Assembly (NCBI RefSeq): GCF_020405205.1
Contig: NZ_CP084469.1
Span: 3,410,001-3,474,000, forward strand
Length of the DNA stretch: 64,000 nucleotides
Source: Natrinema salinisoli
Lineage (GTDB): Archaea; Halobacteriota; Halobacteria; Halobacteriales; Natrialbaceae
Direction of reading: 5' to 3'
The notes beneath the pieces are model-generated. The model ran no database searches, had not been told where the DNA came from, and saw only the letters and a program-made list of their open reading frames with translations. The position numbers and the translations under genes were made by a program. Positions 1 through 64,000 of this stretch are shown here, one piece after another (within the stretch, counting starts at the first letter, position 1; every line of letters begins with the position of its first letter).

Positions 1-771
1 CTCCGCGACTTTCGTGTAGCCGGGCCGGATGTCGTCGTAGCCCTCCATTCCCTGGAAGAAGATGGCACGGGAGTAGTCGAGACGCTCGCTCTCGGCGATC
101 GTATCGGTCATCTTCTTCGCGAACGCGAGGTGATAGAACGAGCCCAGATGCACGTCGGCGTTCGCGGGGTTAGCGACGGTCTCGATGGTGTTGACGAACG
201 TGCGGACGCCCATCTGATCGCGCCGGTCGAAGAGGTCGTCGATCCCGGGATTGAACTCGGGCTGGTAGTAGAAGCCGAAGCCGGTCTCGTCGACCATGTC
301 GGCGCTTTCCGCGGGCTCGAGGGCCGTCCGAACGCCGAGTTCGTCGAGGACGTGTTTGTACGCCGTGGCCTTCTGCGTGGGGACGCGATCGCCGGAGTGG
401 GCGACGACGGGGGTTCCCGCGGCGGCGGCGACGATGCCGGCCCCGACGCCGAGGACGGCGGAACTGTGCTTCCCGTCGTAGTTCGCGCCGCAGTCGACCG
501 GATCGCAGTCCGGTTCGGCGGTGACGACCGACTCCTCGCGCATGACGTCGGTGTAGGCCGCCAGCTCCTCGGGGTTGTTGCGCTTCCAGCGGTTCGCCAG
601 CCAGAACGCGCCGAGCGTGGTCGCATCGGGCTCGCCGGCGAGAATTCGCTGGAACGCCTCGCGAGCCTGCTCGCGGCTCATATCGTCGGCTGACTTCGGG
701 CCCGAGCCGACGACCTCCGTCATCAGGCGTTTCAACGGCCACTCGCCGAACTCCTGGGATGCCTGCGCCAT
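1..771 (-). CDS. TrpD/YbiB-like family-3 glycosyltransferase (anthranilate phosphoribosyltransferase paralogue), 3' end outside window
   Basis: An unbroken reading frame of 257 codons starts with ATG at 769-771 (MAQASQEFGEWPLKR) and leaves the window at base 1, so the C-terminus is missing. The N-terminal helical part (TEVVGSG, REAFQRILAGE) and the following alpha/beta core resemble anthranilate phosphoribosyltransferase (TrpD). The glycine-rich PRPP loop of true TrpD is replaced by DCGANYDGKHSSA, and the usual HGNR-type segment reads HSGDRVPTQKATAY. That points to a paralogue (YbiB/TrpD2-like or a haloarchaeal subgroup) rather than the tryptophan enzyme. No other trp gene is in view. Family is confident; substrate unknown. 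Confidence 0.75.
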   Translation of the reverse strand, partial: MAQASQEFGEWPLKRLMTEVVGSGPKSADDMSREQAREAFQRILAGEPDATTLGAFWLANRWKRNNPEELAAYTDVMREESVVTAEPDCDPVDCGANYDGKHSSAVLGVGAGIVAAAAGTPVVAHSGDRVPTQKATAYKHVLDELGVRTALEPAESADMVDETGFGFYYQPEFNPGIDDLFDRRDQMGVRTFVNTIETVANPANADVHLGSFYHLAFAKKMTDTIAESERLDYSRAIFFQGMEGYDDIRPGYTKVAE

Positions 772-882
772 GTACGGCTTTTCGGACGGACGGCGCAAAA
801 ACCCCGCGTTTCCGGCGTCCTCCAACGCTACCACGCGGGCGGGTCGATTCCCGAATGCGACGAGGGACGCGAGGCCGTCGCG

Positions 883-1644
883 TTACAGATCGATCGCCAT
901 CATCACCTCGTCGATGTACTCGTCGTCGAGTTTGTAGTGGTCGTCGCGGACGGCCTCGATCTTCCAGTCGCGATCCTCGAAGAAGTCGATCGCGTCCTCG
1001 TTGGTCGACGGAACGCTCTGATACACTTTTTCGAGGTCGTTCCCTCGAGCCCACTCGAGCGCCCGGTCGAGCAGCTGGTTCCCGATCCCCATCCCGCGGT
1101 ACTCCTCGAGAACGCCGACGGTGAGCTCCGCGGTGTGGCCGAGTTTCTCGAGGTTCGGGAGGTGCATGTGGGCCCAGCCGACGACGTCGCCGTCGACCGA
1201 CGCGACGAAGAACAGCCGGGACTCGAACTCGTTGTGGCGAAGCAGGACGTTCTCGTGATCCAGTTCGTCCGCGACGCTCTCGGCCTCGATGTAGGTCATC
1301 TCCTCGACGACCTGTCGTATCGCACCGACGATTCCGGAGAGGTCTTCCTGTCTCGCCGGTCTGATCGTGACCTCTACGTCCCCGGTCGTGTACTCCTCGC
1401 CGGTCTCCTCGATATCGATGGCGATGCGGAGCGTGCCGTCGTCGTCCTCCTCGAGATAGCCGTCCCGTTTCAGGAGCGCGACGCTGTGCCGGAACGCTCT
1501 CGCGTGCTGTGCGTTCCCGGGGGGATCGGCCGGAAACAGCGCTTCTCGCGCTCGGTCTCGATCGACTGCGCCGTGGGTTTCGACGTACTCGTAGATCCGC
1601 TCTCGGTCGTCGCCTTCGATCTGGATCGATTCGGTCAGTATCAT
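883..1644 (-). CDS. GNAT-family N-acetyltransferase with N-terminal winged-helix-like domain
   Basis: This 253-residue protein has two parts. Residues 1-75 resemble a small helix-turn-helix module (ERIYEYVETHGAVDRDRAREALF, then a wing-like LEEDDDGTLRIAI). Residues 90-253 are a GNAT acetyltransferase domain with the acetyl-CoA loop at VGVLEEYRGMGIGNQLLD and the usual C-terminal strand YQSVPSTNEDAIDFFEDRDW. It probably acetylates an amino group of a small molecule or protein; the acceptor cannot be read from sequence. It is transcribed away from the siroheme decarboxylase gene, with about 200 bases between the two starts. The initiator ATG lies at 1642-1644 behind an AT-rich stretch (ATTATTAG) at about 1664-1671. 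Confidence 0.8.
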   Translation of the reverse strand: MILTESIQIEGDDRERIYEYVETHGAVDRDRAREALFPADPPGNAQHARAFRHSVALLKRDGYLEEDDDGTLRIAIDIEETGEEYTTGDVEVTIRPARQEDLSGIVGAIRQVVEEMTYIEAESVADELDHENVLLRHNEFESRLFFVASVDGDVVGWAHMHLPNLEKLGHTAELTVGVLEEYRGMGIGNQLLDRALEWARGNDLEKVYQSVPSTNEDAIDFFEDRDWKIEAVRDDHYKLDDEYIDEVMMAIDL

Positions 1645-1847
1645 GTTTTATGCTAACGATACGCACACTAATAATCGTTACAGTCCGGTGCTCGACGACC
1701 CGCTGTTGGCTCGCCAGAACGGCGAATGGAGCGTCCGACAGTGTTACTCGTTGCAGTGTCACGGCGGGGACGTCTCTCGTCGGTCGTCGTGGTGAGCGAG
1801 CGGGAAGACCCGAAAACGATACAGCCCCCTTCTCCCTAGAACGACCA

Positions 1848-2888
1848 ATGAGTACCCTGTCGGGGAACTGGCGCGAGGCCATCGACGACGTGGACGCGGC
1901 GCTGATCGACGGCTATCAGAGCGGCGTCCCGATCGAAGAGCGCCCGTTTCGCGCCGTCGGAGCCGACCTCGGGATCGACGAGTCCACGGTGATCGACCGC
2001 GTCTGCGCCCTGCAGGATGCGGGGATCGTCCGCCGGTTCGGCGCCGTCCTCAACCCGCCCGTGATCGGCTCGTCGACGCTCGCTGCAGTCCAGGCACCGG
2101 CGGACCGCTTCGGCGAGGTCGCGGCCGTGATCAACGACTACCGGCAGGTCAACCACAACTACGCCCGCGACCACGAGTGGAACATGTGGTTCGTCGTCAC
2201 CGCCGGCTCGCAAGACGCCCGCGACGAGATCCTCGCCGACATCGAGTCCCGGACCGGCTGTCCGGTACTTAACCTGCCGATGCTGACCGACTACTACATC
2301 GACCTCGAGTTCCCCGTCGTCAACGCCGATCGCTTCGCGCGGGAGTCGCTCGCGAATCGAACCGACTCCTCCGCAACCCGGATCAGCGAGGAAGCTGCAG
2401 GGGACCTGTCGCCGCTCGAGGCGGAACTCCTCCTCGAGATCCAGGACGGGTTCCCGCTGTCGGCCACGCCCTACCGAGACATCGCCGCGAACGTGGGCTA
2501 CGCGGTCGAAGACGTGCTCGCGGCGCTCGAACGGCTGCGGGACGACGGCTGTATCAAGCGCATCGGCTGCGTGATCAACCACGTCGTGACCGGGTTCGAC
2601 GCCAACTGTATGGTCGTCTGGGACGTGCCGGACGACGAGCTCGACGAGCTGGGTGAGCGCGCGGGCGGCCTGCCCTACGTGACGCTCTGTTATCACCGCC
2701 CCCGCCGTCCCGATCAGGAGTGGCCGTACAACCTGTTCACGATGATTCACGGCCGCGATCCCGAAGCCGTCGACGCGAAGATCGACGAACTCGCCGCCGA
2801 CTACCTCCCCGTCGATCACGAACGGCTCTACTCGACCGAGACGCTGAAGCAGACGGGCGCTCGCTACGACGATCTGGTCGGGATCTAG
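1848..2888 (+). CDS. ahbAB: Fused siroheme decarboxylase AhbA-AhbB (two Lrp/AsnC-like modules)
   Basis: The 346-residue protein contains two copies of the Lrp/AsnC-like fold used by siroheme decarboxylase, the first step of the alternative (siroheme) heme pathway. The first module (about 1-165) carries RRFGAVLNPPVIG and NHNYARDHEWNMWFV; the second (about 180-346) carries KRIGCVINHVVTGF and LCYHRPRRPDQEWPYNLFTMIHGRD, the segment typical of AhbB/NirD-L subunits. In many bacteria and methanogens AhbA and AhbB are separate; here they are one chain. The open frame runs upstream without a stop, but the ATG at 1848 is chosen because homology begins there (MSTLSGNWREAIDDVD). It could be mistaken for an AsnC regulator, yet the HYHRP/WPYN segments favour the enzyme. 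Confidence 0.8.
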   Translation: MSTLSGNWREAIDDVDAALIDGYQSGVPIEERPFRAVGADLGIDESTVIDRVCALQDAGIVRRFGAVLNPPVIGSSTLAAVQAPADRFGEVAAVINDYRQVNHNYARDHEWNMWFVVTAGSQDARDEILADIESRTGCPVLNLPMLTDYYIDLEFPVVNADRFARESLANRTDSSATRISEEAAGDLSPLEAELLLEIQDGFPLSATPYRDIAANVGYAVEDVLAALERLRDDGCIKRIGCVINHVVTGFDANCMVVWDVPDDELDELGERAGGLPYVTLCYHRPRRPDQEWPYNLFTMIHGRDPEAVDAKIDELAADYLPVDHERLYSTETLKQTGARYDDLVGI

Positions 2889-2912
2889 CGCCGGTCGCGT
2901 CGCTCCGACGCG

Positions 2913-3416
2913 CTACCCGTCGAACACCCACCGCGTCGCGTCCGTCGGGAAGTCGCTCCACGCGAAGATAGTGGCCGGTCGAACGGCGAAGAACGGCGTC
3001 CCGTGGGGCGTATCGTACTTGTCCTCGTAGGCCGCGTCCAACTCGCCGATCTGCTCCGGCTCGGCGGTCTCGTTATCGATCCGTTCGGCCTGCCCCTCGA
3101 GAACGACGACTTCGGTGGCGCTTTCGGTATGCACGACGATCTCGGGGTTCGTCGAGAGGTTTCGAACCCATCGCGTTCGCTCGCCGCCGCCGCAGTGGAA
3201 CGTCCCGTCGACCCAGACCCCCCACGTCGGCCGAACGTGGGGACTCCCGTCGGGTCGGATCGTCGTCACCCAGTAGCTCTGCGCGTCTCGCATGCGTTCC
3301 GTGACGAACGCCCACGGGAGCATCTCGTCCGTGCGGTCCGGAATCCCGTAACTCGCTTCGGTCTGCGGGCGACCGCGCTGCGTCTCGCGTTCGGGGGCCG
3401 ATTCGTCGTTCATCAT
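2913..3416 (-). CDS. PNPOx-like FMN/F420-binding split-barrel protein
   Basis: This 167-residue protein has the split-barrel fold of pyridoxamine-5'-phosphate-oxidase-like flavoproteins. Hallmarks are YWVTTIRPDGSPHVRPTWGVWVDGTFHCGGGERTRWVRNLSTNPEIVVHTES and the C-terminal PATIFAWSDFPTDATRW. Members bind FMN or F420 and reduce varied substrates, so the reaction is open. Two consecutive ATG codons at 3411-3416 could start translation. A TTATT box at about 3442-3446 lies about 30 bases upstream, which fits a leaderless transcript beginning at this gene rather than read-through from the FAD dehydrogenase upstream on the same strand. Confidence 0.8.
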   Translation of the reverse strand: MMNDESAPERETQRGRPQTEASYGIPDRTDEMLPWAFVTERMRDAQSYWVTTIRPDGSPHVRPTWGVWVDGTFHCGGGERTRWVRNLSTNPEIVVHTESATEVVVLEGQAERIDNETAEPEQIGELDAAYEDKYDTPHGTPFFAVRPATIFAWSDFPTDATRWVFDG

Positions 3417-3485
3417 CGCGTACTCTGAGGACTCGAGCGAGAATAAGCCGTCCGCCCAGCGTGCCGAGCTGGTACCGGAGCGACG

Positions 3486-6400
3486 CTACGGCCGTCTTTC
3501 GAGCGCCTCGGCCACGACCTCGATCGGCGTGGGCGGTTCCTCGGGCGCGCCGGGTCTGTTCTCGAGTTGCGTCCGACAGGAGGCGCCGGGGGCGACGACG
3601 CGCTCGCCGTCGCTGTCGTCGACCTGCTCGTACAGGATCGAGGCGATGGCGTCGCTCATCGAGGCGTGTTCGGACTCGTAGCCGAAACTGCCGGCCATGC
3701 CACAGCACCCGGAGTCGAGCGGGTCGACGGCGTAGCCGGCCCGCCGGAGGACGCCGACCGCGTGGTGGTCCTTCGCGACCGACTTCTGGTGGCAGTGGCC
3801 GTGATAGACGAGGTCCTGCGTCGCCGCGCCCTCGTCGAACGCGATCGCCTCGTCCAGCCGGAACGCGTCGATGTACTCGCAGACGCCGTAGGTCGCGCTT
3901 GCGAGCGTCTCGGCGGGCTCGCCGGAGAGCAGATCGAGGTAATCGCTCTGAAACATGACCGCGTCGGAGGGTTCGATCACGACGACGTCCCAGCCGTCCG
4001 CGACCCGCGGAGCGAGCGCGTTCACGTTCTCGCGGGCGGCGTCTCTCGCCTTGTCGAGAAAGCCCTTCGAGAACGCCGGCCGACCCGTGTCGCCGAGATC
4101 GTCGGGGACGGCGACGTGGACGCCGGCGGCCTCGAGGACCCGGACGGCCGCCTTCCCGGCCTCGGGATGGCTGTAGTTCGTGTAGGTGTCGGGGTAGAGG
4201 ACGGCTCTGCGGGTGGCGTCGGCTTCGCTGACCCTCGCACCGCCTCGCTTCCGGAACCAGTCTCGGAACGTGTTCGCGTGAAAGGTCGGCAACGCCCGAT
4301 CGGCATCGATGCCGATCGTCGCCTCGAGCGCTTTGCGCGCGCCCGGAAGCTTCGGCAGGGCGTTGGACAGCGGCGCGAACTGGCTCCCCCATCTCGAGAG
4401 CGTCGCGACGTTGGCGAAGAGCCGATCCCGCAGACTCGCGCCGTTGCGCTGGTGGTGCTCGTGGGTGACCTCGGCCTTGAGCTTCGCCATGTCGACCTCG
4501 CTGGGACAGTCGATGGCACAGCCCTTGCAGCCGATACAGAGGTCCATCACTTCCTCGACGAACTCGTCGGAGACGGCCTCGTCGGGGTCGAGATCGCCGC
4601 TCATTGCCTGCCGGAGCGCGTTCGCCCGGCCGCGGGTCGCCGTGATCTCCTCGCGGCTCGCTCGGTAGGTCGGACACATCACGCCGCCCGTCGTCTCCTG
4701 CTCGCCGCGACAACCGCCGCAGCCGTGACAGAGCTCGACCATGCCCTGCATGCCGTTGTCGTTGTCCCACTCGAGGGCGGGCTCGAACCCCGTCTCGAAC
4801 TCGTAGTCGGGATCGAACCGCAGGTTTTCCCGCAGATCCGTCGGATCGTCCTCGCGGAAGACGACCTGCCCCGGATTGAGGAGCCAGTCGGGATCGAACG
4901 CCGTTTTGAGGTCCTGAAACGTATTCCAGAGTTCGTCGCCGTACAGTTTCCGGTTCCACTGGGTCCGTGCGCGGCCGTCGCCGTGTTCGCCCGAGACGGA
5001 CCCACCTAGCTCGACGACGAGGTCGGTCACGTCGTCCGCGATGCCGTGGAGTTGCTCGAGGCCCACCTCGGTCTTCGTGTTCACGAGCGGTCGGACGTGG
5101 AGCACGCCGGGGCCGGCGTGGGCGTAGAAACTGGCGTAGGTGCCGTGTTCTTCGAGGATTTCTTCGAAGCCCTCGACGAACTCGGGGAGCCGCGCCGGCG
5201 GGATCGCGGTGTCCTCGATGAAGGAGATGTGCTTCTCGTCGGTCGTCCGCGAGAGCAGGATCGGCAGGCCGGACTTGCGGAGTTTCCAGAGCTTGGCCCG
5301 TTCGGCGTCGTCGTAGGCCTCGAGGGCCTCGATCGCGAGCGTCTCGGCGTCGCTCTTCGGGGCATCGTCGGCCGGCGCCCCCGCGGGCGTCGCCGACGGT
5401 ACCCGGTCGGCCAGTAGCCCGGCGACCTGCTCTCTCCCGTGATCGGCGTCCTCGGCGTAGAACTCCACGAGCAGGACGGCATTGGTACCCTCGGGGAGCA
5501 TCTCGGTGACCGGCCCGAACTCCGCCGTGTCGCGCGCGAGGTCGATCAACACGTCGTCCAGCACCTCGACCGCCGCGGGGTCGTGTGCGAGGATCGGCTC
5601 GACGTCCCGCATCGCTTCGCGGAGGTCGGGATAGCACAGCAGCGAGACGGCCTTCGTCTCGGGGACCGGTTCGAGCGAGACAGTGGCCTCGGTGACGATC
5701 GCGAGCGTCCCCTCGCTGCCGGCCAGCAGGCGCGCGAGGTTGAGGGTTCCGGGCTCGCCGGTCGCTTCGGCGGTTTCACCGCCTCCGTGTCGCGACGACT
5801 CCGTCGTCGCGCTCTCCCCACTCGGCAGTTCCTTCCCCCGTGCTTCGGCCACCAGCCGGTCGAGGTTGTACCCGGAGACGTTTCGCTTGAGATCCGGGTA
5901 GGCCTCCTCGATCCGGTCCGCGTCCTCCTCGAGGATGCGCTCGACCTCGGCGTAGATCCGGGCCTCGAGGTCGCCCTCGGGATCGGCTCGCTCGCCGATT
6001 TCCCCGAGCGTGACCTCGCCGAAGCGGGTGACGGTGCCGTCGGCGAGGACGGCCTCGACCTCCTCGATGTAGGCGTCGGTCTTCCCGTATTTCAGCGAGT
6101 GCGCGCCCGTCGAGTTGTTCCCGATCGCGCCGCCGATGGCGCTCTTGTCGCCCCACGCCGGATCGGGGGCGAACTTCAGGTCGTGGGGCTCGAGGGCCTC
6201 GTTCAGCGTCCCGAGGATCGTCCCGGGCTGGACCGTCGCGGCGCGCCCGTCGGGATCGATATCGAGGATTTCGTTCATGTGGCGAGTGAAATCCAGCACG
6301 ACGGCCCGGTTGACCGTCTGCCCGGCGAGGCTCGTTCCGCCACCGCGCGGGAGAACCGGGATCTCCCGCTCGGCGCAGTACTCGAGGAGCCCCGCCACGT

Positions 6401-6617
6401 CAGCCGTCGACTCGGGGAAGGCGACGGCGATCGGCATCATCTCGTATGCGCTCGCGTCGGTCGCGTACAGTTCCCGAGAGTAGGAGTCGGCACGGACCTC
6501 GCAGTCGAGCAACGCCTCGAGGTCCTCGACCAGCGCCGGCCGATCGACGTCGTCGCTCCGGTAGTCGTAGTTCGCCCGCCGATCGGCCGCCGGATCAGCG
6601 CTCGGCTCCAGAGACAT
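3486..6617 (-). CDS. dld: FAD-linked and Fe-S D-lactate/glycolate-type dehydrogenase (Dld/GlcD-GlpC fusion)
   Basis: A 1043-residue fusion. Residues about 50-600 form a vanillyl-alcohol-oxidase-type FAD domain (PRGGGTSLAGQ, NNSTGAHSLKYGKT, and SGEHGDGRART near its end). It is followed by two ferredoxin-like cysteine clusters (CHGCGGCRGEQ with a later CP, then CIGCKGCAIDCPSE). The end carries a GlpC/HdrD-like domain with HGHCHQK and DSGCCGMAGSFGYE. The layout matches respiratory dehydrogenases that oxidise D-2-hydroxy acids, most often D-lactate or glycolate, and pass electrons to the membrane chain. The start at MSLEPSADP (6615-6617) is chosen over an ATG 39 bases upstream because a TTTTA box sits 25-29 bases before it. 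Substrate is inferred from family only. Confidence 0.85.
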   Translation of the reverse strand: MSLEPSADPAADRRANYDYRSDDVDRPALVEDLEALLDCEVRADSYSRELYATDASAYEMMPIAVAFPESTADVAGLLEYCAEREIPVLPRGGGTSLAGQTVNRAVVLDFTRHMNEILDIDPDGRAATVQPGTILGTLNEALEPHDLKFAPDPAWGDKSAIGGAIGNNSTGAHSLKYGKTDAYIEEVEAVLADGTVTRFGEVTLGEIGERADPEGDLEARIYAEVERILEEDADRIEEAYPDLKRNVSGYNLDRLVAEARGKELPSGESATTESSRHGGGETAEATGEPGTLNLARLLAGSEGTLAIVTEATVSLEPVPETKAVSLLCYPDLREAMRDVEPILAHDPAAVEVLDDVLIDLARDTAEFGPVTEMLPEGTNAVLLVEFYAEDADHGREQVAGLLADRVPSATPAGAPADDAPKSDAETLAIEALEAYDDAERAKLWKLRKSGLPILLSRTTDEKHISFIEDTAIPPARLPEFVEGFEEILEEHGTYASFYAHAGPGVLHVRPLVNTKTEVGLEQLHGIADDVTDLVVELGGSVSGEHGDGRARTQWNRKLYGDELWNTFQDLKTAFDPDWLLNPGQVVFREDDPTDLRENLRFDPDYEFETGFEPALEWDNDNGMQGMVELCHGCGGCRGEQETTGGVMCPTYRASREEITATRGRANALRQAMSGDLDPDEAVSDEFVEEVMDLCIGCKGCAIDCPSEVDMAKLKAEVTHEHHQRNGASLRDRLFANVATLSRWGSQFAPLSNALPKLPGARKALEATIGIDADRALPTFHANTFRDWFRKRGGARVSEADATRRAVLYPDTYTNYSHPEAGKAAVRVLEAAGVHVAVPDDLGDTGRPAFSKGFLDKARDAARENVNALAPRVADGWDVVVIEPSDAVMFQSDYLDLLSGEPAETLASATYGVCEYIDAFRLDEAIAFDEGAATQDLVYHGHCHQKSVAKDHHAVGVLRRAGYAVDPLDSGCCGMAGSFGYESEHASMSDAIASILYEQVDDSDGERVVAPGASCRTQLENRPGAPEEPPTPIEVVAEALERRP

Positions 6618-6956
6618 ACGTCTCCCTTGCTCAGGCGCGGCTAAAAGTGCCTGCATTAGCGACGATTCGACCGGCTCCTCGATCCGCGAGCGACGACGGG
6701 AACGCTCCGTCGGCTGCGCTCGTCGATACCGTCTCGTGCTGTGAAAATGGCCGGACGGGGGATCTCAACTCGCCCGGCCTGCACGCAGGAGTGGTGATCG
6801 AGTGGAAAGGTGGCCCCGTCGTTTTCCCACGTGCGCCCCCGGGGCCGCCGCCCGTAGTGTCGGACGGTACCAGTCAGTAACGGGGGAACCGAAACAAGCG
6901 ATGTGCCTAACTAGTAGGGGTCGCCCCCAGCGGCGCGGTGCGCTTCGCCCCCCGAC
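6618..6956. other. Intergenic stretch, no gene recognised
   Basis: This 339-base stretch separates the start of the FAD/Fe-S dehydrogenase from the end of the 3-hydroxyacyl-CoA dehydrogenase. Apart from the TATA-like box at 6642-6646 it is GC-rich, with short C-rich and G-rich runs near 6835-6850 and 6920-6955. I see no RNA gene, repeat or convincing small protein. Confidence 0.5.
6642..6646 (-). promoter_or_regulatory. TATA-like box for the FAD/Fe-S dehydrogenase
   Basis: TTTTA on the minus strand lies 25-29 bases before the ATG at 6617, the spacing expected for an archaeal TATA box of a leaderless transcript. It supports the shorter start. Confidence 0.5.
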
Positions 6957-7844
6957 TTACTCGTCCGCTCCCCACTCGCCGCTCATGCCGACGCGCTCGC
7001 CGTCCTCCCAGACGTAGTAGCCCTCGCCGGTCTTCTTGCCGAGGTTGCCGGCGCGGACCTTCCGGCGCAGGGACTGGGGCGGCTTGAACCGCTCGCCCAG
7101 CTCCTCGCGGAGGTGTTCGGCGATGTGCAGGCGCACGTCCAGCCCGACGTGATCGGTCAGCTCGAGCGGCCCCATCGGATGCCCGTAGCCGATCTCCATC
7201 CCCTCGTCGATGTCGGCCGGGCTGGCGACGCCCTGCTCGACCATCCGGATCGCCTCGAGCCCCAGCGCGAGGCCGAGCCGCGAGGTGGCGAAGCCGGCGG
7301 TGTCCCGGACGACGACGTCCTCCTTCTCGATGCCCCGGACGTAGTCGACCGCGAACTCCTCCGTGCGGTCGTCGGTCTGCTCGGCGATGACGATCTCGAC
7401 GAGGTCCATGATGTGGGGCGGGTTGAAGAAGTGCAGGCCGACGGCCCGTTCGGGGTGCTCGAGGGCGCTCGCCATCTCGGTCACCGACAGCGAGGACGTG
7501 TTCGAGGCGATGATCGTGTCCTCGCCCGTGGCTTCCTCGACGTCCGCGAACACTTCCTGTTTGAGGTCCATATCCTCGGGCACCGCCTCGACGACGAGGT
7601 CGGCGTCGTCGACCGCTTCCGCGAGGTCCGTCGTCCCCTCGATGCGCTCGAGGGCCGCTTCCATCTCGTCCTCGCTGAGCTTGTCCCGGTCGACCCCGCC
7701 CTGAAGGTTGGTGCGGATCCCCTCGAGGCCGTCCTTGACGAACTCCTCCTCGATGTCCCGCAGGACGACGTCGTGGCCCGCCATCGCGGATACCTGTGCG
7801 ATCCCGTGTCCCATACTGCCGGCTCCGAGGACTGCGATTTGCAT
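6957..7844 (-). CDS. hbd: 3-hydroxyacyl-CoA dehydrogenase (3-hydroxybutyryl-CoA dehydrogenase type)
   Basis: The 295-residue protein starts with the NAD-binding fold MQIAVLGAGSMGHGIAQVSAMAGHDVVLRD and contains ASNTSSLSVTEMA, GLHFFNPPHIMDLVEI (with the catalytic histidine of the HFFNP motif) and the C-terminal substrate domain GYGHPMGPLELTDHVGLDV. It oxidises 3-hydroxyacyl-CoA to 3-oxoacyl-CoA with NAD. It stands alone, without the fused enoyl-CoA hydratase of bacterial FadB. The ATG at 7842-7844 is chosen because the Rossmann fold begins there; a TTTTGAT box about 25-29 bases upstream fits a leaderless start. It is divergent from the thiolase gene, 152 bases away, which supplies the next beta-oxidation step. 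Confidence 0.93.
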   Translation of the reverse strand: MQIAVLGAGSMGHGIAQVSAMAGHDVVLRDIEEEFVKDGLEGIRTNLQGGVDRDKLSEDEMEAALERIEGTTDLAEAVDDADLVVEAVPEDMDLKQEVFADVEEATGEDTIIASNTSSLSVTEMASALEHPERAVGLHFFNPPHIMDLVEIVIAEQTDDRTEEFAVDYVRGIEKEDVVVRDTAGFATSRLGLALGLEAIRMVEQGVASPADIDEGMEIGYGHPMGPLELTDHVGLDVRLHIAEHLREELGERFKPPQSLRRKVRAGNLGKKTGEGYYVWEDGERVGMSGEWGADE

Positions 7845-7996
7845 GTGCGAACCCACAGACGACGCGATCAAAAGCGTTCCCTTTCGTACGATCCGCGCTC
7901 GTACAGTATCGGACCGCTCACGGGTCGCTTCGCTCCCCGTTCGAATAGCGACAAACGGAGCTACTTTAATGCCGGAGCGCGAGCCACGCAGTACCA

Positions 7997-9139
7997 ATGA
8001 GCGATCGGCAGCCAGTTATCGTGCAGGCAGTTCGGACTCCGCAGGGAAAACACGGCGGCGTCTACGCCGAGACCGGTAGCGAGGAGCTGTCGGTCCCGCT
8101 CGTCGACGCAATGCTCGAGCGCACGGGGCTCTCGGGCGAGGACGTCGACGACATCAGGTGGGGCTGTGCCAAGCAGGTCAACGAGCAGAGCAACAACATC
8201 GCGCGGGTCATCGCGCTGTGTTCCGACCTCGGCGAGTCGGTCCCCGGGACGACCATCGACCGGCTCTGTGCGTCCTCGGCGGAGGCGATCATGAGCGCGA
8301 GCGACGCCATCCGAGCGGGCCAGCGCGAGGTCATCGTCGCGGGCGGCGTCGAGAACATGTCCCGCAACGAGCGCCGGAAGGGGATCGGCTCCTACGCGGG
8401 GATCGCCGAACAGTACGACGCGGCCGGTCTCGCGATGGGCCAGACCGCCGAGAAGGTCGCTCGAGAGTACGACATCAGCAGGGAAGAGCAAGACGAGTAC
8501 GGCGCTCGCAGTCAGCAACGGGCCTGCGAGGCCACCGAGGCAGGTAAATTCGACGAGGAAATCGTCCCGATCGAGACGGAGGACGGGACCATCACCGAAG
8601 ACGAGGGGCTCCGTCCCGGCACCACGAAAGAGAAGATCGCCGGCTTGCCGCCCGCGTTTCAGGACGACGGCACCGTCACCGCCGCCAACGCCTCGCAGGT
8701 CTCCGACGGCGCTGCGGGCGTCCTGATCACGAGCAGGGAGTTCGCCGAGGAAGAAGGGCTCGAGGTCATGGCCGAAATCGAGGGCCACAACGTCGCGGGC
8801 GTCGACCCCACGGTCATGGGTATCGGACCCGTTCCCGCGGTACGAGGTATCTGGGAGCGAAACGGCCGTGATGCCGACGACTACGATCTCGTCGAACTCA
8901 ACGAAGCCTTCGCCAGTCAGACGATCTATTGCCGGGACGAACTCGGCTTCGACGACGATATCTTCAACGTCAACGGCGGCGCGATCGCCATCGGTCACCC
9001 GCTGGGTGCGTCGGGCGCTCGCCTCCCCGTCACCCTGATCCACGAACTGCAGCGCCGGGGCGGCGGCCTCGGCCTCTCGACGATGTGCGTCGGCTACGGG
9101 CAAGGCGCGGCCGTCGAGTTTCAGGTGCCGGAGCAGTAG
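7997..9139 (+). CDS. Acetyl-CoA C-acyltransferase (thiolase)
   Basis: A complete 380-residue thiolase. The nucleophilic Cys91 lies in TIDRLCASS, His334 in AIGHPLGASGAR and Cys364 in TMCVGYGQGAA, so all three catalytic residues are present. It cleaves 3-oxoacyl-CoA to acetyl-CoA plus a shortened acyl-CoA, or runs in reverse as acetoacetyl-CoA thiolase. Length and motifs favour the single-subunit degradative type over the archaeal SCP2-like thiolase that pairs with HMG-CoA synthase. A TTTAAT box about 30 bases before the ATG suggests its own leaderless promoter, divergent from the dehydrogenase. Confidence 0.93.
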   Translation: MSDRQPVIVQAVRTPQGKHGGVYAETGSEELSVPLVDAMLERTGLSGEDVDDIRWGCAKQVNEQSNNIARVIALCSDLGESVPGTTIDRLCASSAEAIMSASDAIRAGQREVIVAGGVENMSRNERRKGIGSYAGIAEQYDAAGLAMGQTAEKVAREYDISREEQDEYGARSQQRACEATEAGKFDEEIVPIETEDGTITEDEGLRPGTTKEKIAGLPPAFQDDGTVTAANASQVSDGAAGVLITSREFAEEEGLEVMAEIEGHNVAGVDPTVMGIGPVPAVRGIWERNGRDADDYDLVELNEAFASQTIYCRDELGFDDDIFNVNGGAIAIGHPLGASGARLPVTLIHELQRRGGGLGLSTMCVGYGQGAAVEFQVPEQ

Positions 9140-9336
9140 GGACGAACCAGGTTGCGCTCGAGTGACTCGCGGTTCGCGTCGACACTCGAGTTTGACCGGG
9201 GACGAACTCGAGTGATATGTCGGCGTTCGGTTACTGTTTTCTGAAAGTCAAATTCTGACTCGAGTAAATCCAAAACCACTGAGGAAGGTTTCATCGGTCG
9301 ATCTCAGGGAGAACCACTCTCTACCTTCCTACTGTA

Positions 9337-9354
9337 AAAATCACGAGAGATTTT
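9337..9354. terminator. Small AT-rich hairpin between convergent thiolase and acyl-CoA dehydrogenase genes
   Basis: AAAATC and GATTTT form a 6-base stem around a 6-base loop, between the convergent genes ending at 9139 and 9385. Position and T/A-rich arms fit a shared transcription end, but archaeal terminators are mainly T-runs, so this is tentative. Confidence 0.3.
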
Positions 9355-9384
9355 GCGACGTTATCGAGATTTGTCGACTGCAGT

Positions 9385-10524
9385 CTACAGGATCTGGTCG
9401 GCGATGATGTTCTTCTGGATCTCGCTGGTGCCCTCGTAGATCTTCGTGATGCGGGCGTCGCGGTAGTAGCGCTCGGCGGGGTAGTCCGTGACGTAGCCCG
9501 AGCCGCCGTGGACCTGAATACCCTCGTCGGCGACTTCGACCGAGATCTCGCTGGCGAAGTACTTCGCCATGCTCGAGTACTGCGCGGCGACGTCCTGGTT
9601 GTTCTGCTCGACCTGGGTCGCGGCGCGGTAGGTCAGCGAGCGGGCGGCCTCGACCTTGGTTGCCATCTCGGCGATCTTGTGCTGGATGGCCTGGAACTCC
9701 GAAATTTTCTGGTCGAACTGCTCGCGCTGGTTGGCGTACTCGATGGCGGCGTCGAGCGCGCCCTGGGCGGCACCGACGGCCTGCGCGGCGACGCTGGTGC
9801 GGCCGGAGGCGAAGAACTCCATCAGCTGGTAGAAGCCCTTGTCGACTTCCCCGATGACGTTCTTCTCGGGAACGCGGACGTCGTCGATGACGACCTCGGC
9901 GAGGTCGGAGGCGCGGATGCCCAGCTTGTTGGTGATCTTGTCCGTCGAAACGCCGTCGCGGTCCATCTCGACGAGGAACGCGGTGATACCGCGGTGACCC
10001 TCGTCGGGGCTGGTCTTGGCCATCAGGACGCCGACGTCCGCGACCGTCCCGTTGGTGATCCACATCTTGTTGCCGTTGAGGACGTACTCGTCGCCGTCCT
10101 TCTCGGCGACCGTCTCGATGCCGGCGACGTTCGAGCCGTGGGCGGGCTCGGAGATCATGGAACAGGAGGCCGTCTCGCCGTTGGCGATCTTGGGCAGCCA
10201 CTCCTCTTTCATCCACTCGTCGCCGAACTCGATGATCATGTCGGTGCCGAAGCCGGCGGAGCCGACCGCGGAGCCGATCCCGGGGTCGGCGCGCCAGAGT
10301 TCCTCGGTGACGATCGTCGAGGAGATCTTGTCCATCCCGGCGCCGTCGTACTCGATCGGGATGTTCGGCGCGACGAAGTCGTACTCGGCGGCCTTCTTGC
10401 GGAGGTCTTCGGGATACTTGTGCTCCCGGTCGTGCTCCTCGGCGACCGGCACCATCTCGTTTTCGCCGAATTCGCGGACGGCGTCACGGATCGCCTCGTG
10501 CTCGGCTGATAACTGGAATGCCAT
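9385..10524 (-). CDS. Acyl-CoA dehydrogenase (short/branched-chain type)
   Basis: A full-length 379-residue acyl-CoA dehydrogenase: N-terminal helical domain, FAD/substrate segment ASCSMISEPAHGSN and WITNGTVADV, and C-terminal helical domain with the flavin-binding GGSGYVTDYPAERYYRDARITKIYEGTSEIQ. Glu364 of YEGTSE is the expected catalytic base. It forms 2-enoyl-CoA and passes electrons to electron-transfer flavoprotein. The start is supported by homology beginning at MAFQLSAEHEAIRD, with a TTTGTAA-like box about 28 bases upstream. It follows an acyl-CoA synthetase on the same strand (149-base gap), suggesting that the acid activated there is its substrate. Confidence 0.93.
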   Translation of the reverse strand: MAFQLSAEHEAIRDAVREFGENEMVPVAEEHDREHKYPEDLRKKAAEYDFVAPNIPIEYDGAGMDKISSTIVTEELWRADPGIGSAVGSAGFGTDMIIEFGDEWMKEEWLPKIANGETASCSMISEPAHGSNVAGIETVAEKDGDEYVLNGNKMWITNGTVADVGVLMAKTSPDEGHRGITAFLVEMDRDGVSTDKITNKLGIRASDLAEVVIDDVRVPEKNVIGEVDKGFYQLMEFFASGRTSVAAQAVGAAQGALDAAIEYANQREQFDQKISEFQAIQHKIAEMATKVEAARSLTYRAATQVEQNNQDVAAQYSSMAKYFASEISVEVADEGIQVHGGSGYVTDYPAERYYRDARITKIYEGTSEIQKNIIADQIL

Positions 10525-10672
10525 GATTGTTTGCTAGGAGTCGTCTTACAAAGTAGCTTCGGATATGCTCGAAATTTGTTTTTGTTAACGTCCCGCTGAC
10601 GGTATATCGGCACTGGAAACGCGCCCGTTGCTCGAGCGCGGTCGGCGCGAACCCGGTCCGCCGAACCGGCGG

Positions 10673-12226
10673 TTACTCGTCCCGAAGCTCGAACTTCTGG
10701 ACCTTCCCGGTCGTCGTCCGCGGCAGCTCCTGCACGAACTCGACTTCGCGCGGGTGTTTGTACTCCGCGAGGTTCTCGAGGCAGTACTGTTTGATGTCTT
10801 CCGGCGTCGCTTCGGCGTCGGGCGTCGGGACGACGAAGGCCTTGACCGTCTCGCCGCGGCGGTCGTCGGGCACGCCGACGACGGCGGCGTCGGCGATGTC
10901 CTCGTGCTCGAAGAGGAGCTCCTCGACTTCCCGCGGGTAGACGTTGTAGCCGCCGGTGACGATCATGTGCTTCTCGCGGTCGACGACGTAGTAGAAGTCG
11001 TCCTCGTCCCAGTAGCCGATGTCGCCGGTGTGGAACCAGCGTTTGCCGCCGTCCTCGGTGAAGGCCTCCTCGTTGGCCTCGGGCAGGCCGTAGTACTCCT
11101 TCATCACGTTCGGCCCGTGGATGACGAGTTCGCCAGTGATCTCGTGGAGATCCGCTTCGTCCTCGTCGATCGGGCCTTCTTCGACTCGGGGAACCTCGTC
11201 GAAGTCCTCGTCGACGATCTTCGCCTCGACGCCCTCGAGGGGCTGGCCGATGCTCCCCTTCCGGCGCGCGTCGTCCGTGTTCGCGTGCGTGACCGGGCTC
11301 GTCTCGGTCAGGCCGTAGCCCTCGTTGAGCTGGACGCCCCAGAGCTCCTCGAACCGCTCGAGGACTTCGATCGGGAGACTCGAGCCCCCGGAGTTGGCGA
11401 ACCGGAGCGCCTCGAACTCGTAGCTCTCGGCGTCGGGCTGGTTGATCATGTCGTTGAACATCGCGGGGACGCCGAACATGATCGTGATGTCGTCGTCCTC
11501 GAGTTGCCCCATCACGGTCGGCGCGTCCCACTCGGGGACGGGGTAGTAGGTGCCGCCGCTGTACATCGCGCCGTTCATCACGACGGACATGCCGTAGATG
11601 TGAAACAGCGGGAGGGTGCCGATGAGTCGGTCGGAGGCCTGGAACCCGCCCGGCGGGACGTCGGCGTTGGCCCGCGTGGTAAAGGCGAGATTGTGGTGGG
11701 TCAACAGGACGCCCTTCGGCGTGCCGGTCGTCCCGGACGTGTAGGGCTGGACCGCGATGTCGTCGTCCGCGCGATCGACGACGTCCTTGGTGTCGGCAGC
11801 GAGGAAGTCGCTGAACTCCGTCGCGCCGTCGACGTCGGCCCCGACGCTGACGACCTGTTCGACGGCCGTGTCGTCCTGCACCTCGAGGACGTTCGGCACG
11901 AGGTCGGCCAGCGCGACGACCGCTTTCGCTCCGCTGTCGCCAAGCATGTGTTCGATTTCGCGGGCCTTGTACTGGGGATTCATCGGGACGATGATCCCGC
12001 CGGCGCGCAGGGTGCCGTAGAAGGCGGTGACGAACTGGGGCAGGTTCGGGAGATAGATCCCGACGCGGTCGCCCTCGCCGATGCCCCGATCCTCGAGGGC
12101 CTGGGCGAACTGGCCGGCCTGCTTCCAGAATTCGTCGTAGGTCAGTTCGGTTCCGTCGTACGCGATCGCGGCCGAGTCCGGGTTCGCGTCCACCGTCTCG
12201 GCGACGTCTGTCACGAGGTTTGTCAT
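10673..12226 (-). CDS. AMP-forming acyl-CoA synthetase (fatty-acid/carboxylate CoA ligase)
   Basis: A 517-residue member of the adenylate-forming superfamily. It shows the ATP loop YTSGTTGTPKGVLLTHHN, the A5 motif LNEGYGLTETSPV, the hinge region WFHTGDIGYWDEDDFYYVVDREKHMIVTGGYNVYPREVE and the C-terminal lysine in PRTTTGKVQKFELRDE. It activates a carboxylic acid to acyl-CoA with ATP and CoA. Chain length cannot be fixed from sequence, though it resembles medium/long-chain ligases. It sits between a TRAP importer and an acyl-CoA dehydrogenase on the same strand, so it probably activates the imported acid. A TTTTGT box about 33 bases before the ATG hints at a separate promoter. Confidence 0.9.
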   Translation of the reverse strand: MTNLVTDVAETVDANPDSAAIAYDGTELTYDEFWKQAGQFAQALEDRGIGEGDRVGIYLPNLPQFVTAFYGTLRAGGIIVPMNPQYKAREIEHMLGDSGAKAVVALADLVPNVLEVQDDTAVEQVVSVGADVDGATEFSDFLAADTKDVVDRADDDIAVQPYTSGTTGTPKGVLLTHHNLAFTTRANADVPPGGFQASDRLIGTLPLFHIYGMSVVMNGAMYSGGTYYPVPEWDAPTVMGQLEDDDITIMFGVPAMFNDMINQPDAESYEFEALRFANSGGSSLPIEVLERFEELWGVQLNEGYGLTETSPVTHANTDDARRKGSIGQPLEGVEAKIVDEDFDEVPRVEEGPIDEDEADLHEITGELVIHGPNVMKEYYGLPEANEEAFTEDGGKRWFHTGDIGYWDEDDFYYVVDREKHMIVTGGYNVYPREVEELLFEHEDIADAAVVGVPDDRRGETVKAFVVPTPDAEATPEDIKQYCLENLAEYKHPREVEFVQELPRTTTGKVQKFELRDE

Positions 12227-12357
12227 ACGTTGTGTAGGCGTCGTCTGAGGTCCACAAAAGGATTGTTACTCGTCGATCCCACGTCCTCGGGTCGTTCGCG
12301 AAACCCTCGCGAGTAGAATAGCCGTCTGACCCGGCCAACAGCCGGGTTACGTGGCCG

Positions 12358-14721
12358 TCAGTTCCCGTCTCCGGCGGAGGCCGCGAACGCGGACGGCAAC
12401 CGCTCGAAGTGGGCGAGCCCGAGACCGGTGAGGGCGAGGACCGCTGCGGCCACCTGCACCATCACCGCCATGCTGTCACCGACGGCGTAACTCATCGCCG
12501 GGGCGTACATCGCGGTGAACGCCAGCACGAGGTAGACGAACCGCTGGGGAAGACTGAGCACGTTTCGGCCGTCGTAGCCGATCGTGACGGCCGTCAGCGC
12601 GACGACCCCGACGAACACGGCGAACGTGGCGACCGGCGTGGCGGTCAGCGACCAGTTCACGAGACTGTCGTTTGCGACCAGCGCGAACGGGATGAGGAAT
12701 CCGGCGGCACCGATACGGAGCGCCTGTTTGGCGGACGTCATGAACGCGCTGTCGGCGATCCGCGAGCCGACGGCCACGGCCACCGCGACGGGTGGCGTGA
12801 TGGCCGACAGCATCGCGAAGTAGAACACGAACAGGTGGGCCGTGATCTCGCTGACGCCAAGGTCCTGCAGCGGCGCAGTCAGGAGCGTCGCGACCAGGAT
12901 GTAGGCCGCCGGGGTCGGCATCCCCAGCCCGAACAGGATGCTCGTGATCATCGCCAACAGGAGGACGACCAGGAGGACGCCGCCGCCCAGCGCCACCATT
13001 CGGACGCTGATGACGGAGGTGAGCCCGGTCTGGGTGAGCATGGAGATGATGAGCCCCATCGCGGCCAGGACGCCCACGAGGGGTGCCATGTCCAGCGCGC
13101 CCCGCTTGAACCCCTTGAACGTCGTGTAGCCCGTCCGGAGCAGCGCCACGGCGCTCGCTGTACCGAAATTCGCCGTCTCATCGCCGGTTTCGTCGGTGGT
13201 CCGACCGAACTGGTCGGGAAACAGTCGCCGCCCGACGAGCAGTAACTGGTCGCGGACGAACATCGTCGCGACGATGGTGATCACGGTGTAGAGCCCCGCG
13301 GCCATCGGCGAGAGTTCCATGACGACGAGCGTGTACAACAGGACTGCCATCGGGATGCCGAAGTGGCCGCCGTCGAAGAACCGCACCAGCGCACCGACGA
13401 ACTCTCTCAAGGCCGCCTTCAGGTTATCAGTGACCACGACCGCCTGTAGCAGGCGGGCGACGACGAGGACCGCGGCGGCGACGACTGCCGAGGGAAGCAG
13501 CCCGAGCGAGAGGATCGACTGTCCCGCGTAGAACGTTCCGCACAGGACGGCGAAGTACAGTACCGTGAGCAACGTGCTCGCGCTGAACAGCGAGCCGAGG
13601 ATCCCGCCCTCGTTGACGTCCTCGGTGACCCAGCCGAAGCGCAACACGGCGAACTGGACGGCGATGCCGGCGCTGAAGTAGAACAGCAGGGCCGGGATGA
13701 GCGCCGCGCGGATGATCTCGACGTAGGAGACGCCGATGATGTCCGCCATCAGGAAGGCGGCCACGCCCATGACCGGGGGCATGATCTGCCCGCCCGAGGA
13801 GGCGACGCTCTCGATGGCCGCCGCGTAGTCGGAGCGGACGCCCTGGCGCTTCATCATCGGGATGGTGAACGACCCGGTCGTCGCGGTGTTAGCCGCGGCG
13901 CTGCCGGTGATCGACCCCATCGCCATGCTCGAAATGACGGCGACGTGGACGACGCCGCTCCGGAGGTTGTTCCCGATCTTCTGGCCGGCACCGAGGATGA
14001 CGTCCAGCGCGCCGTAGGCGCGGGCCAGCCCCGCGAACATGATGAAGATGGCGACCCAGGTGGCACCGACTTCCATGATGAAGCTGAACACGCCGGAGAT
14101 GCGGACCGCACCGAAGGTCACGACGTCCGTCAGGGTAAAGCCGGGGTGGGAGAGGAAGCCGGGCATCGATTCCCCGAACAGGGCGTACAACACTGACGTC
14201 AGTGCGACGAGCGAGATCGACCACCCGTACGCGCGACGCGTCGCGTCGATGGTCAATCCGATGAGGACGAGGCCGACGTAGAGGTCCGTGTTGGTGAAGC
14301 CGAACACGATGGCCTCGCGGGACAGCCGAAAGTACGCCGTATACACGTAGTAGCCCGTTCCCAGCCCCGCGACGGCGGCGATGAGACAGACGAGGGAGTC
14401 GACCCGTCTGACGAATGCGTACTGCCGGGTACTCAACAAGCGCGTGAAGGCGGACCTCGCGCTCTCGTCGGTAGGGTTCTCGATCAGTGTCAGTGCCTGT
14501 GAGAGGTAGTAGAGGCTGATCCCGACGCCGAAGAAGGCGACTGCGAATCTCGTTCGGACGATCGGCCGGTCGTACGCGAAAAAGATCGTTCCGAGGGTCA
14601 GTCCGATGGCCATCCCGGTGATGAGAAAGACCAGCACCTGTTCGACTGCCGGGCGGCGACGGAAGTCGTCGAGGGCCTCTCGAGGGCGTGGTACCTCCGT
14701 GTCAGTTGCAGTTTCGCTCAT
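12358..14721 (-). CDS. Fused TRAP transporter permease (DctQ-DctM, 4TM/12TM type)
   Basis: A 787-residue very hydrophobic membrane protein with many predicted helices. It matches the fused TRAP permeases that pair with TAXI binding proteins: a small DctQ-like part of about 4 helices (VEQVLVFLITGMAIGLTLGTIFFAYD onwards) joined to the large DctM part with NTATTGSFTIPMMKR, GGQIMPPVMGVAAFLMAD, FGLGMPTPAAYILVATLL and SAITPPVAVAVAVGSR. It imports organic anions driven by an ion gradient. The gene starts 60 bases after the end of the TAXI binding-protein gene on the same strand, so the two form an operon. Confidence 0.93.
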   Translation of the reverse strand: MSETATDTEVPRPREALDDFRRRPAVEQVLVFLITGMAIGLTLGTIFFAYDRPIVRTRFAVAFFGVGISLYYLSQALTLIENPTDESARSAFTRLLSTRQYAFVRRVDSLVCLIAAVAGLGTGYYVYTAYFRLSREAIVFGFTNTDLYVGLVLIGLTIDATRRAYGWSISLVALTSVLYALFGESMPGFLSHPGFTLTDVVTFGAVRISGVFSFIMEVGATWVAIFIMFAGLARAYGALDVILGAGQKIGNNLRSGVVHVAVISSMAMGSITGSAAANTATTGSFTIPMMKRQGVRSDYAAAIESVASSGGQIMPPVMGVAAFLMADIIGVSYVEIIRAALIPALLFYFSAGIAVQFAVLRFGWVTEDVNEGGILGSLFSASTLLTVLYFAVLCGTFYAGQSILSLGLLPSAVVAAAVLVVARLLQAVVVTDNLKAALREFVGALVRFFDGGHFGIPMAVLLYTLVVMELSPMAAGLYTVITIVATMFVRDQLLLVGRRLFPDQFGRTTDETGDETANFGTASAVALLRTGYTTFKGFKRGALDMAPLVGVLAAMGLIISMLTQTGLTSVISVRMVALGGGVLLVVLLLAMITSILFGLGMPTPAAYILVATLLTAPLQDLGVSEITAHLFVFYFAMLSAITPPVAVAVAVGSRIADSAFMTSAKQALRIGAAGFLIPFALVANDSLVNWSLTATPVATFAVFVGVVALTAVTIGYDGRNVLSLPQRFVYLVLAFTAMYAPAMSYAVGDSMAVMVQVAAAVLALTGLGLAHFERLPSAFAASAGDGN

Positions 14722-14781
14722 GGTTGTGTATCGCAGTTAGGAGTGTTCAGTGATACCGTCGAACGGGGTCGATCGGGGGTG

Positions 14782-15840
14782 TTACTCTCCGATTTCGTAG
14801 TCGTCGTTCCAGACGCCCTTGTCCTGGTAGAACTCCGCGGCGGCGGGGTGGAACGGGATGGTCGTGTAGCCGTTCGTCGTCCAGTGTTCGCCCTCGGCCA
14901 TCGGGCCGAGCAGGGCGTTCGACTCGCTCAGTCCCTCGCGTTGCTCCCAGAGCGTCTCCAGGAACGCCGTGAGGGTCTCGTCGCTGAAGTCGTCGCGGAC
15001 GACGAAGTTGTACGACAGCCCCGGCGTGTGCAGCGTGTCCGGCGCGTAGGCGTAGTTCTCCAGCCCGGTCGTGTCGACCGAGTTCATGATGATCGCGGGG
15101 TCGTCCTCGAGTTCCGAGACGACGTCGTCGGACCACTGAAGCAGCCGCAGGTCGACCGTTCCCTTCATCTGCTGGAGCCATCCGGGCTCGACGCTGCCGT
15201 TGATGAACGTCCCGGCGCCGGCGTCGAGACGACCCTCGCTCATCGCACTGCCTTGCTCGCCATAGTCGAGGCTGATTCGGTCGTAGTCCTCCGTGACGAA
15301 GCTCAGCGCGTACTCGAGCATCTCGGCGGTCCCGGACCCGCTCGGCGTCGGCGAGATGCTGTCGCCCGATCCGATGTCGGAGACGTTCGTCCAGCCGTCG
15401 TTTGCGCTACAGAGGAACCACGCGAGGTCGTACAGATGGAAGGCCTGTTGGGGCTGGTAGCTCAGGTCGGTAAAGGGATCTTCCTCGTTCGCGATCTTGC
15501 TCGCCGTCCAGTTCTGAATGTAGGAAATGTCGGCGTCGTCGCTTCCGAGACGGCCGATGTTGGCGTTGGTGCCCTCGCTCGGACGGGCCTGCACGTCGAG
15601 ATCGGAGTTCTGCGTAACCGCGTTGGCGATGACCTGACTCATGGAGTACGCCGCGGTCGTTTCCGTCGACGTGGTCATGATCATCTCGCCGTCCTCTCCG
15701 GGAACCGAACCGCCGGTTCCGTTGCCGTTACCGTTACCGGACGTTCCGGAGTTTTCGAAACAGCCGGCCAGTGCTGTGAGACCAATTGCGCCGGCAGTCC
15801 CCTTCAGGAACGTTCGCCGGCGACTTCCGTCGTCGCTCAT
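14782..15840 (-). CDS. TAXI-family TRAP transporter solute-binding lipoprotein
   Basis: A 352-residue periplasmic-type binding protein. It starts with a twin-arginine lipoprotein signal: SRRRTFLKGTAGAIGLTALAGC, with the lipobox cysteine at the end, then a Ser/Gly/Asn-rich linker. The mature part has TAXI-family features (MSQVIANAVT, EGTNANIGRLGSDDADISYIQNWTA, SISPTPSGSGTAEMLEYAL). It captures an organic acid for the fused permease encoded next. An ATG 39 bases upstream is in frame, but the start at 15838-15840 puts the twin arginine near the N-terminus and has an AAGATAAT-like box about 26 bases upstream. Ligand unknown; TAXI proteins are often linked to glutamate or other C4-C6 acids. Confidence 0.9.
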   Translation of the reverse strand: MSDDGSRRRTFLKGTAGAIGLTALAGCFENSGTSGNGNGNGTGGSVPGEDGEMIMTTSTETTAAYSMSQVIANAVTQNSDLDVQARPSEGTNANIGRLGSDDADISYIQNWTASKIANEEDPFTDLSYQPQQAFHLYDLAWFLCSANDGWTNVSDIGSGDSISPTPSGSGTAEMLEYALSFVTEDYDRISLDYGEQGSAMSEGRLDAGAGTFINGSVEPGWLQQMKGTVDLRLLQWSDDVVSELEDDPAIIMNSVDTTGLENYAYAPDTLHTPGLSYNFVVRDDFSDETLTAFLETLWEQREGLSESNALLGPMAEGEHWTTNGYTTIPFHPAAAEFYQDKGVWNDDYEIGE

Positions 15841-16230
15841 ATTTCCAGACACGGGAACTTCATTATCTTTCCGGGTCATAAACTCTTCGCTCTTAGAAAC
15901 GAGTTGCTAATTTCACCACGGAGGGGACGGGAAATACAAGGGGCCGTTCTCTAGTGAATTCTCTCGCGTTCATGCGGACGAGCACTTTCGACTGTGGTGC
16001 CGGATCGGTTTTGTCGTTCTGCTCTGATGAGACTCGGGAGTTCCTCGACGACCCGTGGCTATCCGCAGGTGTACGCCGATCTTTGCGAGCAGCACGTTCG
16101 TCAGCACTGTAACTGAGAGGTCCGATCGGGTCTCGAGCGCGCTTCAGACGGGGAACCCGATACGATTTGTCGATTGTCACGTGATACTCCGTACCGCAAT
16201 ACCTATTGTGCCTTTTCCCTAGGATTAGGT
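15841..16230. other. Divergent control region between TRAP binding protein and glutaryl-CoA dehydrogenase
   Basis: This 390-base stretch separates the two divergent starts. It holds a TATA-like AAAGATAAT on the minus strand (about 15862-15870) for the TRAP operon and the palindrome at 16197-16208 for the dehydrogenase. A 95-codon minus-strand frame at 15893-16180 is basic and unlike haloarchaeal proteins, so I do not call it a gene. Confidence 0.5.
16197..16208 (+). promoter_or_regulatory. TATA region/palindrome of glutaryl-CoA dehydrogenase promoter
   Basis: CAATACCTATTG is an inverted repeat (CAATA, two bases, TATTG) lying 23-34 bases before the ATG at 16231. The CTATTG half occupies the position expected for a TATA box of a leaderless gene, so a repressor bound here would block initiation. 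The IclR protein encoded just downstream is a candidate; a looser CAAT-N9-ATTG occurs at 17482-17498 before its own gene. Binding is inference. Confidence 0.35.
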
Positions 16231-17394
16231 ATGCTGGATTTCGTTCAGCTCGAGGAGGACCTCGACCAGGAAGAGCGGATGATCCGGGACACGGCCCGGG
16301 AGTTCGTCGAAGAGCACGTCAAACCCGACATCGGTGACCACTTCGAGGCGGGGACCTTCCCGAAGGAGCTCATCCCGAAGATGGGAGAAATGGGCTTTTA
16401 CGCTCCGAATCTCGAGGGGTACGGATCGCCCAACGTGTCGGAAACGGCCTACGGACTCCTGATGCAGGAACTCGAGGCCGGCGACTCGGGGCTGCGCTCG
16501 ATGGCGTCGGTTCAGGGCGCCCTCGTTATGTATCCCATACACGCGTACGGGAGCGAGGAGCAGAAAGAGGAGTGGCTGCCGGCGATGGGCGAGGGCGAGG
16601 CGATCGGCTGCTTCGGGCTGACGGAACCCGAACACGGTTCGAACCCGTCCGCGATGGAGACCCGGGCCGAGGCGGACGGCGACGGTTACGTGCTGAACGG
16701 TTCGAAGACGTGGATCACGAACTCGCCGATCGCGGACGTCGCGATCGTCTGGGCGCGCGACAAGTCGGCCGAGGACGACCCGGTTCGCGGCTTCCTCGTC
16801 GAAACCGACCGCGACGGCATCACGACCAACAAGATCGACGACAAGCTCTCCCTGCGCGCCTCGATCACGGGCGAGATCGGCCTGAATAACGTCCACGTCC
16901 CCGAGGAGAACGTTCTCCCCGGCGTCGAGGGAATGAAAGGGCCGCTGTCCTGTCTCACGCAGGCCCGCTACGGCATCGCCTGGGGTGCGGTCGGTGCCGC
17001 TCGAGACTGCTTCGAGGAGGCGCGCCAGTACGCGAAAGACCGCGACCAGTTCGGCGGCCCGATCGGCCGGTTCCAGCTCCAACAGCGCAAGCTCGCGGAG
17101 ATGGGCACGCAGATCACGCTGGCCCAGCTGCTCGCCTACCGGCTCGCCGAACTCAAGGAACGCGGCGACATGCGACCGCAGCACGTCTCGATGTCGAAGC
17201 GGAACAACGTCCGCATGGCTCGGAATCAGTCCCGCATCGCCCGCGAGATGCTCGGCGGGAACGGCATCACCACCGACTACTCGCCGATGCGCCACATGGC
17301 CAACCTCGAGACGGTCTACACGTACGAGGGCACGCACGACATCCACACCCTCGTCCTCGGCGAGGAGTTCACCGGCATCCAGGCCTACCAGTAG
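16231..17394 (+). CDS. gcdH: Glutaryl-CoA dehydrogenase (acyl-CoA dehydrogenase family)
   Basis: A 387-residue acyl-CoA dehydrogenase carrying glutaryl-CoA dehydrogenase signatures. Arg89 lies in GLRSMASVQGALVMYPI, equivalent to the arginine that binds the distal carboxylate in the human enzyme, and the C-terminus reads TYEGTHDIHTLVLGEEFTGIQAYQ with catalytic Glu366. It oxidises and decarboxylates glutaryl-CoA to crotonyl-CoA and CO2, using electron-transfer flavoprotein. The frame is open upstream, but the ATG at 16231 fits the family N-terminus and promoter spacing. Neighbours suit this: TRAP importer, CoA ligase, hydroxyacyl-CoA dehydrogenase and thiolase would carry crotonyl-CoA on to acetyl-CoA. 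Some relatives act on other acyl-CoAs. Confidence 0.85.
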   Translation: MLDFVQLEEDLDQEERMIRDTAREFVEEHVKPDIGDHFEAGTFPKELIPKMGEMGFYAPNLEGYGSPNVSETAYGLLMQELEAGDSGLRSMASVQGALVMYPIHAYGSEEQKEEWLPAMGEGEAIGCFGLTEPEHGSNPSAMETRAEADGDGYVLNGSKTWITNSPIADVAIVWARDKSAEDDPVRGFLVETDRDGITTNKIDDKLSLRASITGEIGLNNVHVPEENVLPGVEGMKGPLSCLTQARYGIAWGAVGAARDCFEEARQYAKDRDQFGGPIGRFQLQQRKLAEMGTQITLAQLLAYRLAELKERGDMRPQHVSMSKRNNVRMARNQSRIAREMLGGNGITTDYSPMRHMANLETVYTYEGTHDIHTLVLGEEFTGIQAYQ

Positions 17395-17524
17395 CGACGG
17401 ATCCGGCGGTTCGGTTTCTCTCTCGTTTCGATTCGCGTTCGAATACGGGGACGACTATCCCGTCCGACAAGCTATCCGTTTCAATATCCGGAACATTGAT
17501 TGCGCCGTGCGAATAGCATCGGAT

Positions 17525-18295
17525 ATGGATACGAATCGAGACGAGACCGCAGCCGACGACGTGGGCGTCTCGACGACGCGAAAGACTTTCGCACTCCTCG
17601 AGGCGCTCAAAGACGAGGAAGGTGTCACGATAGCGGACCTCACCGAGCGGACGGACCTCCCGAAGAGTACCGTCTATCGGCACCTGCAGACGCTCACCGA
17701 TCTCGGGTACGTGATCGAACGCGACGGGAACTACTACGTCGGGTTTCGCTTCGTCGAGCTCGGTGAGCAGGCTCGGTCCCGGAGAGTGGGATACACGGCT
17801 GCCAAGCGCGCGGTGTTCGAACTCGGTCAGGAGACGGACGAACGTGCGGTGTTCATCGTCGAAGAGGACGACGAGGCCGTCTACGTCCACCGCTACGGGA
17901 GTCTCACGAACACGATGATCGGTCACCGACGACCCCTCCACTCGATGGCGGCGGGCAAGGTCGTTCTCGCAGAGCGGGACGACGACGGCGTCTCCCGTTA
18001 TATCGAGGAGGTAGGCCTCGAGGCGATCACGCCGAACACGATCACCGACCCCGACGCGCTGTTCGCGGAACTCGAACAGGTCCGCGACCGGGGGTACGCG
18101 GTGAACAACCAGGAGCACATGGAAGGACTTCGCGGCGTCTCCGTGCCCGTTTATACCCCCGACGAGGACTTCCTCGGGTCGCTGAGCGTCTTCGGGCCGA
18201 CCAGCCGATTCACCGACGATTACGTTCACGACGAGCTCCCGACCCGACTTCGAGACAAGGCGGGCGAAATCAGGGTCACGCTCGCGTACGGCTGA
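17525..18295 (+). CDS. IclR-family transcriptional regulator
   Basis: A 256-residue regulator with an N-terminal winged helix (TRKTFALLEALKDEEGVTIADLTERTDLPKSTVYRHLQTLTDLGYV) and the C-terminal IclR ligand-binding domain (HRRPLHSMAAGKVVLAE, RGYAVNNQEHMEGLRGVSVPVYTPD, GSLSVFGPTSRF). Such proteins sense small organic acids or aromatic metabolites and control catabolic operons. The gene lies 130 bases after glutaryl-CoA dehydrogenase on the same strand, and the TRAP/CoA-ligase run starts divergently nearby, so these are the obvious targets. The frame extends far upstream inside the dehydrogenase gene, but only the part from ATG 17525 is IclR-like. Confidence 0.92.
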   Translation: MDTNRDETAADDVGVSTTRKTFALLEALKDEEGVTIADLTERTDLPKSTVYRHLQTLTDLGYVIERDGNYYVGFRFVELGEQARSRRVGYTAAKRAVFELGQETDERAVFIVEEDDEAVYVHRYGSLTNTMIGHRRPLHSMAAGKVVLAERDDDGVSRYIEEVGLEAITPNTITDPDALFAELEQVRDRGYAVNNQEHMEGLRGVSVPVYTPDEDFLGSLSVFGPTSRFTDDYVHDELPTRLRDKAGEIRVTLAYG

Positions 18296-18483
18296 CGACG
18301 CCGACGAACCGTGACTTCCGGTCCGGATTCCCGGACCTCGGAACTGATCACGGGGGCTCGCCCAGCGATCGGGGACCGGATCTCGGCGGTCCGCGTTTCA
18401 CTCGTCGAAACGTCGGCCGGATCGGATGATCTTTTCGAGCGAGTCGGCCTCATCGCTCGTCATGTGTCCCGCTATTCGGACCT

Positions 18484-18502
18484 ATTCGTTCGACCAACGA
18501 AT
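18484..18502 (+). promoter_or_regulatory. Inverted repeat upstream of rdfA, distal copy
   Basis: ATTCGTT and AACGAAT form perfect 7-base arms around a 5-base spacer. It shares the GTT-N5-AAC core with a second dyad at 18534-18548, with centres 48 bases apart, so the pair could bind one regulator. Inferred from symmetry only. Confidence 0.35.
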
Positions 18503-18533
18503 TCTGCGATTCGCATACTGAAACAGACCGTGC

Positions 18534-18548
18534 CCGTTACCGAAACGG
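18534..18548 (+). promoter_or_regulatory. Inverted repeat upstream of rdfA, proximal copy
   Basis: CCGTT and AACGG surround a 5-base spacer, ending 30 bases before the rdfA ATG at 18579, next to the expected TATA-box position. It has the same GTT-N5-AAC core as the dyad at 18484-18502. Confidence 0.35.
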
Positions 18549-18578
18549 TTTTGCTGGTTTCCTTGAATATTCGACCCG

Positions 18579-19193
18579 ATGACCGATCACCTCGCAGCGC
18601 CGGGACCGGATCCCAAAGTCCTGCGTCTCATCCGGAAATACGAACTCGAGGGCCTCGGCGACGAACTCGAGGCTCAGTGGACCCGTCCGGACGACCGATC
18701 GAGTCTCCGAGGGCTCGCCGACTCGTTCAACGAACGGCTCCTCCGGGCCGCGCTCGATGACGCCGGTGTCGACACGATTACCGACGACGTCAGTCGGCTC
18801 TACGCCCTTCTCGACGGCGACGAAGGAAGTCGCGGCGAACGAACTGCGGCCAGGCGGCGACTCGAGCGAGCGGACGTCGACGTCGAGACGTTGCAAGACG
18901 AATTCGTCTCCTACGGGGCGATCCGGTCGTACCTCACCGGCTATCGGGACGCGTCGCTCCCGGAATCTGAGGCGGACGTCCGGGAGACGGAGTCCCGAAC
19001 GATCGAGGGACTCCGCCAGCGGACGATCGCGGTCACCGAGAGCAAACTCGCTCGACTGCGGGACGGCGGGCACCTGCAACTCGGTTCCCACCGGGTCCTC
19101 GCCGACGTCCAGGTCCTCTGCGAGGAGTGTGGTCGACAGTACGACGTCGCCAGGCTGCTTGAGACCGGCACGTGCGACTGCGAGGATTCCTGA
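18579..19193 (+). CDS. rdfA: RdfA-family (rod-determining factor A) protein
   Basis: A 204-residue haloarchaeal protein resembling RdfA, a regulator of rod shape in Haloferax. Family features are KVLRLIRKYELEGLGDELEAQW at the N-terminus, SLRGLADSFNERLLRAALDDAG, ARRRLERADVDVETLQDEFVSYGAIRSYLTGYRD in the middle, and a C-terminal zinc-finger-like pair CEECGRQYDVARLLETGTCDC (two CxxC/CxC groups) after a helical segment. Haloarchaea often carry several RdfA-like paralogues, so equivalence to the characterised protein is not certain. The gene stands alone, preceded by two matched inverted repeats that may control it. Confidence 0.75.
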   Translation: MTDHLAAPGPDPKVLRLIRKYELEGLGDELEAQWTRPDDRSSLRGLADSFNERLLRAALDDAGVDTITDDVSRLYALLDGDEGSRGERTAARRRLERADVDVETLQDEFVSYGAIRSYLTGYRDASLPESEADVRETESRTIEGLRQRTIAVTESKLARLRDGGHLQLGSHRVLADVQVLCEECGRQYDVARLLETGTCDCEDS

Positions 19194-19666
19194 AGACACT
19201 CGAACCGGACCGGGCGAACGCATAATAAACGTACGACTGTTATGGGTATCGCCGGTCCCGGCTTTTCCTCGCCGATTCAGTGTTGTTCGGGGAACATATA
19301 CTATACTAGTAATTATTCTCGAATTTTCATATATGCAGTACCGATGCGATTACTCGGCAGCAGTCGTCGGACACACTGCGCCGTGACGTAGTAGCGTCTC
19401 GATCGATCTCGAATCACCTATCGAGGCGTTCAACGACGGCTTCGTCTCCCGCAGTTAGCAGGCTGAACCTCTCCCTATCTTCGGTCGAACGCCGTGACCG
19501 TTCGACGCAGCTGTCTCAACAAATAGTATAGCATTTCACAGAATGATCAATATGGATATGGTTCTATGAACGTGTGTCCCGTCGACGGACGGGCTCGGTC
19601 GACCGGACGGGTACGGGTCGTGGTATTCGGCGAGGGTTTATATCGGAAGCCGAGGCCAAGGGGGGT
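19194..19666. other. Intergenic stretch with an inverted repeat and AT-rich segments
   Basis: This 473-base gap contains AT-rich segments at about 19290-19340 and 19520-19560, and an 8-7-8 inverted repeat at 19484-19506 (GTCGAACG, then CGTTCGAC). A 17-codon frame starts at an ATG at 19333 just behind a TATA-like stretch, but it has no homology I recognise. No RNA gene is recognised. Confidence 0.4.
19637..19643 (+). promoter_or_regulatory. TATA box of the DUF3006-like secreted protein gene
   Basis: TTTATAT lies 24-30 bases before the ATG at 19667, which decides that start and implies a leaderless message. Confidence 0.6.
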
Positions 19667-20122
19667 ATGTCGGAACGATCCCGACGACAGCGACGGACAG
19701 TTCTTCGAACGGTCGGTGCCCTCGGTGCAGGGGCGGTCGCCGCGGTGACAACCGTCGGTGCGAGTACCGGGGACCCACCGAATCGACCCGATCACGCACC
19801 GAACCCGGGGAGCACGCCGTCGACCGCTCCCGGTTCGTCCCCGGCCGATGTCGAGATCGGCGACCTACTCGAGGGCTCTGATCTGTACGTCGGCGTCGTC
19901 GACCGAATCGTCGACGGGGAACACGTCGTTCTCCTGCTCGAGGACGGGGAGGAGGTCGTCGACCAGCTCGTGTTACCGGTCGATCGATTCGACGATATCG
20001 AACCGGACGACATCCTGTTGACCGCCGCAACGGACGGCGAGTTACACGCGCACCGACGCCTTCCGTCGAAACCGAACGACTGTCCCGACCCCGGTTTCGA
20101 GCCGCTTCCGTCCGACGACTGA
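19667..20122 (+). CDS. Exported protein with DUF3006-like domain
   Basis: A 151-residue protein. The N-terminus has an arginine-rich, twin-arginine-like export signal (RRQRRTVLRTVGALGAGAVAAVTTVGAS), followed by a Pro/Ser/Gly-rich linker. The C-terminal half (about 62-130) reads DLYVGVVDRIVDGEHVVLLLEDGEEVVDQLVLPVDRFDDIEPDDILLTAATDGEL, which matches the small all-beta DUF3006 domain. No catalytic residues are evident. The twin arginine is followed by QRRTVL rather than a classical consensus, so Tat export is likely but not certain. The start is set by the TATA box at 19637-19643; an upstream in-frame ATG would place the arginines too far from the N-terminus. Confidence 0.7.
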   Translation: MSERSRRQRRTVLRTVGALGAGAVAAVTTVGASTGDPPNRPDHAPNPGSTPSTAPGSSPADVEIGDLLEGSDLYVGVVDRIVDGEHVVLLLEDGEEVVDQLVLPVDRFDDIEPDDILLTAATDGELHAHRRLPSKPNDCPDPGFEPLPSDD

Positions 20123-20266
20123 GGCGGACGCCGCGCTCCGTCGTCCGACTCCGTGGGCCGCTCATGGCCGGTGGTTCCCAGCACTATCGGCGGTTGTCAA
20201 CTCGTGACGGAGCAGGAATCAGCAAGTACAACGCGTAATGCTCGCAGACGCGTCGGTCTATACACG

Positions 20267-20626
20267 ATGATGGAAACGGACTCCGCTGAGATCGAGCTAG
20301 AGCGGCCGGGGACGACGAGCCTTCGTGCCGCGTTTTTCGGCGTCTGGTTCGTGGATCTCGTCGCGACGATCCTGTTCTTTACCGTTCCGTACGCGTCCGA
20401 ACTGAATCCCGTGACGGTCTTCCTGCACGATCTCTTCGGAATGGCCGGCGTCGTCCTCGCCGCCCTCATCTACGCCGGCTTTGTCGTGGGTATTGGTTCC
20501 CTCCTCTCGAGGCCGTTCGACGTCGGCTTCGTGACGGGAGCGGTCGTCATGTACGCCCTCTTCGCTAGCAACAACGTCGTCCTCCTCGTGTCTCGCGAGC
20601 CGTTGCTGGCCCCGATCGTCCCGTGA
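20267..20626 (+). CDS. Small integral membrane protein (three predicted helices), function unknown
   Basis: A 119-residue protein with a short acidic N-terminus (METDSAEIELE) and three hydrophobic segments: AAFFGVWFVDLVATILFFTV, MAGVVLAALIYAGFVVGIGSLL and VGFVTGAVVMYALFASNNVVLLV. The pattern LVATILFFTVPYASELNPVTVFLHDLFG recurs in uncharacterised haloarchaeal membrane proteins. Two consecutive ATG codons (20267 and 20270) could start it. The frame is open further upstream, but that part is not protein-like. Confidence 0.65.
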   Translation: MMETDSAEIELERPGTTSLRAAFFGVWFVDLVATILFFTVPYASELNPVTVFLHDLFGMAGVVLAALIYAGFVVGIGSLLSRPFDVGFVTGAVVMYALFASNNVVLLVSREPLLAPIVP

Positions 20627-20747
20627 CCGAGACGGTCCGGTTCGGGCCACGAAGCGGTCGACCGAGGGGATCGAGGCGCGGAACCTCGAGGAAAGCGTCG
20701 GTCGCGATCTTCGACGCCGTCGGCTGTGACTCGTCGACGAGGTGATG

Positions 20748-20755
20748 TTTTAATA
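20748..20755 (+). promoter_or_regulatory. TATA box of a small membrane protein gene
   Basis: TTTTAATA lies 62 bases before the ATG at 20817, predicting a leader of roughly 35-40 bases. That fits the Shine-Dalgarno-like GGAGGG at 20805-20810, an exception among the mostly leaderless genes here. Confidence 0.5.
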
Positions 20756-20816
20756 CCGTCCGGTGAGCAGGGTCGCTCGTGCAGGGAGCAATCGTTCGGA
20801 CGTCGGAGGGATCGGG

Positions 20817-21038
20817 ATGAGTACGCGGGACGAGTTCTGGGACGTCGTGTGTGCTCGCGCCTCGTCGTTTTACCTCATGCTCGTCGCCGTCACCGTGATG
20901 GGTGTCTTGAACCTGGCGGCGATGGTACTCGGTGACCAGTCGACGGGAGCGTTCGTCGTCTCGACGGTCGTCTTCGCTATCCTCGGTGTTACCGGCCTCG
21001 GACTCGTCCTCGTCCTCTGGCAGTGCAAGCGACTGTAA
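20817..21038 (+). CDS. Small two-helix membrane protein, function unknown
   Basis: A 73-residue protein with a short polar N-terminus (MSTRDEFWDVVCARAS) and two hydrophobic helices (SFYLMLVAVTVMGVLNLAAMVL and AFVVSTVVFAILGVTGLGLVLVLW). The start is supported by GGAGGG six bases upstream of the ATG. An in-frame ATG at 20763 would add 18 residues that are not conserved-looking. The layout resembles short haloarchaeal hypothetical membrane proteins; no partner is evident. Confidence 0.6.
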   Translation: MSTRDEFWDVVCARASSFYLMLVAVTVMGVLNLAAMVLGDQSTGAFVVSTVVFAILGVTGLGLVLVLWQCKRL

Positions 21039-21139
21039 CGGCTGTGCCCGCCGTTTACTCGACCTATCACAATGAAGCTGTATTGAGTTAACTCCCTCCA
21101 CCGATGGATTCTTTTACCTGTGGCTAAACGATAGTAGCC

Positions 21140-22066
21140 ATGTCCACAGGAATTCCGGAGGACGAGGCCATCCTCGAGACTGCACGGACCGATCCCGAGG
21201 CGGTCGACCTCGAGACGATCGTCGCGCTGTTCGACGCCGAGCAGGGACAGGTTCGCAACGTCGCGTTGCGGTGCGTGCGCTTCGTCGCGATCGACGATCC
21301 CGGTCGCGTCGCGGCGATCAGCGAGCACGTCGTCGAGCGCCTGGACGACGAGTTCGCCGTCGCGGGGAGCACCGCCGCCGCCGTCCTCGCGCGCATCGCT
21401 CCCGAGCACCCCGACGCGGTCCGTCCGGCGGTTCCCGCGCTCGTCGGAAAGCTCGACGAGCACCCGCCACAGACCGGGTACCGGGCGGCGCGAGCGCTGA
21501 CGCCGCTGCTCGAGGACGACCCGGCCGAATTCGTATCGGAAGCCGACGTGCTCTTCGACGTGCTGGTCGATCCACCCGAGGTGTGGGCCCCGGAGTCCGA
21601 AGAGCTGCAAGACCTGCCCCGCAAAAAGCGAGAGTCGATCACGAACCTGCTGGCCTCCCGGCGGGACGAGATCGCGACAGACGAGGCGCGTGCCAGGGTG
21701 ATACGGGAATTCGCCGCCCACGCGCTCGTCGAGGTGACCGCACTGGATCCCGACGCGATCGCGGACCGGCTCGAGGAACTGCCACCTGCTCTCGCGCGTG
21801 AGCCGCCGCTCGCCAGAGCAGCGACCATCGACGTCGTTGCAAACGTCGCCAGGGAGGAGTCGGCGGCTGCTGCCCCGGTGATCGAGGCGCTGATCGATCG
21901 GCTCGAGGACGACGCGGACGTCGTCCGTATACACGCGGTTCGCGCGCTGGGCTTTGCCGAGGCGACGGACGCGGTCGAACCGCTTCGAGCCGTGGCCGAG
22001 GACGCCGACGGTGAGCTGGGGGAGTTAGCCGCGGACACCGCCGATTGGTTGGCCGAGGCGTCGTGA
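21140..22066 (+). CDS. HEAT-repeat protein
   Basis: A 308-residue alpha-helical protein built of repeated helix pairs. HEAT-type units such as VRNVALRCVRFVAIDDPGRVAAISEHVVERLDD, RPAVPALVGKLDEHPPQTGYRAARALTPLLEDD and VIEALIDRLEDDADVVRIHAVRALGFAEATDAVEPLRAVAEDAD cover most of its length. These scaffolds mediate protein-protein contacts; haloarchaea carry several and no enzyme activity is expected. A TTTTA box at 21112-21116 lies 24-28 bases before the ATG, indicating a leaderless single-gene transcript. Confidence 0.8.
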   Translation: MSTGIPEDEAILETARTDPEAVDLETIVALFDAEQGQVRNVALRCVRFVAIDDPGRVAAISEHVVERLDDEFAVAGSTAAAVLARIAPEHPDAVRPAVPALVGKLDEHPPQTGYRAARALTPLLEDDPAEFVSEADVLFDVLVDPPEVWAPESEELQDLPRKKRESITNLLASRRDEIATDEARARVIREFAAHALVEVTALDPDAIADRLEELPPALAREPPLARAATIDVVANVAREESAAAAPVIEALIDRLEDDADVVRIHAVRALGFAEATDAVEPLRAVAEDADGELGELAADTADWLAEAS

Positions 22067-22253
22067 GCACGGTTGTGTCCGCCGTCGCTCGAGCGTCGTC
22101 GTCGGAATCGACGCTTCGGTGAACCCGTTTATCAGCATCTCTCACCTGCAGCAAGAGGTTTTCGCGCGCTGCGTTTTTGAAAAGGTACTAATATGGATTT
22201 AATTAAAATATATCCCTACACTTATGTATGATTAACTTTGACTAGGGTATCGT

Positions 22254-23966
22254 ATGGTTCGCAGCCAAACAAGTGGGGACTATAGCGATATAGTGTCCCG
22301 AAGAGAGTTCGTATCGATTGCGGGTGCGACGGGTGCCGCTGCGCTCGCCGGCTGTACCGGCGGCGGCAGCGACGACGGTGGCGACTGGTTCGTCGGTACG
22401 CAGGTGAACTTCCCCGCCAGTAACTATCACTGGAACCTCCTCGCCGGCTGGGAGATCCCGCACGACCGGTTCGGCCTGTTCGCCCAGTGGACCCAGTACC
22501 TGATCGACGACGACGAGTTCTATCCGCACCTCGTTCAGGAGTGGGACCACGATGGCGGCGAGATGACGCTCACCCTCTCCGAGGAGTTCACGTGGGGCAG
22601 CGGTGACGCCGTTACCGCCGAGGACCTCGCTTTCCAACTCGAGGTCCTCGAAGCGGCCGATCAGCCGGTCTGGCAGTTCATCGACGGCGTCGAAGCGACC
22701 GGCGAGTACGAACTGACCATCTCCTACCCCGAGGGAACGAACACGGACCTCGTCGAGTACGCGCTGCTGGCCGAGCAGGCCGCCTACTCGCCGGCGGACT
22801 TCGAGGGGGAAAACTGGGAGGAGGACCCCGCAGGTGTCGAGGTCGCCGAGCCCGATCCGTCGGGTCCGATCGCGCTGACCGAACACAACGATACGTATTC
22901 GCAGACTGAACCGCGCGACGGGCTCGAGGAGTATGCCGATCACGTCCTGGCCGACCGGTACAACTGGGACGGTTACCGGGTCGAATTCCGCGACGGCAAC
23001 AACGCCGCCCACGAGTCGCTGATCAGCGGGGAAACGGACGGCCAGCACAGCCTGTTCGCGCCGCCGGCCGTCCTGGACGAGTTCCCGGACCACCTTCACG
23101 AGTACCGGGTCCCCGGCGGCTTCGGCATGGCGATCTGGTTCGATCACGAGCAGGAACCCTGGGACCAGCGGGAGGTCCGTCAGGCGCTCTATCACTCGAT
23201 CGACCGGGAGGCAGTGATCGGGAACATCGGCGAAAGCACGAAGGTCAGCCACCATCCCGCGCCGACCGGGCTCACGTGGGCCAGCGTCGAGGACTGGCTC
23301 GGGTCCACCGAACCGGACGGCTTCACCGTCTACGACTACGACCCCGAGCGGGCCGAAGAGCTACTCAACGAGGCCGGGTACGAGATGGGCGAGATCGGGA
23401 TCGAGCTCACTTTCCCCCAGACCTGGTCCGACTGGGCGGACGCGGCCAGAACGATCGTCGACTACCTCGACCAGGCCGGCTGGGACGCGTCGGCCGACGG
23501 CCGATCCGAAGGGCCGGGGAGCTACGCGGGGTCCGGTCCCGACCTCTTCGTCGACCAGCACACGGCAGGCGGCGCGCCGCGCATGAACCACCCCTACTTC
23601 TCGCTTGACTACATCCTTCGCAATCGGCTGCGCGACACCGAGAGCCACTTCGCGAACTACCCCACCGAGGTCGAACTCGACGGCGAGACGATCGACGTCG
23701 AAGCCGAACTCGAGACCTTCGCGACGACGACCGACCAGTCCGAGCAGGAAGCGATCGTCGAACGGCTGGCTCGCGTCGTCAACGAGGACGTTCCCTGCAT
23801 CTACGTCATGGAGAAGTACGAGCAGTCGTTCATCAACGGCGACCGCTTCGAGGTTCCCGAGGAGTCGCCACACTTCTCCTCGTACTGGCCGCTGTGGTGG
23901 CTCCCCAAGGTCGACGAGAGCCTCGAGGGCTACGACACGCCCGGTCTGTTGAAATTCGACGGCTGA
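22254..23966 (+). CDS. ABC transporter family-5 substrate-binding lipoprotein (peptide/oligosaccharide type)
   Basis: A 570-residue extracellular binding protein with a twin-arginine lipoprotein signal (VSRREFVSIAGATGAAALAGC, lipobox cysteine at about residue 34). The mature protein has family-5 features: YPHLVQEWDHDGGEMTLTLSEEFTWGSGDAVTAEDL near the N-terminus and DQREVRQALYHSIDREAVIGNIG in the middle. These proteins bind oligopeptides or, in many archaea, oligosaccharides. It opens a five-gene transporter operon followed by a beta-glucosidase, which favours beta-linked sugars. ATG 22254 is used; a GTG at 22293 would place the arginines closer to the start and is a real alternative. Confidence 0.9.
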   Translation: MVRSQTSGDYSDIVSRREFVSIAGATGAAALAGCTGGGSDDGGDWFVGTQVNFPASNYHWNLLAGWEIPHDRFGLFAQWTQYLIDDDEFYPHLVQEWDHDGGEMTLTLSEEFTWGSGDAVTAEDLAFQLEVLEAADQPVWQFIDGVEATGEYELTISYPEGTNTDLVEYALLAEQAAYSPADFEGENWEEDPAGVEVAEPDPSGPIALTEHNDTYSQTEPRDGLEEYADHVLADRYNWDGYRVEFRDGNNAAHESLISGETDGQHSLFAPPAVLDEFPDHLHEYRVPGGFGMAIWFDHEQEPWDQREVRQALYHSIDREAVIGNIGESTKVSHHPAPTGLTWASVEDWLGSTEPDGFTVYDYDPERAEELLNEAGYEMGEIGIELTFPQTWSDWADAARTIVDYLDQAGWDASADGRSEGPGSYAGSGPDLFVDQHTAGGAPRMNHPYFSLDYILRNRLRDTESHFANYPTEVELDGETIDVEAELETFATTTDQSEQEAIVERLARVVNEDVPCIYVMEKYEQSFINGDRFEVPEESPHFSSYWPLWWLPKVDESLEGYDTPGLLKFDG

Positions 23967-23990
23967 CTGCCACTTCCATCTTCCTCGCTC

Positions 23991-25007
23991 ATGAACTGGT
24001 ATCTCAAGCGGACCGGACAAGCACTGTTCACGCTCTGGGCGGTGGTGACCATCGCGTTCGTCCTGGCGTGGAACGTTCCAGGATCCCTGGTCGATCACAT
24101 GGTCGATCGGATCGTCCAGAACAGCAACATCGACCCGGAAATCGTTCGGGAATCGATCGAGAGTCGGCTCATGTTCGACCCGGAGGCGTCGCTGCTCGAG
24201 GGCTATCTCACGTACATGTCGGCGTTGCTCGAGGGCAACCTCGGGTATTCGTTCGTGGCCGGCCAGGACGTCAGTACGACGCTCGCCGAGGCCGTTCCGT
24301 GGACGCTGCTCGTGATGTCGCTGGCGACCCTCGGGATGTTCGCCATCTCCCTGGCGCTCGGCGCGATCATGGCCTACCGGGAAGGGTCGTGGTTCGATAT
24401 CGCGAACACGTTCGTCGGGATCGTCACCACTTCGGTTCCCTACTTCGTCGCCGCGTTCCTGTTGATTCTCTGGGTCGGCTACAGCGACGCGCCGATCCTC
24501 GAGCTGTTCCCGCCGCGGGGACGACAACCGCCGCGGATCGATCCCGGCTTCACCGTCGCGTTCGTCTGGGGCGCGCTCAGGCACGCGGTCCTCCCGGCCC
24601 TCTCGTATATCATCACCGGCTACGGACTGCTCGCGCTCTCGATGCGTGGTAACAGCATCCAGACCCTCGGCGAGGACTACGTCAGGGTCGCCGAGCTTCG
24701 GGGCCTGTCGTCCCGACGGATCGCGCTCCGATACGTCGGGCGAAACGCGGTCCTCCCCCTCTACACCAGCCTGTTGCTCTCGATCGGGTTCATGCTGGGA
24801 TCGTCGGTCGTCCTGGAACAGATCTTCCAGTACCACGGCGTCGGCTACTGGATGTACGAAGCGATCGACGCCACCGACGTCCCGCTCATGATGGGCACGT
24901 TCATCGTGATCACGGTGTGCGTCGTGATCGCGACGTTCGTCGCAGACATGACCTACAGCATGCTGGATCCGCGGATCAAATCGGGTGATCAAGGTGAAGC
25001 GTACTGA
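23991..25007 (+). CDS. ABC transporter permease, DppB type
   Basis: A 338-residue membrane permease of the dipeptide/oligopeptide (DppB/OppB) family. It begins with the family's N-terminal helix (YLKRTGQALFTLWAVVTIAFVLAWNVPGS), has several further transmembrane segments and the EAA-like loop GEDYVRVAELRGLSSRRIALRYVGRNAVLPLYTS that contacts the ATPase. It starts 24 bases after the binding-protein gene and overlaps the next permease gene by about 23 bases, a sign of translational coupling. Confidence 0.93.
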   Translation: MNWYLKRTGQALFTLWAVVTIAFVLAWNVPGSLVDHMVDRIVQNSNIDPEIVRESIESRLMFDPEASLLEGYLTYMSALLEGNLGYSFVAGQDVSTTLAEAVPWTLLVMSLATLGMFAISLALGAIMAYREGSWFDIANTFVGIVTTSVPYFVAAFLLILWVGYSDAPILELFPPRGRQPPRIDPGFTVAFVWGALRHAVLPALSYIITGYGLLALSMRGNSIQTLGEDYVRVAELRGLSSRRIALRYVGRNAVLPLYTSLLLSIGFMLGSSVVLEQIFQYHGVGYWMYEAIDATDVPLMMGTFIVITVCVVIATFVADMTYSMLDPRIKSGDQGEAY

Positions 25008-26106
25008 AGACGACCGCGCGGGTGACGACGATCCCCGAACCGACGGCGGGACCGGTGACATGTTCGGCGATTCGGAGATCACGGCCGTCACCCGGCGGCA
25101 GCGAGCTCGAGAGACGTTCGACGAGTCGGTGGTCGCTCCGTTCAAAGTGGCGTGGGACGACTGGCGGACGAAAGTCGCGCTGCTGATCCTCGGTGGCTTC
25201 GTCGCGACGGCCCTCCTCGTCTGGCTCCACCAGGCCGGTTACACTCTGCTGAACGACGTGCTTCGGGTTCTCGGCTCGCCCTGGGAACTCGAGGTCCCGC
25301 GGAGTCCGGTCGGGATCACCGATGAGCGACGCAGCGTGCGTCCGTTCGAGAACTGGCAGTACCCGCTGGGCACGTTCGACAACGGCGTCGACATCCTCTC
25401 GGCCCTCCTCTGGGCGACGCCCGGTATGTTGCAGATGGTCCTCGCTGGCGGCGTCTTCTCGACGGCGATGGCAACCGTGGTTGGAACGGTCTCCGGCTAC
25501 AAGGGCGGCACCGTCGAGTCCGTTCTGAACACGATCGTCGACATCGCGATGTCGATCCCCGGCCTGCCGCTGGTCGTCGTGCTCGTCGCGATCATCCAGC
25601 CGTCGTCGCCGTACGTGATCGGGGTGCTCATCACGATCAACATCTGGGCGGGTCTGGCCCGGACGATCCACTCGCAGGTGCTCTCCTTGCGCGAGAAGTC
25701 CTACGTCGAGGCCTCGCGCACGATGGGTATCTCGACCCCGCAGATCATCCGAAAGGACATCCTGCCGAACCTGATGCCGTACATCACGGTCAACTTCGTC
25801 TACGCGGCCCGACGGGTCGTCTACGACAGCATCGCGCTGTACTACCTTGGGCTGCTCGGCGGCGGGATGGCCGAGAACTGGGGCGTGATGCTCGACTGGG
25901 CGTACAACCTCTACAACGCTCTGACCGTCTCGGGCAAGGCGTACATGCTCCTCGCCCCGATGGTCCCGATCGTCGCGCTCTCGATGGCGCTGATCCTCCT
26001 CTCGCAGGGCACGGACAGGCTGTTCAACCCCCGCGTTCGAACCCGACACGCGGGCGAGACGGTCCAGGAAGACGACACCGACTGCGAGGTCAACCCACCC
26101 GCCTGA
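24985..26106 (+). CDS. ABC transporter permease, DppC type
   Basis: A 373-residue second permease of the DppC/OppC family. After a hydrophilic N-terminus of about 55 residues come transmembrane helices and the EAA-like loop REKSYVEASRTMGISTPQIIRKDILPNLMPYI. It forms the channel with the DppB-type protein. The start is GTG at 24985, inside the end of the preceding gene; a second GTG at 24994 is possible. The C-terminal tail (DTDCEVNPPA) is polar and ends 3 bases before the next gene. Confidence 0.9.
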   Translation: MIKVKRTEDDRAGDDDPRTDGGTGDMFGDSEITAVTRRQRARETFDESVVAPFKVAWDDWRTKVALLILGGFVATALLVWLHQAGYTLLNDVLRVLGSPWELEVPRSPVGITDERRSVRPFENWQYPLGTFDNGVDILSALLWATPGMLQMVLAGGVFSTAMATVVGTVSGYKGGTVESVLNTIVDIAMSIPGLPLVVVLVAIIQPSSPYVIGVLITINIWAGLARTIHSQVLSLREKSYVEASRTMGISTPQIIRKDILPNLMPYITVNFVYAARRVVYDSIALYYLGLLGGGMAENWGVMLDWAYNLYNALTVSGKAYMLLAPMVPIVALSMALILLSQGTDRLFNPRVRTRHAGETVQEDDTDCEVNPPA

Positions 26107-26109
26107 GCA

Positions 26110-27231
26110 ATGACCGACCAAGACACACGATCCACGCAGACGGCAACGCACAGTACAGAGAGCACGGGTAGTACGGACGGCACGGCCGACCACGTCCTCG
26201 AGATCCGGGACGCCGAGGTCTACTTCGAGATGGACCGCGGGGTTTCCCGCGTCATGGACAACGTCGACCTCGACGTCCACCGCGGCGAGATCATCGGGGT
26301 CGTCGGGGAGAGCGGCAGCGGCAAATCGATGCTCGCCTCCTCGATGCTGGACGCGGTGGTCGACCCCGGCGTTCTGTCGGGGGAGATCACATACTATCCC
26401 GAGGACGGCGAGCCCGTCGACGTGCTCGGGCTCAGCGATCGGCAGCTGAAACAGCTTCGCTGGGAGGAGATCTCCATGGTGTTCCAGGGCGCGATGAGCT
26501 CGTTCAACCCGACGATGGGCGTTCGCGAACACTTCGTCGAGACCCTCGAGGCCCACGACTACGACGTCGCGGCGGGGATGGAACGCGCTCGCGAACTGCT
26601 CTCGGACCTCTACCTCGAGCCCGAGCGGGTGCTCGACGCCTACCCGCACGAACTCAGCGGCGGCATGCAACAGCGGGCGTTGATCGCGCTGTCGCTGGTG
26701 CTCGAGCCGGAGGTGCTCGTGATGGACGAGCCGACGGCGGCGCTGGACCTGCTGATGCAGCGGTCGATCCTCTCCCTGCTCGAGGACCTCCAGGAGAAGT
26801 ACGATCTGACGATGGTGTTCATCACGCACGATCTGCCGCTGGTCGCCGAACTGGCCGACCGCATCGCCGTAATGTACGCCTTCGAGCTGATCGAGGTCGG
26901 CCCGACGGACGAGATTCTCCGGCACGCGGCGCACCCCTACACGCGGGCGCTGTTGAACGCGACGCCGAACCTCGACGCACCGCTCGAGGAGATGCAATCG
27001 ATCGAGGGGGCGGCCCCGGACCCGGTTGACGTTCCCGACGGCTGTACGTACCACCCGCGGTGTCCGCTTGCCGACGAGACGTGCGTCGCCGACGATCCGA
27101 CGTTCAGGGAAGTTCGCCCTGACCACGAGGCCGCGTGTTTCCACTGGGAAGACGCGGCCGAAGCGGTTCCGTTCACCAGCGTAGACGTCGACGCGGATCC
27201 GCAGGCGTCGATCACGGAGGAGCACCGATGA
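26110..27231 (+). CDS. ABC transporter ATPase, DppD type
   Basis: A 373-residue ATPase with Walker A GESGSGKS (66-73), signature LSGGMQQR, Walker B VLVMDEPTAALD and the switch histidine in FITHDLPLVAEL. The C-terminal oligopeptide-transporter extension carries the cysteine-containing YHPRCPLADETCV segment typical of DppD/OppD. The first 25 residues are rich in Thr/Ser and lack homology. It pairs with the DppF-type ATPase encoded next, whose ATG overlaps this gene's stop codon. Confidence 0.93.
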   Translation: MTDQDTRSTQTATHSTESTGSTDGTADHVLEIRDAEVYFEMDRGVSRVMDNVDLDVHRGEIIGVVGESGSGKSMLASSMLDAVVDPGVLSGEITYYPEDGEPVDVLGLSDRQLKQLRWEEISMVFQGAMSSFNPTMGVREHFVETLEAHDYDVAAGMERARELLSDLYLEPERVLDAYPHELSGGMQQRALIALSLVLEPEVLVMDEPTAALDLLMQRSILSLLEDLQEKYDLTMVFITHDLPLVAELADRIAVMYAFELIEVGPTDEILRHAAHPYTRALLNATPNLDAPLEEMQSIEGAAPDPVDVPDGCTYHPRCPLADETCVADDPTFREVRPDHEAACFHWEDAAEAVPFTSVDVDADPQASITEEHR

Positions 27232-28334
27232 GCGGGGAGCCGCTCGTCTCGCTGGACGACGTCGAGGTGCACTTCGAGGAGAGCCAGGGACTGCTCGACT
27301 TCGGCGAGCCGGAGGTCGTCAGAGCCGTCGACGGCGTCTCGCTGGATATCGAGGAGAACGACGTCGTCGCCCTCGTCGGGGAGTCCGGTTGTGGGAAGAC
27401 GACCCTCGGGAAGACGACCATCGGGCTCCAGCGACCGACCGGGGGGAGCGTCCGGTACCGCGGGCAGGACGTCTGGGACGCGAAGGACGGCCGCGGCGAC
27501 GTCGAGATCCCTCACGACGAGATCCGCCGGTCGCTCCAGATCATCCATCAGGACCCCGGCGGCGCGCTCAACCCCAATCGGCGGGTGCGGAAGATCCTCG
27601 AGGCCCCGCTCAAGCGCTGGCAGTCCGACATGAGCGCCGGCGACCGCCGCCGCGAGGTGCTCTCGATGCTCGAGCGGGTCGGCATGACGCCGCCGGCCGA
27701 CTACGCGGGGCGGTATCCCCACCAGCTCTCGGGCGGAGAGCAACAGCGCGTTGCACTCGTCCGCGCCCTGTTGATGGATCCCGACCTGATCCTGGCGGAC
27801 GAGGCGATCTCGGCGCTGGACGTCTCCCTGCGCGTCGAGATGATGGATCTGCTACTCGAGTTACAGGCGCAGTTCGACACGTCGTTCGTGTTCGTCTCCC
27901 ACGATCTCTCGAACGCGCGCTACCTGGCGTCCCACGCCGGGGGGCGGATCGGCGTGATGTATCTCGGGGAACTGGTCGAAATCGGCCCCGCAGAGCAGAT
28001 CATCAACGACCCGAAACATCCCTACACGAAGGTGCTTCGGTGGGCGACGCCGGATCTCCACGCCGGCTCCGACGCGCCGGAGCCGCCGGTCCGCACGATC
28101 GACATTCCGGATCCGACGGACCCGCCGAGCGGCTGTCGGTTTCACACCCGCTGTCCCGAGGCGCGCGAGGCGTGCCGGCGGAGCGGCCCGGAGCCCGTCG
28201 ATGCGGCGGCGGACCACGAGGTGGCGTGTTTCCGCGAGCTCGACGACCACGAGTACTGGTCGTCGCCGCCGCTGGCCGACGAGGACGGCCCGAACGACGC
28301 CGCGTCTCCGTCACCGCCGTCACCCGCCGAGTAA
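27228..28334 (+). CDS. ABC transporter ATPase, DppF type
   Basis: A 368-residue ATPase with Walker A GESGCGKT (51-58), signature LSGGEQQR, the site [15 protein letters not shown] (Walker B aspartate-glutamate present) and [13 protein letters not shown]. The C-terminal DppF/OppF extension includes [19 protein letters not shown]. The ATG at 27228 overlaps the stop of the preceding gene (ATGA) and has GGAGG seven bases upstream, so it is translationally coupled. A longer open frame upstream lies inside the preceding gene and is not used. Confidence 0.93.
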
Positions 28335-28400
28335 CCGTTGCTGGTCGTTTTCGCATCCAGACTCGGCTCGAACCGGACGCGTCCGTCGTGAGCACCCACT

Positions 28401-28408
28401 TTTAATAG
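28401..28408 (+). promoter_or_regulatory. TATA box of the beta-glucosidase gene
   Basis: TTTTAATA lies 25-32 bases before the ATG at 28433, so the glucosidase can be transcribed from its own leaderless promoter as well as by read-through from the transporter operon. Confidence 0.55.
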
Positions 28409-28432
28409 CCACCGACCCCTTCGAAAGCAACA

Positions 28433-30652
28433 ATGGCCGCTCCAGAGCGACCTCCAGAGAGCGAGGACTGTGCAGTACCTGATCTCGAGACCATGACGCT
28501 GGCCGAGAAGGCCGGGCAACTCGTCGGTGCGTTCGTCGGATCGATGGGAGACGTCGAACTGAGCGTCGACGACGCGGCGGCGCTCGTCCGAGACGAACAC
28601 GTCGGGTCGATCGCGGCGTTCGGGATCGGCGTCTCTCGGTATCACGATCCCGAACGGGTCGCCGAGATCGCCAACCGGCTCCAGCGGGTCGCGATCGAAG
28701 AGACGAGCCACGGGATCCCACTGTTGCTTCCCGTCGACGCGGTGCACGGCCACGCGTACGTCGACGGGGCGACGGTGTTTCCCCACGGACTGGGGATCGC
28801 CGCCACCCGGAACCCCGCGATCGCGCAGCGGGCCGGCGAGATCACGGCCGCGGAGATGCGGGCGACCGGCGCGACCCTGAACTACGGCCCGACCTGTGAC
28901 GTCGTTCGCGACCCGCGCTGGGGCCGGACCTTCGAGACCTACGGTGAAAGCCCGCTACTGTGCGGGGCGTTCGCGGGAGCGACCGTTCGCGGGCTCGAGT
29001 CCGAGGACCGCGGGCCGCGGGTCGCCGCGACGGCGAAACACTTCCCCGCGTACGGCGACCCTGCTGGCGGCGAGGACGCTGCAGCCGTGGACCGTTCCGC
29101 GAGCACGATCCACCAGCTGTTCGTGCCGCCGTTCGTCGAAGCGATCGACGCCGGCGCGTCGGTGGTGATGCCCTGTTACAACTCCATCGACGGGGAGCCG
29201 GCCCACGGCTCCCGGCGCTACCTCACCGACCTCCTGCGCGAGCGGCTCGGCTTCGAGGGGGCGGTCGCCTCGGACTGGGGCGGAATCGATCACCTCCACG
29301 AGGATCACCACGTGACCGCCTCGCAGCGCGATTCCGCACGGACGACGATCGACGCAGGGCTCGACCTGATCTCGATCGGTCGCGACGAGTACGCGGCCCA
29401 CGTTCGGGACCTCGTCGAGTCGGGCGAGCTCTCGGAGGCCGCGATCGACGCCGCAGTCTCCCGAATCCTCGAGCTCAAAGATTCGCTCGGCCTCTTCGAC
29501 GATCCCTACGTCGACGTCGAGACGGTCCGGACCACGGTGGGCTCGTCGGCCCACCGAACGGCCGCGCTGCGAGCGGCCCGCGAGTCCCAGACCCTCCTCG
29601 AGAACGACGGGGTGCTCCCGCTGTCCGAGGGAGTCGACTCGATCCTCGTCGCGGGGCCGAACGCGGCGTCGCTTCGGAACCAGTACGGCGGGTGGAGCGT
29701 CCAGGAGCCGGATCCGGCCTCCGGAACGACCGTACTCGATGGGATCATGGATCGGACTGGCGACGGGACGACGGTCCGGTACGAGCGAGGGGCCACCCTC
29801 CGGGAGCGACGGGATCTCGAGACGGTCGATGACGCGGCGGCGGACGCGGACGTGGCGGTCGTCGCCGTCGGCGAGGGGTGGTACTACCACGAGTTCGGAC
29901 CGAACGGTCTCGTCGGACCGACCGGTGAGTTCCCGACCCGATCGCAGCTCGACTTGCCCGAGGCCCAGCGGGAGCTGCTCGAGGCGGTCCACGAGACCGG
30001 GACGCCGCTCGTGGTCGTCGCGATCGCGGGCCGACCGCTGTCGCTGTCCTGGTGCGCCGAGAACGCCGATGCGCTGTTGTACTCGTACTACCCGGGAAGC
30101 GAAGGCGGAGAGGCCATCGCGGACGTCCTCTTCGGCGATTACAACCCGTCGGGTCGACTACCCGTCAGCGTCCCGCGCTCCGTGGCCGACGTGCCGACGA
30201 CGTTCAACCACTTCGCGCATCCGACGCCGATCGGTGCCGACGAACACCCCGACACGTACGACCCCCTCTACGAGTTCGGTCACGGCGAGAGCTACACCGA
30301 GTTCGCGTGTTCCGACCTCTCGGTCTCGGAGCCCCGGATCGGCCCCGCCGAATCGGTCACCGCCTCGATCACCGTCGAAAACGTCGGCGACCGAGCGGGC
30401 GATCGGGCGGTCGATTTCTTCCTGCGAGACGAGGTGAGCTCGCGCGTTCGGCCGGTCTGCGAACACGTCGGGTTCACGCGGGTCGGCCTCAAGCCGGGCG
30501 AGTCGACGACTGCCGAGGTGACGATACCGAACGACGCACTCGCCGTGACCGATTCCTGCGGACGGTCGACGGTCGAGCCGGGAACGTTCGAACTCTCCTG
30601 TGAGGGACGGTCGACGACTGTCACGGTCGAGCCAGGGACCGAGCGGCGCTGA
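28433..30652 (+). CDS. Glycoside hydrolase family 3 beta-glucosidase-like enzyme
   Basis: A 739-residue family-3 glycoside hydrolase with the usual three parts: a barrel domain (about 20-330) with PVDAVHGHAYVDGATVFPHGLG, RWGRTFETYGE and ATAKHFPAYGD; an alpha/beta sandwich domain; and a C-terminal fibronectin-like domain (FACSDLSVSEPRIGPAESVTASITVENVG). The nucleophile is expected at Asp281 in AVASDWGGIDHL. There is no signal peptide, so it acts inside the cell, where it would hydrolyse beta-linked oligosaccharides brought in by the ABC transporter encoded just upstream. Beta-xylosidase activity is also possible in this family. Confidence 0.9.
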   Translation: MAAPERPPESEDCAVPDLETMTLAEKAGQLVGAFVGSMGDVELSVDDAAALVRDEHVGSIAAFGIGVSRYHDPERVAEIANRLQRVAIEETSHGIPLLLPVDAVHGHAYVDGATVFPHGLGIAATRNPAIAQRAGEITAAEMRATGATLNYGPTCDVVRDPRWGRTFETYGESPLLCGAFAGATVRGLESEDRGPRVAATAKHFPAYGDPAGGEDAAAVDRSASTIHQLFVPPFVEAIDAGASVVMPCYNSIDGEPAHGSRRYLTDLLRERLGFEGAVASDWGGIDHLHEDHHVTASQRDSARTTIDAGLDLISIGRDEYAAHVRDLVESGELSEAAIDAAVSRILELKDSLGLFDDPYVDVETVRTTVGSSAHRTAALRAARESQTLLENDGVLPLSEGVDSILVAGPNAASLRNQYGGWSVQEPDPASGTTVLDGIMDRTGDGTTVRYERGATLRERRDLETVDDAAADADVAVVAVGEGWYYHEFGPNGLVGPTGEFPTRSQLDLPEAQRELLEAVHETGTPLVVVAIAGRPLSLSWCAENADALLYSYYPGSEGGEAIADVLFGDYNPSGRLPVSVPRSVADVPTTFNHFAHPTPIGADEHPDTYDPLYEFGHGESYTEFACSDLSVSEPRIGPAESVTASITVENVGDRAGDRAVDFFLRDEVSSRVRPVCEHVGFTRVGLKPGESTTAEVTIPNDALAVTDSCGRSTVEPGTFELSCEGRSTTVTVEPGTERR

Positions 30653-30984
30653 CGCACTGGGGAAATTACGGGCGGATCGACTCCGCTCGACGCGACGAAC
30701 CGAAGCGACAGTCGTCTCGGCTCAGCGGCCACCGCAGTAGGAACCCTCTTTTCGACCCGTTCAACAGACGCCGAGCGAACCGTTTTCGAGCTCCGATCGA
30801 CCCCATACTTACCAGTCGATTTGTATATCGACCAGTACATAACGAATAATCGCACGCGAATCGAAAGACGAAGCGGTGGTAAATACCGAGACTGAACGAT
30901 AAAATATGTGTATAGTAAATGTGTTTTTACAACTTCAAAAGTTCATGAACATAGATTTTTGTACACCCGGAAACCAGCACACGT
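30653..30984. other. AT-rich control region before the broken TrmB gene
   Basis: This 332-base gap becomes AT-rich towards its right end (about 30890-30965). It contains an inverted repeat GTCGAT-N6-ATCGAC at 30815-30832 overlapping a TATA-like TGTATAT, which could be an operator. No gene is recognised. Confidence 0.45.
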
Positions 30985-32045
30985 ATGGACACGGAAACGC
31001 TCCAACGCGTGCTCGAGGACGCCGGATTGACCGGTCAGCAAGCCGAGGCGTACCTGACGCTCCTCGAGTTAGGATCATCACCAGTCGTCGAGATCGCTCA
31101 CGAGTCGTCGGTCTCGTCCTCGCGGATTTACGAGATCGTTCGGTCGCTCGAGGAAGAGGGGTTCGTGGAGACGCTCGACCGGGACCAGTTGTACGCTCGG
31201 CCGCGCGAACCGGTCGACGTGCTCAATCGGCTGCGACACAAAAGCGAGATGCTCGCGGACGCCGCCGGCGAGATCGAAGATCGCTGGGAACGGCCGGATC
31301 CCCAGGACTCGCGAATCAGCGTCCTCAAGCGGACCGAAACGGTCCTCCGGAGTCCGGGGACGCGATCGCGGAATCGAACGTCTCCGTCGCGCTGGCCGCC
31401 ACGCCGGCCCAGCTCGAGGAGTTGCGGCCGTCGATCGAGACCGCCGCCGCGAACGGTGCGTTAATCCAGATCGCGGTCTACGACGCCGGCGACGCCGACG
31501 TTCCCGACCTCGATGGCGTCCTCGAGGTTCGACGGTGTCCGATTCCGGGCCCTTTCCTCGCGATCGTCGACCGGCGGTACGCGTTCTTCGCTCCGAACGT
31601 CCACAGCGACCGCTCTTACGGGATCACGATCGGCGACGAGATCCTCTCGTTTATCATGCACTGGTACTTCCGGACGTGTCTGTGGGCGCACAACGACCGG
31701 CTCTCGATCGATCGCGATCAGTCTCCGACCTACGTGAGCATCGAGGGGTTCGTCCACGATGCCGCCTCGCTGCTCCGCGACGGTGCGGAGATGACACTCC
31801 GAGTGATCGGCCACCGAACCGAGACCGGAGAGCGAGTCGACCTCCACGGAACCCTCGTCCGGGCGACGTGGGGCGGCCGACTCGAACCGCCGCGTGACCC
31901 CACGTACACGGACCTCGCTGGACAGGTCACGCTCTTCCTCGAGACGGACGAGAGGGTCGTCTCGATCGGCGCGTGGGGCGCCCTGTTCGAGGACGTCGAG
32001 GCCGAGATCATCCGGGTGGAGGGAATCGATCTCCCGAACCCGTAA
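30985..32045 (+). pseudogene. TrmB-family sugar-sensing regulator broken by a frameshift
   Basis: Two adjacent frames together form one TrmB-type regulator of about 350 residues. The first (from ATG 30985) holds the winged helix (ETLQRVLEDAGLTGQQAEAYLTLLELG, VSSSRIYEIVRSLEEEGFV) and the coiled coil, reaching SRISVLKRTETVL. The second continues from ESGDAIAESNVSVALAATPAQLEELR through the ligand-binding part (IPGPFLAIVDRRYAFFAPN, GFVHDAASLLRDGAEM) to the stop at 32045. The frame changes at about 31340-31350, as if one base were missing. Unless this is a sequencing error, the gene makes a 159-residue truncated protein with a DNA-binding domain and a nonsense tail. Its place after the sugar transporter and glucosidase suggests it regulated them. 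Confidence 0.8.
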
Positions 32046-32792
32046 CGGGGGACGACGGGCCAGCGATCGGTGACTCTCACGTGGCGGCCGTCGGTGACTC
32101 CTCCGGAATCGTGGCTGGACACTGGTTTGCGAGATCGGTCGGTAGGGCCCCATCCTTTACACATATATGACTGTAATCGGAATCGAGTTCCGGGCCGGCC
32201 GGGTGGTCTTGAATAGCCAGTCGATATAGTATAATAATAGTGTCTATTCTTCCTATATACTAGAGTATTTATGTGTTGGGTAGCTATCTTGTTCCGTTCG
32301 CTAACCGTCTCGATAATTCCGTTAGCGTTCCAGTTTGTGCTGTTTCTGGTCGCTTATCCCGAATATTGGCTATACACGGCGTTCCGAGAACGATCCGCGA
32401 ACCTGTGGGTGACCCCCGCTCGTCGTGAACGATAGGTTTTGCCGATAATTCCCCAGTGGGGTTCATACGATCCGTTTTCGCTGAGGGATCACGACGATGA
32501 CGGCCGGCTCACAGTATGGTACCCCTGCTGTTCCTCCCTCGTACGGGAAATATATGATAGAATATATAATATCGAGAAACTATGTCTGAATTCGTTACTT
32601 TCCGCAAATACGGGTGCTCGAGACGGGATCCGATCCGGCGCTCGACCAGCGGTTCGTCGCATCTACCGTGGCGAGACGGTCCCGAATCGCTCACTACGGA
32701 GTCCGCTGCATCTAGTAGCAAACTTTTCGTCGGTTCCGTCGGAAGGGTCCCACTGAGACTATGGTCGCTGATAACACATCTCGAGTGATAGA
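32046..32792. other. Long gene-free stretch with AT-rich blocks
   Basis: This is the longest stretch of the window (747 bases) without a gene. AT-rich blocks lie at about 32215-32275 and 32545-32585. Short open frames here are basic or lack haloarchaeal composition and I recognise none. It could be a remnant of lost genes between the broken TrmB regulator and the acyl-CoA synthetase. Confidence 0.4.
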
Positions 32793-34460
32793 ATGACGGC
32801 CGGAACGCGATTAGACGCCTATCATTTCTACGAAGACGAGTGGGACAGCTACGAGCAGCTTCGGGAGTCTTTCGAGTGGGAGGTGCCCGACCGGTTCAAT
32901 ATGGCGACGTACGTCTGCGATCGGTGGGCGGGGGACAAGAGTCGCGTCGCCCTGTTCGCCGAGGATCAGGACGGGAACACGGAGACGTACACGTTCTGGC
33001 AGCTCCGAAATATCACGAATCAGCTCGCCAATCACCTGCGCGAACAGGGCGTCGAAGCCGGAGACCGCATCGGGGTCAACACCCCACAGCGGCCCGCGGC
33101 CGTGATCGCCCACGTGGCTTGCTGGAAACTCGGCGCGATGTCCGTCCCGCTGTCGACCCTGTTCGGCCCCGACGCGGTCGGGTATCGCCTGGCCGACTGC
33201 GACGCGATCGCAGCCGTCGTCGACGAATCCAACGTGGAGACCCTCCGGGAAGCCCGTACGGATCTCCCCGACCTCGAGACCGTCCTGACCGTCGGCGACG
33301 TCGATCGACGAGACGACGAAACGGACCTCTGGGACGCCATCGAGGACTACTCTCGCGAGTTCGAGCCCGTCGAGACCGATCCCGAGGACGACGCGGTCCT
33401 CATCTACACCTCCGGCACGACCGGCGATCCGAAGGGCGTTCGCCACGCACACCGGATGCTACTGGGACACCTGCCGCTGTTCATCACCACGTTCGGAAAC
33501 GTGGACCTGCAGGCGGGCGACGTCTTCTGGACGCCGGCCGAGTGGGCCTGGATCGCCTCGCTGTTCGACGTCGTCGTTCCGGCGCTGTTCTACGGGAAGC
33601 CGGTCGTCGCGTACAACGGCGGTCAGTTCGACCCGGAGACGGCCTTCGATCTCCTCGAGCGCTACGGGATCACGAACTTCTTCGCGCCACCGACGGCCCT
33701 GCGGATGATGATGCAGGTCGAGGAGACGGACGGCTACGACGTGGGCTCGCTCCGGGCGATCGCGAGCGGCGGCGAGTCGCTCGGCGAGACGATCGCCGAC
33801 TGGGCGGGGGAGACGTTCGACGGTGCGGTCGTCCACGAGGGGTACGGCCAGACGGAGGCCAACCTGCTCGTCGGCGAGTGTACCGCCCTCGCGGAGTCCC
33901 GCGAGGGATCGATGGGGCTGGCCGGTCCGGGACACGATATCGAGATCGTCGATCCCGATACGGCCGAAGCTACAGTCGAACCCGGCGAAATTGGGGAAAT
34001 CGCTGTTCGGTACGAGAACGACCCCGTCTGCTTCAAAGAGTACTGGAACAAGCCCGCGAAAACCGAGCGGAAGGTTCGCAACGGCTGGCTCCTGACCGAA
34101 GACCTCGGAACGATGGACGCCGACGGCTACGTCTCGTTCAAGAGCCGGAAGGACGACGTCATCATCTCCGCAGGGTACCGGATCGGCCCCGAGGAAGTCG
34201 AAGATAGCATCGCCGGCCACGACGCGGTCGCCGACGCCGCCGTCATCGGCGTCCCCGACGACGAGCGCGGCGAGGTTCCGAAGGCCTTCGTCGTCCTTTC
34301 CTCGGGCCGGAACCCGAGCGACGACCTCCGAACGGCGATCAGAGAGCACGTGCGGGAACGACTCGCCAAGTACGAGTACCCCCGCGAGATCGAGTTCGTC
34401 GACGAACTCCCCAAAACCGCGACCGGGAAGGTTCGCCGCGCGTCGCTCGAGGAGTCGTAG
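32793..34460 (+). CDS. AMP-forming acyl-CoA synthetase (medium-chain/acetyl-CoA-synthetase-like)
   Basis: A 555-residue adenylate-forming enzyme. Motifs are LIYTSGTTGDPKGVRHAH (ATP loop), WTPAEWAWIASL (typical of the acetyl/medium-chain acyl-CoA synthetase branch), HEGYGQTEANLLVGEC, WLLTEDLGTMDADGYVSFKSRKDDVIISAGYRIGPEEVE and the catalytic lysine in PKTATGKVRRASLEES. It differs from the ligase at 10673-12226, which belongs to the long-chain branch. The substrate is probably a short or medium-chain carboxylate. It stands alone, so context adds little. Confidence 0.9.
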   Translation: MTAGTRLDAYHFYEDEWDSYEQLRESFEWEVPDRFNMATYVCDRWAGDKSRVALFAEDQDGNTETYTFWQLRNITNQLANHLREQGVEAGDRIGVNTPQRPAAVIAHVACWKLGAMSVPLSTLFGPDAVGYRLADCDAIAAVVDESNVETLREARTDLPDLETVLTVGDVDRRDDETDLWDAIEDYSREFEPVETDPEDDAVLIYTSGTTGDPKGVRHAHRMLLGHLPLFITTFGNVDLQAGDVFWTPAEWAWIASLFDVVVPALFYGKPVVAYNGGQFDPETAFDLLERYGITNFFAPPTALRMMMQVEETDGYDVGSLRAIASGGESLGETIADWAGETFDGAVVHEGYGQTEANLLVGECTALAESREGSMGLAGPGHDIEIVDPDTAEATVEPGEIGEIAVRYENDPVCFKEYWNKPAKTERKVRNGWLLTEDLGTMDADGYVSFKSRKDDVIISAGYRIGPEEVEDSIAGHDAVADAAVIGVPDDERGEVPKAFVVLSSGRNPSDDLRTAIREHVRERLAKYEYPREIEFVDELPKTATGKVRRASLEES

Positions 34461-34847
34461 CGTCCGACCGTCCGCCGGCCCGACGCGGGTCTACGGGAGG
34501 ACTCCCGGTCGATTCGGCTCGTTCCGAAACCCCCCGCTATCCGGATCCACTACCACGCGAACGCTGCAGGTGGTCACGCGGTCACGGACGCGTGGTCGCG
34601 ATTCTGCGGGGAACTGGACGTCGAGTGCGATCGGTCTCTCGAGTGCGTTTTCGATGACGTTCTCCAGCAGGATGCCGTCCTCGTCGGCCATGCGCTCGAG
34701 CGAACCCTGACCGAGGAAATACCGACGATCGTCGGTGAATTGTCGGCCGACGCAACCGGGATCGAGGAGCGCCCCCGACGAGGAGGCAGCCAGTCGGTCG
34801 ACGCTGCGGTCCCCACGGACGCGAATTCTGGACGACCGGCAGCAGCG
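34461..34847. other. Gap before the nitric oxide reductase, with a possible kinase remnant
   Basis: This 387-base gap separates the acyl-CoA synthetase stop from the preferred norB start. The minus strand holds a possible histidine-kinase fragment (34491-34691). The plus strand is open in frame with norB across much of the gap, but its translation has several cysteines and no recognisable domain. Confidence 0.4.
34491..34691 (-). pseudogene. Possible remnant of a histidine kinase ATPase domain
   Basis: The minus-strand frame encodes ADEDGILLENVIENALE and, further on, SVRVVVDPDSGG, ending at GVLP and a stop. This resembles the N-box region of a HATPase domain (DxxxLxxVLxNxLxNA) followed by the strand leading to DNGPGIP, but the G-box is degraded (NRPGVLP). 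The phosphoacceptor region and C-terminal half are missing. If real, it is the decayed 3' half of a sensor kinase gene. The match is short. Confidence 0.3.
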
Positions 34848-37301
34848 ATGGCACTCGCGGCAACAACCATCCTCTCAGACACAGTGGGTGGCGATCGATC
34901 CCTCGCCCGCCTCCTTCCGGTCGTTGCATCTGCCCGTACCGACGTGGAGAACGGTATCATCCCGCTCGAGCGCGACTTCCTCGAATTTCTCTCGATTCTC
35001 TCGAGTCTGCCGCTCGAGATCGGGGACGACGGTCTCGATCTCGCAGCGCTTCGATCCGGCTCGACCGGGTTACAAGCGCTGGTCGCGCTCTTCGTCGCCA
35101 ACCTCGTCGCGATGGGGCTCGGGGCGTGGGTATCTCACAGGCGGGCACCGCCGATCCCCGACGAGATCCGCGGGCCGGACGGGGACCCTATCGTCACGGA
35201 CGAGCAGGTGCAACTCGGGAAGAAAGTGTTTCAGGCAAACGGGCTCATGAACTTCGGCTCGGTCCTGGGCAACGGCTCGTACTTCGGGGTCGACCTCACC
35301 GCGGACGCCCTGGAACTGAAAGCCGAGTTCATGCGCGAGTACTACGCTCGCGAGCGAGGCGGGGAGTCGTTCGAGGCGCTCGCGGACGACGAGCGGGCGG
35401 TCGTCGCCGAACGCGTCGAACGGGAACTCGACGCGGACGCACCCGACGGATCGATCGCCCGGTACTCGGCGGCGGAAGTCTCCGCTCACGAGCGCATTCG
35501 GGAGCGGTACGTCGACCGGTACCACGACGGATCGCCCGAACGCGGGATTCCGTCGGAGTTCGTCGACTCGGCCGACCACGCCGAGCGGCTCGCCGACTTC
35601 GCGTGCTGGACGGCGTGGATGGCCCACACTAATCGGCCCGGCTCGGACCACTCCTACACGAACGACTGGCCGTACGTGCCTGCGACCGGGAACCGGCCCA
35701 CCGGTCAGGTCCTGGTCTGGAGCACGATCAGCGTCGTCCTGCTCATCGCCGGCGGCGGGTTCGGCGTCTGGGCATACCACGCCTTCGACTTCGCCGAACC
35801 GACGACCGAACTCGTCGACGTGCCCTCTCCCGACGCCGTCTCGGTCACGCCGACCCAATACGCCGCGGCGTGGTACGTCCCCGTCGCCGGCGCGCTGTTC
35901 GTCGCCCAGACGCTCGTCGGCGCGCTGTTGGCGCACTACTACGTCGAGCGAACCGGCTTCTATCGAATCGGAGAGGCACTCGGGGTCGACGTCGTCTCGC
36001 TGCTCCCGTTCTCTGTCGGCCGCGCCTGGCACGTCAACCTCGGGATCCTCTGGATCACGACGCTGTGGCTCGGCGGCGGGCTCTTCCTCCCGGGACTGTT
36101 CACCGACCGCGATCCGCCCTGGCAGGCCGCGGGCGCGACCGCACTGCTCGGCGCGCTCGTCCTCGCGACGGTCGGCGCGTTCGCGGGCGTCTGGCTCGGC
36201 ACCCGCGGGAAACTCGGCTCGCCCGAGGACGGCGAACGCTGGTGGTGGCTCGGCTCCGAGGGCCTCGAGTACCTCGAGGTCGGTCGCGTCTGGAAGCTCG
36301 CGTTGCTCGGTGCCTTCGCCGGCTGGACGGGATTAGTGTTGCGCGGCGTCCGCCAACTGGACGAGCCGGCGACCGGATTGGGTCACTTCATGACGTACGC
36401 GGGCGGCTCGATCGCGCTCATGTTCGCCGCGAGCATGCTCTACACGCCGGAGACGAACATGGCAGTCACGGAGTTCTGGCGCTGGTGGGTCGTCCACATG
36501 TGGGTCGAGGGCGTCTTCGAGTTCTTCGTCACCGCCGTGATTTCCGCCGCACTGGTTTCGATGGACCTCATCGAGAAAGGCGATGCGGAAAATGCGATCC
36601 TCTTCGAAGTGTTCGCGATCATGGGGGCGGGCATCGTCGGCGTCTCCCATCATTACTGGTGGGTCGGCCTTCCCGACTTCTGGGTCCCCCTCGGGACGAC
36701 GTTCTCGACCCTCGAGCTCGTCCCGCTCGTGTTCGTGCTCTATCGAAGCCTCGGCGAGTATCGATCCCTGAAGGCGCAGGGCGAATCCTTCCCCTACACG
36801 CTGCCGCTCCTGTTCATCCTCGGCAGCAGCGTGTGGAACTTCGTCGGCGGCGGTGTCCTCGGATTCTTCATCAACCTGCCTGTCATCAACTACTACGAAC
36901 ACGGCACGTACCTGACCGTTGCCCACGCGCACACGTCGCTGTTCGGCGCGTTCGGCCTCCTCGCACTCGGTCTCGGAACGTACATCCTGCGCGTCATCGC
37001 GCCTGAAGCCGCGTGGGACCCAACCTGGTTCCGCGGGGCGTTCTGGCTGACGAACGTCGGTCTCGTGATCATGTCCGTCGCGTCGCTGCTCCCTCTCGGA
37101 TTCGTCCAGCTTCGAACCGCCTATCGGGACGGCTACGCCGCCGCGCGCAGCCTCGAGTTCTACGAGCAAGACCACGTCCAGACGTTGCTGTGGGCGCGAA
37201 CGCTCGGCGACACGCCGATGATCCTCGGCGCGCTCGCCTTCACCGTCGGGGCGATCCGTCACCTCCGTGCCGCCCGGCGGCACTCGGCTACGGGTGCCTG
37301 A
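34848..37301 (+). CDS. norB: Quinol-dependent nitric oxide reductase (single-subunit qNOR)
   Basis: A heme-copper-superfamily protein of 817 residues from ATG 34848. Core homology begins with a first helix (LQALVALFVANLVAMGLGAWVSHR), then the extracytoplasmic domain typical of qNOR (QLGKKVFQANGLMNFGSVLGNGSYFGVDLTADAL, NRPGSDHSYTNDWPY), then about 12 helices. Metal ligands are visible: His395 (AWHVNLGILW), His550 and Glu554 (WWVVHMWVEGVFE), His601-His602 (GVSHHYWW), His693 and His695 (VAHAHTSLFG). It reduces NO to N2O with quinol electrons, for detoxification or denitrification. The roughly 75 residues before the first helix are unlike other family members; the frame also stays open upstream to a TTG at 34740, and GTG 34944 is possible. 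No nitrite reductase is nearby. Confidence 0.88.
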   Translation: MALAATTILSDTVGGDRSLARLLPVVASARTDVENGIIPLERDFLEFLSILSSLPLEIGDDGLDLAALRSGSTGLQALVALFVANLVAMGLGAWVSHRRAPPIPDEIRGPDGDPIVTDEQVQLGKKVFQANGLMNFGSVLGNGSYFGVDLTADALELKAEFMREYYARERGGESFEALADDERAVVAERVERELDADAPDGSIARYSAAEVSAHERIRERYVDRYHDGSPERGIPSEFVDSADHAERLADFACWTAWMAHTNRPGSDHSYTNDWPYVPATGNRPTGQVLVWSTISVVLLIAGGGFGVWAYHAFDFAEPTTELVDVPSPDAVSVTPTQYAAAWYVPVAGALFVAQTLVGALLAHYYVERTGFYRIGEALGVDVVSLLPFSVGRAWHVNLGILWITTLWLGGGLFLPGLFTDRDPPWQAAGATALLGALVLATVGAFAGVWLGTRGKLGSPEDGERWWWLGSEGLEYLEVGRVWKLALLGAFAGWTGLVLRGVRQLDEPATGLGHFMTYAGGSIALMFAASMLYTPETNMAVTEFWRWWVVHMWVEGVFEFFVTAVISAALVSMDLIEKGDAENAILFEVFAIMGAGIVGVSHHYWWVGLPDFWVPLGTTFSTLELVPLVFVLYRSLGEYRSLKAQGESFPYTLPLLFILGSSVWNFVGGGVLGFFINLPVINYYEHGTYLTVAHAHTSLFGAFGLLALGLGTYILRVIAPEAAWDPTWFRGAFWLTNVGLVIMSVASLLPLGFVQLRTAYRDGYAAARSLEFYEQDHVQTLLWARTLGDTPMILGALAFTVGAIRHLRAARRHSATGA

Positions 37302-37489
37302 CGGTGGGTTCGGCGTTCGTCCGGCGAACTCGCCGCTCTCGAGTGTGACGACGGGAAGACGGTGAGTCGAACCGACGGATCACTCGAGGCTGAAGCGAGC
37401 CGACCGAGAGATCGACCGAATCGCCCGTGGATACGCATTCGGTTCGATTCGCACGGTGGATTGATACTCGTTCGCACGAATACACGGCT

Positions 37490-38893
37490 GTGACAGGATC
37501 CCGCGTCGGCTTTCACTCGCTGACCACCGAGGTCACCGATCACCGCCCGACGGTCGAGGGCACGGTTCCGGACTGGCTCTCCGGGACGCTGATTCGCAAC
37601 GGGCCGGCCCGTTTCGAGGTCGGCGGCCGCCGCGTCAACCACTGGTTCGATGGGCTCGCGATGCTCCGCCGTTACGCCTTCGACGACGGCCAGCTCCGCT
37701 ATTCGAATCGGTTCCTCCGCAGCGGGGCCTACGAAGATGCGATGGACGGCCGGTTGACCGGCCAGTTCGGCACGGACACGCGCGGGTGGCGGCGCCTCCT
37801 CGAGACGGTGACCTCGCTGGGACTGCCGGACCCAACCGACAACGCGAACGTCCACGTCGCCCGCATCGACGGCGAGTACGTCGCGCTCACCGAGGCCCCG
37901 TGCCGGGTCGCGTTCGATCCCGAGACGCTCGAAACGCGCGGGCGCTTTCGATTCCGCGACGACGTGCCCGAACACATCGCGGCCGCCCATCTCGTGGACG
38001 ACCCCCACCGCCACGAACTGGTCGGATTCACGACGCAGTTCGGTCGGACGCCGCAATACCACCTCTACCGTCTCCGACGAGGCAGTCGAACGCGCGAACT
38101 CATCGCGTCCGTCGACGCGGCGGGGCCGGCCTACATCCACGACTGTAGCGTCACCGCAGATCACGTCATCATCGTGGAATCACCGCTCATACTGTCGGTA
38201 CTCCGGGCGCTCAACCCGTTTTCCGAGGGCGTGACCGACATGCTCGACTGGCAGCCGGACCGCGAGACGCGCGTGCTCGTGGTCGACCGCGATACCGGCG
38301 AGCTCGTGGCCGACCCGACGCTCGATCCGGCCTTTACCTTCCACCACGCCAACGCCTACGTCGACGGCGAGACAGTCGTTCTCGACCTCGTGGAGTTTCC
38401 GAACGGCGATATCGTCGATTCGATGTCGCTTGCCGAACTCGAGGGCGAGGGGTTTCCGGCCGTGCCCGACGCCCACCTGATGCGGTATCGTATCGATCCC
38501 GACGCGAACGCGGTCCGCCGGCGGCGACTCTACGATGGCGGGATGGAGATGCCGCGCGTCGCCCGCCCGGTCGTCGGCCGGCACCACCGGTACGCGTACG
38601 GCCAGGCGACCCATCGCGAGGGGGTGAACGGACTCGTCAAAGTGGACTGTGAGACGGGTGCTACCAGAGAGTGGTGGGAACAGTCGGTTTACGTCGAGGA
38701 ACCGATACCCGTCCAGCATCCCGATTCCGAGGCCGAAGACGAGGGGGTCGTGCTTGCCACCGCGCTGGACGTCGACCGCGAGCGGACGATGCTTCTGGTC
38801 TTCGACGCGGCGACGCTTGATGTCCGAGCGCGGGCCGTTCTCCCGCACGCGGAGCCGTTCGGTTTCCACGGCCGGTTCTTCCGGGACGTGTAG
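37490..38893 (+). CDS. Carotenoid oxygenase (RPE65/CCO family)
   Basis: A 467-residue seven-bladed-propeller dioxygenase. The four iron-binding histidines of the family are visible at His167 (AAAHLV), His217 (YIHDCS), His285 (FTFHHANAY) and His460 (FGFHGRF). The N-terminal GTVPDWLSGTLIRNGPARFEVGGRRVNHWFDGLAMLRRYAF is also typical. It cleaves a carotenoid or related apo-carotenoid/stilbene double bond with O2; retinal production is possible, but haloarchaea usually use Brp/Blh for that. The start is taken as GTG 37490, where homology begins; GTG 37427 would add 21 atypical residues. Confidence 0.88.
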   Translation: MTGSRVGFHSLTTEVTDHRPTVEGTVPDWLSGTLIRNGPARFEVGGRRVNHWFDGLAMLRRYAFDDGQLRYSNRFLRSGAYEDAMDGRLTGQFGTDTRGWRRLLETVTSLGLPDPTDNANVHVARIDGEYVALTEAPCRVAFDPETLETRGRFRFRDDVPEHIAAAHLVDDPHRHELVGFTTQFGRTPQYHLYRLRRGSRTRELIASVDAAGPAYIHDCSVTADHVIIVESPLILSVLRALNPFSEGVTDMLDWQPDRETRVLVVDRDTGELVADPTLDPAFTFHHANAYVDGETVVLDLVEFPNGDIVDSMSLAELEGEGFPAVPDAHLMRYRIDPDANAVRRRRLYDGGMEMPRVARPVVGRHHRYAYGQATHREGVNGLVKVDCETGATREWWEQSVYVEEPIPVQHPDSEAEDEGVVLATALDVDRERTMLLVFDAATLDVRARAVLPHAEPFGFHGRFFRDV

Positions 38894-38967
38894 TTCAGGC
38901 GAGGTCGTGCGATACGTCACGTGATCGGGATGGAGCAATACTGCGGCTCACCGAGTTGCTCGTCGCG

Positions 38968-39038
38968 AGAAGTGGGCGACCTCCGATTTGAACTACCTGA
39001 AGACGGGCATGCGTCTTCCGTAGTTCAAATCCGAGTTG
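38968..39038. repeat. Partial copies of the tRNA-Ile 3' end with a long hairpin (attachment-site-like scar)
   Basis: A degenerate direct copy of the tRNA-Ile 3' end (38968-38993, 22 of 26 bases matching 39087-39112) lies beside an exact 16-base inverted copy of the T-arm region (39023-39038 against 39097-39112). Between them a near-perfect hairpin forms: GATTTGAACTAC (38985-38996) pairs with 39020-39031, and GAAGACG (38999-39005) with 39012-39018. Such 3'-end duplications are what integrase-mediated insertion into tRNA genes leaves; the inversion suggests a later rearrangement. No integrase gene is present. Confidence 0.6.
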
Positions 39039-39091
39039 ATCGTATTTCCGCTGCTCACGGGTCACTACGTTCGCGTTGTTCGCAGTAGAAA

Positions 39092-39165
39092 TGGGCCAAC
39101 TCGGATTTGAACCGAGAGCCTCCACCTTATCAGAGTGGCGCTCAACCTAATTGAGCTATTGGCCC
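39092..39165 (-). tRNA. tRNA-Ile (anticodon GAT)
   Basis: The minus strand folds as a cloverleaf of 74 bases: acceptor arms GGGCCAA and TTGGCCC with discriminator A, D-arm with AGCTCAATTAGGTTGAGC, anticodon loop CTGATAA giving GAT, and T-arm CTCGGTTCAAATCCGAG. No intron is present and CCA is not encoded. Partial copies of its 3' end lie just downstream (38968-39038). Confidence 0.95.
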
Positions 39166-39242
39166 GCACCGCTTTCCTTCGCACTCGGTAGTTGCCCGGT
39201 GGAACGTTTAAGGGTTTCTTTCTCCCGCACCCGTGGGAACCC

Positions 39243-39839
39243 CTAGCGAGCGAGGGGATCGTCGTCTCGGTCGTCGTCCGCGTCGTCCGTCCGCTCGTCG
39301 CCGAAGTCGATCGTGTACGAGTCGTCGTCGTTCCCGTCGACGGTGTAGGCGTCGTCACCGAGATCGTAGGTCCCGTCGCCGGTCGATTCTGAGCGCTCGT
39401 CCGCCCCCTCCTGATTCGGGAAGCCGATCGTCCAGACGTTCCCGCTGGCGAAGCCGCCCGTTTTCTTGTCCGCGTAGGGGACGATCACGAAGCGCTTGAG
39501 CGCGGCTCGGATCGGGATCCGCGTCAGCGGCACGGCGAGCAGGAACCCGAGGAGGTCGGTGACCAGCCCCGGAGTCAGCAGGAACGCCCCGGCGGCGATC
39601 AGGAGGGCTCCGTCGAGCAACTCGTTCGTCGGCGGTTTGCCCTCGGCCATCGACCGCTGTATCTTCCGGATCGTCCGCCGACCCTCGGCACGGACGAGAA
39701 GCATACCGACCAGTCCAGTCAGGACGACGAGCAAGATCATCCCGACCCAGCCGACGAAGTCGAACTGGGTGACGACGACCGCGAGCAACACGGCGTCGAG
39801 GAACGGGATGAGCAACAGCGCGAGGATCCACCGGAGCAT
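39243..39839 (-). CDS. fxsA: FxsA-family membrane protein
   Basis: A 198-residue membrane protein. The first 110 residues match FxsA: FLDAVLLAVVVTQFDFVGWVGMILLVVLTGLVGMLLVRAEG followed by GALLIAAGAFLLTPGLVTDLLGFLLAVPLTR, with about three to four hydrophobic segments. The last 60 residues form a very acidic, Asp-rich tail of probable disorder, common in haloarchaeal versions. The function is poorly known; in E. coli FxsA overproduction suppresses phage exclusion. A short AT-rich stretch (AGGATTTTCACC) lies before the ATG. Confidence 0.85.
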   Translation of the reverse strand: MLRWILALLLIPFLDAVLLAVVVTQFDFVGWVGMILLVVLTGLVGMLLVRAEGRRTIRKIQRSMAEGKPPTNELLDGALLIAAGAFLLTPGLVTDLLGFLLAVPLTRIPIRAALKRFVIVPYADKKTGGFASGNVWTIGFPNQEGADERSESTGDGTYDLGDDAYTVDGNDDDSYTIDFGDERTDDADDDRDDDPLAR

Positions 39840-39983
39840 ACCGGAATATAGATACCGAAGGGTGAAAATCCTTTACTCTCGTCCCAGTATCGGAATCGAC
39901 GCCGCTCGAGGCCGCGAGCCGCGACTCCGGCCCGCGGCGCGTGCGAACGAAGGGCTTACCCTCGGCACGCGCCTCGGTCCGGT

Positions 39984-41633
39984 ATGGACGATACGACGCG
40001 CGTCGAGTGGCGCGAGTGGGGACAGGTCGCCTTCGACGACGCCGACGCGGCCGACGTTCCCGTCTTGCTCTCGCTGACTGCGACGTGGTGCGATCACTGC
40101 CACGAGATGGACAAAGAGACGTATTCGGAGCCCCGAATCGCAGCCAACATCAACGACAGTTTCGTTCCCGTTCGAGTCGACGTGGACCGACATCCGCGTG
40201 TTCGCGACCGATACAACATGGGCGGGTTTCCGTCGACGGTCTTCCTCGCCCCCGACGGAAAGGTTCTGACCGGAGCGGGGTACCTCGGCCCCGATGGAAT
40301 GCGGCAGGTGCTCGACAGCGTCCGGACCATGTGGGAAACGAAAGGCAGCGGCGCGGCGCGAGTCCCGCGGCCGTTGCGAGAGGACAACCCGCCGGCCGGC
40401 GAGCTGACGGCCGACATCGAAACGGGAATGCTCGGTCACCTCACCGATACCTACGACGAGACCGCCGGCGGCTGGGGGAAGAGCCCGAAGTTCCCGCTGC
40501 CCGACGCCCTCGAGTTCGCCCTGAAGCGTGACCGGGAGATGGCGCTGCGATCGTACGACGCAGTCGGCGCGAACCTGCTCGACGAGTACGACGGCGGCTT
40601 TTATCGCTTCGCGACCGATCGCGACTGGTCGGGGGTCCAGCGCGAGAAACTGCTCGACTCCAACGGCGCGCTCGTGCGAGCCTTCGCTAACGCCTACCTC
40701 CACACCGGCAAGGACGAGTACCGCGAACCCGCCGATCGCACGATCGAGTTCCTGACCACGACGCTATGGAACGGGGACGCCGACGCCTTCGCGAACAGCC
40801 AGGCCCCCGGCGACGACGATGCGCACAGCCTCGACGCGACCGATCGAGCGGCCGCCGACGAGCCGCCGGTCGATCGGGGCGTCTTCGCCGGCTCGAACGG
40901 GCTGGCGATCGAGGGGCTGCTCACCTACTACGCCTACACCGACGACGAGCGAGCCCGCCGGTACGCCGAGCGCGCGCTCGCGACCCTCCGCGAGGACCTG
41001 CTCGCGGACGGCGTCGCCGGCCACGCACTCGACGAGCGCGTGGAACGCACCGCCGACGGCGACCGCGTTTGTCTCCTCACGAATCAGGCGCGTGCGCTGG
41101 CGGCGCTGACGACGGCTGCTAGCACCCTCGAGACGGACGCGCTCGAGGACGCGACGAGCGTCGCGGAGGCGACGATCGAACGACTCCACGACGGGGATTC
41201 GTTCCTCGACGGACCCGCCGAGGGCGTCGGTCTGTGCGACCGTCCGCTGCGGCCCCTCGACGCCAACGTCGCCTTCGCGGACTCGCTGATCGATTTGGCC
41301 GTCCTCACGGGCGACGACCGGTATCGCCAGTTCGCTCGAGAAACGCTCGAAACCTTTGCGGGGGCCAGCGACCGATTCGGCGTCCAGATCGCCCGCTACG
41401 CGACGGCCGCGTCCCGGCTGCTCGAGGGGCCGCTGGTGATCCGGGTCGCCGCCGACCCCAGCTCGGACCTCCACCGGGCGGCGCTTCGCCTCGCGGACCA
41501 CGAGAAAGTCGTCGTTCCCGATGCCGACGACCTCGAAGCGGGAACCGCACGGGCCGAACGAGGCGAGCGGGTATCGGACCCCGCCGAAACTCCCGACGAG
41601 TTGAGCGAACGAATTCAGACCGTTCTGGACTGA
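39984..41633 (+). CDS. Thioredoxin-fold DUF255 protein (YyaL/SSP411-like)
   Basis: A 549-residue protein. The N-terminal 110 residues are a thioredoxin-like DUF255 domain with a CDHC motif (Cys36 and Cys39 in TATWCDHCHEMDKETYSEP) and GGFPSTVFLAPDG. The rest is an alpha/alpha-toroid related to N-acylglucosamine epimerase-type folds (GGWGKSPKFPLPDALEFAL, DGGFYRFATDRDWSGVQREKLLDSNGALVRAF). Relatives occur in bacteria, archaea and animals, but none has a settled activity; redox or sugar binding is guessed from the folds. At 549 residues it is shorter than the roughly 650-750 of many relatives. Confidence 0.85.
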   Translation: MDDTTRVEWREWGQVAFDDADAADVPVLLSLTATWCDHCHEMDKETYSEPRIAANINDSFVPVRVDVDRHPRVRDRYNMGGFPSTVFLAPDGKVLTGAGYLGPDGMRQVLDSVRTMWETKGSGAARVPRPLREDNPPAGELTADIETGMLGHLTDTYDETAGGWGKSPKFPLPDALEFALKRDREMALRSYDAVGANLLDEYDGGFYRFATDRDWSGVQREKLLDSNGALVRAFANAYLHTGKDEYREPADRTIEFLTTTLWNGDADAFANSQAPGDDDAHSLDATDRAAADEPPVDRGVFAGSNGLAIEGLLTYYAYTDDERARRYAERALATLREDLLADGVAGHALDERVERTADGDRVCLLTNQARALAALTTAASTLETDALEDATSVAEATIERLHDGDSFLDGPAEGVGLCDRPLRPLDANVAFADSLIDLAVLTGDDRYRQFARETLETFAGASDRFGVQIARYATAASRLLEGPLVIRVAADPSSDLHRAALRLADHEKVVVPDADDLEAGTARAERGERVSDPAETPDELSERIQTVLD

Positions 41634-41714
41634 CGCTCGGCCACGAACCTGCCGAGACCGATCCCGTATCAAACTACCATAGCGTTTATGGCCCTCCGGT
41701 TGGTCTGTCGTGAC

Positions 41715-42518
41715 ATGGCCAGTCTCAGGGACCTCGGGCTCTCGGAGTACGAGGCTCGAGCCTACCGATCGTTACTGAACACCGGCCCGACAACGGCCAA
41801 GGAACTTTCGCGGGCGAGCGACGTTCCGATGGGGCGGATCTACGACGTGCTCAACAGTATCGAACAGTACAATCTGGTCCGGAGTCAGACCGCGAGCCGG
41901 CCGAAAAAGTACGTCGCGGTCGAGCCCTCGACGGCACTCGATCGGCTGCTCGAGGACAAGAAGCGCGAACTTGAGGAGAAGGCCGACCAGTACGAGTCGA
42001 TCGTCGACGATCTGGCCGACGAGCTCGACGCGGCCGAGCCGGTCGAAGAGCAGTTCTGGACCGCCGCCGTCGGCCCCGAGGAGACGATCGACCTCCTCCT
42101 GGAACGGCTCGCGGCCGCCGACCGCGATATCGTGATGGTCTCGTCCCATCCGTCCCCCCAGTGGGACATGCAGGCCGTCAGCGAGGAGATCAACGCCCAG
42201 CTCGAGGACGCCCTCGATCGGGGCGTCTCGATCGACCTGTTGATGACCCGCGAGATGGTCGCCTCGATGTCGGAGGAGGTGGGCCGACGCTATCGAGAGA
42301 CCCTCCAACAGCGCGAGGACTTCGACGTCCGAACGCACGACGACGTGACGGGCTCGTTCAACATCATCGACGGCGTCGAGGTCTGCATTCAGGTTCCCAA
42401 CCCGCTCTCTTCGGGCGAGGCCTTCGGCATGATCGACCTGAAGGATCCGGAGTTCGCAGCGAACGTCCACGAGGAGTTCGCCCCGCGGTGGACGGAAGCG
42501 GAGCCGCTCGAGTTCTGA
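41715..42518 (+). CDS. TrmB-family transcriptional regulator
   Basis: A 267-residue intact regulator with a winged helix (LRDLGLSEYEARAYRSLLNTGPTTAKELSRASDVPMGRIYDVLNSIEQYNLV), a coiled coil (LLEDKKRELEEKADQYESIVDDLADEL) and a C-terminal phospholipase-D-like ligand domain (IVMVSSHPSPQWDMQAVSEEINAQLEDALDRGVSIDLL, GSFNIIDGVEVCIQVPNP). It is shorter than sugar-sensing TrmB and lacks that protein's C-terminal extension, so it belongs to the general TrmB-like group. The start is ATG 41715, with GTTTATG about 30 bases upstream, rather than the in-frame ATG at 41688. Confidence 0.88.
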   Translation: MASLRDLGLSEYEARAYRSLLNTGPTTAKELSRASDVPMGRIYDVLNSIEQYNLVRSQTASRPKKYVAVEPSTALDRLLEDKKRELEEKADQYESIVDDLADELDAAEPVEEQFWTAAVGPEETIDLLLERLAAADRDIVMVSSHPSPQWDMQAVSEEINAQLEDALDRGVSIDLLMTREMVASMSEEVGRRYRETLQQREDFDVRTHDDVTGSFNIIDGVEVCIQVPNPLSSGEAFGMIDLKDPEFAANVHEEFAPRWTEAEPLEF

Positions 42519-42586
42519 ATCGTAACTGATTCGATAGCTGATAAATAGGTACGAACTGATCGTGACTCTCCGGAGTCCGTCTCAAC

Positions 42587-43519
42587 TCAGTACTGTTGGC
42601 TGACTTCCTCGCGGAGCGTCCCCATTTCGACGATGCGCTCGGCGTGGGCGTTGTGCTGGTGGATCGACTCGTCGTTGGACTGGCTCATCGTGATCACCGC
42701 GTCGTCGGCCAGGTGATCGAACTCGTCGACGACGCCCTCGGCCAGCGCCCGAACGCAGTCCTCGACGAACTTCGCGTCGGCGTGGGCCTCGTAGGTCATG
42801 TGATCCTCGTCGGGCCGCTTCGCGAGGTTGTAGATCCGGGCGCTCATCGAGTCACGGGCGATGTCGATGATGTCGTTCAGATCGACCGACGGATCGCCGT
42901 TGGCTTCGATGGTCAGCGTCGCGTGACCTCGCTGGGAGTGCCCCGGTTGCGGTACCTCCTCCAAGAACTCCGTAATCGTCTTTTCCTCGACGCCGAGGTC
43001 CTCGAGGGTCTGTTTCGCGCGGGACGTGGACATCCCCTGCGAGCACGGACAGACGGTCATCCCCGTGACCGTGGCACCGATCTCCTCGCGAGTCCCCTCG
43101 TCGGTCGCCGTCGCCGAAGCTACGATATCGACGGTGTGTTGCGTTTCCCGGTCGCTCGCGGGCGTCTGTTCGCGCCGCATGAACTCGGCCTCCATCGAGA
43201 CCTCCGCTCGCGACGTGTAATCGTGTCGCTCGAGCAGCCGTTCGGCGGCCTCGCCGCAGACTTCCTCGACGCCGTAGGCCTCCTCGCGGGTCGCGTCCTC
43301 GAGGATCTCGTCGATGACCTCCATGTTGCGGCTCATGTCCGCGCCCTTCCGCCACCCGGGGAGGTCGACGAAGACCTCGAACTCGGCGGTGAGGACGATC
43401 GGGCGCTTGCCCTCGCGGGCGATCTTGACGAGCTTGTCGACGCCGGTGACGCCGACCTGACTCAGGCCGACGGTCACGTCGGGCGACGTCGCCTGCACGT
43501 CCGGCAACTGATGACTCAT
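42587..43519 (-). CDS. mptA: GTP cyclohydrolase MptA (FolE2/GCYH-IB family)
   Basis: A 310-residue member of the FolE2/MptA family. Conserved segments are [61 protein letters not shown] (metal-binding cysteines) and [14 protein letters not shown] with family histidines. In archaea MptA converts GTP to 7,8-dihydroneopterin 2',3'-cyclic phosphate for pterin cofactors. Haloarchaea also need such an enzyme for the queuosine/archaeosine precursor. The start [15 protein letters not shown] (43517-43519) is chosen over an ATG nine bases upstream. Confidence 0.9.
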
Positions 43520-43620
43520 TGCCCGCATTCAGGGTAGCGGGCGATTCAACCTTTCGGAACCAGTAGGTACTGGCTCGAGGGACTGTGGGGTTCAGTACGG
43601 ACTCGAGCGAGCCGTCGTTT

Positions 43621-43659
43621 CTTTAAGTGTCTCTGGTCACAAGGTAGAGATACGAGGGA
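43621..43659 (+). repeat. 39-base TATA-containing repeat, copy 1
   Basis: Begins CTTTAAGTGTCTCTGGTCAC, continues AAGGTAGAGATACGAGGGA. It matches copies at 45103-45141 and 46146-46184 almost throughout, on the same strand. The TTTAAG at the left edge looks like an archaeal TATA box, and the conserved block reaches about the +10 position expected from it. It lies between mptA and the M50 protease. Confidence 0.85.
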
Positions 43660-43806
43660 AGACGGTCGTTCTCCAGGACTCCGATTCGGTAGTTGCGACG
43701 CTCCGCCTCTCAGCGGCGCGGACGTTCTTCCACCCGATTTTTCAGGCGGTTCAGTTCTGTCCCGGCTGTGGCACGCGACTCGAGTGATCTGCACGGCGAT
43801 CCGGTA

Positions 43807-43832
43807 ACCTGAACGGTGATCCGTTTTCAGGT
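43807..43832 (+). promoter_or_regulatory. Long inverted repeat before the M50 protease gene
   Basis: ACCTGAACGG and CCGTTTTCAGGT form a near-perfect dyad around TGAT, with two extra bases in the right arm. It ends 16 bases before the GTG at 43849, where it could be an operator, or a hairpin ending a transcript from the repeat at 43621. Confidence 0.45.
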
Positions 43833-43848
43833 CACCTAAGGCCCCGGA

Positions 43849-44997
43849 GTGACACCAGCGACTGTGCGAAGTTACACTATTACGGAAATCTGGGATATCC
43901 CGATTCGAATCAACACGTCGTTGTTGATCTTCCTCCCGATCCTCGCGTGGCTCATCGGAAGCGGGCAGCAGATCGAACTGTACGCCGGGTTCATCGACGG
44001 ACTCACCGGCGCCGGATTCGACCTCTCACGTCTCGGCGCCGAGACGACGCGGTGGCTCATCGGCATCACGGCAGCGGTCGGGCTGTTCGTGAGCGTCACG
44101 CTGCACGAACTGGGCCACTCGTGGGTCGCGCTACGATACGACATCGAGATCGAGTCGATCACCCTGTGGATCCTCGGCGGCATCGCGTCGCTGAAGACCC
44201 TGCCCAAGGAGTGGGACCGCGAGTTCTGGATCGCCATCGCCGGCCCCATCACGAGCGTCCTCGTCGCCGCCGTCTGTTACGCCGCCGTTCTCGTCGTGCC
44301 GGACTCCCTGCAGGTCACCCGGTTCGTCCTCGGGTATCTGGCGATCACGAATCTACTCCTCGCGGGATTCAACCTCCTCCCCGCGTTCCCGATGGACGGC
44401 GGGCGCATCTTCCGCGCCCTCCTGGCTCGTTCCCGTCCCTACGGGAGCGCGACGCGGATCGCGGCGCGAGTCGGCGTCCTCTTCGCGTTCCTGTTCGCTA
44501 TCGTCGGGGTTCTCAACTTCCAGCTCATTCTCCTCCTCCTCGCCTTCTTCATCTACGGCGCGGCGACCACGGAATCGCGAACCGTCCTCCTCGACGAACT
44601 GCTCGAGGGAATCACGATCGGCGACATCATGACCAGGGAGCCCGCGACGGTCTCGGCCGACGCGACGATCGAGGAGTTCGGCGACCAGCTGCTTCGAGAT
44701 CGCCACTCCGTTCACCTCGTCACGGACGCAAGCGGGGCGGTCGTCGGCGTCGTCACGCTCGAGGATCTCCGGACGGCGCGCGGGAACGACCGAGGATCGA
44801 CCCGCATCGAGGCGGTTATGCAGGACGTCCCGCGTATCGAATCGACTGCCGACGCCTTCGACACGCTCCCCGTGGTGAACCAGTCCGGGAACGTACTCGT
44901 CGAGGAGGCCGGGGAGATCGTCGGTGTCCTCTCGCAATCCGATTACGCGCACGCTATGACGATTCGACGCGGCTTTCAGAGTTCTATCGGCGCGTAG
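43849..44997 (+). CDS. M50-family site-2-type membrane protease with CBS domains
   Basis: A 382-residue intramembrane zinc metalloprotease. The active-site HELGH (86-90, in SVTLHELGHSWVALRYDIEIESI) and the third metal-ligand motif NLLPAFPMDGGRIFRALLARSR lie in about six transmembrane helices. Residues about 255-375 contain two CBS domains (GDIMTREPATVSADATIEEFGDQLL and MQDVPRIESTADAFDTLPVVNQSG), which usually bind adenine nucleotides and control activity. It should cleave membrane-anchored substrates, possibly anti-regulators. GTG 43849 is used; GTG 43864 (VRSYTITEIWDIP) is equally likely. Confidence 0.9.
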   Translation: MTPATVRSYTITEIWDIPIRINTSLLIFLPILAWLIGSGQQIELYAGFIDGLTGAGFDLSRLGAETTRWLIGITAAVGLFVSVTLHELGHSWVALRYDIEIESITLWILGGIASLKTLPKEWDREFWIAIAGPITSVLVAAVCYAAVLVVPDSLQVTRFVLGYLAITNLLLAGFNLLPAFPMDGGRIFRALLARSRPYGSATRIAARVGVLFAFLFAIVGVLNFQLILLLLAFFIYGAATTESRTVLLDELLEGITIGDIMTREPATVSADATIEEFGDQLLRDRHSVHLVTDASGAVVGVVTLEDLRTARGNDRGSTRIEAVMQDVPRIESTADAFDTLPVVNQSGNVLVEEAGEIVGVLSQSDYAHAMTIRRGFQSSIGA

Positions 44998-45102
44998 CGA
45001 ACCCGTTCGAGGGTGCGACGGATTCCGCGACGCTGAGGGTCTTCGGTTCGCGTGCCGGCCGACTTCGGGACGATCCTCTCGGCGGGTTCGGTCCCGACCG
45101 CT

Positions 45103-45141
45103 CTTTAAGTGTCTCTGGTCACAAGGTGAAGCTACGAAGGG
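45103..45141 (+). repeat. 39-base TATA-containing repeat, copy 2
   Basis: Same element as at 43621-43659, with GGTGAAGCTACGAAGGG at its right end. It ends 55 bases before the nucleotidyltransferase ATG at 45197, so here it could act as that gene's promoter with a leader of about 60 bases. Confidence 0.85.
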
Positions 45142-45196
45142 CATTCGGCACGCCGGTCTTCTCGCAGTTCCGTTTCCGACGACTCGAGCCACGGCC

Positions 45197-46117
45197 ATGT
45201 CTCCCGTTCCGAATCGCGTCCACCGGACCGTCGACGAGCACCTGACGGCGATCGAACGCGAGTACGACGTCGCGGTCGTGCTCGCGGTCGCCCGCGGGAG
45301 CCACGCCTGGGGCGCGGCGAGTCCCGACAGCGACTACGACGTCGGGTTCGTCTTCGTCCCGACCGATCTGCGCCGGTACGCCCATCTCGAGAGGCCACCC
45401 GAAACCATCGTCGCAGACCGCGGCGAGTTCGAGTACCAGGGCTGGGACGTCCGGACGTTCGCGCGCTTGCTTGCCGACTCGAACGAAGGTGCGATCGACA
45501 TGTTGCGAAGTCCGATTCGCTATCGCCTCGCGTACGACCCCGCCGACCTCGTCGACTACCTCGAGCGAACGTACAACCCGATCGACCTGTATCACACGTG
45601 GCGCGGGATCGCGACGAACAACTACCGCAAGTACGTCTCGCACCACCTGGTCCGCACCGACGATGAGATCTTCCCGATCGTCGAGGCAGACGCGGACGCG
45701 TACACCGTCGAAACGGAGGACGGAACGACGACGGTGCCGACCGACGACGACCGGTTCAGCGAGACCCAGACGAAACCGACGGTGAAGCGAAACCTGACCA
45801 TCTGTCGGGCGGCCATGTTCACGTACTACCTCCTGGAAACCGGGGAACGCGGCGCACACGAGTTACCGGCCCTCGACTTCGAGACGTTCCTGACCGAGCA
45901 AGCGCCCGCAGTCTTCGACGCCGACCGAATCGACCGCGCTCGCGGGTTGCTCGAGCGCAAGCGGGCGGGCGAGGGCGATGTCACCGTCGGCGACGCCGTA
46001 GGCCGCGAGTTCGCACACCCGCCACGAGCGATCGATCCGGACGTACACGCTCGAGCCGGGCCCGATACCGAACGGCTGGACGACTTCATCGACGAGCTGA
46101 TCGAGGCCGTCCGGTAG
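45197..46117 (+). CDS. Polymerase-beta-fold nucleotidyltransferase (COG3541-like)
   Basis: A 306-residue protein with a nucleotidyltransferase core: RGSHAWGAASPDSDYDVGFVFV carries the GS motif and the two aspartates that bind metal. YHTWRGIATNNYRKYV and KPTVKRNLTICRAAMFTYYLLETGERG follow in the helical part, as in the predicted nucleotidyltransferases of COG3541, some of which occur in RNA-repair gene clusters. The substrate is unknown. It is flanked on both sides by copies of the 39-base repeat (45103-45141 and 46146-46184). Confidence 0.85.
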   Translation: MSPVPNRVHRTVDEHLTAIEREYDVAVVLAVARGSHAWGAASPDSDYDVGFVFVPTDLRRYAHLERPPETIVADRGEFEYQGWDVRTFARLLADSNEGAIDMLRSPIRYRLAYDPADLVDYLERTYNPIDLYHTWRGIATNNYRKYVSHHLVRTDDEIFPIVEADADAYTVETEDGTTTVPTDDDRFSETQTKPTVKRNLTICRAAMFTYYLLETGERGAHELPALDFETFLTEQAPAVFDADRIDRARGLLERKRAGEGDVTVGDAVGREFAHPPRAIDPDVHARAGPDTERLDDFIDELIEAVR

Positions 46118-46145
46118 CCCGCGCCGCCCGTCGACCCGCGTCGCC

Positions 46146-46184
46146 GTTTAAGTGCTTCTGGTCACAAGGTAGAGCTACGAAGGG
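46146..46184 (+). repeat. 39-base TATA-containing repeat, copy 3
   Basis: Begins GTTTAAGTGCTTCTGGTCAC and ends AAGGTAGAGCTACGAAGGG. It differs from copies 1 and 2 at only a few positions. It lies 158 bases before the RNA polymerase epsilon gene, downstream of the nucleotidyltransferase. Confidence 0.85.
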
Positions 46185-46341
46185 CTTTTGCGGAGTCGAT
46201 CACACCGAGCAGAGACCGGTAGCCCCGGGTTTCCTCGGAGCTCACCGACAGCACCATACCTGTTAGAACGGCTGTCAGTCCAGTTAATCGGCCACTGAAC
46301 GGAGCGAGCCTTTTTCACTCTCCCCCTCTCAGCGACAACTG

Positions 46342-47112
46342 ATGCAAGACGACGGTGCCGATCCTGGTCCAGCGTCCGAGCGAGCGTCGGCCGTCGGAGA
46401 CGGTATCGAACCCGATTCCGACGGTGAGCGGCGTCTCGAGGCCCGGCCCGGGTCCGGGTCGCTCTCGCGGGCGGACGTCCAGCGCGATTCGACAGTCCGC
46501 CGGTGGGGCGTCGTCACGCCGAGCGCGACGGTCATCGGTCGCGCGGACTCGCCCGAGGCGGACCTCTCCGAGAGCGTGCGCCGCCTCCACGACGAACAGC
46601 ACGCGGCGACGCCCGGCTACAGCGAGCGGGCCCACCACCTCGACCGGCTCCGGACGACGCAGGCGCTGTGTAACGCCCTCGAGGTGACGCCGTGGCAGCG
46701 AGACCTCGCGCTGGGTGTCATGGACGAGATCGATCTCACCGAGTTCGGCAGCCAGCGGGCGATCCCGAAGGTGGCGCTGGTGGTGATCCGCCACGTCGTC
46801 GACGTCGACCGCCAGCAGTACTTCGGGCTCGACGATATCGATGCGCAGGAACTCTCGGCCGATCGGATGGAGGACCTGTTCGCCCGGTATCGGGCCCACG
46901 ACATCACCGACGAGGAGGGGTTCAAGCGGCTCGCGGCCGAGTACGGGCTGGACACGACGAGTCTGAACCGACTTCGTCGCGTCCTCAAGTCACAACTCGA
47001 CGACGAACTGCCGGCCTACGGGCGCAACCCGTATCGGGATCCGAACCTCCCGGACGTGACCGAGTCGGACACCAGCGCCGCCGATGCGGCCGCCACTGGG
47101 ACCGAGAGCTGA
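46342..47112 (+). CDS. rpoeps: Haloarchaeal DNA-directed RNA polymerase subunit epsilon
   Basis: A 256-residue protein resembling the haloarchaea-specific protein annotated as RNA polymerase subunit epsilon. Recognisable parts are DVQRDSTVRRWGVVTPSATVIGRADSPEADLSESVRRLHDEQH, RTTQALCNALEVTPWQRDLALGVMDEIDLTEFGSQRAIPKVALVVIRHVVDVDR and the C-terminal AEYGLDTTSLNRLRRVLKSQL. The middle also resembles a cyclin-like helical repeat, as in TFB-like proteins. Residues 1-45 and the C-terminal tail are disordered and acidic. Membership in the polymerase is family knowledge; its role is little studied. Confidence 0.75.
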   Translation: MQDDGADPGPASERASAVGDGIEPDSDGERRLEARPGSGSLSRADVQRDSTVRRWGVVTPSATVIGRADSPEADLSESVRRLHDEQHAATPGYSERAHHLDRLRTTQALCNALEVTPWQRDLALGVMDEIDLTEFGSQRAIPKVALVVIRHVVDVDRQQYFGLDDIDAQELSADRMEDLFARYRAHDITDEEGFKRLAAEYGLDTTSLNRLRRVLKSQLDDELPAYGRNPYRDPNLPDVTESDTSAADAAATGTES

Positions 47113-47199
47113 GTTCCGATCGTCTCCACCGCGTTTCTCGTCTTCGTGGTCCCCTGCCGGTGACCGGCGACTTTTCCGTATTAGGTTCCTACTATCCCC

Positions 47200-47853
47200 A
47201 TGGCTAACGCTGACACCGGATCGACGCCGGCGACGACCGATCGCATCGAAATTTACGCCGACTACGTCTGCCCGTTCTGTTATCTCGGCACGCGCTCGCT
47301 CGAGCAGTACCGCGAGGGGCGCGACGAGCCGCTGGACGTCGAGTGGCACCCCTTCGACCTCCGTAGCGGGAAGCGGAACGCGGACGGCTCGATCGACCAC
47401 GACGCCGACGACGGCAAGGGCGACGAGTACTACGAGCAGGCGAGACAGAACGTCCGCCGGCTGCAGGAGGAGTACGGCGTCGAGATGGCCCAAGAGATCG
47501 CGACCGACGTCGACTCGTTGAACGCGCAGGTCGCCTCGTGGTACGTCAAGCAGGAGTACCCCGAGCAGTGGGCGGAATTCGACGAGTCGATCTACACGGC
47601 GCTCTGGCAGGACGGACGCGACATCGGCGACGTCGAGGTCCTGGCCGACCTCGCGGCGGACGCCGATCTCCCCGTCGACGAGATCCGCGACGCGGTCGCG
47701 GACGACGGCATCCGAGCGGAACTCGAGGACAGGTTCGCCGAGGCTCAACAGAAGGGGATCACCGGCGTGCCGACGTTCGTCTCGGACGGCCACGCCGCCC
47801 GGGGCTCGGTCCCGCCGGAACACCTCGAGCGACTCGTCGAGGGCGACCGGTAG
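47200..47853 (+). CDS. DsbA-family oxidoreductase (FrnE-like)
   Basis: A 217-residue thioredoxin-fold protein with an inserted helical domain. The active site is CPFC (Cys24 and Cys27 in YADYVCPFCYLGTRSLEQY), and the cis-proline loop is GITGVPTFVSDGHAARGSVPPEHL. This matches FrnE-type DsbA proteins, cytoplasmic thiol-disulfide enzymes related to 2-hydroxychromene-2-carboxylate isomerase. No signal peptide is present. It may act in disulfide handling or glutathione-like chemistry. Confidence 0.9.
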   Translation: MANADTGSTPATTDRIEIYADYVCPFCYLGTRSLEQYREGRDEPLDVEWHPFDLRSGKRNADGSIDHDADDGKGDEYYEQARQNVRRLQEEYGVEMAQEIATDVDSLNAQVASWYVKQEYPEQWAEFDESIYTALWQDGRDIGDVEVLADLAADADLPVDEIRDAVADDGIRAELEDRFAEAQQKGITGVPTFVSDGHAARGSVPPEHLERLVEGDR

Positions 47854-47878
47854 GGGACCGGTCGAGTATCGAGACCGC

Positions 47879-48715
47879 TCACTCGAGTTTGTCGAGTCCG
47901 TCGAAGAAGTTCGCCTGCGGGCCGACGAGCCTGACCGGCTCCGCCGCGAGTGAGACGGAGACCGTCGCAGGCAGTTCGAGTCGCTGTCGATTGCGTCCGT
48001 CGCTGATCGCGTAGCCGGCCTCGGCTCCGGAGACGGTGAGGACGAGTTCGGTATCCGGTTCGACGACCAGCGGCGGCATCGAGTCGGTCGCGGCCATCTG
48101 CGTGACGACGAGCGCCTCGGCCCCGGGGTGAACCAGCGGTCCGCCCTCGCTCAAGTTGTAGGCGGTCGAGCCCGTCGGCGTGGCGACGAGAACGCCGTCC
48201 GCGTGGCTCTCGACGTATTGTTGTCCGTCGACCTGGACCTCGATAGTCGCCCCGCCGCCGTTCCCCCGTCGCGGCCCGTGAACGACGACCTCGTTGAGTG
48301 CGGGCTCGAGCGTCCAGTCCGCGTCGACGCCGCTCGCTTGCAGCCGCGACAGTTCGCGTTCCGGGAGGCTTCCCCGTTCGGCGAGTTCGTCCGCGAGGTC
48401 GGTGACGACGCCGAGCGCGTCGGCGGGAGCGACGGCGTTGAGAAAGCCGACTTCGCCGAGGTTGACCCCGAGGATCGGCGTCGACCCGACTTCTCGGGCG
48501 ACGAACAACAGCGTTCCGTCGCCGCCGATACTCACGACGAGGTCGCGACCCGCCATCGCGGCGACCGGGACGGCGGTCGCGTCGATCGCACCGCCGGTCG
48601 ACTCGTCGACGACGACACTCGCTCCGTCGCGCTCGAGGGCGTCGACGAGGTCGACGGCCAGCGCCTGTGCATGCTCGTTGTCACGTTGGGCGACGATTCC
48701 GACGGCGACGTCCAT
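47879..48715 (-). CDS. nadK: NAD kinase
   Basis: A 278-residue NAD kinase. The GGDGT motif is at residues 64-68 (VVSIGGDGTLLFVAREV), followed by GVNLGEVGFLNAV, LNEVVVHG and the second signature ADGVLVATPTGSTAYNLSEGGPLVHP. It phosphorylates NAD to NADP with ATP or polyphosphate. No fused inositol-phosphatase domain is present, unlike some archaeal forms. NAD synthesis genes (nadE, nadABC) lie 6-14 kb further on. Confidence 0.93.
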   Translation of the reverse strand: MDVAVGIVAQRDNEHAQALAVDLVDALERDGASVVVDESTGGAIDATAVPVAAMAGRDLVVSIGGDGTLLFVAREVGSTPILGVNLGEVGFLNAVAPADALGVVTDLADELAERGSLPERELSRLQASGVDADWTLEPALNEVVVHGPRRGNGGGATIEVQVDGQQYVESHADGVLVATPTGSTAYNLSEGGPLVHPGAEALVVTQMAATDSMPPLVVEPDTELVLTVSGAEAGYAISDGRNRQRLELPATVSVSLAAEPVRLVGPQANFFDGLDKLE

Positions 48716-48943
48716 CGTCGGCGGCTACCCGCCCCGCCGTCAAAAACCCACGCTTGTCCGGCCGACAGCAACAAAGTTAATCGGGATGGAGTGACTCCGG
48801 TCACGTGAACGATCGCGACGACCTCGTCGCAGTGTCCAGTATGGCTTCCGTCCACCCGCGTCTCCCCGTCGTCGTACCGTCGCTGGCGGCGGAGAGGGAC
48901 CCGTGCGTTTTCGCTCCGTCCCGGCTACCCGCGGGTGATCGCC

Positions 48944-50053
48944 GTGAGTGACGACGGCGACTGGTTCGAAGACGCGCTCGAGGGCGAAGACGCGAGCGAT
49001 GCGGACGAGGAGACGGACGGTGACGAGGAGTGGACCGAGTTTCCGCGCGACGACGATCCCTCGGATACTGCGGAGAGCGCCGATTCCGATGGGCCGCCCG
49101 ACGGTGGTGCTCCGGCAACCGAACAGCAGGACGAGTTGCCGTCCGAGGAGGACGGAACGGCGACTCCCGACGACGCCGAGGACGACTCCCTGTTCGACGA
49201 GGGCTTCGGCTCGGCACTGCAGGACGTCGAGACACCCGCGATCGACGACGAAGACGGTGCTGACGGCCCGGTAGCGGGCCCCGAAGGGTTCGACGACCTC
49301 GATTTCGTCCTCGAGGGGAGTGACGAACCCGACTTCGACGAGGAGATCGACTCCGAACTGCCCCGCCTCGATCTCGGCATCGACGGCCTCGACCGGATGA
49401 TTCAGGGCGGCGTTCCCGAGCGCTCGCTGATCGTCGCGATGGGCAGCGCCGGGACCGGCAAGACCACGTTCGGCCTCCAGTTTCTCCACCACGGCCTCGA
49501 GCAAGGCGAGCGTGCGGTGTTCATCACGCTCGAGGAGAGTCGCGACCGGGTCATCAACAGTGCGACCGAGAAGGGCTACGCGTTCGACGAGTACGTCGAC
49601 GACGGCGAGTTGGCCGTCGTCGACGTCGATCCCATCGAGATGGCCAACAGTCTGGCGTCGATCCGCAACGAACTCCCCGCGCTCGTCGAGGAATTCGACG
49701 CCTCGCGGCTCGTGCTGGACTCCGTCTCCTTGCTCGAGATGATGTACGAGGACCGGGCGAAACGGCGGAACGAAATCTACGATTTCTCCCGGAGCCTGAA
49801 AGAGGCGGGCGTTACCGCGCTGTTGACCAGCGAGGCGTCGGAGGAGACGCCCTACGCCTCGCGATACGGAATCGTCGAGTATCTCACGGACGCCGTCTTC
49901 GTCCTGCAGTACGTCCGGCCCGATGACTTCCGCGAGACCCGGCTCGCGATCGAGATTCAGAAGATCCGAGATGCGAACCACTCTCGGGAAAAGAAGCCCT
50001 ACGAGATCACGAACGAGGGAATTTCGGTCTATCAGCAGGCGAATCTGTTCTAG
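48944..50053 (+). CDS. KaiC-like RecA-superfamily ATPase with long acidic N-terminus
   Basis: A 369-residue protein. Residues 1-140 are a low-complexity Asp/Glu-rich tract, probably disordered (DDGDWFEDALEGEDASDADEETDGDEE onwards). Residues about 145-369 are a KaiC/RAD55-like ATPase: LDLGIDGLDRMIQGGVPERSLIVAMGSAGTGKTTFGLQFLHHGL (Walker A at about 167-175), FITLEESRDRVI with catalytic glutamates, and the Walker-B-like strand ASRLVLDSVSLLEMM. Such single-domain KaiC proteins are regulatory ATPases in haloarchaea (gas vesicles, archaella). The GTG at 48944 (VSDDGDWF) is preferred over GTG 48935. Confidence 0.85.
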   Translation: MSDDGDWFEDALEGEDASDADEETDGDEEWTEFPRDDDPSDTAESADSDGPPDGGAPATEQQDELPSEEDGTATPDDAEDDSLFDEGFGSALQDVETPAIDDEDGADGPVAGPEGFDDLDFVLEGSDEPDFDEEIDSELPRLDLGIDGLDRMIQGGVPERSLIVAMGSAGTGKTTFGLQFLHHGLEQGERAVFITLEESRDRVINSATEKGYAFDEYVDDGELAVVDVDPIEMANSLASIRNELPALVEEFDASRLVLDSVSLLEMMYEDRAKRRNEIYDFSRSLKEAGVTALLTSEASEETPYASRYGIVEYLTDAVFVLQYVRPDDFRETRLAIEIQKIRDANHSREKKPYEITNEGISVYQQANLF

Positions 50054-50171
50054 CCCTCGTCGCGCCACCGTTCCAGCGAGTGGCCGCGACAGCGCGTTTC
50101 AGTCCAGTAAGGGACACTTATCGGCGCGTTCATGGCCCATACTTTTGCGGACAGGTGTCCGATTGATCCGC

Positions 50172-50411
50172 ATGGCGCAACGGACGACAGCCGACGAGAC
50201 ACTGCCGCGAGAGGAACTCGCCGCGTACTTTCAGGACCTCGCGAGGGAGTTCGAGGGCGAGGACGAGGAGGTGATCGTTCCGGTCGGGAACAAGAACGTG
50301 TCACTCAGCCCGCCTCACAACATCGACGTCTCGGTCGAGGTCGTCGAACGCTCGTCGATGCTCCGGGGGAACCGTGAAACAGTCGAGATCGAACTGAGCT
50401 GGAAACCCTAA
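50172..50411 (+). CDS. Amphi-Trp domain protein
   Basis: A 79-residue haloarchaeal protein that matches the small amphi-Trp domain. The N-terminal amphipathic helix (TADETLPREELAAYFQDLAREFEG) is followed by a beta sheet (EVIVPVGNKNVSLSPPHNIDVSVEVVERS) and ends with the typical ETVEIELSWKP, whose tryptophan gives the family its name. Its function is not known. The stop is one base before the next gene's ATG, so the two are probably co-transcribed. Confidence 0.8.
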   Translation: MAQRTTADETLPREELAAYFQDLAREFEGEDEEVIVPVGNKNVSLSPPHNIDVSVEVVERSSMLRGNRETVEIELSWKP

Positions 50412-50412
50412 C

Positions 50413-50775
50413 ATGGCCGCCGCGGACTCCATCCTCATCTTCGTCCTGAGTCTGATCGTGGGAACGATCGGCATCCTCGCGGGTGCGCGGCTCGTGCTGG
50501 ACAGGGACGCGAGCTTCGTCAACGCGGCGGTGACCGCCCTGATCGGTGCGGCCGCCTGGGCGATCACGAGCTTTTTCGTCGGCTGGATCCCAATTCTGGG
50601 CGTGGTGTTGATGCTGATCATCTGGGTCGGCGTCATCAACTGGCGCTACCCCGGCGGCTGGGGATCCGCGGCCGCGATCGGCTTCGTCGCCTGGATCGTC
50701 GCAGTCGGCATCCTCTACGCGCTCGCGGTAGTCGGCTTCGTCACGCCCGACGCGCTCGGCATTCCGGGCGTCTAG
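50413..50775 (+). CDS. Small four-helix membrane protein, function unknown
   Basis: A 120-residue protein made almost wholly of hydrophobic helices: SILIFVLSLIVGTIGILAGARLVL, FVNAAVTALIGAAAWAITSFFVGWIPILGVVLMLIIWVGVINW, then WGSAAAIGFVAWIVAVGILYALAVVGFV. It begins one base after the amphi-Trp gene, suggesting joint expression. No catalytic or binding motif is evident. Confidence 0.7.
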   Translation: MAAADSILIFVLSLIVGTIGILAGARLVLDRDASFVNAAVTALIGAAAWAITSFFVGWIPILGVVLMLIIWVGVINWRYPGGWGSAAAIGFVAWIVAVGILYALAVVGFVTPDALGIPGV

Positions 50776-50854
50776 GCCGACCCCGGACTTCCCATCGGGC
50801 GAGAACGTGGGGAACCGCTTTGGTCGTTCGCTCGAGTGATCCGAGTAGCCAACG

Positions 50855-51271
50855 ATGTACGAGACGATCCTGTTCCCGACGGACGGCAGCGACCACGCGG
50901 CGACCGTTGCGGACCACGCGATCGATATCGCAGCCACGAGGGACGCGACGCTCCACGTTCTCTCGGTCGTCGACGACCGCGCCTTTCTGGTTCTCGACGA
51001 CGAACGCATCGAACGAGTCCGCGATGACCTCCGAACGAGCGCCCACGAGGCGGCGACCCGTGCCGCCGACCACGGTATCGAGACGACGACGGCGGTCGAC
51101 ACCGGCAACCCGGTCGAGTGTATCCTCGATTCCGCCGCGACGGTCGACGCCGACCTGATCGTCATGGGAACCAGCGGCGACGAGTACGAACGGAACGTCG
51201 TCGGAAGCGTCTCCCAGCGCGTCGTCCGTGACGCGCCCGTTCCCGTTACGACCGTCGGTCCCGACGTTTGA
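50855..51271 (+). CDS. Universal stress protein (UspA family)
   Basis: A 138-residue single-domain Usp with the N-terminal MYETILFPTDGSDHAATVADHAIDIA and the ATP-binding loop VMGTSGDEYERNVVGSVSQRVVRDAPVPVTTV. The last segment follows the G-x2-G-x9-G-[ST] pattern, but the middle is partly replaced (MGTSGDEYERNVVGSVS), so nucleotide binding is likely rather than certain. It stands alone between small membrane-protein genes. Confidence 0.93.
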   Translation: MYETILFPTDGSDHAATVADHAIDIAATRDATLHVLSVVDDRAFLVLDDERIERVRDDLRTSAHEAATRAADHGIETTTAVDTGNPVECILDSAATVDADLIVMGTSGDEYERNVVGSVSQRVVRDAPVPVTTVGPDV

Positions 51272-51339
51272 TCGGGTCGGACGCCGTCGAGAACCGTCAC
51301 GGATGGTTTGATATGGTCTCCGTGGGTAGTGAGTAGGAG

Positions 51340-52797
51340 ATGCGCCGATCGATCGTAATCGCGGGTGTGCTGCTCGTTCTCGCCTTCCTGCTGGTCGGTG
51401 GGCCGTCGCTGTTGCTCTCGGTGTCGACCAGCCAGACGACGGCGGACACGCCCGCCCAGCCGACCCAGACGAAGCCGACGCCGGAGCTCGTTACGCTCGA
51501 GGACTCCGAAAGCGGCTTCTGGGAGTACCTCAGTTCGACGAAAAGCTTCCAGAAGCGAAGCCCGATCAACGTGGTCGTCCGCGGCGACATCGAAGACGTC
51601 GAGCGTGTGTTGACCGAGGCCGATGGCGGTAACTGGGAGGAGATGAACGAGTCCGAGGAGGAGGCACTGCCGGATACGTTCTCGCTCACCGATGAGAACG
51701 AGACCGACAACGAAACGGAAGCCGTGCCCGAAGCCGATACCGAAACGACGGCCAACGCCTCCACCGAGAACGCGACCGACGAGGACGAGGCGTCGAACGA
51801 GACCCCGGTCGCCCTTCCCGACCTCGACTGGGGGCAGGCAGACGGTGGAACCCGGTATGCCTACGTCGATCCCGGACCGAACGAGAGCGGCTACTGGATC
51901 ACCGAGACGCGCCAGCTCGATGACGGCGACTACTACGGACAGCGCTACCACATCCGGCTCTACGAGAGCCCCAACGAGGACGACGACTGGGTCGCGATGC
52001 AGACCCACTCGGAACACTTCGACTGGTTCACGCTACGCCACCGAGTCCACGGCTCCCAGGACGCTCAGACCAAAGTCGAGACCGACTTCATGAAACACCC
52101 GCAGGTCGACGTCAAGGAGGACGTGAGCCGCATCTACCTCGACAACAGGAACTCCGCCGACGCCGACGGCTGGGCGACCCTCGTCGAACTGGCCGGACTG
52201 CTCGTCGTCCCGACGCTCGTCGGCATCCGAGCCGGGAGACGCGGTGGAAGCGCGTCCAGCACCACCGAAGCCCACATCACCGATCGGACGGCGGACGCGA
52301 TCGACGACCACCTGACCGACGTCGACCGCCAGCGGCTCGCCGCCGCCGCCGACCGCCTCGAGGCCGGCCACCTCCTCCTCTTCTTTACCATCGTCGCGCT
52401 GTTCCTCGGCGTTCGAATGGGCGGCCTCGCCCTCGAGCGCCAGGCGTCGTTCCTGACACCCCATCAGATCGCCGCGATCCTCTACCCGGTGATCGGGGTG
52501 GGAATTCCGGTCGCGACGTACCTGCTCGCTCGGGGACTCACGCGACGACTCGACGCCGCCGTCGTCGCCGCCGGTTCGCTCGCGGTCGCGATCTGGATCG
52601 ACTACAGTCTGCTCGGCGTCAACTCGCTCCCGGTCGACGTCGTCGTGCAACGGATGCTCGTCGTCGTCGCCCTCGGGTTGATCGCCGGCGGCGCAGCCAA
52701 ACGGGCGTCCCGAAACGAAAAGTTCAACGACATGTTGCTGGTCGGGACGGCGATGTGGCTGCTCGTACTGGCCGGAACGCTCCTCGGGTACCTGTAG
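51340..52797 (+). CDS. Membrane protein with LssY_C-like extracytoplasmic domain
   Basis: A 485-residue membrane protein. An N-terminal hydrophobic segment (IVIAGVLLVLAFLLVGGPSLLL) anchors an extracytoplasmic part (about 40-280). That part has an acidic Glu/Thr-rich stretch and a domain resembling LssY_C (INVVVRGDIEDVERVLTEADGGNWEEM, then ESGYWITETRQLDDGDYYGQRYHIRLYESPNEDDDWVAMQTHSEHFDWFTLRHRVHGS). The C-terminal 180 residues hold about five more helices. Close relatives occur in haloarchaea with no assigned role. The LssY link is from pattern recall and should be checked. Confidence 0.65.
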   Translation: MRRSIVIAGVLLVLAFLLVGGPSLLLSVSTSQTTADTPAQPTQTKPTPELVTLEDSESGFWEYLSSTKSFQKRSPINVVVRGDIEDVERVLTEADGGNWEEMNESEEEALPDTFSLTDENETDNETEAVPEADTETTANASTENATDEDEASNETPVALPDLDWGQADGGTRYAYVDPGPNESGYWITETRQLDDGDYYGQRYHIRLYESPNEDDDWVAMQTHSEHFDWFTLRHRVHGSQDAQTKVETDFMKHPQVDVKEDVSRIYLDNRNSADADGWATLVELAGLLVVPTLVGIRAGRRGGSASSTTEAHITDRTADAIDDHLTDVDRQRLAAAADRLEAGHLLLFFTIVALFLGVRMGGLALERQASFLTPHQIAAILYPVIGVGIPVATYLLARGLTRRLDAAVVAAGSLAVAIWIDYSLLGVNSLPVDVVVQRMLVVVALGLIAGGAAKRASRNEKFNDMLLVGTAMWLLVLAGTLLGYL

Positions 52798-52907
52798 CGT
52801 ACCGTATTCCGTCGTTTCGTCGATACTGGCGGTACCGATCCGCTGATTAAAGCGCGATTTGCTGGTGGCGAGCCCTTAAGTCCTTGCAACATCGTTATCT
52901 ACACGAC

Positions 52908-53873
52908 ATGGCAAGCCCCACCCGTCAACGCGAGCGCGATCCTGAAACGACAGAAAAAACGCAGGAACCGGAGCGTGAGCGGGTGTGTGACGAGTGTGAC
53001 GGGGGAACGCTCGTCAAGAGCGAGGATCAGGGCGAACTCGTCTGCGATCAGTGCGGTCTCATCGTCGAAGGAACGAACATCGACCACGGCCCGGAATGGC
53101 GCGCGTTCAACCACTCCGAGCGCCAGAACAAGTCACGCGTCGGCGCGCCGACGACCCAGACGATGCACGACAAGGGCCTGACGACCTCCATCGACTGGAA
53201 GAATCAGGACGCCTACGGCCGCTCGATCTCCTCGGACAAACGCAATCAGATGCGCCGCCTGCGCAAGTGGCAGGAACGAATCCGAACCAAGGACGCCGGC
53301 GAACGGAACCTTCAGTTCGCCCTCTCCGAGACCGACCGGATGGCCTCCTCGCTGGCGATTCCGCGATCCGTCCGCGAAGTCGCCTGCGTCATCTACCGAC
53401 GCGCACTCGACGAAGACCTCATTCGCGGCCGTTCGATCGAAGGCGTCGCGACCAGTACGCTCTACGCCGCCTGCCGCATGGAAGGCATCCCCCGTTCGCT
53501 CGAGGAAGTCGCCGCCGTCTCCCGGGTCGAACGCAAAGAGATCGGCCGTACCTATCGCTACGTCGCACAGGAACTCAACCTCGAGATGGAACCGGTCAAC
53601 CCGAAGAAGTACGTGCCGCGGTTTTGCTCGGAACTCGAACTCTCCGAAGAGGTGCAGGTGAAGGCGAACGAGATCATCGATACGACGACCGAGAAGGGGC
53701 TTCTCTCGGGCAAGTCGCCGACCGGCTACGCCGCGGCCGCGATCTACGCCGCCTCGCTACTTTGTAACGAGAAGAAGACCCAGCGCGAGGTCTCGGACGT
53801 CGCGCAGGTGACCGAGGTAACGATCCGGAACCGGTATCAGGAGCAGATCGAAGCGATGGGCATTCACGAGTAG
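52908..53873 (+). CDS. tfb: Transcription initiation factor IIB (TFB)
   Basis: A 321-residue archaeal TFB. The zinc ribbon is CDEC-x15-CDQC (Cys27, Cys30, Cys46, Cys49), followed by the B-finger/linker ([44 protein letters not shown]) and two cyclin folds ([50 protein letters not shown]). It recruits RNA polymerase to TBP-bound promoters. Haloarchaea have several TFBs, so which promoters it serves is open. Start [11 protein letters not shown] (52908) is preferred to an ATG 24 bases upstream because CTTAAG at about 52875-52880 lies roughly 28 bases before it. Confidence 0.95.
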
Positions 53874-53956
53874 GGCGGTCGACTAGAGTCGGTTTTAGAA
53901 ATCGGACGCAAAACGTATTCTCTCGAGTCTCAGACGACGAAGCTGTCACTATCGAG

Positions 53957-53974
53957 TTTTCGCTCGTTCGAAAA
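53957..53974. terminator. T-run/hairpin just downstream of tRNA-Gly
   Basis: TTTTCG and CGAAAA form a 6-base inverted repeat around a 6-base loop, two bases after the tRNA-Gly 3' end on its strand. The T-run fits archaeal termination. Confidence 0.4.
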
Positions 53975-53975
53975 G

Positions 53976-54046
53976 TGCGCCGACCGGGAGTCGAACCCGG
54001 GCTATGAGCTTGGGAAGCTCATGTCCTACCACTGGACCATCGGCGC
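53976..54046 (-). tRNA. tRNA-Gly (anticodon CCC)
   Basis: The minus strand gives a 71-base cloverleaf: acceptor GCGCCGA paired with TCGGCGC and discriminator A, D-arm with GGTCCAGTGGTAGGAC, anticodon stem TGAGC/GCTCA with loop TTCCCAA (CCC), and T-arm CCGGGTTCGACTCCCGG. No intron is seen. Confidence 0.95.
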
Positions 54047-54376
54047 TCGCACGGATTTACTCGACGACTACACTTCAACGTAGCGCTCTCGAGCGATTTT
54101 TTGTACGACGACCGAGAGTTCGGCCTCGAGGTGCAGCCGCTGCGGAGTCTCAGCACGTCTCTGCCGTGATAGCGAGACGTACGACAAGACGAAGTGTGTC
54201 CGGATTGGGATGGTGGCGATGCTCAACGTGTGTTGGCTGAGACGTGCAGTTTGCTTCTCGTACCGGACTCCCACGTTCTGATGACTGGTACGCTACCCGT
54301 CAGTCGAAATCGACCGTCCGGTCAGTTTTTTCCGGGGAGGGGAGCCTATTAGGCCGTCGCACCCCTACTCTCTCCC
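54047..54376. other. Gap between tRNA-Gly and nadE
   Basis: This 330-base stretch carries the tRNA-Gly promoter side on its left and the nadE promoter with a palindrome at 54344-54354 on its right. Short open frames in it have no haloarchaeal protein character. No other feature is recognised. Confidence 0.4.
54344..54354 (+). promoter_or_regulatory. Palindrome overlapping the nadE TATA position
   Basis: GCCTATTAGGC is a perfect 11-base palindrome (5-base arms, one centre base) lying 23-33 bases before the nadE ATG at 54377. The CTATTA core sits where a TATA box is expected, so a repressor here would block initiation. Confidence 0.35.
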
Positions 54377-55171
54377 ATGATCGATCTTCGGTTTTCGGAA
54401 GATGAGCTCGAGCAGCGGCGCGAACACATCACGGACTTCATTCGCGACCAAGTCGACGCGGCGGGGACAGACGGTGCCGTCCTCGGGCTCTCGGGCGGGA
54501 TCGACAGCACGCTGACCGGCACGCTCGCCGTCGAGGCGCTCGGCGCGGAGAACGTTCACGGACTCGTTCTGCCGGCGACCGTGAGCAGCGACGAGAACAT
54601 GAGCGACGCGGAACGGGTCGCCGTGGACCTCGAGATCACGTACGACGTGATCGAGATCGAACCGATCGTCGACTCGCTGCTGGCGGCCTACCCCGAGGCC
54701 GAAGGCGACCGCGAGGCGGTCGGAAACGCGCGGGCTCGCGTCCGGGGGGTCATGAACTATCTCGTCGCCAACCACGAGAGTCGACTCGTTCTGGGGACGG
54801 GCAATCGCAGTGAGGCCGCCGTGGGCTACTTCACCAAGTACGGCGACGGGGCCGTCGACTGCCACCCGATCGGGAACCTCTACAAGGGACAGGTCCGCCA
54901 GCTCGCCCGTCACGTCGGTGTCCCTGAGGAACTGGCTGCCAAGACCGCGACCGCGGAGCTGTGGGCCAACCAGACCGACGAGGAGGAACTGGGACTCAGC
55001 TACGAGACGCTCGACTCGATACTCGCGACCCACATCGACGGGCCGCTTCCGGTCGCCGCGACCTGCCGGCTCCTCGAGGTCGACGACGAAACGGTCGAAC
55101 GGGTCCGCGAGATGTACGAGCAAAGCGAGCACAAACGGAACGTCCCGCCGGCACCGCCGACGCTCGAGTAA
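54377..55171 (+). CDS. nadE: NH3-dependent NAD+ synthetase
   Basis: A 264-residue NAD synthetase of the ammonia-using type. The P-loop SGGIDST is at residues 39-45 (AVLGLSGGIDSTLTGTLAVEAL), with the substrate loop GTGNRSEAAVGYFTKYGDGAVDCHPIGNLYKGQVRQLARHVGVP and the C-terminal motif TAELWANQTDEEELGLSYETLD. It amidates nicotinate adenine dinucleotide, the last step of NAD synthesis. No glutaminase domain is present. Confidence 0.95.
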   Translation: MIDLRFSEDELEQRREHITDFIRDQVDAAGTDGAVLGLSGGIDSTLTGTLAVEALGAENVHGLVLPATVSSDENMSDAERVAVDLEITYDVIEIEPIVDSLLAAYPEAEGDREAVGNARARVRGVMNYLVANHESRLVLGTGNRSEAAVGYFTKYGDGAVDCHPIGNLYKGQVRQLARHVGVPEELAAKTATAELWANQTDEEELGLSYETLDSILATHIDGPLPVAATCRLLEVDDETVERVREMYEQSEHKRNVPPAPPTLE

Positions 55172-55186
55172 TCGCCACCCCTCTCG

Positions 55187-55726
55187 TCAGTCCGCTCGTT
55201 CTCGCCACTCGTCCTCGAGCAGGCCGTACCAGTAAACGTCCCAGTGCTCGCCGTCGACGAACTCGCCGTCGCGATGAACGCCCTCTCGGGTGAACCCGAT
55301 TCCCTCGAGAAGCCGCTGTGACGGCTCGTTGAACTCGAACACGTGGGCGGAGAGCCGATGGAGACCGAGCTGGTCGAAGGCGTACCGAACGACGCGTTCC
55401 GTCGCTTCGGTGCCGTACCCCTGGTCGTGGTGCTCGGGTGCGATCCAGTAGCCGATCTCGGCGGTCCGGGCTTCCCAGTCGAAGTCGAAGAAGCCGATCG
55501 TTCCGATCGGCGTCGAATCGGCGACGAGCAGCAGATCGACGGTGTCGTCCCCACAGACCACGTTCTCGAAGAAGTCGCGTTCCTGCTCGCTGTTGAGAGG
55601 GCGGGATCGCCCGATCGCCCGCCAAATCGTCGGATCGTTGACCTTCGCTTGCAGGAATTCGAGATCCTCCTCCTCGATCGGTCGGAGCGTCACGCGGTCG
55701 GCGTCCAGAAACACTGGGCCGGGCAT
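55187..55726 (-). CDS. GNAT-family acetyltransferase (RimJ/RimL-like)
   Basis: A 179-residue GNAT enzyme of the RimJ/RimL group. It contains ADRVTLRPIEEEDLEFLQ at the start, IGTIGFFDFDWEARTAEIGYWIAPEHHDQGYGTEATERVVRYAFDQLGLHRLSAHVFEFNEPSQRLLEGIGFTREGVHRDGEFVDG, and a C-terminal tyrosine-rich segment. It acetylates protein N-termini or small molecules. ATG 55726 (MPGPVFLDADRV) is chosen; an ATG 39 bases upstream would add residues outside the fold. The gene converges with nadE, 15 bases apart. Confidence 0.88.
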   Translation of the reverse strand: MPGPVFLDADRVTLRPIEEEDLEFLQAKVNDPTIWRAIGRSRPLNSEQERDFFENVVCGDDTVDLLLVADSTPIGTIGFFDFDWEARTAEIGYWIAPEHHDQGYGTEATERVVRYAFDQLGLHRLSAHVFEFNEPSQRLLEGIGFTREGVHRDGEFVDGEHWDVYWYGLLEDEWRERAD

Positions 55727-55800
55727 ATCCGCCCCGTAGTTGTCACTCACCAAATCACTTTTCAAAAATCGTTTCGGAACGGGTACTCGAACGACGTCGC

Positions 55801-56505
55801 CTACTCGAGCAGCGCGTCGATATCGTCGGCGTGGGCGGCGACGAGGTCGGCGAACGCGTCGGCCTCGCGTCGTTCCTGCGTGGCGCGCTCGCCGTCGTCC
55901 CGAATCCGTCGTTTCAGGGCAGCGAGCGCGTCCGCGGCGTTCCCCGCGATCTCCTCGGCGACGGAGCGGGGGTCGTCCTCGATGCGCGAGATCAGGCCGA
56001 TCCGGAGCGCCTCTTCGGCGTCGATCGATCGGCCCGAGAGCGCGAACTCGAGGGCGTCGCCCTCGCCCAGCACGCGCGGTAGTCGGACGGTGCCGCCCCA
56101 GGCGCCGAACAGGCCGAAGCTGACCCCCGGTTCGCCGTAGGTCGAGTCGGGAGTCCCGACCCGGATGTCGCAGGCCAACGCCAGCTCGAGGCCGCCCCCG
56201 CGTGCGGGACCGTCGATCCCCGCGACGACGACCGCCGGCGAGTCTTCGATGGTCCGGGCCACGCGTTGCCCCAGACGCGCGAACTCGGCCGCGCGGTCGC
56301 GATCCCCCTCGAGCGCCGCGACCTCGTTCAGATCGGCCCCCGCGGAGAACGCCGGGCCGCGTCCGCGGAGGTAAATCACGGACTCCTCGGCCTCGTCGAT
56401 CGCCGCCTCGAGCGTCTCCAGGCCGTCGACTGTCAGTGCGTTGCGCGCCTCGGGGCGGTCGATCGTCACGGTCCGAATCGGTCCGTCTGCGGCGACATCG
56501 ATCAT
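55801..56505 (-). CDS. Enoyl-CoA hydratase/isomerase family protein
   Basis: A 234-residue crotonase-fold protein. The oxyanion-hole segments are present (DRPEARNALTVDGLETLEAAID; FSAGADLNEVAAL; AGIDGPARGGGLELALACDIRVGTPDSTYGEPGVSFGLFGAWGGTVRLPRVLG). The two glutamates of classical hydratases are only partly evident: one falls in GEPGVSFGLF, and the GGGLELAL position also carries Glu. Activity as 2-enoyl-CoA hydratase is plausible, but hydrolase or isomerase activity is possible. It could serve the crotonyl-CoA step missing from the 7-18 kb cluster. Confidence 0.85.
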   Translation of the reverse strand: MIDVAADGPIRTVTIDRPEARNALTVDGLETLEAAIDEAEESVIYLRGRGPAFSAGADLNEVAALEGDRDRAAEFARLGQRVARTIEDSPAVVVAGIDGPARGGGLELALACDIRVGTPDSTYGEPGVSFGLFGAWGGTVRLPRVLGEGDALEFALSGRSIDAEEALRIGLISRIEDDPRSVAEEIAGNAADALAALKRRIRDDGERATQERREADAFADLVAAHADDIDALLE

Positions 56506-56565
56506 GTCAGCAGTCGATCGGGCGTTTCCAAAGGTCTTTGGCTCCCCCGTCGTAACCCCCCGCTA

Positions 56566-57399
56566 ATGGAGAATGCCGACAGCTGTCGGCGTGCCGCCGC
56601 CGAGGCCGTCGCGGACGTCGAACCGTCACAGCTACACGACTACATCGAAGCGACCCTCGAGCGCGCGTCGATGGTCCCCGGCACGCTCACACTCGAGAGC
56701 GCCGCGATGATGGCTGCTGAGGGCCGCGTCTCCGAGGACGACCGGTACGTCGACAGCGAGTCCGGGATCGAGGGGGGACAGGAGCCGGCGGACGACGGGG
56801 ACCCGGATCGCGAACTCGACGGGGTCGTCACTCACGCGGCCGGCGTCCAACTCATCTACGAGGGGCTGCGATTGACCCGATCGCTCTCCCACGAGGAACC
56901 CTGGTCGGCGAGCGACGCCGACGCCGGCGACGGTGACCTCGCGATCCTCGCCGCCGACATCCTCGTCGCCCGCGGGTTCTACCTGCTGGCTCGCACCGAC
57001 GCCGCCGGCAAAGCAGTCCGGACCGTCCAGTCGTTCGGACGGGACCAGACCCGCCGCACCGAACTCGCCGCCGGCGATAGCGACCTCGAGACACCCTCGT
57101 CCAATCGAGATGCCGACACCGAGACCGCGGCGGGGATCGAGACCGACGGCACGGACCCGGCATCGATCGACGCCAACCTCGAGCGAGACGTGCTCGAACT
57201 CGCCGTTCTCACCGGCGCCGTCGCCGTCGACAAAACCCCGTCGCCGCGCCTCCTCGCCATCGCGGAGCGACTCGCCGACGCCGTCAGCACGTCGTTTCCC
57301 CCGGCCGAGGAGTACCTCGACGATCTCGAGCCATCGATCCGGGAGCAGTCCCTCGAGGACCACGTGACCGATCGGGCGACCTCGGCGACGGATCCGTGA
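56566..57399 (+). CDS. Haloarchaeal conserved helical protein, function unknown (DUF7114-like)
   Basis: A 277-residue mostly helical protein. The first 70 residues read DSCRRAAAEAVADVEPSQLHDYIEATLERASMVPGTLTLESA, and the middle VTHAAGVQLIYEGLRLTRSLSH and AILAADILVARGFYLLARTDAAGKAVRTVQSFGRDQTRR faintly recall isoprenyl-synthase-like helices, but the DDxxD metal motifs are absent. A variable acidic insert lies at about 180-205. The ATG at 56566 is chosen because the longer upstream frame lies antisense to the enoyl-CoA hydratase gene. Confidence 0.65.
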   Translation: MENADSCRRAAAEAVADVEPSQLHDYIEATLERASMVPGTLTLESAAMMAAEGRVSEDDRYVDSESGIEGGQEPADDGDPDRELDGVVTHAAGVQLIYEGLRLTRSLSHEEPWSASDADAGDGDLAILAADILVARGFYLLARTDAAGKAVRTVQSFGRDQTRRTELAAGDSDLETPSSNRDADTETAAGIETDGTDPASIDANLERDVLELAVLTGAVAVDKTPSPRLLAIAERLADAVSTSFPPAEEYLDDLEPSIREQSLEDHVTDRATSATDP

Positions 57400-57498
57400 T
57401 CGCCGGACGCGACCGAGAAGGGGATTACGACAACTCGGCGCACGGCCCGTCGGAATCGAAACCCATAAAGACATCTCCGGTCAACGAAGAAGTGCGCG

Positions 57499-57569
57499 CC
57501 TGGGTAGCTTAGCGGTAAAGCGCGTCCTTGGTAAGGACGAGAGCCCGGGTTCAAATCCCGGCCTAGGCT
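57499..57569 (+). tRNA. tRNA-Thr (anticodon GGT)
   Basis: A 71-base cloverleaf: acceptor GCCTGGG paired with CCTAGGC and discriminator T, D-arm with TAGCTTAGCGGTAAAGC, anticodon stem CGTCC/GGACG with loop TTGGTAA (GGT), and T-arm CCGGGTTCAAATCCCGG. A TTTTT run at 57597-57601, flanked by ACACG and CGTGT, lies 28 bases downstream and may end the transcript. Confidence 0.95.
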
Positions 57570-57591
57570 CTTCCTGCGTTCCATTTGCTGA

Positions 57592-57606
57592 ACACGTTTT
57601 TCGTGT
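57592..57606 (+). terminator. Oligo-T terminator after tRNA-Thr
   Basis: Five T's (57597-57601) in the loop of a small ACACG/CGTGT hairpin, 28 bases after the tRNA-Thr. Archaeal polymerase stops at such T-runs. Confidence 0.4.
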
Positions 57607-57710
57607 GTCCAGAGTAACTGTCTCTCTTCTTTCTGTCACCTCTGAGCAGGCATTCGAGTCACCCCAAGAGAGACCGCTATCGAACGAATCCCAACTGAAC
57701 GGGACAGGGT

Positions 57711-58781
57711 TCACTCGAGCGCGACCCGACACCGCGTCTCGGCCGATTCGTAGGCGGCCTCGATCGCGTGGAGGTCTGCGAGTCCGTCCTCGCCGTCGGG
57801 TTCGGGAGCCGTGCCCGTCAGCACGCAGTGGCCGAAGTAGTCGAACTCCTCGCAAACTTCGTCGACCGTCGGTCCCGTATACTCCATCCGGATGTCGCCG
57901 CTCTCGACGACCATCTCCTGGGGGACGACGCCGCCGAAGGGCGATTCGATGTGGACCTTTCCCTCCGTACCGACCAGCTCGAGCTGACTACTGGCGTGGG
58001 CGTCGAAACTCGCCGTACAGGAGGCGGTCGTGCCGGTCTCGTACTCGATCTGGAAGGCGACGTGTTCGTCGACGTTCGCGAACGGGCCGCCGCTCGAGTA
58101 GGTGGTGGCGTAGACGCCCGTCGGCTCGCAGTCGAGGAGGAAGCGAATCGTATTGAGGGGATAGATCCCGAGGTCGACCAGTGCGCCGCCGCCGGCGAGG
58201 TCGGGGTCGAGCCGCCACGTGTCGGGGCTCGCGGTTTCGAGCAGCGGGTGCGAGAAGCCGCCGTGGACCTGCACGACGTCGCCGATCACGCCCTCGCGGA
58301 CGAGTTCCCGCGTGCGCCGGACCGTCGGCTCGGTCTGGAGCCGATAGGCGGTCATCAGCGTCACGCCGGCGTCGGTGCAGGCGTCGACGACCTCCCGAGC
58401 GCGCTCGACGGTCGTCTCGAGCGGCTTTTCGCAGATGACGTGCTTTCCGAAGTCGGCCGCCGCGGTCGCGTACTGGCCGTGGAACGCGTTCGGCGTTGCG
58501 ACGTAGATTCCGTCGTAAGCGTCCGTATGGGTGCCCGCGAGGAACGCGTCGTAATCGATGACGTGTGAGACGTCGTACTCCTCGGCGATGTCGGTCGCAC
58601 GATCGGGCGAGCTCGTGACCAGTACTGTCGCCTCGCAGTAGCTCCCGTTGTGAATCGCGGGTAATGCGCGCTGACGTGCGAAGCCGCCGACCCCGACGAC
58701 CGCGAGTCGGACCGTTCCCGAAACCGATTCGCCCTCCCAGTCCCGTCGCGTGAAGTTCGCGAAGGCGTCCTCGAGTGCCAT
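57711..58781 (-). CDS. gfo6: Gfo/Idh/MocA dehydrogenase, D-xylose 1-dehydrogenase (NADP) type
   Basis: A 356-residue oxidoreductase, close in length to characterised haloarchaeal D-xylose dehydrogenases. The N-terminal Rossmann fold is VRLAVVGVGGFARQRALPAIHNG; then YVATPNAFHGQYATAAADFGKHVICEKPLETT holds the EKP motif with its lysine; and GGFSHPLLETASPDTWRLDPDLAGGGALVDLGIYPLNTIRFLL follows. It oxidises D-xylose (or glucose) to the lactone with NADP. No other pentose-pathway gene is nearby. ATG 58781 (MALEDAFANFTRRDWEG) is chosen; CCCTTTTC about 31 bases upstream fits a TATA region. Specificity should be tested. Confidence 0.8.
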   Translation of the reverse strand: MALEDAFANFTRRDWEGESVSGTVRLAVVGVGGFARQRALPAIHNGSYCEATVLVTSSPDRATDIAEEYDVSHVIDYDAFLAGTHTDAYDGIYVATPNAFHGQYATAAADFGKHVICEKPLETTVERAREVVDACTDAGVTLMTAYRLQTEPTVRRTRELVREGVIGDVVQVHGGFSHPLLETASPDTWRLDPDLAGGGALVDLGIYPLNTIRFLLDCEPTGVYATTYSSGGPFANVDEHVAFQIEYETGTTASCTASFDAHASSQLELVGTEGKVHIESPFGGVVPQEMVVESGDIRMEYTGPTVDEVCEEFDYFGHCVLTGTAPEPDGEDGLADLHAIEAAYESAETRCRVALE

Positions 58782-58957
58782 AGTGATCCTACGAATCCCA
58801 CCGAAAAGGGCCCCACTGACCGGATTCCTGACCGTCAGTGATCGGAACCAATCGGTTCGGACGAACAACTGATCATCGGTTTTCGATCGTGGTATACCTC
58901 GATGGTATTCCCTCGGTACCCATTATTGAAGGAAAAAGTTATTCAATACTCGGCACT

Positions 58958-58971
58958 GATGTGCAAACATC
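58958..58971 (+). promoter_or_regulatory. Inverted repeat at the expected transcription start of the nadABC operon
   Basis: GATGT and ACATC flank GCAA, about 25 bases downstream of the TATA-like TTATTCAATA at 58940-58949 and 15 bases before the nadA ATG. Its position over the expected transcription start suggests a repressor site for NAD synthesis. ATTGAA and TTCAAT (58925-58930 and 58942-58947) form a second, wider dyad around the TATA box. Confidence 0.35.
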
Positions 58972-58986
58972 CACAGGTGACGTAAG

Positions 58987-60120
58987 ATGGTCAAAATGGA
59001 AACGGCGGAGCTGGACACCGACCTGAGTCTGTTCAAATACGACACCCTCGAGCAACTCCCGTCCCGATACCGGGACCTCGAGGAAGAGGAACGAACGGAC
59101 CGCATCGAGGCTGCGCTCGAGGAACTCGGCGACGACGTCGTAATCCTGGGCCACAACTACCAGCGACGCGAGATCGTCGAGCACGCGGACTTCATCGGCG
59201 ACTCCTACCAGCTCTCTAAGGAGGCGGCGGAGGCCGACGCGGAGTACGTGATCTTCGGCGGGGTCACGTTCATGGCCGAGAGCGCGGACATCATCACGGA
59301 TGACGACCAGTCCGTGATCCTCCCGAGCATGGAGGCCTCGTGTCCGATGGCCGGAATGGCCGAGGCGCTCCAGGTCGACAGCGCGTGGGCCGAGATCACG
59401 GCGGCCGCGCCCGACGACGAGATCATCCCGATCACCTACATGAACTCCTACGCCGACCTGAAGGCCTTCTGTGCCAGTCAGGGCGGGCTCGTCTGTACGT
59501 CCTCGAACGCTCACAAGGCGTTCGAGTACGCCTTCGACGAGGGCGACAAGGTCCTCTTCCTCCCCGACAAACACCTCGGGGAGAACACTGCCCACCGGCT
59601 CGGCATGGAAGACGAGATCGCCGAGTGGGACCCCTGGGACCCCGAGGGGAAAGACGCCGACGAGGTCGCCGAGAGCGACATCATCCTCTGGGACGGCTAC
59701 TGTCAGGTTCACGAGCGGTTCCGCGAAGAGCACATCGAGGAGATCCGGGCGGACAACCCGGACGCCAACGTCATCGTCCACCCGGAGTGTCGCCGCGAGG
59801 TCGTCGAAGCGGCGGACGTGGCCGGCTCGACGGCGACGATCTGCGAAACGATCGAGAACGCCGACCCCGGCGATACCTGGGCCATCGGGACGGAGATCCA
59901 CCTGACGAACCACCTCCAGCGCTGGCACCCCGAGGTCGACGTCGTGCCACTCTGTGGCGACGCCTGCATGGACTGCAACGCCATGCGCCAGATCGACCCC
60001 AACTACCTCACCTGGGTGCTCGAGGAGCTCGCCGAGGGACGCGAACACAACGTGATCGAGGTCGCCCCCGAGGAGAAGGAACTCGCGGGCGTCGCGCTCG
60101 ATCGCATGCTCGAGATCTGA
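58987..60120 (+). CDS. nadA: Quinolinate synthase A
   Basis: A 377-residue quinolinate synthase. Candidate [4Fe-4S] cysteines are Cys119 (SMEASCPMAGMA), Cys268 (HPECRREVVEAAD) or a neighbour, and the cluster Cys323-x3-Cys327-x2-Cys330 (LCGDACMDCNAM). Substrate motifs are VVILGHNYQRREIVEHADFIGDSYQLS and PITYMNSYADLKAFC. It condenses iminoaspartate with dihydroxyacetone phosphate to quinolinate. First gene of a compact nadA-nadB-nadC operon; nadB starts one base after its stop. Confidence 0.95.
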   Translation: MVKMETAELDTDLSLFKYDTLEQLPSRYRDLEEEERTDRIEAALEELGDDVVILGHNYQRREIVEHADFIGDSYQLSKEAAEADAEYVIFGGVTFMAESADIITDDDQSVILPSMEASCPMAGMAEALQVDSAWAEITAAAPDDEIIPITYMNSYADLKAFCASQGGLVCTSSNAHKAFEYAFDEGDKVLFLPDKHLGENTAHRLGMEDEIAEWDPWDPEGKDADEVAESDIILWDGYCQVHERFREEHIEEIRADNPDANVIVHPECRREVVEAADVAGSTATICETIENADPGDTWAIGTEIHLTNHLQRWHPEVDVVPLCGDACMDCNAMRQIDPNYLTWVLEELAEGREHNVIEVAPEEKELAGVALDRMLEI

Positions 60121-60121
60121 G

Positions 60122-61660
60122 ATGACCGAAACCGATACCAGCACGGCGACGACGACCGACGGCGAGACTGCGGACGTCCTCGTCGTCGGCAGTGGGATCG
60201 CGGGCTGTGCGGCCGCGCTCGCGGCCGCCAGGGACGGCGCGGACGTCCTCCTCCTGACGAAAGCGACGAAACCCGCCGACGCCAGCACGGACTGGGCACA
60301 GGGCGGCATCTCGACGACGCGCGGGAATCCGGCGTCGCTCAAGGAAGATATCATCGACGCCAGCGACGGCACGGCCGATCCCGCTGCCGTCGACGTCCTC
60401 GTCGAGAACGCCGACGACGCCGTCGAGGACGTGCTCGTCGACACCCTCGAGGTCGGCTTCGACGAAGCCGACGACGGGAATTTCGACTACACGCGCGAGG
60501 CCGCCCACTCGGAGTACCGCATCCTCCACGTCGACGCCGCGACGGGGACCCACATCCTGCGGCCGTTCCTGCACTACGTCGACGACCACGAGCGCATCGA
60601 GGTCCGGCAGGATACCGCCGCCCTCGAGTTGATCACCGCCGAGGGACGCGTCCACGGCGTCGTCAGCGACGAGGAACCCGTGGGTCACCCGATCTATGCG
60701 GGCGCGACGATCCTCGCGACCGGCGGGATCGGCGCGCTCTACGGCCGGTCGACCAATCCCGACGACGCGACCGGCGACGGGATCGCCATGGCCGCGCTCG
60801 CGGGTGCGGACGTCGAGGACATGGAGTACGTCCAGTTCCACCCGACGGCCTATGCAGGCGACGATCCGTTCCTGCTCTCCGAAGCGCTGCGCGGCGAGGG
60901 CGCAGTACTGCGCAGCGGTGACGGCGAACAGTTCATGGACGACTACCACCCGCAGGGCGATCTCGCGCCCCGGGACGTCGTCGCCCGCGCGGTCGAGACA
61001 GAACGCGAGGAGACCGGTGAGGTCGTCCTCGACGTGAGTCCACTCGAGTTCGAGGTCGAGTACCCCGCCATCGCCGAGAAGTGCCGCGACCGCGGCATCG
61101 AGGGCGACGAGATCCCGGTCGCGCCCTGCGAGCACTTCCTGTGTGGCGGGATCGACGTCGACGAGCGCGGCCGCACTTCCCTCGATCGGCTCTACGCCGT
61201 CGGCGAGTGCGCTCGGACTGGCGTCCACGGCGCGAATCGATTGGCCAGTACCAGTTTGCTCGAGGGACTCGTCTGGGGGCTCCGAGCTGGCGACGCTGCG
61301 ACCGGTTTCGAAGCTGAGGCCGTCGAGGCATCCGAACTCCGAAACCGGGATCCCGATCTCCCCGAGCGCTTCGCCGCCGAGAAGTTCACCCGCCTCAGGC
61401 AGACGATGGACGAGTATCTGGGGCTCGAGCGCGATCCCGAGGAGATCGCCCGTGCGAGTTCTGTCCTTCGGCGGCTCAAGGGTGAGATTGACGCCTACAT
61501 CCGCACGCGGACGGCGCGGGACCTCTACGAACTGCGGAACGCCAGCATCGTCTCGCTGTTGATCGCGCGGGCGGCGAGCGAGAACACGGAGTCGGTCGGC
61601 TGTCACTACGTCGCGACAGACGGCGACGAATCGACGGCCGAACCGCCGGCCGACGATTGA
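60122..61660 (+). CDS. nadB: L-aspartate oxidase
   Basis: A 512-residue FAD-dependent L-aspartate oxidase. The dinucleotide-binding VLVVGSGIAGCAAALAAARDG is near residue 20. Other signatures are DWAQGGISTT, VQFHPTAYAGDDPFLLSEALRGEGAVLRSGDGEQFMDDYHPQGDLAPRDVVARAV (active-site region) and the FAD-binding end GIDVDERGRTSLDRLYAVGECARTGVHGANRLASTSLLEGLVWG. It supplies iminoaspartate to NadA. The C-terminal helical domain is complete. ATG 60122 lies one base after the nadA stop. Confidence 0.95.
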   Translation: MTETDTSTATTTDGETADVLVVGSGIAGCAAALAAARDGADVLLLTKATKPADASTDWAQGGISTTRGNPASLKEDIIDASDGTADPAAVDVLVENADDAVEDVLVDTLEVGFDEADDGNFDYTREAAHSEYRILHVDAATGTHILRPFLHYVDDHERIEVRQDTAALELITAEGRVHGVVSDEEPVGHPIYAGATILATGGIGALYGRSTNPDDATGDGIAMAALAGADVEDMEYVQFHPTAYAGDDPFLLSEALRGEGAVLRSGDGEQFMDDYHPQGDLAPRDVVARAVETEREETGEVVLDVSPLEFEVEYPAIAEKCRDRGIEGDEIPVAPCEHFLCGGIDVDERGRTSLDRLYAVGECARTGVHGANRLASTSLLEGLVWGLRAGDAATGFEAEAVEASELRNRDPDLPERFAAEKFTRLRQTMDEYLGLERDPEEIARASSVLRRLKGEIDAYIRTRTARDLYELRNASIVSLLIARAASENTESVGCHYVATDGDESTAEPPADD

Positions 61661-61667
61661 GAGGCCC

Positions 61668-62534
61668 ATGATCACTGATACACAGGTCGAACGCTGGCTC
61701 CGTGAGGACGTCGGACACCACGACGTGACGAATCAGGTCCCCGGCGAGACGATCGGCAGGCTTGTCGCGAAGGAATCGGGAACTGCCGCCGGTCTCGAGG
61801 CCGCAACTGCCGTCTTCGACTACCTCGACGTGGCCGTGACCGAACGCCTCGCAGAGGGAGCCGACGTCGACCCCGGCGACGAACTACTTCGGGTCGAGGG
61901 GGCTGCACGCGAGGTTCTCCGGGGCGAGCGCGTCGCGGTGAATCTCGCGGGCCACGCCTCGGGGATCGCGACGCGGACGCGGGAAGCGGTCGACGCAGCC
62001 CGCGAGGCGCGACGGGCCTCGGAAACGCGAGCGGCCACGGGCCGCGAGCACCGACCCGAATCGGACACCGTTGCCATCGCCGCGACCAGAAAGACCACGC
62101 CCGGGCTGCGCGGCCTCGAGAAACGCGCCGTCGTCGCGGGCGGCGGCGATACCCACCGCCTCGATCTCTCCCACATGGTCATGGTCAAGGACAACCACAT
62201 CGCCGAGCTGGGGCTCGAGGAGGCGATCGCTCACTTCCAGGAGCAGACCTCGTTTGCGACGAAGATCGACGTGGAGGTCGAAACAGTCGCGGACGCGCCA
62301 CGGGCTGCGGCCGCCGGTGCCGATATCGTCCTGCTCGACAACATGACGCCCGAGGAAACCCGGCGAGCAGTCGCAGAACTCGCCGACTACGAGGGCGTGC
62401 TGGCCGAAGCCAGCGGCGGGATTTCCGTCGCGGACGTGCCCGACTACGCCGCCACCGGCGTCGACGTGATCTCGATGGGGTCGCTCACGCACTCCGCACC
62501 GTCGCTGGATCTGTCGTTTCGAACCGACGAGTGA
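61668..62534 (+). CDS. nadC: Nicotinate-nucleotide diphosphorylase (quinolinate phosphoribosyltransferase)
   Basis: A 288-residue NadC. Substrate-binding residues are visible in AVNLAGHASGIATRTREAVDAARE, VAIAATRKTTPGLRGLEKRAVVAGGGDTHRLDLSHMVMVKDNHIAELG, and the C-terminal VLLDNMTPEETRRAVAEL and ASGGISVADVPDYAATGVDVISMGSLTHSAPSLDLS. It converts quinolinate and PRPP to nicotinate mononucleotide and CO2. It starts 7 bases after nadB. Confidence 0.95.
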   Translation: MITDTQVERWLREDVGHHDVTNQVPGETIGRLVAKESGTAAGLEAATAVFDYLDVAVTERLAEGADVDPGDELLRVEGAAREVLRGERVAVNLAGHASGIATRTREAVDAAREARRASETRAATGREHRPESDTVAIAATRKTTPGLRGLEKRAVVAGGGDTHRLDLSHMVMVKDNHIAELGLEEAIAHFQEQTSFATKIDVEVETVADAPRAAAAGADIVLLDNMTPEETRRAVAELADYEGVLAEASGGISVADVPDYAATGVDVISMGSLTHSAPSLDLSFRTDE

Positions 62535-62540
62535 GGGCCG

Positions 62541-63053
62541 TCACTCGGTCTCCGGGCTCCACGCGCGGACGTCGGATTCCTCGAGGAACAGCGACGGATC
62601 GTCGTGGGAGAAGCTTACCCACTGGTCTGCCGACTCGGTCGTCACGTGGGTCAGGAGCTCCTCCTCGAGGAGCGCCGTCTCGAAGACCGATTTGCAGGCC
62701 GTAACATCGTACTCGAGCGGAACGAAGATCGCCGTCTCGCTCGCGTCGTCGCGCTCGACCGTCAGCGCGACTCGCTGATCGCTCCCGTCCTCGGCCAGGG
62801 GGCGGTAGTAGACGTCGGCCGCCGTGATCGTGACGCCTCCCTCCTCGACGAGGTCGTGGACGACCTCGTACTCCGCCGCGCTGACTGCGACGTCCAGTCC
62901 GACTCGTTCGTCTCGCTCGACCGGCGAGACGTCGGCCGGCTCGAGGACGACGGCGTCCCAGCCGTCCTCGCGGTACTCCTCGGCGATGGCTTGCGCGTCC
63001 TCGAGGAGGTCCGTCCAGAGCGGGTCCGTCGCCGACTCGTCGTCCGCCGTCAT
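62541..63053 (-). CDS. Haloarchaeal conserved protein, function unknown (DUF7529-like)
   Basis: A 170-residue acidic protein. It begins with a helix (DPLWTDLLEDAQAIAEEYREDGWDAVVLEPADVSPVERDER) and continues with strands such as VGLDVAVSAAEYEVVHDLVEEGGVTITAADVYYRPLAEDGSDQRVALTVERDDASETAIFVPLEYDV and CKSVFETALLEEELLTHVTTESADQWVSFSHDDPSLF. Similar proteins occur across haloarchaea, but no role is known to me. It converges with nadC, 6 bases apart. Confidence 0.7.
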   Translation of the reverse strand: MTADDESATDPLWTDLLEDAQAIAEEYREDGWDAVVLEPADVSPVERDERVGLDVAVSAAEYEVVHDLVEEGGVTITAADVYYRPLAEDGSDQRVALTVERDDASETAIFVPLEYDVTACKSVFETALLEEELLTHVTTESADQWVSFSHDDPSLFLEESDVRAWSPETE

Positions 63054-63188
63054 CGCATACCCTCCGGTCGCGTTCGTGTCGTCATACTCGAGTCCGACGA
63101 GTCGGAGCGGAAAAACGTTACCTCACTGCCGATTCGCCGGCGACGGCCGAAACGAACTGCTCGGGTACTCACCGGCGCGGGTCTTCGG

Positions 63189-63743
63189 TCACGTCTCGTC
63201 GGCGGGGTCCGTCCCGGACGGCGGCAGCTCCCACCGCTCCAGCCCGTCGCGCCAGATGTCCGCATCCGCGGGGTCACACGCCGCTTGCCACTCCGTCGGC
63301 GGCAGTATCGTCGCGTCGATGTCGCCGTTCTGCGCAGCGATCGGGGGATCGATCCGAACCTTGTGGGCTAGCACGCCGACGCCGTCCGTTTCCCGAATCC
63401 GGGCCAGCGCCGCCGTCGCCTCCTCGAGGGTCAGGAACGACAGGACACACTCCGTGACGAAGACGTCGATCCCGTCGATCCCGAACGCCTCGCGCAGCGA
63501 CGCAACGAGGTCGTCGTCGCGCAGATCCGCCTCGATCGCCCACTCCTGCGTCGCCTCGTCCATCGCGTCCAGTGCGGATCGCGACGTATCGAAGCCGTAG
63601 GCGGCCACGCCGTGCTCGCGCAGCCCCTCGATGGTCGCCCCGGCTCCACACCCTGCGATGACGACCACCGGGTCCCGGTCGGCGGCCGCGACGGTGCCGG
63701 CGAACGACGCGAGTTCTCTGGCTTCGTCGTATCTCTCTCCCAT
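63189..63743 (-). CDS. Class I SAM-dependent methyltransferase, small
   Basis: A 184-residue methyltransferase-like protein. The SAM-binding motif I is VVVIAGCGAGATIEGLREHGVAAYGFDTSRSALDAM, motif II/III fall in WAIEADLRDDD and IDVFVTECVLSFLTLEEATAALARIRETDGVGVLAHKVRI. The core is complete but the family's usual substrate-binding additions are short. ATG 63743 (MGERYDEARELASF) is chosen; the frame extends upstream through arginine-rich sequence that is not protein-like. Substrate unknown. Confidence 0.8.
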   Translation of the reverse strand: MGERYDEARELASFAGTVAAADRDPVVVIAGCGAGATIEGLREHGVAAYGFDTSRSALDAMDEATQEWAIEADLRDDDLVASLREAFGIDGIDVFVTECVLSFLTLEEATAALARIRETDGVGVLAHKVRIDPPIAAQNGDIDATILPPTEWQAACDPADADIWRDGLERWELPPSGTDPADET

Positions 63744-63780
63744 GCCACACCGCCGGTTCGCAGGTCGAAAACGGTCTCGG

Positions 63781-64000
63781 TTACGGTTCGTCCCCGATGC
63801 TCTCGACCGAGACATCGGTCTCCGCCCCGATCAGGGCGTCCTCGACGGCCGTCCGAACGGTATCGGGATCCGACGGGCCGCCAGCGTCCGCGACGGTACC
63901 GACCGACGCCGGATCGAGCCCCATGGCGAGCGCGTCGTAGACCGCCTCGAGCACCCTCGCGAGCGCTCCGCAATTGTCTACGAGCACGATACCCGCGACG
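63781..64000 (-). CDS. C-terminal end of an unrecognised protein, 5' end outside window
   Basis: The frame is open from the right edge and ends at a TAA at 63781-63783, giving at least 72 residues: VAGIVLVDNCGALARVLEAVYDALAMGLDPASVGTVADAGGPSDPDTVRTAVEDALIGAETDVSVESIGDEP. The composition is typical of a haloarchaeal gene. The segment looks like the alpha/beta end of a larger protein; an internal GTG at 63985-63987 could also start a short 68-residue protein. I do not recognise the family. Confidence 0.55.
   Translation of the reverse strand, partial: VAGIVLVDNCGALARVLEAVYDALAMGLDPASVGTVADAGGPSDPDTVRTAVEDALIGAETDVSVESIGDEP

Follow-up and report, generated by a model that had tools for sequence, protein, structure and literature searches.

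A multi-copy promoter-like element of haloarchaea whose occurrence, location and sequence class follow RNA polymerase epsilon

A short intergenic element of haloarchaea goes with epsilon, the RNA polymerase subunit encoded by rpoeps: the two are coupled in whether the element is present, in where it lies and in which sequence class it has. The element is apparently a previously undescribed, multi-copy signal for the start of transcription; a literature search with its 10-mer GGTCACAAGG and haloarchaea found no paper. We think it probable that the element is a dedicated haloarchaeal core promoter, the recognition or control of which depends on epsilon. Promoter activity, the start site, direct action by epsilon and the sign of regulation are what we infer, from sequence. 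Epsilon was found in the RNA polymerase of Halobacterium four decades ago and is reported to associate with the polymerase (PMC8305020). The epsilon-containing polymerase transcribes native templates efficiently, whereas polymerase without epsilon does not, and a 2021 review called the relevance of epsilon 'enigmatic' (PMC8305020). A candidate DNA target makes the role of epsilon testable. If the proposal is true, haloarchaea own a class of promoters served by its own polymerase subunit, and for any species the members of the regulon could be read from the sequence.

The window, a 64 kb stretch of the Natrinema salinisoli genome (G000), contains three copies of the element, all of class I (defined below) and all on the plus strand. 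Copy 1 (43619–43661) is upstream of the gene of an M50 peptidase with CBS domains (43849–44997, plus strand; Pfam 7.6e-25 and 2.8e-14). Copy 2 (45101–45143) is upstream of the gene of an RlaP-family nucleotidyltransferase (PF10127; 45197–46117, plus strand; Pfam 3.3e-29). These two genes are the candidate targets of the respective copies. Copy 3 (46145–46186) is upstream of rpoeps (46342–47112, plus strand), which encodes the 256-residue epsilon, as identified by the annotation of relatives, alignment, and a model with fold search. The copies were matched with R1, a sequence-only profile of 43 copies from many genomes, window copy 1 being among the 43; the E values are 2.8e-15, 6.8e-16 and 3.7e-15 for copies 1 to 3. 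Exactly these three matches, at E ~1e-15, are found in the window, and the next best has E 0.26. The first-pass annotation was thus right to report three near-identical plus-strand copies at these places. All three contain the 14-mer TCTGGTCACAAGGT without mismatch; the 4.7 Mb genome has only five exact occurrences, each in a copy of the element, and one degenerate copy besides. A search of the consensus beyond the window, as had been suggested, gave the two further good copies in this genome, one upstream of prs, which encodes ribose-phosphate pyrophosphokinase, and one upstream of the gene of a GNAT acetyltransferase, and class-wide occurrence elsewhere. At 41688–42518 of the window, a gene for a TrmB-type regulator with DUF7436 adjoins mptA, a pairing kept in several genera.

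Positions in the element are numbered from the first T of TTTAAGT, which is position 1 and lies at 43622, 45104 and 46147 in the window; TTTAAGTG occupies 43622–43629, 45104–45111 and 46147–46154. In an ungapped alignment of 121 copies, the conserved part spans about −2 to 39; next to nothing is conserved upstream of −10 or past about +52. The 39-base conserved block described by the first-pass annotation exists but is slightly longer, ~42 bp. The consensus is close to TTTAAGTGCYTCTGGTCACAAGGTRRAGMTAYGAMGGG; after the TTTAAGT box come a spacer and a start region, both of them conserved. The box is TATA-like and invariant or nearly so. The 8 bases 5′ of the box are pyrimidine-rich, with 34–37% purine versus 50% farther upstream. 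This is the opposite of the purine-rich BRE; that is, the element is without a BRE. The best available estimate puts the transcription start at position 28, the last G of TAGAG, give or take one or two bases, because the viral HF2 repeats (see below) share the box and the start region and have measured starts. For the window, the predicted starts are ~43649, ~45131 and ~46174. Looser and weaker downstream motifs recur in both classes of element: TTCT at about +40 to +55 (near +46) and AGCG at about +60 to +75 (near +71). Their recurrence suggests that the first ~45 transcribed bases, as predicted, are also constrained. A coding reading of the unit was rejected because the copies do not share a start codon, position 25 being either A or G.

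The element is widespread. A 38-base pattern is found in 107 of 125 genomes of the window's family, with zero in every row for the reversed-pattern control, and R1 detects the element in 166 genomes of 39 genera among 392 genomes of the order. In the other families examined the recurrent neighbour is rpoeps, and the element lies mainly upstream of or around it; across families, the usual place is 90–190 bp upstream. The element is also at the plasmid-borne rpoeps of Halococcus and Halorussus, and named plasmid records label relatives of rpoeps as 'DNA-directed RNA polymerase subunit epsilon'. RlaP was considered as the partner and rejected. It is found in 96 of the 125 family genomes, and several element-bearing genomes either have no RlaP or have it elsewhere, at a distance from the element. 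An earlier suggestion of a tie to the M50 or nucleotidyltransferase genes is therefore not supported; the telling neighbour is the epsilon gene.

The element (R1 plus R2, the profile of the second class) and a strong rpoeps match are concordant in 390 of the 392 genomes, which are not independent of one another: 179 have both and 211 have neither. Put otherwise, the element is found in 179 of the 180 sampled haloarchaeal genomes with epsilon. The sole element-only genome, G262, is 87% complete and in 210 contigs, and the sole rpoeps-only genome, G309, has a divergent epsilon. A Fisher test on these counts takes no account of phylogeny, and its value is not to be read as a probability. Concordance also holds inside families and can be followed within two genera. 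In genus g11, G030 and G032 have both and G029 and G033 have neither; in genus g42, G161 and G183 have both and G137 has neither. R2 was built from copies found by looking upstream of rpoeps, which makes its share of the agreement partly one of construction, although R2 afterwards found copies elsewhere too; the R1 share is free of this. Some agreement would also be expected because the element is itself, as proposed, a promoter of rpoeps. The co-occurrence suggests epsilon as the protein working at the signal.

A distant epsilon-like family is present in 18 genomes (G144, G257, G401 and 15 others), mostly with E of 1e-7 to 1e-22, and none of these genomes, which have only the distant match, carries the element. 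The family is partly plasmid-borne, as on plasmids of Halobacterium hubeiense, Halarchaeum and Natrinema thermotolerans. In a genome without the element, a weak epsilon-like match interrupted by a stop (G031:C1:1221367–1221591; E 1.6e-4) is perhaps a decaying copy.

Genomes that are R1-negative and rpoeps-positive often have a second class of element upstream of rpoeps, close to TTTAAGTGCTTCTCGCGACAACGGTTCGTAGTGAGG, and modelled as profile R2. Class II differs from class I in the start region, which reads TAGTGAGG in class II versus TAGATACGA-like in class I. The classes switch with the type of epsilon. In the epsilon tree, the 18 class II epsilons that were examined group without exception in a single divergent clade (support 0.74), to which the epsilon of genus g69 also belongs. 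Genera g2, g7 and g11 belong to the window's own family; their epsilon is in the class II clade, and their elements are class II, not class I. Strong full-length R2 matches are confined to genomes with a class II epsilon, and the R2 matches in class I genomes are mostly half-length, to the shared left part. Copies remote from rpoeps in g2, g7 and families f7 and f8 are class II too. Had rpoeps merely been transferred together with its promoter, remote copies would have stayed as they were. Genus g69 has no element at its rpoeps locus, yet class II-like copies lie elsewhere in the two genomes inspected, G344 and G334; it follows that the link is more than adjacency. These observations argue for a link in trans. 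The two matched pairs of factor and site constitute a built-in test of specificity.

Side by side with these matched classes, the main competing explanation can be considered. The element could be the operator plus promoter of another DNA-binding regulator, epsilon being only the best-conserved target and inherited with the regulon. An overlapping operator would yield a conserved spacer and start, some copies read GGTGA and so hold the partial palindrome TCAC-AAG-GTGA, and many rpoeps genes also have their own TATA-like box close to the start codon. Against such a regulator speak a site class that tracks the epsilon clade and genus g69, which retains remote elements though its rpoeps is without one, and we regard it as rather unlikely. 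Class-wide conservation running from the TATA-like box through the expected start, together with the class switch, supports the first-pass suggestion of shared recognition by a specific factor.

Class II elements have further neighbours. In two f7 genomes (L198:1749, L203:1912) the element is convergent toward the 3′ end of a gyrA-type gene, where an antisense RNA is possible. In genus g2 (L187:1656–3592 and L189:1712–3634; L188 is similar), class II elements lie around the gene of an exported protein that weakly matches M73/camelysin near its N-terminus (PF12389, E 4.8e-5).

Genomes typically have 1–15 copies, which are intergenic and often in tandem arrays. In relatives, as many as nine copies stand in tandem at the locus represented in the window (mptA, M50, RlaP, rpoeps), and their flanks have diverged. 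Local duplication and divergence fits such arrays better than independent insertion, the reading that the first-pass annotation had drawn from the differing flanks. That the element is a short mobile repeat or an insertion-sequence end, as was also raised at the outset, is hardly credible. Three Halococcus plasmids do have an identical 40-base copy in different flanks, as expected for such a repeat; against this, loci and orientation are constant across genera, the copies are in tandem order, and the phage and viral collections contain no match. Other plasmid settings were seen. On two Halococcus dombrowskii plasmids (L045:2329–2405, L046:2326–2403) the element is ~100 bp from a divergent tRNA-Met gene. 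Plasmids of Halococcus dombrowskii and Halorussus halophilus (L207, L208) carry rpoeps with elements on both sides, which indicates that factor and sites can travel together.

The elements have a fixed direction. By approximate counts made with a simple gene caller, 121 of the 254 units examined are followed by another same-strand unit, mostly ~110–150 bp away; a same-strand gene follows 87 units at a median of 155 bp, and a convergent gene follows 32. The tandem units, and the copies that face a convergent gene, cannot be leaders of the next gene. This orientation toward genes or further units, and a distance from TATA-like box to start region that suits a promoter, speak against a non-promoter site, such as one for DNA architecture or segregation. 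Arrays are present on several replicons, plasmids included, as such a site might require, but the element is in only 8 plasmid records and absent from most of the collection. We judge a site of this kind very improbable.

The same arrangement recalls small RNAs. The elements might serve as promoters for small regulatory RNAs that form a multi-copy family, with epsilon playing no part in recognition. Tandem units of ~120–145 bp, orphan copies facing convergent genes and the conserved motifs of the transcribed part are what such a family would have. No conserved RNA structure accompanies them: hairpins in the transcribed part are not more stable than those of shuffled sequences, pairing within it is not in excess of permuted controls, and the Rfam 15 covariance models have no match at or near the elements. 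The agreement with rpoeps in nearly every genome and the matched classes would also be left unexplained; we hold the explanation to be improbable. Small RNAs themselves are compatible with an epsilon-dependent promoter. The first-pass idea of a family of short transcripts is thus supported in part, by the tandem units and the convergent-facing copies.

What is epsilon? The protein has no Pfam, NCBIfam or PDB-sequence match, and no epsilon-like proteins were found in phage records and viral contigs. A model of the whole protein (pLDDT 48.6) was too poor and was set aside, and a domain model of residues 76–222, made from 11 close sequences (pLDDT 69.5, pTM 0.60), was used instead. The domain model is helical, and when folds were compared the top 23 rows were all TFIIB-family cyclin repeats. 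The best is Brf2 (Z 7.6, rmsd 3.5, 91 residues), archaeal TFB 1d3u has Z 5.7, and the first unrelated fold also has 5.7. Across TFIIB/Brf2 chains, Z is 5.7–7.6 and rmsd 3.5–6.0 against a model of pLDDT 69.5, and the Foldseek E of 0.45 is not significant. Profile comparison (hhalign) with the six TFBs of the same genome gave a probability of 0.4%, i.e., no similarity. The domain model is only suggestive of a TFIIB-like conserved domain with a cyclin-repeat fold.

An epsilon-dependent core promoter would work as follows. The TTTAAGT box would take TBP. The spacer (TCTGGTCACAAGG) and the start region of either class would be read by epsilon, or by the epsilon-containing polymerase, and this reading would replace the usual BRE contact. 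Every unit would start a transcript near the conserved TAG, and ~45 nt of the transcribed part would be under constraint. Feedback on rpoeps, positive or negative, would come from the copies that precede this gene, and the remaining copies would drive short non-coding RNAs or leaders, as well as a small regulon, comprising RlaP, the M50 protease, prs and the GNAT gene in the window's genome. A more specific proposal, which we advance tentatively, is that epsilon is a TFIIB-like promoter-specificity factor that reads a BRE-less core promoter via spacer and start region, controls its own gene via the copies in tandem and, by co-evolution with its sites, has split into two classes. Epsilon might then be the archaeal counterpart of an alternative sigma factor or Brf2.

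How does the element compare with known promoters? The nearest proven ones are the class I intergenic repeats of HF2, repeated promoters with measured activity and start sites, in which TTTAAGT begins at −26 and the start is a G in TAGAGTGAGG (PMC8707807). The HF2 repeats function in Hfx. volcanii without viral factors (PMC8707807), which we count against the epsilon explanation. Both they and the element are repeated, intergenic and conserved beyond the usual core promoter, and both have the TTTAAGT box and a TAG start region at promoter distance, with an offset of 1–2 bp. The closest likeness is to the element of genus g7, TTTAAGTCATT...TTAGAGTGAGGAG. The spacers differ, CGTCT in HF2 being 1–2 bp shorter than the ACAAGG or ACAACGG of the element. 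The central 12-mer of HF2, CGTCTNNTAGAG (the gamma motif), is absent from the element, and the HF2 repeats, which are viral, have an alpha box and a BRE, whereas the element has no BRE. The HF2 repeats give no significant match to the R2 profile.

The ordinary haloarchaeal core promoter, with BRE, TATA box and start, depends on TBP and TFB. Its distance between TATA-like box and start region is that of the element. In contrast, the 5′ flank of the element is pyrimidine-rich instead of purine-rich, the spacer and start are conserved to ~42 bp, and the element is present only with epsilon, bar one genome. Promoter classes with a dedicated initiation factor include those of alternative sigma factors and the Pol III type 3 promoters served by Brf2. 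The resemblance of epsilon to Brf2/TFIIB rests on a moderate-confidence model, and homology to sigma or Brf2 is not implied. The working analogy is one of organization, in which one accessory factor serves a small, diagnostic set of promoters that includes the promoter of the factor's own gene.
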